Source: Novosphingobium sp.
GTDB lineage: Bacteria > Pseudomonadota > Alphaproteobacteria > Sphingomonadales > Sphingomonadaceae
Reading direction: 5' to 3'
Assembly: GCA_013141325.1 (NCBI GenBank)
Contig: JABFRE010000207.1
Coordinates: forward strand, 1-43,163
Length of the DNA stretch: 43,163 nucleotides
A program made the translations under genes and the position numbers. Below are positions 1 through 43,163 of the stretch, piece by piece (within the stretch, counting starts at the first letter, position 1; each line of letters begins with the position of its first letter). A model generated the notes under the pieces. That model saw nothing but the letters and a program-made list of their open reading frames with translations, was not told the DNA's origin and made no database searches.

Positions 1-142
1 CGGCGGCGGCGGCGTGGAGTGCGCGGGCCTTGGCGGTCGAATCGAGCCGGGCGAGCTGGCGCTGCGCCGCGCGACCGGCCTGGGCCAGCCGGGCAACCAG
101 CGTTTCGGGCGATTCGCAGCGGGGAGCGGGTTCAGCAGTCAT
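1..142 (-). CDS. proA: Glutamate-5-semialdehyde dehydrogenase (gamma-glutamyl phosphate reductase), N-terminal fragment, truncated by the window edge
   Basis: Reverse-strand translation from ATG at 142: MTAEPAPRCESPETLVARLAQAGRAAQRQLARLDSTAKARALHAAAA. This resembles ProA N-termini. Only 47 codons are visible. Confidence 0.65.
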   Translation of the reverse strand, partial: MTAEPAPRCESPETLVARLAQAGRAAQRQLARLDSTAKARALHAAAA

Positions 143-368
143 GACGCAAAAGCGCCTATCACTGCGGCTTCGGCTTGTCACGGCGGAGTGGCGCCAGCCC
201 GGTTTGCCCTGCCGTCCGCCGGTGTCCACTTACCACCCTGTCAGCAACGAAAACGATTCGTCGCGCGAGTCGTTCGATTCAGCGCCATCGACCACTTCGG
301 GATTCGCCAGCGCCGCACGAAGCTGATAGCGGCGCTCCCATAAAGGGACAAAAGGACTCGGGGTCGTC

Positions 369-1532
369 TTGCAAAAATTGGCCGTTGGCGGGTTAGAGGG
401 CCGCCTGCGGAGCTGGTTCCCGGATCGCGAATTTTTCATGCGGTCGCAGGGGCAGGTCCGTTTCATCAAGATTTCATCGCGCGTGCAGATGATCGGTGCG
501 GGCCTTGCCGCAGCGTTGCTGGCCGTCTGGCTGGTAACGATGGCTGCGATGGCGATATCGAGCATTCTCTCGACGCGGGACCGCATGGCCCTGCTCGACC
601 GCGAGGCCAAGATCGCCAGCGCGGAAAGCCGGGTGACGGCCTATCGCGGCGATCTCGACAAGGTGGCCGACGATCTCGGCAAGCGGCAGGACTTCATCGA
701 GCAGGTGACCAAGGCCCACCTGGGCGAACTGCCTCAGGACGCGCGGGCCGGTGAGACTGTGTCCGACAGCTCGGGCGCTGCTGCCGAAACGGTCAAGAAG
801 GTCAGCACAAGTCTGCCCGAGGCCGGCAATCTCGCGCGGATCGAAGCCCGCCAGCTGGCCTTCGTCGAATCGCTGACCCGCCTGGCCGACCGCCGTGCCG
901 CGCAGGCCTCGGCCCGGCTGGCCAGCCTCGGCCTCAACCCGCAGGCGATGCTCGCGGCGGTGGACAACCGTGCGGCGCAGGGTGGTCCGCTGCTCCGGCT
1001 CGCCACCGGGCGTGACGGCAAGATCGACCCGCGCTTCCAGCGGCTGGGGCTCAGCCTCGCCCGGATGGACACGCTGGAACGTTCGGTGCGCGGGATTCCC
1101 CAGGTGCTTCCGGCCAGCCTTGAATATATCTCGTCCGGCTTCGGCTATCGCGCCGATCCGTTCACCGGCGGCGGCGCTTTCCACGCCGGACTCGATTTCA
1201 AGGGCCCGGTCGGCGCGCCGATCTATGCTGCGGCGCGCGGCGTCGTCAGCTTCGCCGGAATCAAGTCGGGATACGGCAACTGCATCGAAGTCGATCACGG
1301 CAACGGCCTGATGACCCGCTATGCCCATATGTCGCGGTTTGCGGCGCAATTGGGCCAGTCGGTCAAGTCAGGCGACGTCATCGGCGCAATCGGCAGCACC
1401 GGACGATCGACCGGCCCGCATCTGCATTTCGAAGTGCGGCTGAACGATCAGCCGCTCAACCCGCGTCCCTTTCTGGAGGCTGCGTCCCATGTTTCAGAAG
1501 TCCCGCGCGGCAGCGCCGGTAACGGGCGGTAG
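369..1532 (+). CDS. M23 family metallopeptidase (murein endopeptidase-like), membrane anchored
   Basis: N-terminal TM segment (IGAGLAAALLAVWLVTMAAMAI), coiled-coil region, C-terminal LytM domain with GFGYRADPFTGGGAFHAGLDF and STGPHLHFEVRLNDQPLNP. The start is a TTG; ATG at 438 is an alternative. Confidence 0.9.
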   Translation: MQKLAVGGLEGRLRSWFPDREFFMRSQGQVRFIKISSRVQMIGAGLAAALLAVWLVTMAAMAISSILSTRDRMALLDREAKIASAESRVTAYRGDLDKVADDLGKRQDFIEQVTKAHLGELPQDARAGETVSDSSGAAAETVKKVSTSLPEAGNLARIEARQLAFVESLTRLADRRAAQASARLASLGLNPQAMLAAVDNRAAQGGPLLRLATGRDGKIDPRFQRLGLSLARMDTLERSVRGIPQVLPASLEYISSGFGYRADPFTGGGAFHAGLDFKGPVGAPIYAAARGVVSFAGIKSGYGNCIEVDHGNGLMTRYAHMSRFAAQLGQSVKSGDVIGAIGSTGRSTGPHLHFEVRLNDQPLNPRPFLEAASHVSEVPRGSAGNGR

Positions 1533-1893
1533 GTCCATGGCCGGATCAACCTTTTCGGTGTTTGGCGCCGATATCCGCATCAAGGGCGATGTCACCGCCT
1601 CGGCCGACCTGCATATTGACGGTCACGTCGAAGGCGATGTCACCTGCACCGCTCTGGTCCAGGGCGAAAGCAGCGAGATTGTCGGCGCGGTCAAGGCAGA
1701 GAGCGCCCGGCTCTCGGGCACGGTCCGCGGCACGATCGCGGTGCGTGATCTGGTGGTGCTGAAAAGCGCCCGGATCCACGGCGACGTCCATTACGACGCG
1801 CTGACGATTGAGCAGGGCGCCCAGGTCGACGGCCGTTTCGCCCCGCGCGCTGCGGGCGAAGACGCTACCGTGGTCAGCCTCGCGGCCAGCTGA
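1489..1893 (+). CDS. Bactofilin / polymer-forming cytoskeletal protein
   Basis: FGADIRIKGDVTASADLHIDGHVEGDVTCTALVQGESSEIVGAVKAESARLSGTVRGTIAVRDLVVLKSARIHGDVHYDALTIEQGAQVDGRF is a classic bactofilin beta-helix. MFQKSRAAAPVTGG resembles typical bactofilin N-termini, with GGAGG upstream of ATG 1489. ATG at 1537 is an alternative. Confidence 0.9.
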   Translation: MFQKSRAAAPVTGGRSMAGSTFSVFGADIRIKGDVTASADLHIDGHVEGDVTCTALVQGESSEIVGAVKAESARLSGTVRGTIAVRDLVVLKSARIHGDVHYDALTIEQGAQVDGRFAPRAAGEDATVVSLAAS

Positions 1894-1921
1894 TTGCTCG
1901 TGCCTGTGGGCGGCCTGCCGA

Positions 1922-3613
1922 TCAGGCCTGCTGCGCCACCTCTGCCCTGAGCGCTTTCCGGTCCAGCTTGCCGATCATCGTCTTGGGCAGACTTTCGCGC
2001 ACCACCACCGAATCGACCCGTTCGTGCTTGCCGACGCGGCTGTTCAGCCAGTCGGCCAGTTGCGTTCCGGTCTCCGGCGAACCCTCGTTCAGCGTGACAT
2101 AGGCGCGCGGTACTTCGCCAAGGTAGGGATCGGGCATGCCGATCACCAACACCTCCTTGACCGCCGGATGCTCCTCGATCACCGCTTCGACCTGGCTGGG
2201 GAAGACCTTGAAGCCGCCCACCGCGATCATGTCCTTGATCCGGTCGACGATCCGCACATAGCCTTCGGCGTCGATCGCCGCGACGTCGCCGGTGCGCAGC
2301 CAGCGCCCGTTCGGGCGCTCGGCAAAGGCCGCCAGCGCGGCTTCGGGGCGCCGCCAATAGCCGCGCATGACCTGCGGACCCTGGATCGCCAGCTCGCCCG
2401 GTTCGCCGTCGGGCGCATCGCGGGCCGGGTCTTCCTTGTCGAGCAGGCGGACCCGCGTCGCCGGCAGCGGCTGGCCGATCGTGCCGACCCGGTCCTCACC
2501 CTCGTAGGGGTTGGTCGAAACTACGCCCGAGGTTTCGGTCAGGCCGTACCCTTCGACCAGCCGCGCGCCGGTCGCCGCCTCGAACCGTGCCTTGAGCGGC
2601 CCGGGCAGCGGCGCACCGCCGGAAATGCACACCCGGAGCGATGAAAAGTCGGTCTTGCCAAGGTCGGGATGGTCCAGCAGCGCCTGATACATCGTCGGCA
2701 CGCCCGGCATGGCGGTGGCCTGGACCCGAACCAGGGTCTTGAGTGCCTGCCCGGCATCGAAGCGCGGCAGCATCGCGATGCAGCCGCCGTTGGCCACGGT
2801 GCGGTTGAGCACGCAGACGTTGGCGAAGACGTGGAACAGCGGCAGAACGCCCATGATCATGTCGTGCGCGCCGGCCTGCGGATCGATCGCGGCGACCTGC
2901 CGGGCGTTGGCCGACAGGTTCTGGTGGGTCAGCATCGCCCCCTTGGGCGTGCCGGTGGTCCCGCCGGTGTATTGCAGCAAGGCAAGGTCCTCATCCGGAT
3001 CAAGCGTCACCGGATGCGGCGGATCGTGCGACAACAGCTCGCCCCAGCGGATGACGTCGGGCTGGGCCGGAATCCGGGACAGCGACTTGCGCCCGACCAG
3101 CCGCAGCGCCAGTCCCTTCGACCAGCTGAGCATGGCCGCCAGCGGACATACCACCAGCCGCTCCAGCGCCGAACCGGCCAGAACCTTGAGCGCAGTGGGC
3201 AGCAGCGCCGACGAATCGATCGTAACCAGAATCCGGGTACCCGAATCGGCAACCTGCGCTTCCAGTTCCTGCGCGGTGTAGAGCGGGCTGAAATTGACCA
3301 CGGTCGCCCCCGCGATCATCGCGCCGTAATAGGCGGACACATAGATCGGGACATTGGGCAGATAGAGACCGATCCGGTCGCCCTTGACCACGCCCAAGGC
3401 CTGGAGGCCAGCGGCAAAGGCCTGCGCCTCGCTGTAGAGTTCGGAATAGCTGAAGCGCCGCCCGAGAAAATCGACCAGCGGCTTGTCACCGTGATCGGCA
3501 GCCGATCGCGCAAAGAAATCGGGCAGCGACAGCGCCGGAAACGCCATGTCCCACGGTCGGGGATGGGCATAATGCGCGCGCCATGGTTCCGCGCCGGGGT
3601 TATTGACAGCCAT
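1922..3613 (-). CDS. Long-chain fatty acid--CoA ligase (AMP-binding)
   Basis: AMP-binding motif YTGGTTGTPKGAMLTH, GYGLTETSG, RTGDVAAIDAEGYVRIVDRIKDMI, and C-terminal KTMIGKLDRKALR. Confidence 0.93.
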   Translation of the reverse strand: MAVNNPGAEPWRAHYAHPRPWDMAFPALSLPDFFARSAADHGDKPLVDFLGRRFSYSELYSEAQAFAAGLQALGVVKGDRIGLYLPNVPIYVSAYYGAMIAGATVVNFSPLYTAQELEAQVADSGTRILVTIDSSALLPTALKVLAGSALERLVVCPLAAMLSWSKGLALRLVGRKSLSRIPAQPDVIRWGELLSHDPPHPVTLDPDEDLALLQYTGGTTGTPKGAMLTHQNLSANARQVAAIDPQAGAHDMIMGVLPLFHVFANVCVLNRTVANGGCIAMLPRFDAGQALKTLVRVQATAMPGVPTMYQALLDHPDLGKTDFSSLRVCISGGAPLPGPLKARFEAATGARLVEGYGLTETSGVVSTNPYEGEDRVGTIGQPLPATRVRLLDKEDPARDAPDGEPGELAIQGPQVMRGYWRRPEAALAAFAERPNGRWLRTGDVAAIDAEGYVRIVDRIKDMIAVGGFKVFPSQVEAVIEEHPAVKEVLVIGMPDPYLGEVPRAYVTLNEGSPETGTQLADWLNSRVGKHERVDSVVVRESLPKTMIGKLDRKALRAEVAQQA

Positions 3614-3682
3614 GTTAGCAGCCTAGCCCGTGCGGTGCTACCAGGGCAAGCGCGGGAAGCGCTTTCAACCGCCGGAGCGAAA

Positions 3683-4393
3683 TTATTCGGCCTCGGCGGT
3701 CCCGGCGGCTTCGGCGGTGCGCTTGGCTTCGAGCCAGGCAGCGGCCTCGGCTTCTTGCGCGGCTTCGGCGGCAGCCTTGGTGTGGGCATCGCGTTCGGCG
3801 CGCAGCTCTTCGATCAGGGCCACGCGGTCATCGCCCAGCCGTGCATCGTCGCCGGCCTGGTCGATCAATCCAGCCTTTTTCGCGGCCTTGGCCACGATCG
3901 CGTCCAGTTCGCGCTGCGAACACAGGCCCAGCGTAACCGGGTCCTTGGGCTGGATATTGGCGATGTTCCAGTGGCTGCGATCGCGGATCGCGGCGATGGT
4001 GTTGCGGGTGGTGCCGATCAGCTTGCCGATCTGCGCGTCCGAGATTTCGGGATGGTTGCGCAGGATCCAGGCAATCCCGTCGGGCTTGTCCTGCCGCTTC
4101 GACACCGGAGTATAGCGCGGACCCTTGGTCCGACTCACCGTGACCGGGGCCTTCTGCATCACCAGCGAATAGTTCGGATCATCCTGGCCCTTTTCGATCT
4201 CGGCCATGTTGAGCTCGCCCGCGCGCACCGGATCGCGCCCAGTATATTTGCTGCTGGCCAGGTCGTCGGCCATGGCCTGAACCTCAAGAATGTGGAGGCC
4301 GCAGAATTCGGCGATTTGTTCAAAGGACAGCGCGGTGTTGTCGACCAGCCACGAAGCAGTGGCATGCGGCATCAGCGGGGTCGGCTGGGTCAC
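3683..4393 (-). CDS. trcR: DUF1013 / cell cycle transcriptional regulator TrcR
   Basis: MPHATASWLVDNTALSFEQIAEFCGLHILEVQAMADD...GIAWILRNHPEISDAQIGKLIGTTRNTIAAIRDRSHWN is the typical DUF1013/TrcR core. GTG start at 4393; Ala/Glu-rich C-terminal tail. Confidence 0.85.
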   Translation of the reverse strand: MTQPTPLMPHATASWLVDNTALSFEQIAEFCGLHILEVQAMADDLASSKYTGRDPVRAGELNMAEIEKGQDDPNYSLVMQKAPVTVSRTKGPRYTPVSKRQDKPDGIAWILRNHPEISDAQIGKLIGTTRNTIAAIRDRSHWNIANIQPKDPVTLGLCSQRELDAIVAKAAKKAGLIDQAGDDARLGDDRVALIEELRAERDAHTKAAAEAAQEAEAAAWLEAKRTAEAAGTAEAE

Positions 4394-4552
4394 GGGAAAT
4401 CTCCGCCAGAATGGGACTTGAAATAGATAGGGCCGCCCCTTGCGGAGCGGCCGTTCGCCGTGCGGTTTAGGCGCATTTGCGCTGCGGAGCAAGCCAAGAA
4501 ACCAAGCCTTAAAACTTGCCATGGTATCGCTGCGTCAACACTGGGGGACAGC

Positions 4553-5254
4553 TTGAACCGTTCAATACTTGCCATGGCCGCGCTCAGCGGACTTGCCGGA
4601 TGCGGACCTTCGGGCCCCGATTTCACCGAACCGGCCAAGGTTCCGGCGGCGATGCTGGTCGACGAATTCGCCGCGCTGGCCAGCCTGTCATCGCCCCTGA
4701 CCGAGGCCGGCTACGGCAGCAGCCGGGTCCGGGTCGAGCGCCGCGGCAAGTCCGAGCTGCTGTTCACGATCCCCTCCAGCGAAAGCAAGGACGGATCGAC
4801 CTTTCTGCTTCAATTCACCCCCGGTCAGCAGCCGCTGCACAGCGAAGTCAAAGTGACGATCGAGGTTCCCGCGCTGCCGATGGGCGTGAACAAGGTGCTG
4901 AGCGAGCAAAAGGTCGAGGACTATTTCCAGCGCCACACCAAGGCGCTGATCGCTGCGATGGCGAGCCGCGAATCCACAAGCGCAGCCGCGCACGAATTCG
5001 TCTCGATGTTCGATGCTCTGGCTTTGGCGACCAATCCCTCGCTCAAGCGCAAGCTGGAAAACGACGTTCGCACGATTGACCTGGAAGACGGCGAGGATAC
5101 CGCCACCGCCGACGAACCCTCGGACGAAGAGGTCAACCGCGGCATGATCGACAATTCAGAAACGGATCGCGGGGACGAGCAGCTGGGCACGGAACCGCAG
5201 GGCGCCGAACCCGACCCGCGCGAACCCGAAGGCACCGACCCCAATCCCGATTGA
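4553..5254 (+). CDS. Putative lipoprotein of unknown function with acidic C-terminal tail
   Basis: In-frame TTG at 4553 gives (M)NRSILAMAALSGLAGCGPSG with a lipobox (LAGC). The C-terminus is rich in D/E/P. Confidence 0.65.
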   Translation: MNRSILAMAALSGLAGCGPSGPDFTEPAKVPAAMLVDEFAALASLSSPLTEAGYGSSRVRVERRGKSELLFTIPSSESKDGSTFLLQFTPGQQPLHSEVKVTIEVPALPMGVNKVLSEQKVEDYFQRHTKALIAAMASRESTSAAAHEFVSMFDALALATNPSLKRKLENDVRTIDLEDGEDTATADEPSDEEVNRGMIDNSETDRGDEQLGTEPQGAEPDPREPEGTDPNPD

Positions 5255-6256
5255 TCACCCGGCGGCGAGCACGATCTTCCCGATGTGCGCACCGGCTTCC
5301 ATCCGGGCATGGGCCGCAGCGGCATCACGCAGCGCAAAGGTCTGGTCCATCACCGGGCGCAGGACCCCGCTTTCGACAAAAGGCCAGGCATAGGCCGCGA
5401 TTTCCTGCGCCAGCAGCGCCTTGAAGGTGTTGGAGCGCGGGCGCAGGGTCGATCCGGTCAGGGTCAGGCGGCGGCGCATGATCTCCGCCATGTTAAGCTC
5501 GGCGCGCAGCCCTCCCTGGACCGCGATTGTCACGTGGCGGCCATCGTCGGCCAGGCAGGCCAGATTGCGCGGCACATAGTCGCCGGCCACCATGTCGAGC
5601 ACCAGCTCCACCCCCCTGCCACCAGTGATCCGTGCCACTTCGGCGACAAAGTCCTGCGCCTTGTAGTCGATCGCATGGTCAGCGCCGATCGCCAGCGCCG
5701 CGGCGCACTTGTCGGTGCCGCCGCAGGTGACGATCACTGTCAGACCCATCAGCTTGCCCAGCAGACTCGCCATGCTGCCGATCCCGCTGGTACCGCCGTG
5801 GACCAGCAGCGTCTCACCGTCGCGGGCATAGCCGCGCTCGAAGACGTTGTGCCAGACGGTGAACAGCGTTTCGGGCAGCGCCGCAGCCGATGCCAGCGGC
5901 AGATCGTCGGGAACTGGCAGGCACACGGCCGCCTCGGCCAGGCAGTACTCGGCATAGCCCCCGCCCGAAACCAGCGCGCAGACCTTGCGGCCCAGTAGCG
6001 CCGGATCGGCATCGCCGCCCAGCGCCACCACCTCGCCCGCGATCTCCAGTCCGGGGATCGGTGAGGCCCCCGGAGGCGGCGGATAGAAGCCCTGGCGCTG
6101 AATCACATCGGGGCGGTTGACCCCGGCAAAGGCGACCTTGACCAGCACCTGGCCCGGTGCCGGTACCGGCACCGGCACCGTCTCTGGCCGCAGCACGTCG
6201 GGGCCGCCGGGGACGTCGAAGCCGATTGCCGTCATGGTTTCAGGCATTTGGTTCAT
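5255..6256 (-). CDS. NAD(P)H-quinone oxidoreductase (zinc-less MDR family, PIG3-like)
   Basis: GVNRPDVIQRQGFYPPPPGASPIPGLEIAGEV and LVHGGTSGIGSMA are MDR quinone oxidoreductase motifs. Confidence 0.9.
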   Translation of the reverse strand: MNQMPETMTAIGFDVPGGPDVLRPETVPVPVPAPGQVLVKVAFAGVNRPDVIQRQGFYPPPPGASPIPGLEIAGEVVALGGDADPALLGRKVCALVSGGGYAEYCLAEAAVCLPVPDDLPLASAAALPETLFTVWHNVFERGYARDGETLLVHGGTSGIGSMASLLGKLMGLTVIVTCGGTDKCAAALAIGADHAIDYKAQDFVAEVARITGGRGVELVLDMVAGDYVPRNLACLADDGRHVTIAVQGGLRAELNMAEIMRRRLTLTGSTLRPRSNTFKALLAQEIAAYAWPFVESGVLRPVMDQTFALRDAAAAHARMEAGAHIGKIVLAAG

Positions 6257-6352
6257 TGTATCCGCTCCGCGCCACAGGTGTTGCCGCTGTCGCGGCCCCT
6301 ATCGCCGGGATCGGTTGACAGCAAGCCCAACTGGTCCGATTCTGACCCGGAG

Positions 6353-6553
6353 ATGGAAGACGATCTACCCCGTCCGAAAGGCGATGCCGCCGACCAGCTG
6401 GCGAAGGAGTTGCTCGACGCCTATTCGCAGGACGAGCTCGACGAGCGCATTGCCGTGCTCGAGGCGGAGATCGTCCGGGTCCGCGCCCACCGGGACCGGG
6501 CGGCCGCGCACCGCAGCGCCGCCGACGCCTTGTTCAAGCCTCGATCGAGCTGA
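6353..6553 (+). CDS. DUF1192 domain-containing protein
   Basis: MEDDLPRPKGDAADQLAKELLDAYSQDELDERIAVLEAEIVRVRAHRDRAAAHRSAADALFKP matches DUF1192 (short, L.S..EL..RI..L..EI.R). Confidence 0.85.
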   Translation: MEDDLPRPKGDAADQLAKELLDAYSQDELDERIAVLEAEIVRVRAHRDRAAAHRSAADALFKPRSS

Positions 6554-6684
6554 TGATGACCGCCGCCCCTTTCGGCCTTGCGGCGGCTCCCCATATAGGT
6601 TTGGTTAACCATAGCCGTTCATATTCTCCGGCAAGCCGAAACTTACCTGCCGCAGTCCAGTCTGACGTCAAGAGAGACCCCTAG

Positions 6685-9081
6685 ATGCCCAGTTTCGCCC
6701 AGAGCCTTGAAAAGACCCTGCACTCCGCCCTGGCCAATGCCGCAGAGCGCAGCCACGAATATGCCACGCTGGAGCACCTGCTGCTGGCGCTGATCGACGA
6801 CGGCGACGCGGCGCAGGTGATGCAGGCCTGCGGAGTTGACCTGGGCGAGCTGGGCGAGGTCGTGAAGCAGTACCTCGACCAGGAATACCAGTCGCTCAAG
6901 ACCCAGGAAAAGGGCGAACCCGCCCCCACTGCCGGTTTCCAGCGGGTGATCCAGCGGGCGATCCTCCATGTCCAGTCTTCGGGCAAGGACACCGTCACCG
7001 GCGCCAACGTGCTGGTCGCGCTGTTTTCCGAACGGGACAGCTATGCCGTCTATTTCCTTCAGCAGCAGGACATGAGCCGACTCGATGCGGTCAGCTTCAT
7101 CAGCCACGGGATCGGCAAGGGCGGCAAGCGGATCGAGGATCACGCACCCAAGGGCGCCGAAACCGAAATGCCGGCCCAGGAAGACAAGGCCCAGACCAAG
7201 GACGGCAAGAAGGATTCCGCGCTCGACCAGTTCTGCGTCAACCTCAACGAAAAGGCGCTGGCCGGCAAGGTCGACCCGCTGATCGGTCGCGGGCCGGAGG
7301 TCGACCGTACGATCCAGATCCTCTGCCGCCGCTCCAAGAACAACCCGCTCTATGTCGGCGATCCGGGCGTGGGCAAGACCGCCATCGCCGAGGGCCTGGC
7401 GCGCAAGATCATCGAGGGCGAAGTGCCCGAAGTGCTGGCTGAGGCGGTGATCTATTCGCTCGACATGGGCGCGCTGCTGGCCGGAACCCGCTATCGCGGC
7501 GATTTCGAGGAACGACTCAAGCAAGTGGTGAACGAGCTGGAGAAGATGCCACACGCGGTGCTGTTCATCGACGAGATCCACACCGTGATCGGCGCCGGGG
7601 CAACCAGCGGCGGGGCCATGGACGCCTCCAACCTGCTCAAGCCCGCGCTGTCGGGCGGGACGATCCGCTGCATCGGGTCGACCACCTACAAGGAATTCCG
7701 CAACCACTTCGAAAAGGACCGCGCGCTGCTGCGCCGGTTCCAGAAGATCGACGTCAACGAGCCCACGGTCGAGGACACGATCAAGATCCTGAAGGGGCTG
7801 CGCAGCGCCTTCGAGGAGCATCACAAGGTCAAGTACACGCCCGAGGCGATCAAGACGGCGGTGGAGCTTTCCGCGCGCTACATCAACGACCGCAAATTGC
7901 CCGACAAGGCGATCGACGTGATCGACGAGGTGGGCGCGATGCAGATGCTGGTCCCGCCCAGCCGCCGCAAGAAAACCATCACCGGCCGCGAGATCGAGGC
8001 GGTCATCGCCACCATGGCGCGGATTCCTGCCAAGTCGGTCTCCTCGGATGACCGCCAGGCGCTCGAGCATCTTGAGCGCGATCTCAAGCGCGTGGTGTTT
8101 GGGCAGGATCAGGCGATCGAAGTGTTGGCCAGCGCGATGAAGCTGTCGCGCGCAGGCCTTCGCGATCCTGAAAAGCCGATTGGCTCGTTCCTGTTTTCGG
8201 GCCCCACCGGGGTCGGCAAGACCGAAGTGGCCAAGCAGCTGGCCGACATCATGGGCATCCCGATCCAGCGCTTCGACATGTCGGAATATATGGAGCGCCA
8301 TTCGGTCAGCCGCCTGATCGGCGCGCCTCCGGGCTATGTCGGCTATGACCAGGGCGGGCTTCTGACCGATGCGGTCGACCAGCAGCCGCACTGCGTCCTG
8401 CTGCTCGACGAGATCGAGAAGGCCCACCCGGACCTGTTCAACATCCTGCTGCAGGTGATGGACAACGGCCGCCTGACCGACCACCACGGCAAGACCGTCG
8501 ATTTCCGCAACGTGGTGCTGATCATGACCACCAATGCCGGCGCGTCGGACATGGCGAAGCAGGGCATCGGCTTTGGCGATGTCTCCAAGGAGGATGCCGG
8601 CGACGAAGCGGTCAAGCGGATGTTCAGCCCCGAATTCCGCAACCGGCTCGATGCGGTGGTGCCGTTTGCCTACCTGCCCACTGCGGTGATCAGCCGCGTG
8701 GTCGACAAGTTCGTGCTTCAGCTGGAACTGCAGCTGGCCGAACAGAACGTCCATATCCAGTTTGACGGGGATGCCCGCGAATGGCTGGCGGCGCGCGGCT
8801 ATGACAAGCTCTATGGCGCACGGCCGATGGCCCGGCTGATCCAGGACAAGGTCAAGCAGCCGCTGGCCGAAGAGCTGCTGTTCGGCAAGCTGCGCCACGG
8901 CGGCGAAGTGCACGTTTCGGTCAAGGATGGCGTGCTGGCCTTCGAGCTGACCCCAGCCCCGCCCAAGCTGCCGCGCGGCGCCAAAGCCAAGGCCAAGGCT
9001 CCAGCGGCAGAGGCAAAGGCGCCGAAGAAGACCAGGGGCAAACCCAAGGCCGCACCGGAGCCCAGCGGCGAGGCGGATTGA
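6685..9081 (+). CDS. clpA: ATP-dependent Clp protease ATP-binding subunit ClpA
   Basis: Clp N domain, two AAA+ modules (GDPGVGKTAIAEGLA; FSGPTGVGKTEVAKQLA), and IGAPPGYVGYDQGG. Ala/Lys/Pro-rich C-terminal extension. Confidence 0.96.
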   Translation: MPSFAQSLEKTLHSALANAAERSHEYATLEHLLLALIDDGDAAQVMQACGVDLGELGEVVKQYLDQEYQSLKTQEKGEPAPTAGFQRVIQRAILHVQSSGKDTVTGANVLVALFSERDSYAVYFLQQQDMSRLDAVSFISHGIGKGGKRIEDHAPKGAETEMPAQEDKAQTKDGKKDSALDQFCVNLNEKALAGKVDPLIGRGPEVDRTIQILCRRSKNNPLYVGDPGVGKTAIAEGLARKIIEGEVPEVLAEAVIYSLDMGALLAGTRYRGDFEERLKQVVNELEKMPHAVLFIDEIHTVIGAGATSGGAMDASNLLKPALSGGTIRCIGSTTYKEFRNHFEKDRALLRRFQKIDVNEPTVEDTIKILKGLRSAFEEHHKVKYTPEAIKTAVELSARYINDRKLPDKAIDVIDEVGAMQMLVPPSRRKKTITGREIEAVIATMARIPAKSVSSDDRQALEHLERDLKRVVFGQDQAIEVLASAMKLSRAGLRDPEKPIGSFLFSGPTGVGKTEVAKQLADIMGIPIQRFDMSEYMERHSVSRLIGAPPGYVGYDQGGLLTDAVDQQPHCVLLLDEIEKAHPDLFNILLQVMDNGRLTDHHGKTVDFRNVVLIMTTNAGASDMAKQGIGFGDVSKEDAGDEAVKRMFSPEFRNRLDAVVPFAYLPTAVISRVVDKFVLQLELQLAEQNVHIQFDGDAREWLAARGYDKLYGARPMARLIQDKVKQPLAEELLFGKLRHGGEVHVSVKDGVLAFELTPAPPKLPRGAKAKAKAPAAEAKAPKKTRGKPKAAPEPSGEAD

Positions 9082-9152
9082 TCGCGGTCAAGGCGAGGAG
9101 TCGGCGGGCGGGCTAGCTGTCAGCCTCCGCGTTCCCTGCCCCGGAGCATACC

Positions 9153-9560
9153 GTGAGCGAAAACTCCACTGCCGAAGCTCTTGCGCTCTCGCCGTTCGAG
9201 CGGATCGGCGGTCACGCCGCGCTGCGTGCGGTGACCGACCGGTTTTATGACCTGATGGACCAGGATCCGGCCTACGCGCAGCTGCGCGCGATGCACGCCG
9301 CCGACCTGGCCCCGATGCGCCGCGCACTGCCGCTGTTCCTGGCCGGCTGGGCTGGCGGCCCGCGCGACTGGTTCGAGGCCAATCCCGGCAAATGCATGAT
9401 GTCGATGCACGCCCCGTTTCCGATCACCCGCCCGACCGCCACCCAATGGGCCGAGGCGATGCGCCGCGCGCTCGCCGAGACCGAACTGGCTGATCGCGAA
9501 ATCGCCGAGGCGATGGCCGACGTGCTGGAACGCATGGCCACGGGCATGGCGCGCGACTGA
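9153..9560 (+). CDS. Group II truncated hemoglobin-like protein
   Basis: GTG start. FERIGGHAALRAVTDRFYDLMDQDPAYAQLRAMHAADLAPMRRALPLFLAGWAGGPRDWFEANPGKCMMSMHAPFPI is trHbII-like. Confidence 0.85.
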   Translation: MSENSTAEALALSPFERIGGHAALRAVTDRFYDLMDQDPAYAQLRAMHAADLAPMRRALPLFLAGWAGGPRDWFEANPGKCMMSMHAPFPITRPTATQWAEAMRRALAETELADREIAEAMADVLERMATGMARD

Positions 9561-9599
9561 TCTCGCCATTCCGGCTTTCAGCGGGTAAGGCCGGGAACC

Positions 9600-11240
9600 A
9601 TGCAGCCCAAATTGCTGACCATCTTCAAGGAAGGCTATACGTCTGCCTTGCTGCGCGCCGATCTGGTGGCCGGGCTGACGGTGGCGGTCGTTGCGCTGCC
9701 GCTGGCCATGGCGCTGGGGATTGCTAGCGGTGCCTCGCCCGACAAGGGACTGGTTACCGCGATTGTTGCCGGCTTCCTGATTTCGGCGCTGGGTGGAAGC
9801 CGGGTGCAGGTTGGCGGTCCGACCGGGGCGTTCGTGGTGGTGATCGCGGGGGTGATCGCCAGCCACGGCTATGCCGGGCTGCTGCTGGCGACCGCGATGG
9901 CCGGGATCATCCTGATCGTCGCGGGCTATGCCGGCCTGGGTAAGCTGATGCGGTTTGTGCCGATGCCGGTCGTGACCGGCTTCACCGCCGGGATCGCGGT
10001 GATCATCGCTTCGGGCCAGATCGGCGATTTTCTGGGGTTGCAGGCAGGCAAAGTCCCCGCCGAATTCATCGGCAAGTGGCAGGCCTATCTCGGCGCGCTG
10101 GGCACCATGTCGTGGACTGCGGTGGCGCTGGGATCGGCGACCTTGGGCGCAATCCTGCTGCTCAAGCGGATCAATCCGCGGCTTCCCGGCTACCTGATCG
10201 CGATCGTCGGCGCCTCTGTGGTGGCGGCGCTGCTGCACCTGCCCGTCGAGACCGTCGGCCAGCGCTTTCCGGCGATGCCGACCGGACTGCCGGCTCCGCA
10301 CATCCCGGCTGTGTCGCTGGCAATGCTGCGCGATATCATGCCCTCGGCCTTCACCATCGCCTTCCTCGCCGGAATCGAGGCGCTGCTATCCGCCGTGGTC
10401 GCCGATGGCATGACCGGGTTCAAGCACCGGCCCGGCCAGGAACTGGTCGCTCAGGGGGTCGCCAATATCGCCTCGGCCCTGTTCGGCGGACTGCCCGCCA
10501 CCGGGGCGATCGCGCGGACCGCGACCAATGTACGTGCAGGCGCCCGTACCCCGGTGGCCGGGATGATGCACGCGGTGTTCCTGCTGGCGATCCTGCTGAT
10601 CGCCGGCAAGCTGGTCGCCTTTGTGCCGATGGCCGCGCTGGCGGCGATCCTGCTGATCGTGGCCTGGGGCATGAGCGAAGCCGAACGGTTCCGCACGCTG
10701 ATGCGGATGGAAGCGGGCGAGCGGGCCCTGTTGCTGCTGACGTTCGCGCTGACTGTGCTGGTGGATCTGACCGTCGCGATCGGAGTCGGGGTGACGCTGG
10801 CTTCGCTGCTGTTCATGGCGCGGATGAGCGAGGCAACCGGCGTGCTGGGAGACGATGAAAGCGTCGAGGATCCAGACCAGCGCGCCGCGCTGCCCGCCGG
10901 AGTCGAGGTATTCCGGATCGCCGGGCCAATGTTCTTCGGCGTGGCCAGCGACATGCTGGAGGCCCTGGGGCGGATCGGACGAACGCCCAAAGTGGTCGTC
11001 TTGCGGCTCGATCGGGTGCCTTATATCGATTCCTCGGGCATCCACGTGCTCGAATCCTTCGTGACTCAGGCCCGAGCGTGGGGCACCCGGGTGATTCTGT
11101 GCGATATGCCGCGCAGTGTCTGGGAAGCACTGGCCCGCAGCACGCCCCGGTTCGCCGGGGCAGAGCGGGTCGCCTCGCTGGACGCCGCGCTCGCCCGGAT
11201 AGAACGCGGCAAGGTGGCCAGCATTCTGTCGTCAGCCTGA
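9600..11240 (+). CDS. SulP family inorganic anion transporter with C-terminal STAS domain
   Basis: Multiple TM segments, GGSRVQVGGPTGAFVVVIAGV, and STAS motif VVVLRLDRVPYIDSSGIHVLESF. Confidence 0.93.
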   Translation: MQPKLLTIFKEGYTSALLRADLVAGLTVAVVALPLAMALGIASGASPDKGLVTAIVAGFLISALGGSRVQVGGPTGAFVVVIAGVIASHGYAGLLLATAMAGIILIVAGYAGLGKLMRFVPMPVVTGFTAGIAVIIASGQIGDFLGLQAGKVPAEFIGKWQAYLGALGTMSWTAVALGSATLGAILLLKRINPRLPGYLIAIVGASVVAALLHLPVETVGQRFPAMPTGLPAPHIPAVSLAMLRDIMPSAFTIAFLAGIEALLSAVVADGMTGFKHRPGQELVAQGVANIASALFGGLPATGAIARTATNVRAGARTPVAGMMHAVFLLAILLIAGKLVAFVPMAALAAILLIVAWGMSEAERFRTLMRMEAGERALLLLTFALTVLVDLTVAIGVGVTLASLLFMARMSEATGVLGDDESVEDPDQRAALPAGVEVFRIAGPMFFGVASDMLEALGRIGRTPKVVVLRLDRVPYIDSSGIHVLESFVTQARAWGTRVILCDMPRSVWEALARSTPRFAGAERVASLDAALARIERGKVASILSSA

Positions 11241-11284
11241 CGGAAATGTGCTAGGGGCCTCCGCTCCAAGGGGAGGGAGCGACT

Positions 11285-12058
11285 ATGCCAATCCGATTCA
11301 CCGGCGGGCCTTTGCTGGCCCTGACCGCCATGCTTGCCGCCAGTCCCGCCTGGGCCACAGACGAGGAGATCCAGGTCTATCTCGACGAGATCGGTGCGCG
11401 CGGGGAGTTCGGGCTCGATCTCCATTTGAGCTACGTCTTGGACGGCGATGGGACGCCCGCCTATCCTGGCGCCGAATCGCCGCGGCACCGCCTGCGGATT
11501 ACCCCCGAACTGTCACTGGGGCTGGGTGGCGGGTTTGAGCTGGGGGCCTATATCCCTGTCGCCACGGTCGCCGCCGATGGCGTGGCCCGGGTGCAGGGGA
11601 TCAAGGGGCGGTTGAAATGGTTGGCCCCGCACAAGGATCAGGGCCTGTACTGGGGGATCAACTGGGAACTGGGGCGCGTGGCGCACCGGCTCGATGAAAA
11701 TCCCTGGAACAGCGAGGTCAAGCTGATTGCCGGATGGCGCGAAGAGCGCTGGAACCTGGGGGTGAACGGCAACTTCGGCTTCAAGGTTTCCGGCCCGGTG
11801 CCAGCGCCTGCCACTTTCGAGATCACCTCAAAGGTCGGCTACAAGGTCAGCGACACGCTGACGCTTGGGGTAGAAAGCTATAACGAGCTGGGTGAACTGC
11901 GCTCGCTGGCGCAGTTCAGCGGGACCGAACATGCCACCTACCTGACCGCCGATTTTCCCGTGGGCGGGTTTGATATCAACGCCGGCATCGGCAAGGGTTA
12001 CGGCGCAAACGCGGATTCGTGGCTGGTCAAATTCGTGATCGGGGTCCCGGTCGGCTGA
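11285..12058 (+). CDS. Hypothetical secreted/outer-membrane beta-barrel-like protein
   Basis: Signal peptide (ALTAMLAASPAWA|TDEE) followed by alternating amphipathic beta segments (LRITPELSLGLGGGFELGAYIPV...). No recognised family. Confidence 0.7.
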   Translation: MPIRFTGGPLLALTAMLAASPAWATDEEIQVYLDEIGARGEFGLDLHLSYVLDGDGTPAYPGAESPRHRLRITPELSLGLGGGFELGAYIPVATVAADGVARVQGIKGRLKWLAPHKDQGLYWGINWELGRVAHRLDENPWNSEVKLIAGWREERWNLGVNGNFGFKVSGPVPAPATFEITSKVGYKVSDTLTLGVESYNELGELRSLAQFSGTEHATYLTADFPVGGFDINAGIGKGYGANADSWLVKFVIGVPVG

Positions 12059-12340
12059 CTAAAGCTCGATCTGCACCAGCTTGTCGCGACCAGTTGCGCC
12101 GCGCAACATGTGAAGCCGTGACGTCGCGATCCCCAAGGCTTCGGCAAGCAGCGCCAGCACCGCAGCGTTTGCCTTGCCGTCTTCCGGTTTGACGCGGACC
12201 TTGATCACCACGCGTCCGTCCGCAACCGCGACGCTTTCCGAACGGGCGCCGGGCGTGACCCTGATCGCCAACCGCCCTTCGCCATCGGCCAGCGCACGGA
12301 TCGCTTCGGCCGGGGCCAGATCGGCCTTAGGCCTCGCCAT
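12059..12340 (-). CDS. DUF167 (YggU-like) family protein
   Basis: RLAIRVTPGARSESVAVADGRVVIKVRVKPEDGKANAAVLALLAEALGIATSRLHMLRGATGRDKLVQIEL. ATG at 12340; the longer 12529 ORF start is not needed. Confidence 0.9.
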   Translation of the reverse strand: MARPKADLAPAEAIRALADGEGRLAIRVTPGARSESVAVADGRVVIKVRVKPEDGKANAAVLALLAEALGIATSRLHMLRGATGRDKLVQIEL

Positions 12341-12905
12341 CGCCGGTTTCGGCCAGCGCCGCGGCATGGTGCCTGGCGTTCTCGACATAGTGCGCCACGC
12401 CGAGCTGGAGCCCGGCCAGCATCCGGTCATCGAGGTCGCGCATGAAGGCGGCCGGGCGCCCGCTCCACAGCTGACGCGAGGGGATCCGCTTGCCGGGCGC
12501 GAGCAGCGCCCCGGCGGCAAGCATGCCATCGGCCTCGATCACGCAGCCGTTCATGGTTTGCGCCGCGAAGCCCACAAAGCCCCGGTCCGCGATCACAGTG
12601 CCGTGGATCATCGCCATGTGACCGATCAGCACATCGTCCCCGATCAGGGTGGGGAAGCCGTCCGGCGCACCGGGCATCGCGCCATCGCAATGGATGACTG
12701 TGCCGTCCTGCACATTGCTGCGTGCACCGATCACGATCCGGCTGACATCGCCGCGCAGCACGCAATTGTACCAGATCGACGCGTCGGGGCCGATCTCGAC
12801 ATCGCCAATGATCCGGCAACCGGGGGCGACAAAAGCGCTGTCGTGGATGCGCGGTGTTTTGCCGTGGATGCCTATGATCGAGATATCAGGGCGCGGGACG
12901 GGCAT
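12327..12905 (-). CDS. Gamma carbonic anhydrase family protein
   Basis: Left-handed beta-helix hexapeptides: ISIIGIHGKTPRIHDSAFVAPGCRIIGDVEIGPDASIWYNCVLRGDVSRIVIGARSNVQDGTVIH...IGHMAMIHGTVI. Confidence 0.93.
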   Translation of the reverse strand: MPVPRPDISIIGIHGKTPRIHDSAFVAPGCRIIGDVEIGPDASIWYNCVLRGDVSRIVIGARSNVQDGTVIHCDGAMPGAPDGFPTLIGDDVLIGHMAMIHGTVIADRGFVGFAAQTMNGCVIEADGMLAAGALLAPGKRIPSRQLWSGRPAAFMRDLDDRMLAGLQLGVAHYVENARHHAAALAETGDGEA

Positions 12906-12906
12906 G

Positions 12907-15131
12907 CTATTTCCCCAGAAAGTTGGTCCAGGTCACATAAGGCAGGATTGTGGCGTGGTCATCGCTCCACACCCGCGCTGCGGGCGGCCCCAGCGTCCGC
13001 CACGGCTGATCCGGAACTGCAGCGGTCAAGGCCTTGATCCGGGCTGGATCGCGGCTGAGCGCAATCCAGCTCGACGCGGTAAGACCGCCGTCCATGACCG
13101 GATTGTCTTCGCGCAGCACGGCGGTCAGGCCCCGCGCCCGCGCCATCGCGGCCAGCACCGGTTCAAGTTCGATGAAGCGGTTGGAAATATGCACCAGCAC
13201 GATGCCGTCGCGCGACAACGCGCGCTGGTAGACGCCGAACGCCTCCGTGGTCAGAAGATGCAGCGGGATCGAATCCGATGAGAAGGCATCGATTGCCAGC
13301 AGGTCGATCGAGCCCGGCGCCGCCTTGCCCAGCTCGATCCGCGCGTCGCCGATCACCACCCGGGCCTGGGGGGCGCAGTCGCGCAGGTAGGTGAAGGTGC
13401 CGTCCTGCGAATAGGACAGCACCACCGGATCGATCTCGAAGAACTGCCAGGATTCGCCCGGACGGTGGTAGCAGGCCAGCGAACCGGCGCCGAGCCCGAC
13501 CACCCCGATCCGCGCGCCCGGTCCGAACAGCCGCTGTGCCTGGGCGAAGGCCAGTCCCGCACCCGAGGTGGGGCCGTAATAGGTCAACGGCTGGCGGCGG
13601 CGGGCGGGATCGAGCGATTGCTGGCCGTGCAGGGTAGTGCCGTGGACCAGGGTGCGCATCTTCTCGCCCAGCCGGTCGCGCACGGTGTAGATCCCGAAAT
13701 AGCTGCGCTGGCGCGCGCCATCCAGCGTATCGTTGACGGTAAAGAACCCGCCTTCGGCGAGCATCGCCAGCAGCAGAACCGGCAGCGCCATCCCGCGCCA
13801 CTGGCTGAGCACCAGCCCGGCCACGGTCACCGCGCCCAGCCACAGCGCCAGCGCCAGGCCGTGATCGTCTTCGAGCGAAAGCCGGATCGAGCCGATCTGG
13901 ATGCAAGCCAGGATCGCAAGGCCGAAAGCCGCCAGTCGAATCACCGGATGGGTGAACGATTCGACCCCCGGCAAGCGCCGCCAATCGAACCACGGCGCGG
14001 CAGGCAGCAACAGCGCGGCCAGCAGCACCAGAAGCGGGTGCTCCCAGGCCCAGTCGAACGCCACCGGCGCGATCAGGGCGGTAAACACCCCGCCCAGCGC
14101 CCCGCCGGCCGACATCACCAGATAGAACAGTGTCAGATGCGCGGGGTCGGGCCGCTCGTCATAGAGCCGGGCGTGCAGCGCCACGCACAGCAGAAACAGC
14201 AGCGCGACCGACGCGAACACCGGCAGCAGCCCGCTCGATCCCTGGGCGACCATCGCCATGGCTCCGGCGACGAACAGCGCCGGCCAGGCGAGCGCGGTCA
14301 TTGCCCGCGCCGCACCGCGCCGCTCGGCAAAGGCAAAGACGAAACTCAGCAGATAGATTCCCAGCGGGATTACCCACAGCAGCGGCATCGCCACCAGATC
14401 GGTGGTCAGGTGGGTGGTGGTGGACAGCATCAGCCCCGACGGCACCGCCGCCAGCACCAGCCACGACAGGATCCGGCGGGCCGGCAGCGGGGGTGCCGGG
14501 TATTGCGTCGGCGCGGCCGGCTGCACGCCGTCTGCCGCGCTCCAGCGCGCCCGCGCCGCCAGCGCCACCAGTACCAGCAGTGCGCCATAGCCCAGGCTCC
14601 AGCCCAGCGCCTGTCCGCGCAGCGGCAGCGCCGGTTCGACCAGCAGCGGATAGGCGATCAGCCCGCCGAAGCTGCCCAGGTTCGACGCGGCGTAGAGCGC
14701 CCACGGCGCTCCGGCTTGGGGATGCAGCGCAAACCAGCGCTGCATCAGCGGGGCCTGCGCCGAAACCAGGAAGAACACCGGACCGATGGTCAGCGCCAGC
14801 AGGGCCGGAACCCACAGCGCCTCCATGCCCGGCTGCGGCGAGGGCAGATCGGCGAGGGCGATCGGCAGGGTCAGCGCCGCCAGCACGAACAGGCCGAGAT
14901 GGATCGCGGCCTGACGGCGCAGCGGCAGCCGCGACAGCGCGTGGGCATAGGCGTAACCGCCCAGCAGCAGCGCCTGATAGACCAGCATCGCGCTGTTCCA
15001 GACATTGGGAGCGCCCCCCAGCCGCGGCAGGGCCATGCGCGCCACCATCGGCTGGACCAGAAACAGCAGGAAGCTGCCGGTCAGGATCGTCGCGACGAAC
15101 AGCGCGCGCGACGGACGGGCTGCCGGACCGG

Positions 15132-15135
<4 letters not shown>
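12907..15135 (-). CDS. Fused MFS-like membrane domain / spermidine synthase-like protein
   Basis: N-terminal multi-TM region (MTGPAARPSRALFVATILTGSFLLFLVQPMVARMALPRLGGAPNVWNSAMLVYQ) plus C-terminal SAM/aminopropyltransferase fold (IGVVGLGAGSLACYHRPGESWQFFEIDPVV...DLLAIDAFSSDSIPLHLLTTEAF). Confidence 0.9.
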
Positions 15136-16669
<1,534 letters not shown>

Positions 16670-16691
16670 CTAGGCGCGCCGGGCGCGCGCA

Positions 16692-18170
16692 TCAATCGCC
16701 AAGTCGGTCGATTTCGCGCCGGGGTGTCGGCCCGATCGCCGCCTGGCGCGGGGCCAGACTGGCCATCGCCCCGCCAGGAGTGACCTGCTTGAGCGCTGCC
16801 AGCCGCGCCTTGAACGAGGCCAGCTCACCCGCATCGACCTGGTTGTTGACGGTGAAGCGCACCGACAGCGGATTGACCGGCGTGCCGTTGCGGTAAAGCT
16901 CATAGTGCAGGTGGGGACCGGTAGAAAGCCCGGTCGAGCCGACATAGCCGATCACCTGACCAGCGCGAACCCGGGTGCCGGAGCCGACCGCGATCCGGCT
17001 CATGTGGCCATAGCCGGTGGCATACCCGCCGCCGTGATCGAGTTTGACGTAGTTGCCATGCCCGCCATGCCATCCGGCATAGGACACCACGGCATCGCCC
17101 ACCGCGTAGATGGGCGAGCCATAGCCCGCGCCGAAATCGATCCCGGCGTGCATCCGGGTATAGCCCAGAATCGGGTGGCGGCGCGCGCCAAAGCTGGAGG
17201 TGATCCGTCCGACCACCGGCATGATCAGCCCGGTTCGCCGGGCCCCCATGCCCGAGGCTTCGAAAAACTGCCCGTCGCCGCCCCAGCGCAGCAGCTGCGC
17301 TTCGGGCCCGTCAGCCGATTCAAGCCCGGCATAGAGAAGTTCGCCGATCTGGCTCTCGCCATCGGCCGAACGGCGGTAGGCAACGATCATGTCGAACGTG
17401 TCGCCCGCGTCGATCGCGGTATCGAGGCTGAGATGCTGGTCGAGCACCTGCAAATATTGCTGGATCGCTTCGATCGGCGCTCCGGCCGCGCGGGCCGACC
17501 GGTAGACGCTGGAGCCCACTGTGCCGCGGATGCGCAGCGGCGTGGTATCGACCCGGATCGGATGCTGCTGCAGGGCAAGCACGCCGCCGCTGCGGCTCAC
17601 CGACAGATCGAGATCGAACCGGGCGCGGAAGGCCAGCTTGTCCAGCGGCCGGGCACCTGCAGCGGAGTTGCGCTTGCCCAGTGTGACATCGACCTGGGTA
17701 CCGGGAGCGATCTGGCTGGGCGACAGCACTGTCGCCACCATGCGCTGGACTTCACCGGCATCGCTCGCGCCGACTCCGGCCCGTTCGAGCATCCGGGCAA
17801 AGCTGTCGCCCTGGCCTAGTGTCGCGGTCAGCTGAACGACCGCGCGCTCTGCTGCCGCAGCCAGCGGCACCACCGCGCGGGTAGCGCGCATTCGCTTGCC
17901 GCTGTCGGAACCCAGCGCCAGCGGCTGGATCATCTGGCTGCGAAATTCGTCGCGCTCGCCCGCACCAAGCGGCATCGCGGGGGCGGCATGGATCGCGGAT
18001 TCGCCCGGCCACGTCGCCACGGCAAGCGCGCCGAGGCCCAGCATGGTGCCGAGACCCCGGAACCAGCGCGCAGAGCCGATATCTTCGGCCAGATCGGGTG
18101 CCCAGTCGTGGCTGGCGAGCGTGTGAAGCAGGCGGCGGGTGGTCGCCGTGGCCCGCTCTGCGAAATCCAT
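16692..18170 (-). CDS. M23 family metallopeptidase
   Basis: LytM domain GRITSSFGARRHPILGYTRMHAGIDFGAGYGSPIYAVGDAVVSYAGWHGGHGNYVKLDHGGGYATGYGHMSRIA...STGLSTGPHLHYELYRNGTPVNPL, with an N-terminal TM anchor. An upstream in-frame start at 18293 is possible. Confidence 0.9.
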   Translation of the reverse strand: MDFAERATATTRRLLHTLASHDWAPDLAEDIGSARWFRGLGTMLGLGALAVATWPGESAIHAAPAMPLGAGERDEFRSQMIQPLALGSDSGKRMRATRAVVPLAAAAERAVVQLTATLGQGDSFARMLERAGVGASDAGEVQRMVATVLSPSQIAPGTQVDVTLGKRNSAAGARPLDKLAFRARFDLDLSVSRSGGVLALQQHPIRVDTTPLRIRGTVGSSVYRSARAAGAPIEAIQQYLQVLDQHLSLDTAIDAGDTFDMIVAYRRSADGESQIGELLYAGLESADGPEAQLLRWGGDGQFFEASGMGARRTGLIMPVVGRITSSFGARRHPILGYTRMHAGIDFGAGYGSPIYAVGDAVVSYAGWHGGHGNYVKLDHGGGYATGYGHMSRIAVGSGTRVRAGQVIGYVGSTGLSTGPHLHYELYRNGTPVNPLSVRFTVNNQVDAGELASFKARLAALKQVTPGGAMASLAPRQAAIGPTPRREIDRLGD

Positions 18171-18441
18171 GGCGTCGCCTTGGATGCCGGTGCGGAAGGG
18201 TTGCGGCTGCGCGCACACCGCCGCACCCGCACGCGGGGCGCCGTGGCCGTCGTTCGGCACTTCGCGCGGCTTCACCACCAAAATTGCCCCCACCAGCAGA
18301 AACGTCGCTGTTTCCCTGCACCCGGGATAGTTAATCTTTGCCTAAGTTTGCTCGCTTTGCGGGACTTTCGGCACAGGCTGGGGATCGCGCGGGTGCCGTG
18401 CCTTGCCGGCGCTGCGGGCCGATGCCACATTGCCCGACACG

Positions 18442-20984
<2,543 letters not shown>

Positions 20985-20985
<1 letters not shown>

Positions 20986-21314
20986 TGTCCATCGCTGCTG
21001 CTGTCATGCGGATCGACAAGCTGCTGTGGTTCCTGCGTCTCACCCCCAGCCGCAGCCTGGCCCAGCGGTGGGTGGAGGAAGGGCACATCCGGCTCAACCG
21101 GCGGCGAATCGACAAGCCCGGCACCGCGGTGAAGGCGGGCGACGTGCTGGTCCTGCCGCTGCGCCAGCAGGTACGGGTGATCGAGCTGCTGGCGCTGCCC
21201 GTCCGGCGCGGCCCGGCCAGTGAAGCGCAATCGTGCTACCGGGTGCTTGACGCGGGCCTCGCAAATCCCATAGCAGGCGAAACGACACCGCCTGAAGGAA
21301 CATTGCTGCCATGA
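20985..21314 (+). CDS. RNA-binding S4 domain-containing protein
   Basis: [52 protein letters not shown] is an S4/Hsp15-like fold. ATG overlaps the helicase stop by one base; ATG 21006 is an alternative. Confidence 0.88.
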
Positions 21315-21649
21315 CCTATGTCGTCACCGACGCCTGCATCAAGTGCAAGTACATGGACTGCGTCGAGGTCTGCCCGGTCGACTGCTTCTATGAGGGCGAG
21401 AACATGCTGGTGATCAATCCCAGCGAATGCATCGATTGCGGGGTCTGCGAACCCGAATGCCCGGCCGAAGCGATCCTGCCCGACACCGAGAGCGGGTTGG
21501 AGCAGTGGCTGGAGCTTAACACCAAGTTCTCTGCCGAGTGGCCCAACATCACCTCGAAGAAGGATTCGCCGGCCGACGCCGATGACTTCAAGGGCGTCGA
21601 GGGCAAATTCGACAAGTACTTCTCGCCCGAACCCGGCGACGGCGACTGA
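21311..21649 (+). CDS. fdxA: Ferredoxin FdxA-type (7Fe/8Fe)
   Basis: [58 protein letters not shown]: two CxxC...CP cluster motifs and the FdxA C-terminal extension. Confidence 0.95.
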
Positions 21650-22011
21650 ATTCCGCTTTCGCTTCACGGAAGCACGGCAAAACCAGCCCGCTCCCATGTC
21701 AGCGGAACAGGCGTCTGGCCCTCCCGCGAATCGGTGCGTAATCTGCAACTGATCGCACGTGGGCCGGTGCCGATATGCCCTGAAACGGCGCGACATTCTG
21801 CGCACTGGCAATATTGTTACGGATATGTTATACAATCCGCGACTGCCGGGGCTTTTCGTCCCTGTGGCAGCCGAAGATCATGAAAGGCAGGATACACTGA
21901 TCGGTTGATGGGGACATCGGACCGGGTCGCAACGGTTTGCTCCGCCCCCTCCGCTTTCTTCCGATCGGCGGCACACCAGCGTGCCCGATCCTGCCAGTGA
22001 AAGGACAGTCC

Positions 22012-22545
22012 ATGGTGGCCAAGGCGCACGCCTTCGATGTTGGTGACTACGTCGTCTATCCCAAGCACGGCGTTGGCCGGGTGATCGAACTGCAAGAGCA
22101 GGAAATCGCCGGGATGAAGCTTGAACTCTATGTCCTGCGCTTTGAGAAAGAGCGCATGACCCTGCGTGTTCCCACGAACAAGGTCGAGGCGATCGGCATG
22201 CGCAAGCTGTCGTCGGACAAGACCCTGCGTGAAGCGCTCGATACCCTGAAGGGGAAACCCAAGGTCAAGCGCACCATGTGGTCGCGCCGCGCGCAGGAAT
22301 ACGAAGCGAAGATCAATTCGGGCGATCTCGTCTCGATCGCCGAGGTGACCCGCGATCTGTTCCGCGCCGACGACCAGCCCGAGCAGAGCTATTCCGAGCG
22401 TCAGATCTTCGAGGCCGCGTCCTCGCGTCTGGCCCGCGAACTGGCGGCGATGGAAAAGACCGACGAGCCCGCCGCGCTCAAGAAGATCCTGGCTATCCTC
22501 AACGAGTATGCGCCGAAGTACTACGCGGAGCAGGCCACCGCCTGA
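22012..22545 (+). CDS. carD: CarD family transcriptional regulator
   Basis: FDVGDYVVYPKHGVGRVIELQEQEIAGMKLELYVLRFEKERMTLRVPTNKVEAIGMRKLSS is a CarD/TRCF RID domain. Confidence 0.93.
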   Translation: MVAKAHAFDVGDYVVYPKHGVGRVIELQEQEIAGMKLELYVLRFEKERMTLRVPTNKVEAIGMRKLSSDKTLREALDTLKGKPKVKRTMWSRRAQEYEAKINSGDLVSIAEVTRDLFRADDQPEQSYSERQIFEAASSRLARELAAMEKTDEPAALKKILAILNEYAPKYYAEQATA

Positions 22546-22572
22546 TTCCCGCGAAACACTGTTCACCGAGAG

Positions 22573-22600
22573 GGGCCGTTCCGCAAGGAGCGGCCCTTTT
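22573..22600 (+). terminator. Rho-independent terminator downstream of carD
   Basis: GGGCCGTTCC-GCAA-GGAGCGGCCC-TTTT: 10-bp stem with one G.U wobble, followed by T4, 28 bp after the carD stop. Confidence 0.85.
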
Positions 22601-22671
22601 CGTTGGCGGGGCTTGAACATTCCGTGTTGCTGTATTATTTCATTAACACACAACCGGCACGGAGGCAGGCC

Positions 22672-23478
22672 ATGAAGTTCAAGCAATTTGCCCGGGCGTT
22701 CGCCCCGATCGTGGGAATCGCTCTGGCGGCGGCGGTCGCAGGCTGCGACGGTGCGACCATCAAGCTCAACGACGAAGAGGGCAAGAAACTGTCCGATCTC
22801 GATCTGTCCGGTGCGCCACCGGAAGAGCTGGTGATGGCCGGACCCGACGAAGTGCAGGTGACCCAGGGCGACAAGCTGGCAATCACCGTCAATGGCGACC
22901 CCGATGCCGCCGCCAAGATGCGATTCACCTTGAAGGACGGCACTCTGGGCATCCTTCGCGAGGGCAAGCTGTTCGACCGCGACGGCGGCAAAGTAGCGGT
23001 GGTGCACGTCACCATGCCAGCCCCCAAGGGCGTCGTGATGGCCGGTTCAGGCAAGATCGTCTCCGCGACGCTGGCGCGGACCGCCAAGGTGACCGTGGCC
23101 GGGTCCGGACTGGTCGAAACCACCACTCTCGACGGCGATTCGCTCGAACTCAACATCGCCGGATCGGGCAGCTATCGTGGATCGGGCAAGGTCACCGCGC
23201 TGGACCTGACCGTCGCGGGAAGCGGCGCTGCCGCGCTCGACGCGCTGCGGGTCGATACCGCGAAGGTTTCGATTGCCGGATCGGGCGGAGTGGCCTTCAC
23301 TTCGGACGGCGAAGTCGATGCGACGATCATGGGTTCGGGCGAGGTCAAGGTCAAAGGCCGGGCCCGCTGCAAGGTCAGCTCGATGGGTTCGGGACGTCTG
23401 GTGTGCGAAACCCCGGTCGAGAATGCCGATCCCGATGACGGCGACGCAACGGCTGAACCGTCCAACACTCCCGGCTGA
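22672..23478 (+). CDS. Head-GIN domain (DUF2807) putative lipoprotein/auto-transporter adhesin-like protein
   Basis: Lipobox-like VAGC; repeated (V/I/M)(A/M)GSG beta-helix turns: VMAGSGKIV, TVAGSGLVE, NIAGSGSYRGSGKV, TVAGSGAAAL, SIAGSGGVAF, IMGSGEVKV, SMGSGRLV. Confidence 0.85.
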   Translation: MKFKQFARAFAPIVGIALAAAVAGCDGATIKLNDEEGKKLSDLDLSGAPPEELVMAGPDEVQVTQGDKLAITVNGDPDAAAKMRFTLKDGTLGILREGKLFDRDGGKVAVVHVTMPAPKGVVMAGSGKIVSATLARTAKVTVAGSGLVETTTLDGDSLELNIAGSGSYRGSGKVTALDLTVAGSGAAALDALRVDTAKVSIAGSGGVAFTSDGEVDATIMGSGEVKVKGRARCKVSSMGSGRLVCETPVENADPDDGDATAEPSNTPG

Positions 23479-23554
23479 CCGCAATCCGGCCCGGCGGTTC
23501 ATCCCACTGAAACCATAGGCCCCTAGGCGCTGTGCCTTTCAGGAGCGCAGCGCC

Positions 23555-23884
23555 ATGGGCAGCCCGGTTCGAACCGCACTGATGATCGCGACCATCCCGC
23601 TGCTGTCCGGGTGTCTGGCACGGACAGTCGTCGCGGTGGCCACCGCGCCGGTCAAGGTTGCCGGCAAGGCAGCCGACATGGCCACAACCAGCCAGGCGGA
23701 GGCCGATCAGGCCCGCGGCCGCGAGCTGCGCCGCCGTGAGGCCCGGCTGGGGCAGCTCGAGCGGAGCTACCGCCGCGAAGCCGAGCTCTGCGCGCAGGGT
23801 GATGCCGCCGCCTGCCAGCGCCGCGCCGCACTCAACACCGAAATTCAGCTGCTGCTGCCCGGCGTTCCGCTCGAAACACGCTGA
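23555..23884 (+). CDS. Small hypothetical lipoprotein
   Basis: ALMIATIPLLSGCLART lipobox; helical charged remainder (ARGRELRRREARLGQLERSYRREAELCAQGDAAACQRR). Confidence 0.7.
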   Translation: MGSPVRTALMIATIPLLSGCLARTVVAVATAPVKVAGKAADMATTSQAEADQARGRELRRREARLGQLERSYRREAELCAQGDAAACQRRAALNTEIQLLLPGVPLETR

Positions 23885-24835
23885 TCAGGCGGCGGCGCGG
23901 CGCAACCGGTCGTTGATAGCGGCGCCGATTCCGGTTTCCGGCACCGGCGCCACCGCCACCCGCGGCTGCGGCGCGGCTGCGGCCTGGTGCAGGCATTCGT
24001 AGAGCCGCGCCGCCGCTTCGGCGAGATCGCCGGACGGCGAGAGACTCACCGCTCCGGCCACGGACCCGAACCCGATGTGGAATTCGTCCGAATCGGCGCT
24101 TGCAGCGCCCAGCCGCACCGGCTTGCCCGGCGCATAATGGCTGGCAAGCTGGCCCGGCGCCTCGATTCCGTTCACCGCCTTGACGTCGGGCGCTGTGCCC
24201 AGAATCGCGGCTATCTGCTCCGCGCTGACCGGCCCCGGGCGCAGCACTTGCCAGCCACCATCGGCGCGCAGCGCCACGATCGTGCTCTCGATTCCCGCCG
24301 AACAGGCTCCCCCATCCAGCACCAGCGTCACCGCCGCGCCCAGCGAGGCGGTGACGTGTTCGGCCCGGGTCGGACTGACCGCGCCGCTGCGGTTGGCCGA
24401 CGGCGCAGCCAGCGCCAGCCCGCTTTGCATCAGCAGCGCGCGCATCGCAGGGTGTGCCGGGCAGCGCAGTGCCACCGTGGGCAGGCCCGAGGTCACCGCC
24501 GGGGCGATTCGCGCGTCCGGGCTGAGCGGCAGCACCAGCGTCAGCGCACCTGGCCAGAAGGCCCGGGCCAATGCGCGGGCGCGCGAATCGAACACGGCGA
24601 GCGTTTCGCCCTGCGCCACGTCCGCCACATGGACGATCAGCGGGTTAAAATCGGGACGTCCCTTTGCACGGTAGATTGCCGCTACGGCAGCCGCACTATC
24701 GGCCCGGGCGGCCAGACCATAGACCGTTTCGGTCGGCACAGCCACCAGCCCGCCAGCGCGCAGCACTTCGGCAGCCGCAGCAATGCCGGCCGGGTCGGCC
24801 GGGCGGATTGCAGAACCGAGATGCTTGCCGGACAT
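23885..24835 (-). CDS. L-threonylcarbamoyladenylate synthase (Sua5/YciO/YrdC, TsaC family)
   Basis: GGLVAVPTETVYGLAARADSAAAVAAIYRAKGRPDFNPLIVHV...FWPGALTLVLPLS...PSANRSGAVSPT, with a Sua5-type C-terminal domain. Confidence 0.95.
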   Translation of the reverse strand: MSGKHLGSAIRPADPAGIAAAAEVLRAGGLVAVPTETVYGLAARADSAAAVAAIYRAKGRPDFNPLIVHVADVAQGETLAVFDSRARALARAFWPGALTLVLPLSPDARIAPAVTSGLPTVALRCPAHPAMRALLMQSGLALAAPSANRSGAVSPTRAEHVTASLGAAVTLVLDGGACSAGIESTIVALRADGGWQVLRPGPVSAEQIAAILGTAPDVKAVNGIEAPGQLASHYAPGKPVRLGAASADSDEFHIGFGSVAGAVSLSPSGDLAEAAARLYECLHQAAAAPQPRVAVAPVPETGIGAAINDRLRRAAA

Positions 24836-24890
24836 GGCCTCCCGCTATAGGCGGGATCGCGCAAAGCCAAGGAAAACCGCGAGAGTGCCC

Positions 24891-26627
24891 ATGGAATTCA
24901 CTGCCGCTACCGCCGATCAGATCGCTGCCATCCGGGTCAACGCCGGGATCGCGGAGCTGGCGGCAGACCCGCGCTTCGCCGCCGCCAGCCCCGATCTGGT
25001 GGAGGCCATCGTCGAGGGAATCGGCCAGTTCGCAGCCGGCGAATTCGCTCCGCTCAACCGCATCGGCGATCGTGAAGGCGCGAAGCTGGCGAACGGCGAG
25101 GTTTCTCTGCCCGACGGGTTTGCCGCTGCCTATCGCGCGTTCGTCGAACAGGGCTGGAATTCGATCGCGGGGCCGCAAGCCCACGGCGGACAGGGGCTGC
25201 CGTTCACCCTGGCGACCTGCGTGATCGAAAATCTCGGCACCGCCAACATGGCTTTCACCCTGTTGCCGCTGTTGACGGTCGGGGCGATCGAGGCGCTGGG
25301 GCATCATGGCAGCGCCGCCCAGCAGGCGCGCTATCTGCCCCGGCTGGTCAGCGGCGAATGGTCGGGCACGATGAACCTCACCGAGCCGCAGGCCGGATCG
25401 GACGTCGGTGCGCTGCGCACCACCGCCACCCCGATCACCGCCGGCGAGCATGCTGGCAAGTACACGATCAAGGGCACCAAGATCTTCATCACCTGGGGCG
25501 AGCACGATCTGGCGGCGAATATCATTCATCTGGTGCTGGCCCGCACCCCGGGCGCACCGGCCGGAAGCCGGGGGATCAGTCTGTTCGTGGTGCCCAAGCA
25601 CCACGTTGCCGCCGACGGCAGCCTGAGCGGCCCCAACGACCTGCGCTGCGTGAGTCTGGAGCACAAGTTGGGGATCATGGCCTCGCCCACCTGCGTCATG
25701 AGCTTTGGTGACAACGATGCCTGCATCGGCGAGCTGGTCGGCCACGAGAACGAAGGACTGAAGGCGATGTTCACGATGATGAACTCGGCCCGGATCAATG
25801 TCGGCAACCAGGGAGTGCAGATTGCCCAGCGCGCCCTGCAGCAGGCCCAGCACTTTGCGCGCGAGCGGATCCAGTCGGCGCGCGCCGGATCGCCGGACAA
25901 GGCCCCGGTGGCGATCGTCGAGCATCCCGACGTGCGGCGGATGCTGCTCAGGATGCGGGCGCTGACCGAAGCGGCGCGTGCGCTGCTCTACTACACGGCC
26001 GGCATGGTCGATCGCGGCGCGCTGGGGATTTCGGGTGCCCAGACCCGCGCCGATTGCCTGGTGCCGCTGATCAAGGCCTGGGGCACCGATGTCGGCTGCG
26101 AGGTCGCCAGCCTGGGCGTACAGATCCACGGCGGCATGGGCTTCATCGAAGAGACCGGCGCGGCCCAGCATTACCGCGACGCGCGGATCGCGCCGATCTA
26201 CGAAGGCACCAACGGGATTCAGGCGGCGGACCTTGTCACGCGCAAGCTGGGTTACGAACAGGGCGCTGTCTTGACGTCGCTGCTGCGCGAGGCGGCGCAG
26301 GACACTGCCGATTTTCCTGCGCTATCCAGTCTGGCCGACGACTGCGTGGCAATTGCTGAATGGATGACGGAATCGGCCTCGCTCGACGACCGGCTGGCAG
26401 GATCGGTGCCGTTCTGCACGATGTGCGCGGTGGCCGTCGCGGGCTGGCAGCTGGTTCGTCAGGCCCGCGCCGCCGAAGCGGACGGAGGACCGCCCGCCGC
26501 AGCCAAGCCGGTGGTGGCCCGCTATTTCGCCGAGCAGGTTGCCGCTGAAACCCGCGGGTTGAAGGCAGCGGCAACCGCCGGTGCGGACCTGCTCTATGCC
26601 CTCGACGCTGAGGCACTGGCGGGATGA
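24891..26627 (+). CDS. Acyl-CoA dehydrogenase (DmdC-like, with acetyl-DMT dehydrogenase-type C-terminal domain)
   Basis: GTMNLTEPQAGSDVGALRTTATP, YTIKGTKIFITWGEHDLAANIIHLVLAR, QIHGGMGFIEETGAAQHYRDARIAPIYEGTNGIQAADLV. Confidence 0.92.
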   Translation: MEFTAATADQIAAIRVNAGIAELAADPRFAAASPDLVEAIVEGIGQFAAGEFAPLNRIGDREGAKLANGEVSLPDGFAAAYRAFVEQGWNSIAGPQAHGGQGLPFTLATCVIENLGTANMAFTLLPLLTVGAIEALGHHGSAAQQARYLPRLVSGEWSGTMNLTEPQAGSDVGALRTTATPITAGEHAGKYTIKGTKIFITWGEHDLAANIIHLVLARTPGAPAGSRGISLFVVPKHHVAADGSLSGPNDLRCVSLEHKLGIMASPTCVMSFGDNDACIGELVGHENEGLKAMFTMMNSARINVGNQGVQIAQRALQQAQHFARERIQSARAGSPDKAPVAIVEHPDVRRMLLRMRALTEAARALLYYTAGMVDRGALGISGAQTRADCLVPLIKAWGTDVGCEVASLGVQIHGGMGFIEETGAAQHYRDARIAPIYEGTNGIQAADLVTRKLGYEQGAVLTSLLREAAQDTADFPALSSLADDCVAIAEWMTESASLDDRLAGSVPFCTMCAVAVAGWQLVRQARAAEADGGPPAAAKPVVARYFAEQVAAETRGLKAAATAGADLLYALDAEALAG

Positions 26628-27451
26628 CCGACCGGGGGGACCCGCTGGCCCGGATCGCCGCAGCGCTGGAGCGTCTCGCCCCGCCGCTGCTTGACGCGGC
26701 CGATTGGCTCAACGACCCGGCCTACGTCTGGGACGGCGCCGCGCGCGCCGTGGCCCGGATCGCCGCACCGCCGCTGGCCCTGCTCAAGGGAATAGATGCA
26801 CAGAAAGACGCGGTCACGGCCAACGTAGCGCGGCTCGCGGCCGGACATGCCGCGCATGACATGCTGCTGTGGGGCGCGCGCGGAATGGGCAAATCAGCCT
26901 TGCTGCGCGCAAGCGTCATCGCCGCGCAGCAAGCCGATCCTTCGGCCATCGCGCTGGTCCAGATCGCGCCGGAGGCGCTCGCCAGCCTGACCGGGTTGTT
27001 TGCCGAATTGGGCACCTCCTCAATGCGCCGCTTTCTGGTCTTCATCGACGACCTCGGCTTTGAAGACGCGGACAGCACCGGCCCGCGCGCGCTGCGCTCG
27101 TGGCTGGAAGGCGGGGTCGAGGCGCGCCCCGCCAACGTCCGCCTGGCCGTTACCTCCAACCGCCGTGCGATCCTGCCGCGCCACCTGTCGGAACAGGATG
27201 ATCCGATCAACCCGCGCGATGCCATCGACGATCGGCTGGCCCTGGCCGACCGCTTCGGGCTGTCGGTGGGCTTCCACGCCTGCAGCCAGGACGACTATCT
27301 GGCGATCGTCGCCGGCTACGCCAGCGAGCACGGCCTTGATTGGGCCGAGGAACATGCGCTCGAATGGGCCAAGCGACGGGGCGCGCGCTCGGGCCGGGTC
27401 GCCTGGCAATTCGTCACCGAGCTGGCCGGGCGCGCCGGGAAGGCGCTCTAG
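26624..27451 (+). CDS. DUF815-family ATP-binding protein (AAA-like)
   Basis: Walker A WGARGMGKSALLRA; Walker B FLVFIDDLGFE; VRLAVTSNRRAILPRHLSEQ...DAIDDRLALADRFGLSVGF, typical of DUF815. Confidence 0.9.
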   Translation: MTDRGDPLARIAAALERLAPPLLDAADWLNDPAYVWDGAARAVARIAAPPLALLKGIDAQKDAVTANVARLAAGHAAHDMLLWGARGMGKSALLRASVIAAQQADPSAIALVQIAPEALASLTGLFAELGTSSMRRFLVFIDDLGFEDADSTGPRALRSWLEGGVEARPANVRLAVTSNRRAILPRHLSEQDDPINPRDAIDDRLALADRFGLSVGFHACSQDDYLAIVAGYASEHGLDWAEEHALEWAKRRGARSGRVAWQFVTELAGRAGKAL

Positions 27452-27461
27452 GTCACAGACC

Positions 27462-28931
27462 CTACTGCTGCCTCACGGTAGCGTCCGATTTGAACGACGC
27501 GCTGTATTCGGCATTGGGATCACCCTTCAGCTCGCGCTGCGCGGGCATGCGCGCGGTGACCACCGGCTTGATCGCGGCCGCCGGGGCGGCGCCCGGCGCA
27601 ATCACCCGCCAGATGATCCCGGCGGTGTCATCGCTGACCAGCAGGGCTCCGTCGCGGGCGAAGCCGACCCAGGTGGGGCGGCCGTGGGTCGTACCGTTGC
27701 CCGTCAGGAAGCCGGTCAGCAGCGGTACCGGCAGACCCAGCGGATTGCCGTTGGCATCGAACTTGACGAAGACCACATCATAGCCCGACAACGGCTTGCG
27801 ATTCCACGAGCCGTGCCGCGCGATCACCGCGCCGTTGGCAAAATCGGGTCCCAGCATTTCCCCGCCTGCGACGAATGCCATGCCCAGCGGCGCGACATGC
27901 GCGCCCAGCGCGAATTCGGGTTTGCGGACATAGTCGTCGAAATATTCCGGCGGTGCAGACTTCACCCGGTCGTCATCGTATTTCTTCCAATAGACCCATG
28001 GCCAGCCATAGTGCGCGCCAACCGGCACGTTGGTGAGATAGTCCGGCACCAGATCCGGGCCAAGCTGGTCGCGCTCGTTGACGGTGGTCCACAGCTCCCC
28101 CGTGGAGGGGTTCCAGGCCAATCCGTTGGGATTGCGCAGCCCTTGGGCATACTGGCGGGCGCGGCCGGAGGTGAGGTCCAGCTCCCAGATCGCGGCGCGG
28201 CCCTTCTCGGCCTCCATGCCGTTCTCGGCAATGTTGGACGACGATCCGACCGCGACAAACAGGCGGCGACCATCGGGGCTGAGCACGATGTTGCGCATCC
28301 AGTGGTTTCCGGCGGCGGGCAGGTCCATCAACTTCTTCGGCGCGGCGCTCAGCGCCGCTTCGCCGGGCTTGTAGGCGAAGGCCAGGACCGCATTGTGGTT
28401 GGCGACGTAAAGCACGCCCTCGCGCCAGGCGAGGCCCGAAGGCGAGGCGAGTTCTCCGCCCTGCTTGAGCACGAACTTCTGCTCGGCGATCCCGTCGCCG
28501 TTGGCGTCGCGCAGCAGAACCAGAGCATCGGGCGACTTGCCGTGCGATCCGGCGCGCTCCATCAGCTTGCCCGCTATCCACCCGGTCAGGCCGCCGCCGC
28601 CCACCCCGGCCGGCGCATCGGCCAGGGCCACCACAACATCGCCGTTTGGCAAGGTCAGCATCACCCGGGGATGGTCGAGCCCCTCCGCAAAGCGCGCGAC
28701 GGTCAACCCCTTGGCGGCGACCGGGGCTTCGCCAGCGGCCCAGCCGACCGGCCTGGCGATGCCGACGCTGGGAATCTGTTCCGCCTTGGGCCTGACCAGT
28801 ACCGGATCGCGGCCGGACAGTTCATCCAGGCTCTTCTGTGCTGGCGTACCGCGCAGGACGAAGAAGACGAAACCGCCCAGGACCAGAATAAAGACCCCGA
28901 GGGCGACGAGCAGCTTGCGTTTGGTCGACAT
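27462..28931 (-). CDS. PQQ-dependent sugar dehydrogenase (sorbosone dehydrogenase family)
   Basis: N-terminal TM anchor; GLRNPNGLAWNPSTGELWTTVNERDQLGPDLVPDYLTNV; HGSWNRKPLSGYDVVFVKF; GRPTWVGFARDGALLVSDDTAGIIWRV. Confidence 0.92.
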   Translation of the reverse strand: MSTKRKLLVALGVFILVLGGFVFFVLRGTPAQKSLDELSGRDPVLVRPKAEQIPSVGIARPVGWAAGEAPVAAKGLTVARFAEGLDHPRVMLTLPNGDVVVALADAPAGVGGGGLTGWIAGKLMERAGSHGKSPDALVLLRDANGDGIAEQKFVLKQGGELASPSGLAWREGVLYVANHNAVLAFAYKPGEAALSAAPKKLMDLPAAGNHWMRNIVLSPDGRRLFVAVGSSSNIAENGMEAEKGRAAIWELDLTSGRARQYAQGLRNPNGLAWNPSTGELWTTVNERDQLGPDLVPDYLTNVPVGAHYGWPWVYWKKYDDDRVKSAPPEYFDDYVRKPEFALGAHVAPLGMAFVAGGEMLGPDFANGAVIARHGSWNRKPLSGYDVVFVKFDANGNPLGLPVPLLTGFLTGNGTTHGRPTWVGFARDGALLVSDDTAGIIWRVIAPGAAPAAAIKPVVTARMPAQRELKGDPNAEYSASFKSDATVRQQ

Positions 28932-28993
28932 AGGCCACTGGATAGGCGCAAGGCGGCTAGGCGGCAACTCCCTGCTGGGCTAATGCGCTGCTG

Positions 28994-29476
28994 ATGTACG
29001 CCTTTGCCCCCGATCCAGCGCTGACCAAGCCCGAACTCTACCGCGAACTGGCCGCCGCAGCCCGCGCGCTGGTCGCTGGCGAACCCGATCCGGTCGCGAA
29101 TATGGCCAACGTCGCGGCGCTGGTCTGGCAATTCGTCGATCGGCTCAACTGGGCCGGATTTTACCGAATGGTGGAGGGCGAGCTTGTGCTGGGACCGTTC
29201 CAGGGCAAGCCTGCGTGCTTGCGGATCGCCCTGGGCCAGGGCGTGTGCGGCGCGGCCGCCGCCACTGGCGCAACGCAGCGGGTCGAGGATGTACATGCCT
29301 TTCCCGGCCACATTGCCTGCGACGCCGACAGCCGCAGCGAACTGGTGGTGCCGGTGCTGCGCAACGGCCTCGTGATCGCGGTGATCGATCTCGACAGCCC
29401 GCTGCCCGCCCGCTTCGACGCGGAGGACGCCGCCGGGATCGAAACACTGGCCGCGGCGATCGCCGCCGCGATCTGA
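28994..29476 (+). CDS. GAF domain-containing protein, free methionine-(R)-sulfoxide reductase-like
   Basis: LVWQFVDRLNWAGFYRM...LVLGPFQGKPACLRIALGQGVCGAAAATGATQRVEDVHAFPGHIACDADSRSELVVPV is the fRMsr signature with conserved cysteines. Confidence 0.93.
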   Translation: MYAFAPDPALTKPELYRELAAAARALVAGEPDPVANMANVAALVWQFVDRLNWAGFYRMVEGELVLGPFQGKPACLRIALGQGVCGAAAATGATQRVEDVHAFPGHIACDADSRSELVVPVLRNGLVIAVIDLDSPLPARFDAEDAAGIETLAAAIAAAI

Positions 29477-29604
29477 CGTCTTGGCTTTGCTCCGAATCGG
29501 GACAGCGCGCAGACTCCGCGCGCCGGGCGCTTGGTAATCGGCGCACTGTGATGGTAAGTTCCGGGTTAACACCGGGATTCTCCGGTCCGGTTCAGGGGAC
29601 TGCC

Positions 29605-30360
29605 ATGCCGTATCGCCGTAACGCTTCCACCCTTGCCAAGGCTGCTGCCGCGCTCACCGTGCTCGTGCTTGCTGCCCCGGCCTGGGCACAGTCTGCACCG
29701 CAGCCAGCCGGAACGGTTGATGCCGAAGGACGGGTTTACGGCGATATGCCGGTGGTCCACGCCCCGCCCCCGCCCATGGCCGCGCCCTATGGTCAGCCCG
29801 GCGCTGTCCAGCCCCGCTACGATACCGCCGCGTGGGAACGCGCTCGCGAAGACTGGCTGGCCGAATGCCGCTACAACAACCGCGGCCGGCGCGGCAATAC
29901 GCTGGGCGGAGCGCTGGTTGGCGGCGTGGTCGGCGGCCTGCTGGGCAACGCGGTTGCCGGACGGGGAGACAAGACGCTGGGGACCGTGGCCGGCGCCGTC
30001 GCGGGCGCGGCAGCGGGCGGGGCCCTGGGCAACGGTGCGGACCGGCGCCAGGAACGGCGCGCGAGGGATTATTGTGAAAGCTATCTCGAGCGGCACATGG
30101 GCTATGGCCCCGCTGGATATGGCTATCCGGCTCAGGGCTATGCCTACGCCTATCAGCCGATGACCGTGATGGTCCCGGTAATGACGGTCCAGGCGCAGCC
30201 GGTCGCCGCCCCTGCGCCGCAGCCGCGCGAGTGCAAGGAAACCCAGGTGATCGAGGAATGGGTACCGGTCGCCGCCCCGGCCCGCCGCTATATCCCCCGC
30301 CGTCCGGCGCCGGACAAGCGGGTCAAGATCGTGCCGGACAAGCGCGTCCGGGTAAACTGA
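29605..30360 (+). CDS. Glycine zipper 2TM domain-containing protein (secreted/envelope)
   Basis: Signal peptide (LTVLVLAAPAWAQ); glycine zipper GNTLGGALVGGVVGGLLGNAVAGRGDKTLGTVAGAVAGAAAGGALGN. Confidence 0.85.
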   Translation: MPYRRNASTLAKAAAALTVLVLAAPAWAQSAPQPAGTVDAEGRVYGDMPVVHAPPPPMAAPYGQPGAVQPRYDTAAWERAREDWLAECRYNNRGRRGNTLGGALVGGVVGGLLGNAVAGRGDKTLGTVAGAVAGAAAGGALGNGADRRQERRARDYCESYLERHMGYGPAGYGYPAQGYAYAYQPMTVMVPVMTVQAQPVAAPAPQPRECKETQVIEEWVPVAAPARRYIPRRPAPDKRVKIVPDKRVRVN

Positions 30361-30395
30361 TCCCCGCCGCTTCGCCGAGGTCAAACAGCAGCCAG

Positions 30396-30422
30396 ACGCC
30401 TCCGGCCATGCCGGGGGCGTTT
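30396..30422 (+). terminator. Rho-independent terminator-like hairpin between convergent genes
   Basis: ACGCCTCCGGC-CAT-GCCGGGGGCGT-TT: 11-bp stem with one wobble, 36 bp after the glycine-zipper CDS stop. Confidence 0.7.
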
Positions 30423-30439
30423 CTGGTTCGACCCTGGGT

Positions 30440-31594
30440 CTAGAGGGAGCGCCCGATCAGTTCCTTCATGATCTCGCTGGTACCGCCAAAGATCCGCGTG
30501 ACCCGGGCGCCGCGCCACTGCTTGGCGATCGCATATTCGTTCATGAAGCCAGCTCCGCCGTGGAGCTGGAGGCACTTGTCGACCACTTCGCCTTGCAGTT
30601 CGGTGTGCCACAGCTTGGCCCCCGAGGCTTCGACCGGGGTCAGCTCGTGCTTGATATGGCGGGCGATGCACCAATCGATGTGCGCCCAGCCGACCTGCAG
30701 CTTGGCCTTGAGATCGGCCAGGACGAAGCGGGTGTTCTGGAAATCGAGCACCGGCTTGCCAAACGCCTTGCGGTCACGGGTGAATTCGACCGTCAGATCG
30801 AACGCGCGCTGGGCCGCCGTCTGGGCCGACACGGCGATGCCCAGCCGCTCCTGCGGCAGCTCGCTCATCAGATAGATAAAACCCTTGCCTTCCTCGCCCA
30901 GGCAATTGGTGATCGGCACGCGCACGTCCTCAAAGAACAGTTCCGAGGTGTCGGCGGCGTCGAGCCCGACCTTGTCGAGATTCCGCCCGCGCTTGAACCC
31001 GGCGCGGTCGGCTTCGACCAACACGATCGAAACGCCCTTCCAGGCCGGCTGGACATCGCTATCGGTCTTGCAGCACACCAGCACCAGATCGGCGTTCTGG
31101 CCGTTGGTGATATAGGTCTTGCTGCCGTTGATGACGTAGTGGTTGCCGTCCTTTTTCGCGGTGGTCCGCAGCGCCTGAAGATCGGACCCGGTGCCGGGCT
31201 CGGTCATGGCGATCGCGGTCACGACCTCACCGCTGACCATCTTGGGCAGCCAGGTCTGCTTCTGCTCTTCCGAGCCGTACTGGATGATGTAGTTGGCAAC
31301 GATGTCCGACTGGAGCGAAAACCCGGTCGCGACATCGGTTCCATAGCCGATCTCTTCATCGATGATTGCGTTGTAGCCGAAATCGAGACCCAGCCCGCCA
31401 TAGGCTTCGGGAACCGTCGGGCAGAGCAGGCCCAGTTCGCCGGCCTTGGGCCAGACGTCCTTTGGAATGATGCCGTCTTCGTCCCATTTGGCGGCATGCG
31501 GCTCAAGTTGTTCGGCGACAAAGCGGCGCACCGTGGCGCGGAAGGCTTCGTGATCCTCGGTGTAACAGTTGCGGGCAAGCGAATCGAGCGACAT
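30440..31594 (-). CDS. Acyl-CoA dehydrogenase
   Basis: AIAMTEPGTGSDLQALRTTAKKDGNHYVINGSKTYITNGQNADLVLVCCKT; LQLHGGAGFMNEYAIAKQWRGARVTRIFGGTSEIMKELIGRSL. Confidence 0.95.
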   Translation of the reverse strand: MSLDSLARNCYTEDHEAFRATVRRFVAEQLEPHAAKWDEDGIIPKDVWPKAGELGLLCPTVPEAYGGLGLDFGYNAIIDEEIGYGTDVATGFSLQSDIVANYIIQYGSEEQKQTWLPKMVSGEVVTAIAMTEPGTGSDLQALRTTAKKDGNHYVINGSKTYITNGQNADLVLVCCKTDSDVQPAWKGVSIVLVEADRAGFKRGRNLDKVGLDAADTSELFFEDVRVPITNCLGEEGKGFIYLMSELPQERLGIAVSAQTAAQRAFDLTVEFTRDRKAFGKPVLDFQNTRFVLADLKAKLQVGWAHIDWCIARHIKHELTPVEASGAKLWHTELQGEVVDKCLQLHGGAGFMNEYAIAKQWRGARVTRIFGGTSEIMKELIGRSL

Positions 31595-31675
31595 GGCGGT
31601 CCCTTTGGCACGTGGTCTGGCCGCTTGGCCTAAGCCCGCCGAACCGCCCGGGTCAACCGGAATTTAATCGCCCGG

Positions 31676-34360
31676 TTAAGGGGCCGCAGCAACCTGGCTG
31701 GTCGGCGCCGGATCGATCCGGATCCGCCCGAGCCGCAACGAACTGTGGGCCTGATCGATCCGCAGCAGGCCGCCGAGTTCCGCCCGTACGCCCAGCGCCG
31801 CCGCGACCTTGGCGGAAAGTCGCAGCCGGTATTCGCCATAGGGGATCGAATCGAACAACAGGTATCCGTCGAATTCGGAGACAATTCGGCGAATCACGGC
31901 GCCCGAGCCATCGACCAGTTCCACCGTCTGCCCGGCCCGGACCTCGCCATCGAGCCCGACCAGAGTCGCCTCGATCTCTCCCGTCGGCGCCAGCGGCAGC
32001 AGCAGCGGCGTGGCGACACCTGGGCGCGGGGTAACCACCATCCCGCGCCCCTTGGGCTGCAGCAGCGGATCTGGCAGGCTGCCGGTGTCGATCCCGACCA
32101 GCACCGGCACATAGGGCCGCAATCCCTCGATCACGGTCCGCCCGGCGGCATTGGTGGGCGCGCGCGAATGGCGGAAGCCCGCCTCGATCGTCACCCCTTC
32201 GACCGATCCCTCCCCCGGCTGGCGCAGCCCGTCGCCGTTGTCGTCACGAAACACTTCGACCGCCGCGGTGCCGGTCTGGGCGAGCTGCTCGCGCGCCACA
32301 CGCCAACCGCCGTCGGCTGGATCCTGACCCAGGCTGAAGGCCAGCGACAGTCCCAGGCCGATCCCGCCGCGGGTGTCGTAGCGCGCATCGCCGCGCAAAG
32401 CGAAGTGTTTGAATTGTCTTACATATCCCAAGGTAAACTGGTTGATCCGGCTGTCGCGATCATAGGCGTAGGCGCCGCGCAAAGTGGAGCGTTCGGTCAG
32501 CGTTCTTTCCGCCGTCAGCGTCGCCGCGTGCAGCCCGCGTGTGCCGCCGGCCAAGCGCCAGCTCGCCTCGCCCCGCATCCGCACACCGCGAATCGCGCTG
32601 TTACCGATCAGCTGGATGAAAGTCCCGTCGCTGGGCGCGGCGGCCAGGCCGGTGCTGCGCTTTTGCGAGAGCTCGGTGCCCAGGAACACCCGCCCGAAGC
32701 GGAACGAAGCCCGGCTGGACCATTCGAGCGTCTCGCGCCCGTCGCGCATGGTCCAGTGCCGCAGTCCGGCCTGAATCGGCAAGCTCAACCGGCCAAGCTT
32801 GACGCGCCCCGACAGCCGCAGCGATTGTTCGCGCAGTGCGTTGGCCGAGACGAGTTCACTTTCGAATGCCCCCGCCACCCACAGTGTTTCGGCCGAGAAA
32901 TAGATGCCGCCAAGACGGCCCAGCGCTTCCGCACGCAAGGCCTGGCCAGCGCCAAGCTGCTTCGCCCCCGCCAGCTGGATCAACATCGGGCCGACCGAGC
33001 GGTTGACGCTCGCTTCGACGTAGTTCCGGCGGCGGCCATTCAGCACCAGGCTTTGCCATTCGAGCCCGGCGGTCGTCCGGTCGTCGAGTCCGCGTTCCAC
33101 GCCCACGCCCCAGCGCCAACCGGTTTTCGAAGGGTCGGGATTGGAGGTCAGCTCGATCAGATCGCGATCCTGCTCGATCGCTCCGGCCCAATACCAGGTT
33201 TGACCCTTGGGAAGACTGTCGAGCCCGACCGGCATGTTCGAGCGGTCATGGCGAACCTGCCCTTGCGGGCCATAGAGCACCACATCGAAATCGTTGTCGC
33301 CGAACTGCAGCTCGATATCGGTGAATTCGTAGCGTCCGTCGCCGCGGTCGCCCTGGTAGGCGCGCAGCTCGCCGTTGACATAAAGCTCGGCATCCCAGCC
33401 CACCGGCAAGGTGCCGCGCAGTGTGGTTGCCGAAAACCGGGTCGGCCGATCGATCGGCCGGTTGGAGAGGAAGGCCCCGCGGCCAACCGCGCTCTGCCCG
33501 GTCAGGGCCCCCGGCAGCACCTGGACGTCACCCGCCGCAACCTGTGTGGCCTTGAGCGGACCGAGCAGCGTCGCAGCCGGATCATAGCGGTAGGCCCGCA
33601 ACCGCAGACTGTCGGGTACGCCCCGCGTGTCCGAAGCGAGGCGAACCTCGGTACTGGCGCCCAGTACCTCGCCGCTGGCCAGCACTTCGTACTGGGCGGT
33701 AAGATTGCCGCCGGCGGCGCGCGACCTTTGCCACTGGCTGCGCAGCAGGACGTCGACCGCAGGCGTGCGCCAGTTGCGGTAGGGGGTTTCGGCCTGAGGC
33801 AGCTTGGCGATGTCAAAATCGGCGGTCTTGCCCTTGGAAAGTCGCGCGGCGCGACTTTTGCGTTCGATCGCTTCCAGAAACGGCAGCTTGGTCTCGCTTT
33901 CGAGGCGGATGGTCATGGTTCCCAGCTCGGGCCGGAACCGCACGCCGAACCAGGCCGACAGCGCCGCCAGATCGGTGCACCAGCCTTCGGGAGTGTCGCG
34001 GATCGCGGTGGTGGCGAGCTTGCTGGTTCCGTTCATGGTTTGTACCGAAAATGCTTCGCGATCGAGAGTGAAGCGCTGGTCCTCCGCGAAGATCCAGCCG
34101 GTTGCGCGGCGCGACTTCTTGTCAAGCCGCACCGGCAGGTCGAGCGCGATGATCAGATCGGCCATGTCAACGCAGACGCCCTGCGGGGTCTGGTAGCCGC
34201 GCAGGGTTTCGCCAATCCGGTATTGTCCGGCGTGCAGCTCAAGGATCAGGGCGTCGTCGTCGTTGGCCTGCCAGGGCGCGGCGGCATGGCCGCCAGACGC
34301 GGCGGCGGCCGCCGCGAAGCCCGCAGCGGCCAAAGCCATTCGTCTGATCCAGCCCGCCAT
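31676..34360 (-). CDS. Usher-like outer-membrane protein (non-canonical chaperone-usher system)
   Basis: Signal peptide; usher-like segments GTLPVGWDAELYVNGELRAYQGDRGDGRYEFTDIELQFGDNDFDVVLYGPQGQVRHD; long barrel-like region; SdrD-B-like VEVFRDDNGDGLRQPGEGSVEGVTI; usher-like tail DPLLQPKGRGMVVTPRPGVATPLLLPLAPTGEIEATLVGLDG. Next to a pilus-type chaperone gene. Confidence 0.75.
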   Translation of the reverse strand: MAGWIRRMALAAAGFAAAAAASGGHAAAPWQANDDDALILELHAGQYRIGETLRGYQTPQGVCVDMADLIIALDLPVRLDKKSRRATGWIFAEDQRFTLDREAFSVQTMNGTSKLATTAIRDTPEGWCTDLAALSAWFGVRFRPELGTMTIRLESETKLPFLEAIERKSRAARLSKGKTADFDIAKLPQAETPYRNWRTPAVDVLLRSQWQRSRAAGGNLTAQYEVLASGEVLGASTEVRLASDTRGVPDSLRLRAYRYDPAATLLGPLKATQVAAGDVQVLPGALTGQSAVGRGAFLSNRPIDRPTRFSATTLRGTLPVGWDAELYVNGELRAYQGDRGDGRYEFTDIELQFGDNDFDVVLYGPQGQVRHDRSNMPVGLDSLPKGQTWYWAGAIEQDRDLIELTSNPDPSKTGWRWGVGVERGLDDRTTAGLEWQSLVLNGRRRNYVEASVNRSVGPMLIQLAGAKQLGAGQALRAEALGRLGGIYFSAETLWVAGAFESELVSANALREQSLRLSGRVKLGRLSLPIQAGLRHWTMRDGRETLEWSSRASFRFGRVFLGTELSQKRSTGLAAAPSDGTFIQLIGNSAIRGVRMRGEASWRLAGGTRGLHAATLTAERTLTERSTLRGAYAYDRDSRINQFTLGYVRQFKHFALRGDARYDTRGGIGLGLSLAFSLGQDPADGGWRVAREQLAQTGTAAVEVFRDDNGDGLRQPGEGSVEGVTIEAGFRHSRAPTNAAGRTVIEGLRPYVPVLVGIDTGSLPDPLLQPKGRGMVVTPRPGVATPLLLPLAPTGEIEATLVGLDGEVRAGQTVELVDGSGAVIRRIVSEFDGYLLFDSIPYGEYRLRLSAKVAAALGVRAELGGLLRIDQAHSSLRLGRIRIDPAPTSQVAAAP

Positions 34361-34406
34361 GACGTCAGGTTCCGCGCATCAAGCCCAGGATTTCCGCGCT
34401 TCCCGC

Positions 34407-35285
34407 TCAGCCGATCGCCGAATCGAGCGAAGCGATCAGCGCTCCGCCGTTTTCGGGAAGCTCGCGGTATTCGATCCGCACCCGGCGGCCTTTGAGCGCC
34501 GCAGCCTGTTCCGCCGAGAGCGGCACTTCGACCTTGCGCGACTGCACCTCGGGATAGACCGCGATCCCGCGCGACTGAACCAGCGGATCGCCGCCGCCCG
34601 CCGGACGCACCAGCAGCTCGCCGAACACCGAACGGGTACCGCTGCGGTGCAGGTCGAGCATCAGCGTAGGGCGGTTCTGGATCGTTTCGAGATGCGGATT
34701 GGTCATCGTCGCGGTGGCCTGAAGCTGACCTTTGCGGACGATCACAGGGATGGTGATGCCGTAGATCGGCTGCAGCTTGATCGTGACACCCTGGGCGGTC
34801 TGGGTGGTGACGGCCTTGTCATCATCGATCGGTGCGCCTTCGTCGGGCACGGCCCGGAACAACATGTGTACGCGGTATTCGCCATCGGCCAGTTCGGGCG
34901 CTGGGCGCGCGCTGATCCGGATCGACTGCGGCTGATTTGGCGGCAGCAGAATCCGGCGCGGCGCATAGCGGACCATCTCGATTGCAGCCTTTTCGGTCGC
35001 CGCAGCATCGGCGTCGGCCACATCGTCAAGCTCGCCGTCCGGAGACATGCGGCGCAGCTCGAGGCTGATCCGGTAGGTCGCTGGCGCGGTGCCGATATTG
35101 TTGAGAATGACTTCGGTGCTGCCGCCGCCGGCCAGGACAACCCGGGTCGGCGCGATCAGCAGATCGCCGCGCGCCTGGGCCTGGGTCTGAACCGCGCCCA
35201 GCACCAGCGTGAGACTGCCGCTCAGCACGGCCAGAGCGCGCCGCAGCGCGGCAGGAGAACGAAAGCGTTTCGAAACTGGCAGCAT
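34407..35285 (-). CDS. Periplasmic fimbrial/pilus-type chaperone
   Basis: Signal peptide, then RGDLLIAPTRVVLAGGGSTEVILNNIGTAPATYRISLELRRM...VRYAPRRILLPPNQPQSIRISARPAPELADGEYRVHMLFRA: PapD-like Ig fold. Confidence 0.85.
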   Translation of the reverse strand: MLPVSKRFRSPAALRRALAVLSGSLTLVLGAVQTQAQARGDLLIAPTRVVLAGGGSTEVILNNIGTAPATYRISLELRRMSPDGELDDVADADAAATEKAAIEMVRYAPRRILLPPNQPQSIRISARPAPELADGEYRVHMLFRAVPDEGAPIDDDKAVTTQTAQGVTIKLQPIYGITIPVIVRKGQLQATATMTNPHLETIQNRPTLMLDLHRSGTRSVFGELLVRPAGGGDPLVQSRGIAVYPEVQSRKVEVPLSAEQAAALKGRRVRIEYRELPENGGALIASLDSAIG

Positions 35286-35362
35286 GAATGATCCCGCACG
35301 AAGTGTTGGCCCGGCGGCAACGCGCGCCTCCGGGAATTCCCCTGGGTTCTAGGCGGTCATGG

Positions 35363-35377
35363 TTAACAATCGGCTAA
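35363..35377 (-). promoter_or_regulatory. CtrA-like binding box upstream of the chaperone gene
   Basis: Minus strand TTAG-CCGATTG-TTAA-CCAT: TTAA-N7-TTAA with one mismatch, overlapping a TTAACCAT 8-mer (35359-35366). About 78 bp upstream of the chaperone start. Confidence 0.35.
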
Positions 35378-35410
35378 GCAAAGCCGGCCGGCCGCGCCCG
35401 GACCACGACA

Positions 35411-35441
35411 AAGGCCGCGCCGGTTTCCCGGGCGCGGCCTT
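35411..35441 (-). terminator. Strong hairpin between the DUF4402 gene and the chaperone gene (terminator/attenuator-like)
   Basis: AAGGCCGCGCC / GGCGCGGCCTT: perfect 11-bp inverted repeat, 9-nt loop, 41 bp downstream of the DUF4402 stop. Only a short T-tract on the minus strand. Confidence 0.7.
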
Positions 35442-35482
35442 GCCTGGTTCCTGTCCCGGCGGAAAGCCGCCGGAGACCGGGA

Positions 35483-36004
35483 TTACTGGTACTGAACCTG
35501 CACGTCGAAGGTACCGGCATAGGCACCGGCAGCCTGGGCAGCCGCCACGTGCAGCGTGCCGCCGACGTTGAAGTCAGCCGTGCCGCCAACCAGCGTGTTG
35601 CCGTTCGGGAAATCCGAAGTCCAGGTGTCAACCGACATGGTCGGCGCGGCGCCGACGCCGGTCCAGCCGACATAGGTCAGCGTCGAAGCGGTGGCAGGCA
35701 GGGTCACGGTGACGGCGGTGTTGGCATCGCCGGTAACGTTGAAGCCGGCAGCCGAGGCAGCGAAGCCCGGGCACACCAGCGCGCCGACGGTGCAGCTGAT
35801 GTTGCCGTTGGTGGCAACCACGACAGTGCCCGCGCCGTTGACGGCGATGGTGTCGAAGTTCAGCGGAGCGGTGTTGGTCACGTTCAGCGAGCTGAGGATC
35901 GTGGCAGTGGCATCAGCCGTGGCGGTAGCCGCCTGAGCCGAAGTGGCAAGCGAAGCGGCGGCAACAGCCATACCGACAACAGCGAGACGAAGCGAAGTAC
36001 GCAT
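35483..36004 (-). CDS. DUF4402 domain-containing protein (putative secreted/pilin subunit)
   Basis: Signal peptide MRTSLRLAVVGMAVAAASLATSAQA; TATILSSLNVTNTAPLNFDTIAV...GNISCTVGALVCPGF...GGTADFNVGGTLHVAAAQAAGAYAGTFDVQVQYQ is typical of DUF4402. Alternative start at 36028. Confidence 0.9.
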   Translation of the reverse strand: MRTSLRLAVVGMAVAAASLATSAQAATATADATATILSSLNVTNTAPLNFDTIAVNGAGTVVVATNGNISCTVGALVCPGFAASAAGFNVTGDANTAVTVTLPATASTLTYVGWTGVGAAPTMSVDTWTSDFPNGNTLVGGTADFNVGGTLHVAAAQAAGAYAGTFDVQVQYQ

Positions 36005-36188
36005 GTTTTCCTGGTCCCTTCCAAGCATTCAAAAGCTGCGGCACATCATGGATGCGCCGCTCGAATGGCCGGATTGCCCCCCATTCGCCGGACCTAAGTA
36101 GACGTACGGAGTTGTAGGATCGTTTGCGATCAAGGTTAACCGCGAAGCCCGGAATCTTAACGAATGACCTCTGGGAAAGCCCGTAACC

Positions 36189-37151
36189 CTAGATTCCCCC
36201 GCCTGTCAGGCGCTGACAGATCAGGTCGAGCTGGTCCAGCGTACGGTAACGGATCGTTACCGCGCCCGAACGCGGATCGGCGTCGGCATTGATTCGCACC
36301 GGAAGGCCCAGGAACTCCTCAAGGTGACCCTGAACAGCGGCGATATCGGCAGACGAGCCAGCATCGCGCTGACCGCGCGCGCGGCGCGGCGCACTGCTGC
36401 CAGTGGTACGGCGGCGCACCTGCTTCTCGATCTCGCGCACGGAAAGCTGCCGGGCCACAGCCTGATCGGCCAGGTCCTGGGCGTTTTCGCAGCCAATCAG
36501 CGCACGGGCGTGGCCCATCGACAGCCGTCCGTCTTCGACTAGGTGCAGCACCCCTTCGGGCAGTGCCAGCAACCGCTGGAAATTGGCAACGTGGCTGCGG
36601 CTCTTGTCGACCAGCTTGGCAATCTCGGCCTGGGTCAGACCCTCATCCTCGGCCAACCGGTGATAGGCGCGCGCCTCCTCGATCGGGTTGAGATCTTCGC
36701 GCTGGAGGTTTTCGATCAGTGCCAGAGCGGTCACTTCCCGATCCGAAAGATCGCGGATTAATGCAGGTATTTCATGGAGTTGGGCCTTCTGGGCAGCCCG
36801 CCAGCGCCGTTCCCCCGCCACCAGACGCCACTGCCCGGGTCCGTGCGGGGTGACAATCACCGGCTGGATCAGTCCCCGCGCGGCAATCGAGGCCGCGAGT
36901 TCCTCCAGCGCCGTCTCGTCAAAATGCCGCCGTGGCTGGCCGGGATGGGGAACGATGGTCGCTACGGCCAGCATGGCCAGTCCGCCGGCAGCCGGAGTCG
37001 TCGCTGAAGGATTCGTCCCGGCGGGATTGACCAGCGGCTCCTCGCGGCGGCTGTCGCCCAGCAGCGCGCCGAGTCCCCGGCCCAGCGCCGGGCGCTTGGA
37101 GTTGCCCTCGGCTTTGGGCACGGAGATGCGAATCACCGAATCGTCGCTCAT
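36189..37151 (-). CDS. parB: Chromosome partitioning protein ParB
   Basis: RPALGRGLGALLGD; IVPHPGQPRRHFDETALEELAASIAARGLIQPVIV; LVAGERRWRAAQ; ALIENLQREDLNPIEEARAY; HTH QAEIAKLVDKSRSHVANFQRLLALP. Confidence 0.97.
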   Translation of the reverse strand: MSDDSVIRISVPKAEGNSKRPALGRGLGALLGDSRREEPLVNPAGTNPSATTPAAGGLAMLAVATIVPHPGQPRRHFDETALEELAASIAARGLIQPVIVTPHGPGQWRLVAGERRWRAAQKAQLHEIPALIRDLSDREVTALALIENLQREDLNPIEEARAYHRLAEDEGLTQAEIAKLVDKSRSHVANFQRLLALPEGVLHLVEDGRLSMGHARALIGCENAQDLADQAVARQLSVREIEKQVRRRTTGSSAPRRARGQRDAGSSADIAAVQGHLEEFLGLPVRINADADPRSGAVTIRYRTLDQLDLICQRLTGGGI

Positions 37152-37924
37152 GCAGCTTTCCTCTTTTCGGGCAGGCGGGTGATCAATTCGCGGGCCAGCG
37201 CCATATAGGCCCTGCTGCCGCTGCAGGTGTGGTCGTAGACGAGTGCCGGGAGCCCGTGGCTCGGCGCTTCGGACAGGCGGACGTTGCGCGGGATTACGGT
37301 TTCGAACACCAGTTGGCCCAGACACGAGCGCACATCGTCTGCCACCTGGTCCGTCAGGCGGTTGCGCCGGTCGAACATGGTAAGAGCGACGCCAACGATG
37401 CCCAGATCGGGATTGAATCGCTGCTGAACCCGCTCCACCGTCTGCAAGAGCTGGCTCAGCCCCTCGAGCGCAAAGAACTCGCACTGCAACGGCACCAGCA
37501 GGGTATCGGCCGCGCACAGCGCGTTGAGTGTCAGCAGGCCGAGCGAGGGCGGGCAGTCGATAAAGCAGATGTCGTGATGCGAATCTCCCGCCAGCGCCGT
37601 GCGGAGCCGGTCGGTGCGGTTGTCGACCGAGACCAGCTCGACCTCGGCACCAGACAGATCGACGGTGGCCGGAATCACGTCGAGTCCGGGAATCCGGGTC
37701 GGCTGGATGCAGTCGGCCAGCGCCACCTGATCCACCATCAGGTCGTAGGACGAGCGCTCGCGCTGGCCCGCGCCAATGCCGATGCCGGTTGATGCGTTGC
37801 CCTGTGGGTCAAGGTCAATAAGCAAGGTTTTCCAACCGGCTGCGGCCATGGCGGTGGCGATATTGATCGCCGTGGTGGTCTTGCCCACCCCGCCCTTTTG
37901 GTTGGCGATCGCAACGCGAATCAC
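37148..37924 (-). CDS. parA: Chromosome partitioning ATPase ParA
   Basis: Deviant Walker A IANQKGGVGKTTTAINIATAMA; DLDPQGNASTGIG; FIDCPPSLGLLTLNAL. Confidence 0.97.
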   Translation of the reverse strand: MIRVAIANQKGGVGKTTTAINIATAMAAAGWKTLLIDLDPQGNASTGIGIGAGQRERSSYDLMVDQVALADCIQPTRIPGLDVIPATVDLSGAEVELVSVDNRTDRLRTALAGDSHHDICFIDCPPSLGLLTLNALCAADTLLVPLQCEFFALEGLSQLLQTVERVQQRFNPDLGIVGVALTMFDRRNRLTDQVADDVRSCLGQLVFETVIPRNVRLSEAPSHGLPALVYDHTCSGSRAYMALARELITRLPEKRKAA

Positions 37925-38580
37925 AGCCTATTTCCCTTCGTTCCGGCACTGGCTGGGCCGATCAGCGAGCCAACGATGATCCCGGCTTCGGGATCGGTCA
38001 GCGATTGTTCCACGTGAAACATATGCTGCCAGCGAGTCAGTTCACGCAATTCTTGCGGCGCGGACCGCCCCTTGGGCAACAACCAAATGGTGTCGGCTGT
38101 GGAAAAGCGCGCGGAAAGGTCCAGCAAGCGGGCAAGTGGCGCAAAGGCGCGTGCCGAAATAACCCGGACCGGCCGACTGGGAACCAGCTCCAGCCGTGTA
38201 CCTTCAATTCGCGCCCGATTGAGCCCCAGCTCTTGCCGCGCGCGATCTAGCCATTCGATTCGCCGCGCCCGCGATTCGACCATGATCACTTCGCAGTCCG
38301 GGCGCAGCGCCGCGATGACCAGGCCCGGAAAACCAGCGCCCGTTCCCATATCGAGCCAGGGCGAGCAGGTTTCACGGGAAACATGGCGGAGCAGCTGGGC
38401 CGAATCGGCAATGTGCCGCAGCCAGACCGCCTCAAGGCTGGCCGCCGACACCAGATTCTGCCGCGCATTTTCAGCGCGGAGCAGTGCGACCAGGCATGCG
38501 AGCCGCTCAGCCGTCAGCGCGTCCCATTCGGGCAGACCTTCCAGCCAGCCGCGCGCGTCGGTTTCGTTGTGCAGGGTCAT
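37921..38580 (-). CDS. rsmG: 16S rRNA (guanine(527)-N(7))-methyltransferase RsmG
   Basis: [49 protein letters not shown] is the GidB signature; located between mnmG and parA. Confidence 0.96.
38006..38021. promoter_or_regulatory. parS: parS-like site 1 (inside rsmG)
   Basis: TGTTCCACGTGAAACA, matching the bacterial parS consensus TGTTNCACGTGAAACA. Confidence 0.9.
38368..38383. promoter_or_regulatory. Degenerate parS-like site (inside rsmG)
   Basis: GGTTTCACGGGAAACA: 14/16 to TGTTTCACGTGAAACA, with a mismatch in the central CACGTG core. Confidence 0.4.
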
Positions 38581-40442
38581 GCGGCCAGGCCATCCCCGCC
38601 CGCCACCCGCCGCGCGTGGACCAGCAGTGCAGCAAGCGCCGCCGGGGTGATCCCCGGGACCCGTCCCGCCGCCGCCAGCGTGGTCGGGCGGGCGCGGCTG
38701 AGCCGTTCCACCATCTCGCGCGACAGGCCGGGAATCGCGGCATAGGGAAACGCATCCCCCAGCAGCAATCCCTCGCCGGCCCGCAGATCGCGTAGTTCCG
38801 CCTCCTGCCGGGCGAGGTAGGGTGCATAGGCGGCATCCTCTGCCATTTCCGCGGCGAGATCGGATTCAACCGCCAGCCCCTCCCCCAACCACGGCGCCAG
38901 CGCCGACAGCTCAACCCCGGCGAACCGCAACCATTCGCGCAGCGGTAGCCGCCCGGTGTCAGCACGCACCGGCAAACCCGCTCCGGCCAGCATGGCGCTG
39001 GTAACCGAACGGTCCAGCGCATGGTCCAGCTGCGAACGCTGAGCCTCGCGGCGCGCGAACCACTCCGCGCGCTCCGCACCTACGCACCCCGCCGCCAAGG
39101 CCAGAGGGGTCAGCCGGCTTGAAGCATTGTTGGCCCTGAGCCGCAGGCGGTATTCGGCCCGCGCCGTCAGCATCCGGTAGGGTTCGGTCACCCCGTGCAG
39201 GGTCAGGTCGTCGACCATCACCGCCATATAGCTGTTGGCGCGGTCAAGCGGCGCCGGTTCGCGCCCGAGCACCGTAGCGGCCGCGTGCATCCCGGCAACC
39301 AGGCCCTGGGCTGCGGCTTCCTCATACCCGGTGGTCCCGTTGATCTGGCCCGCGCAATAGAGTCCGGGGATAGCGCGCAGTTCCAGACCGGCACGCAGCG
39401 CGCGCGGATCGATGTGATCGTATTCAACCGCATAGCCCGGAACGGCCATGTCCACCCGTTCCAGACCCTCCATTGTCCGCAGCATGGCAAGCTGGACATC
39501 GGCAGGCAGCGAGGTGCTGATCCCGTTGGGATAGACCAGCGGCGTGTCGAGCCCTTCGGGCTCAAGGAACACCTGATGGCCATCGCGATCGGCGAAACGA
39601 TGGATCTTGTCCTCGATCGACGGACAATAGCGCGGACCCGACGCCCCGATCGCGCCGGAAAACAGTGGCGAGCGGTGCAGGTTGGCACGGATCACCGCGT
39701 GGCTGCGCGGATTGGTGCGGGTGATCGCACAGAACACCTGCGGCAGCACGCGTCCGCGGCCCAGTGCCGCCATCGACCATGGCTCGGCATCGCTGGCTTG
39801 CTCCTCAAGCCGCGCCCAATCGATAGTTCGACCATCGAGACGCGGCGGGGTTCCAGTCTTGAGCCGGGCCATCGGCAGGCCGGCGTCGCGGATCTGGTCC
39901 GCAAGCCGCTGGGCGGAAGCCTCGCCAATCCGCCCGCCAACTGTCCGCTCTTCGCCGCGGAACAGCACGCCACCAAGGAACGTTCCCGTGCACAGCACCA
40001 CTGCCGCGCTGTCGATCACGGTGCCGTCAGCCAGCTCGATCCCGGCGACCCTGCCCGCCCGCAACTGCAACGCGGCAGCCTCGCCCTCGATCTGGGTCAG
40101 ATCGCCTTGCTCGCGGAGCAAGCGTTGAACCGCAGCCTTGAAGCGCATCCGATCGGCCTGAACCCGCGGCCCCTGCACTGCCGAGCCTTTCGAGCGGTTG
40201 AGCATCCGGTAATGGATGGCACCAGCATCGGCGGCGCGGGCGATGATCCCGTCGAAGGCATCCACTTCGCGGACCAGGTGCCCCTTGCCCAGCCCGCCGA
40301 TCGCCGGATTGCAGCTCATCGCCCCGATCGCGTCGAGCGCGAAGCTGACCAGCGCCACGCGCGCGCCCATCCGCGCCGCGACCGCCGCCGCTTCCACGCC
40401 AGCGTGCCCGCCGCCGACCACGATGATGTCGAATTGATGCAT
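38577..40442 (-). CDS. mnmG: tRNA uridine-5-carboxymethylaminomethyl(34) synthesis enzyme MnmG
   Basis: [94 protein letters not shown]. Confidence 0.98.
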
Positions 40443-40464
40443 TACCCGGCGCTGTAGCCGAGGA

Positions 40465-40482
40465 GTGTTTCACGTGAAACAC
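40465..40482. promoter_or_regulatory. parS: parS-like site 2 (between mnmE and mnmG)
   Basis: GTGTTTCACGTGAAACAC: perfect 18-bp palindrome containing TGTTTCACGTGAAACA. Confidence 0.93.
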
Positions 40483-41759
40483 TATTTGCCGATGCAGAAC
40501 CGTCCGAACAGAGTGTCCAGCATGTCTTCGGTCGCAGTCCGCCCCAACAAGGCATCGAACGCGACCCGCGCCAGCCGCAGGCTTTCCGCGATCAGCAGCG
40601 TATCGCTCAAGCTGGCCGCCGCGCCCAGCGATTCGGCGGCGTCAGCCATCAGCCGGTGCTGGCGGGCATTGAGCGCGGCATCACCGGGGCGCGGCAGAGC
40701 GGCGCGCGCGGTTGCAATCAGTTCGGCGCGAAGGCTTGCCATCCCCTCACCGGTCCGCGCCGACAGCCGGTGGCGCGCCGCGTGCTTGGCCGGATGATCC
40801 GGCGCATCGCAGCGCGGCTCGATCTCCCAGGCCCCGTCAGGTCCCGCTCCTTCCGGACCGAGCCACAGGACAAGGTCTGCGGTGTCGAGCGCCGCCAATG
40901 CTCGCTCCACTCCGATCGCCTCGATTGCGTCCTCCGCCGCTTCGCGCAGCCCGGCGGTGTCGACAAACCGGAACGGCACGCCGGCCAGCGCGACGGGGTG
41001 GGTCAGGACGTCACGAGTGGTCCCCGCGGTAGGCGCGGTGATCGCGGCTTCTCTTCCTATTAACGCATTGAAAAGAGTGCTTTTTCCGGCATTCGGCGGA
41101 CCGGCCAGCACCACCCGGAAGCCTTCGCGCAGCGCTTCGGCCCGCGGTCGCGCCAACCACTGCCGAATTTCGTCCTCCAGCCCGGCCAGCAGTCCGGAAA
41201 AATCGCCGGGCAGTCCGGAGACATCGTCCTCGTCGCCAAAATCGAGCACGGCCTCCACCGCAGCCGAAAGCTGCAAGACCCGCTCGCGCCACGCGGCAAC
41301 CTGCTGCGAAAAGGCACCGCCGGCCATGGCAAGGGCCGATTGCCGTTGCAGTTCGGTTTCGGCGGCGAGCAGGTCGGCCAGTCCTTCGGCCTCGGCCAGG
41401 TCAATCCTGCCGTTGGCGAAGGCGCGGCGGGTAAACTCGCCTGGTTCGGCGCGGCGCAGCCCCGGCACGGCGCCCAAAGCCGCGTCCACCGCCGCCACCA
41501 CGGCCCGGCCGCCGTGGCAGTGCAGTTCGAGCGTATCTTCACCGGTGGCCGTGCCCGGCCCCGGCAACCACAGCGCCAGCGCCCGGTCGATCGTGGTCCC
41601 TGTCCCGTCACGCAGCGTGACTGTCACCGCCCGGCGCGGCGGCAGCCGTCGCCGGGCCAGAGCGGACAGCGCCGCTCCGGCCTCAGCACCGCTGATCCGG
41701 ACGACCGCAATCGCGGCCGGCGGGGATCCGCTCGACAAGGCGAAGATCGTGTCAGCCAT
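40482..41759 (-). CDS. mnmE: tRNA uridine-5-carboxymethylaminomethyl(34) synthesis GTPase MnmE
   Basis: MADTIFALSSGSPPAAIAVVRISG; GEFTRRAFANGRIDLAEAEGLADLL; G1 AGPPNAGKSTLFNAL; FVDTAGLREAAEDAIEAIGVERA; C-terminal DTLFGRFCIGK. Confidence 0.98.
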   Translation of the reverse strand: MADTIFALSSGSPPAAIAVVRISGAEAGAALSALARRRLPPRRAVTVTLRDGTGTTIDRALALWLPGPGTATGEDTLELHCHGGRAVVAAVDAALGAVPGLRRAEPGEFTRRAFANGRIDLAEAEGLADLLAAETELQRQSALAMAGGAFSQQVAAWRERVLQLSAAVEAVLDFGDEDDVSGLPGDFSGLLAGLEDEIRQWLARPRAEALREGFRVVLAGPPNAGKSTLFNALIGREAAITAPTAGTTRDVLTHPVALAGVPFRFVDTAGLREAAEDAIEAIGVERALAALDTADLVLWLGPEGAGPDGAWEIEPRCDAPDHPAKHAARHRLSARTGEGMASLRAELIATARAALPRPGDAALNARQHRLMADAAESLGAAASLSDTLLIAESLRLARVAFDALLGRTATEDMLDTLFGRFCIGK

Positions 41760-41798
41760 TTTCGTGAGCATCCCGGGCAGGACCCGGGATGGCGTCTC

Positions 41799-42065
41799 TC
41801 ATTCGTCGCCCTTGGACTTCTTCTTGCCCGAACCGCCGGCAAAGGCCGTGCCACCTTCGACGAATTGCTGGAACAGCTTCATTCCGATCTGACCCATCGG
41901 CGCCAGGCCTTTGGCGAATTCCTGCAGCTGATCGACGTTGGCCGCACCCTTCATCGCCTTGCCAATGGCATCGACATAGAACTCGTTGGCCTTGCCGACA
42001 TCGGGCAGGCCGAGGAAAGTGCGCGCTTCTTCCGGCGTGCAATCGACTTCGAGATGAATCTTCAT
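41799..42065 (-). CDS. DUF6489-like small conserved protein
   Basis: MKIHLEVDCTPEEARTFLGLPDVGKANEFYVDAIGKAMKGAANVDQLQEFAKGLAPMGQIGMKLFQQFVEGG: poly-hydroxyalkanoate granule/phasin-neighbour type small alphaproteobacterial protein. Confidence 0.75.
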   Translation of the reverse strand: MKIHLEVDCTPEEARTFLGLPDVGKANEFYVDAIGKAMKGAANVDQLQEFAKGLAPMGQIGMKLFQQFVEGGTAFAGGSGKKKSKGDE

Positions 42066-42177
42066 GGTTCCTCCTCGGGCAAACCCCGGTCTCCCCTGCC
42101 CCTTGCTGGCATAGGCCCTTGGCAAAGTCCACGCCACGCTTACTGTGTCGGGCAAAGCCGAACCCACGGAGCACGCC

Positions 42178-42876
42178 ATGACCGAAACCGTCCGGATTCC
42201 CGCGCTCGATGGCAGCGGAACGATCCCCGCCTACGTCGCCCGTCCGCAAGGCCCGGCAAAAGCTGCCGTCATCGTGATTCCGGAGATTTTCGGCGTCAAC
42301 CCGGGGATCCGCCAGAAGTGCGATGGCTGGGCCGCGCAAGGCTATCTTGCCATTGCGCCCGATATCTTCTGGCGCTTTGCTCCTGGGGTTGAGCTCGATC
42401 CCGATATCGAGGCGGAACTCAACGAGGCCTTCGGCTATTTCCAGCGCTACGATCCCGCTGACGGGGTTTACGACATCGAGGCGGCGATCAAGTGGCTGCG
42501 CTCCACCCAGGGCGTCGGCAAGGTCGGCTGCGCAGGGTACTGCCTGGGCGGGCGACTTGCCTACATGGCCGCCACGCGGACCGATATCGATGCCTCGGTC
42601 GGCTACTACGGGGTGATGATCGACCAGATGCTGGGCGAGAGCCACGCGATCGCCAATCCGCTGATGCTGCATATCCCGACCGCCGATCACTTTGTCGGGC
42701 CGGAAGCCCAGGCCGCGATCCACGCCGGGCTGGACGATCACCCGCGCGTGACGCTGCACGACTATCCAGGGCTCGACCACGGCTTTGCCGCCGAACTGGG
42801 CGCACGCCGCGACGAAGCGGGGGCCGCCTTGGCCGACAGCCGCACCGCAGCCTTCCTCCAGGAGCATCTGGCATGA
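42178..42876 (+). CDS. Dienelactone hydrolase family protein
   Basis: AAVIVIPEIFGVNPGIRQKCDGWAAQGYLAIAPDIFWR; VGCAGYCLGGRLAYMAATR (nucleophile Cys elbow); DHGFAAE. Confidence 0.93.
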   Translation: MTETVRIPALDGSGTIPAYVARPQGPAKAAVIVIPEIFGVNPGIRQKCDGWAAQGYLAIAPDIFWRFAPGVELDPDIEAELNEAFGYFQRYDPADGVYDIEAAIKWLRSTQGVGKVGCAGYCLGGRLAYMAATRTDIDASVGYYGVMIDQMLGESHAIANPLMLHIPTADHFVGPEAQAAIHAGLDDHPRVTLHDYPGLDHGFAAELGARRDEAGAALADSRTAAFLQEHLA

Positions 42877-43163
42877 GCACACATGCGGGTCTTGCCCGCT
42901 GGCACGCCTATATGGACGGAGGCAGCGACCCGACGGTTCTGGCGGCGATGCTGGCCGATGATGCCGTTTTTCATTCGCCCGTGGTCCACACCCCGCAGGC
43001 CGGCAAGGCCAAGGTGATGGCCTATCTCGGCGCGGCTGGATCGGTCTTCGGAACGGGCAGCTTCCGCTATGTCCGCGAAGTGGCCGATGGGGACAGCGTG
43101 ATGCTGGAGTTCGAAGCCGAAATCGACGGCATCCACGTCAACGGCGTCGACATCATCCGCTTT
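42873..43163 (+). CDS. NTF2/SnoaL-like (nuclear transport factor 2 family) protein, truncated by the window edge
   Basis: MSTHAGLARWHAYMDGGSDPTVLAAMLADDAVFHSPVVHTPQAGKAKVMAYLGAAGSVFG...FEAEIDGIHVNGVDIIRF, no stop in window; ATGA overlap with the preceding gene. Confidence 0.8.
   Translation, partial: MSTHAGLARWHAYMDGGSDPTVLAAMLADDAVFHSPVVHTPQAGKAKVMAYLGAAGSVFGTGSFRYVREVADGDSVMLEFEAEIDGIHVNGVDIIRF

Follow-up and report, generated by a model that had tools for sequence, protein, structure and literature searches.

A divergent chaperone-usher locus with DUF4402 proteins as predicted pilins in Sphingomonadales

A two-domain tip adhesin is usual in chaperone-usher systems, although it is not needed in every one of them. 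The described systems with which the present locus can be compared are the archaic (Csu-type, SCPU), the alternative (CFA/I-CS1, Ecp) and the classical (Fim/Pap) pili, and Arg89 of CsuC/EcpB is a hallmark of the non-classical chaperones (PMC4654587). The DUF4402 family (PF14352), whose Pfam name denotes unknown function, is mentioned by no paper in the literature searched.

The window, a stretch of 43,163 nucleotides from Novosphingobium sp. (contig JABFRE010000207.1), contains three consecutive minus-strand genes (Table 1) with an acyl-CoA dehydrogenase gene and parB as neighbours. The original prediction, made from the DNA alone, had described this arrangement correctly: the DUF4402, chaperone and usher-like proteins each have a signal-peptide-like start (the signal peptide of the DUF4402 protein ends in AQA), and the sequence strings that it quoted are found in the window proteins. 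The DUF4402 gene lies directly upstream of the chaperone and usher genes in nearly all fetched loci. Recent acquisition of the locus was rejected because the parB neighbourhood is conserved in 20 loci. Profile homology of all three proteins, their co-occurrence, their adjacency and a pilin C-terminal motif indicate, at the level of sequence, that the three genes are a divergent yet genuine chaperone-usher pilus machine with DUF4402 as its predicted fibre subunit, as had been proposed.

Table 1. Positions of the genes and sequence features of the locus in the window.
Feature	Positions	Strand	Description
DUF4402 protein gene	35483..36004	-	173 aa; predicted pilin
Two GC-rich hairpins	35402..35482	-	after the DUF4402 stop; RNA folding
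Periplasmic chaperone gene	34407..35285	-	292 aa
Outer-membrane usher gene	31676..34360	-	894 aa
Usher plug-region equivalent (putative)	33236..33439	-	residues about 308-375, RFSATTLRG...ELYVNGELRAYQ...GRYEFTDIELQFGDNDFDVVLYGPQGQ; matches the FimD profile in register
EF-hand-like 12-residue loop	32210..32245	-	DDNGDGLRQPGE; usher residues 706-717, C-terminal region

The window DUF4402 protein is a clear member of PF14352 (E 7.3e-27, 95 bits, against a gathering score of 25.2). It has an alternating N-terminal segment, ATATADATATILSSLNV, and ends in GAYAGTFDVQVQYQ, in which Gly occupies position -14 and Tyr position -2. Gly -14 combined with an aromatic residue at -2 is the motif of classical pilin C-termini, and 85 of the 99 DUF4402 family rows carry it. 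The DUF4402 profile matches the archaic pilin family SCPU at 96.1% in local and 97.2% in global mode, with reversed controls at 0.2% at most, and shares with archaic pili the GxYxxTxxVTVxY end, although DUF4402 proteins are one residue longer after the aromatic. This likeness is one of profiles only, SCPU itself (PF05229) being absent from the window genome by search. The comparison with a single EcpA sequence, a weak test, gave no match. The two closely spaced cysteines that the original prediction had stressed do occur in the window protein; as a defining feature they were rejected because orthologues (L022-L024) do not have the pair, and exactly two cysteines are found in 37 of the 99 rows. 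AlphaFold2 run on two single sequences, one of them the usher, gave meaningless models (mean pLDDT 33 and 32, the latter for the usher).

Searched singly against Pfam, NCBIfam and the PDB, the window chaperone and usher sequences gave nothing significant, and the labels 'PapD-like' and 'usher-like' given to them earlier hold through family profiles only and not from the window sequences alone. PapD_N matches 5 of 15 chaperone family members (best 1.3e-7), and the chaperone profile matches known chaperones at 97.7% (reversed 0.3%), so that by its profile the protein is a predicted two-Ig PapD-like chaperone. Its P109 and R138, kept in 44 of 45 family rows, align with Pro60 and Arg89 of EcpB (R138 with R109 of the EcpB precursor, which is the mature Arg89), and the non-classical arginine is a likeness to archaic as well as alternative pili. 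As in classical systems, there is an arginine (R48) aligned with FimC Arg8; unlike in them, the FimC lysine anchor has no equivalent in the chaperone alignment, where T178 takes its place and the non-classical Arg138 is conserved instead. Alignments (hhalign) of the small family profiles with single E. coli sequences (FimD, EcpC, FimC, EcpB, FimA and EcpA) were uninformative and were counted neither way.

The deep usher profile matches FimD/archaic ushers at 99.6% (E 1.5e-23, 653 columns, residues about 131-858), with a reversed control of 9.5% that is the highest of all reversed controls. The match, which bears out the earlier reading of the 894-residue protein as usher-like, covers the parts that correspond to plug, barrel and C-terminal region in known ushers, as in classical pili, and includes a stretch that may be named a plug domain. 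Its score is 213 against the FimD and archaic set and 113 (97.6%) against the TcfC/EcpC set, a small sample of seven alternative ushers, while the two known sets score 383 against each other. The usher is therefore nearer by score to the classical/archaic set, contrary to the original suggestion that it recalls CFA/I-CS1/Ecp rather than FimD/PapC types. That the locus is a standard alternative system (CFA/I-CS1 or Ecp) that has merely drifted could draw on the EcpB Arg89 and Pro60 equivalents in the chaperone and on the weaker TcfC/EcpC-type match of the usher. Nevertheless, we regard it as quite unlikely in view of these scores, of the absence of a TcfC match in the window genome and of a subunit that matches SCPU and not, in the weak test above, EcpA. 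A separate EcpD-like adhesin, a further difference from alternative pili, was not found.

The usher also contains an EF-hand-like loop whose acidic/Asn positions 1, 3, 5 and 12 are conserved in 44-45 of the 45 ushers of this family and which is missing from 22 other ushers (15 classical/archaic and seven alternative), setting it apart from archaic pili. This loop is the source of an SdrD_B match (E 2.2e-5, below the Pfam cut-off). The SdrD-B-like stretch noted earlier is thus present, but its interpretation as an inserted foreign domain was rejected, since the stretch, which the whole family conserves, lies in the C-terminal region that can be aligned with other ushers. The loop may bind calcium. 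Its unusual character, together with the fact that no fibre has been seen, might favour an outer-membrane protein that builds no pilus but secretes DUF4402 proteins to the cell surface or into an S-layer. We consider this very improbable, given usher homology across the plug, barrel and C-terminal regions and a DUF4402 protein with both the pilin C-terminal motif and the SCPU match; for the surface-layer secretion proposed in the original prediction there was no positive evidence.

Between the pilin and chaperone genes, RNA folding gave a region with a fold z of -3.55, in which the second hairpin (35402-35449) reaches -34.7 kcal/mol and has a T-rich 3' side. In all 24 minimal loci an equivalent terminator-like hairpin follows DUF4402, and two-sided changes are seen at 5 of 12 hairpin pairs. 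A simple scan for promoter and terminator consensus sequences did not call this hairpin and added nothing, nor did an Rfam search. We interpret the hairpin as an intercistronic terminator or attenuator, which would presumably act by attenuation.

Among 201 genomes of the order Sphingomonadales, the usher was found in 64 and DUF4402 in 64, with 63 having both, one the usher only, one DUF4402 only and 136 neither. The two thus occur together in 63 of the 65 genomes having either, with conserved adjacency, in line with what the original prediction had expected of related genomes, and DUF4402 is found in only 1 of the 137 genomes without the usher. The genome with the usher only (G153) has just a very weak DUF4402 match. 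The loci belong to a divergent chaperone-usher family that has its centre in a single Sphingomonadales family. In one usher clade (24 loci in at least 12 genera), the locus normally consists of one or two DUF4402 genes followed by chaperone and usher; 22 loci have a single subunit gene. The minimal locus is a standard set in many Sphingomonadales, not an oddity. In a related usher clade, a DUF4402 protein that has two domains and resembles an adhesin is encoded next to the usher, and the gene order of archaic pili, pilins-chaperone-usher-(two-domain tip), recurs in one related clade.

The window genome has two further DUF4402 genes on other contigs, a difference from archaic pili, as is its lack of SCPU or Pfam-level Usher matches. 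Remote DUF4402 genes (one to five each) occur in 24 of 24 sampled genomes of the minimal-locus clade vs 2 of 15 genomes with several-subunit or two-domain adhesin-like loci, a link that may rest on one or a few evolutionary events, since minimal loci almost all belong to one usher clade. One syntenic site holds 21 of the 28 sampled remote loci, and the remote proteins carry the same C-terminal pilin motif. The earlier claim of a single-subunit fibre with no adhesin is consequently not supported in that form: a two-domain adhesin was indeed not found in the window genome (90% complete), but the remote genes, here and in the other sampled minimal-locus genomes, speak against a single subunit. 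A genuine single-subunit fibre or coat, with the remote DUF4402 proteins separately secreted, would agree with the missing adhesin, with the one subunit gene per locus in those 22 loci and with G067, a 98%-complete minimal-locus genome outside the main clade that has a single DUF4402 gene. We find this reading unlikely, considering the distribution of the remote genes, the near absence of DUF4402 where there is no usher, the motif common to remote copies and the window genome itself, in which searches for another PapD chaperone, a Pfam usher, SCPU or TcfC found none. The seemingly missing subunits are likely encoded elsewhere in the genome.

Our results make it probable that these genes form a pilus operon belonging to a divergent chaperone-usher family, with DUF4402 pilins, hairpin-tuned dosage and remote extra subunits on the same chaperone and usher. 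The pilins would be exported by Sec and then held by the chaperone via a non-classical C-terminal anchor, and the usher would build a surface fibre from them through donor-strand exchange, with the hairpin after the pilin gene leaving the fibre subunit in excess over chaperone and usher. The operon of the minimal clade would retain only one, probably the main, pilin, while conserved remote sites would supply one to several additional DUF4402 subunits, which likely serve as tip or minor subunits and would have to share the single chaperone and usher. Donor-strand assembly, fibre formation, which subunit lies at the tip and any attachment role are what we infer from this scheme. More tentatively, the family could be a separate, undescribed chaperone-usher branch, in which a DUF4402 pilin goes with a calcium-loop usher that maybe gates assembly and with vertically inherited remote subunits served by one central chaperone and usher.

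These observations offer a testable function for a Pfam family of unknown function. They point to a pilus system in about one third of the sampled Sphingomonadales genomes, which ordinary annotation overlooks because neither chaperone nor usher is recognised, and its remote subunits would make a useful case of a pilus with parts outside one operon.

The three minus-strand genes at 31676-36004, flanked by an acyl-CoA dehydrogenase gene and parB, are present as first described (see table), and profile comparisons indicate that they form a pilus operon of the chaperone-usher type, from a family that is divergent and widespread, with DUF4402 as the predicted pilin.

Features of the DUF4402-chaperone-usher locus
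Feature	Position	Strand	Description
DUF4402 protein	35483-36004	minus	PF14352 match, E 7.3e-27
Hairpin	35402-35449		strong, T-rich flank; 3' of DUF4402 stop codon
Chaperone	34407-35285	minus	no Pfam/NCBIfam family above cut-off from single sequence
Usher-like protein	31676-34360	minus	no Pfam/NCBIfam family above cut-off from single sequence

In the usher-like protein, the SdrD_B match was likewise below the cut-off of the Pfam/NCBIfam search. Family profiles were built from relatives drawn from whole genomes. Using hhalign, 46 family ushers matched FimD and 14 ushers from other Alphaproteobacteria with a probability of 99.6% (E 1.5e-23, 653 columns), against only 9.5% for the reversed profile. 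The match to an alternative set of six TcfC-type ushers and EcpC reached 97.6% with a score of 113, while the two known sets, classical/archaic and alternative, scored 383 against each other. These scores against both sets argue for a genuine though divergent usher family, apparently closer to the classical/archaic than to the alternative ushers, a placing that is approximate given the unequal set sizes. The likeness to alternative (CFA/I-CS1/Ecp-like) types proposed in the original prediction is thus not borne out. The usher C-terminal region also contains an EF-hand-like loop of 12 residues, which 44-45 of 45 relatives keep and all 22 other ushers compared lack.

DUF4402 itself matched the SCPU pilins (PF05229) with 96.1% in local and 97.2% in global mode (reversed, at most 0.2%), the confident stretch being the C-terminal 34 residues. 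A glycine at -14 and an aromatic residue at -2 are the C-terminal pilin motif of classical subunits; among 99 DUF4402 sequences, the aromatic residue is present in 96, the glycine in 87 and both in 85. The hairpin behind the DUF4402 gene has an equivalent in 24/24 minimal loci, with two-sided changes at five of 12 pairs across 13 aligned hairpins. It fits a terminator or attenuator that would lift the pilin above chaperone and usher; a complete terminator, followed by a separate downstream promoter, is possible.

The chaperone family profile matched known chaperones with 97.7% (reversed control, 0.3%), and five members matched PapD_N directly. Residues P109 and R138, kept in 44/45 rows, were aligned by hhalign with P80 and R109 of the EcpB precursor, although the single-sequence match itself is low (4.7%). 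After removal of the 20-residue signal peptide these are Pro60 and Arg89; Arg89 has been described as the residue that best characterises archaic and alternative chaperones (PMC4654587). R214 and Y244, likewise in 44/45 rows, are candidates for the remaining anchor residues.

A survey of the order (201 genomes) found the usher (E below 1e-50) in 64, DUF4402 in 64 and both in 63 (Fisher p 3.5e-50, with no correction for common descent). In a sample spanning the phylum, DUF4402 was rare outside the taxonomic family; rare matches outside the class occur at L165-L168 (genomes G559, G553, G634 and G407). No further chaperone, usher or SCPU pilin was detectable by our searches of the window's genome.

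The usher tree has three main groups: 24 loci, including the window, with one or two DUF4402 genes; 11 loci with three to five; and four loci (L031, L033, L047 and L062; genomes G011, G013, G136 and G231) with one upstream DUF4402 gene and a secreted two-domain protein directly 3' of the usher. The latter comprises ~150 new residues, containing a Cys pair, followed by DUF4402. It has the classic build of a tip adhesin and probably is one, its binding domain being uncharacterised. Since the 24-locus clade shares the window's arrangement, this is a stable standard form, and the gene order is ordinary for its clade; parB adjoins 20 loci. Multi-subunit-clade ushers (L027-L030, L032, L042, L044-L046) lie mostly in open frames of ~1,200-1,330 aa, in which 300-450 residues precede the usher match. 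At L035 (genome G005) the match is split over two overlapping frames, as if frameshifted; the subunit and chaperone genes are nonetheless open. Elsewhere in the window, 14001-15000 stands out by its AT skew (0.366), which is far higher than in the remainder.

Remote DUF4402 genes (>9 kb from the usher), one to five each, were found in 24/24 sampled minimal-arrangement genomes, which are not 24 independent cases because their loci amount to essentially a single clade, and in only 2/15 genomes with multi-subunit or adhesin-coupled loci. An exception is genome G067, outside that clade, whose locus is minimal and which holds only one DUF4402 gene. Just outside the minimal clade, locus L069 has all four DUF4402 genes of its genome (G229) beside the usher, an arrangement suggesting that an ancestral operon was split. 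Among 28 remote loci compared (from 30 fetched stretches), 21 occupy one common site. In the window's genome (contig G000:C29) this site has a TldD/PmbA peptidase gene on one side and an ABC ATPase/nadB-like pair on the other; DUF4402 gene(s) occur there in 21 genomes, at L036:8041-8832 and at 20 loci syntenic with it. The second remote gene of this genome (contig G000:C218) has ygjP-like and feoB genes nearby and counterparts in three genomes.

Our search of the non-subscription literature found no paper naming DUF4402 and none on chaperone-usher pili of this group, and a family with a DUF4402 pilin is apparently previously undescribed. The main interest of the locus is this unrecognised machinery and its split subunits, rather than a supposedly missing adhesin.
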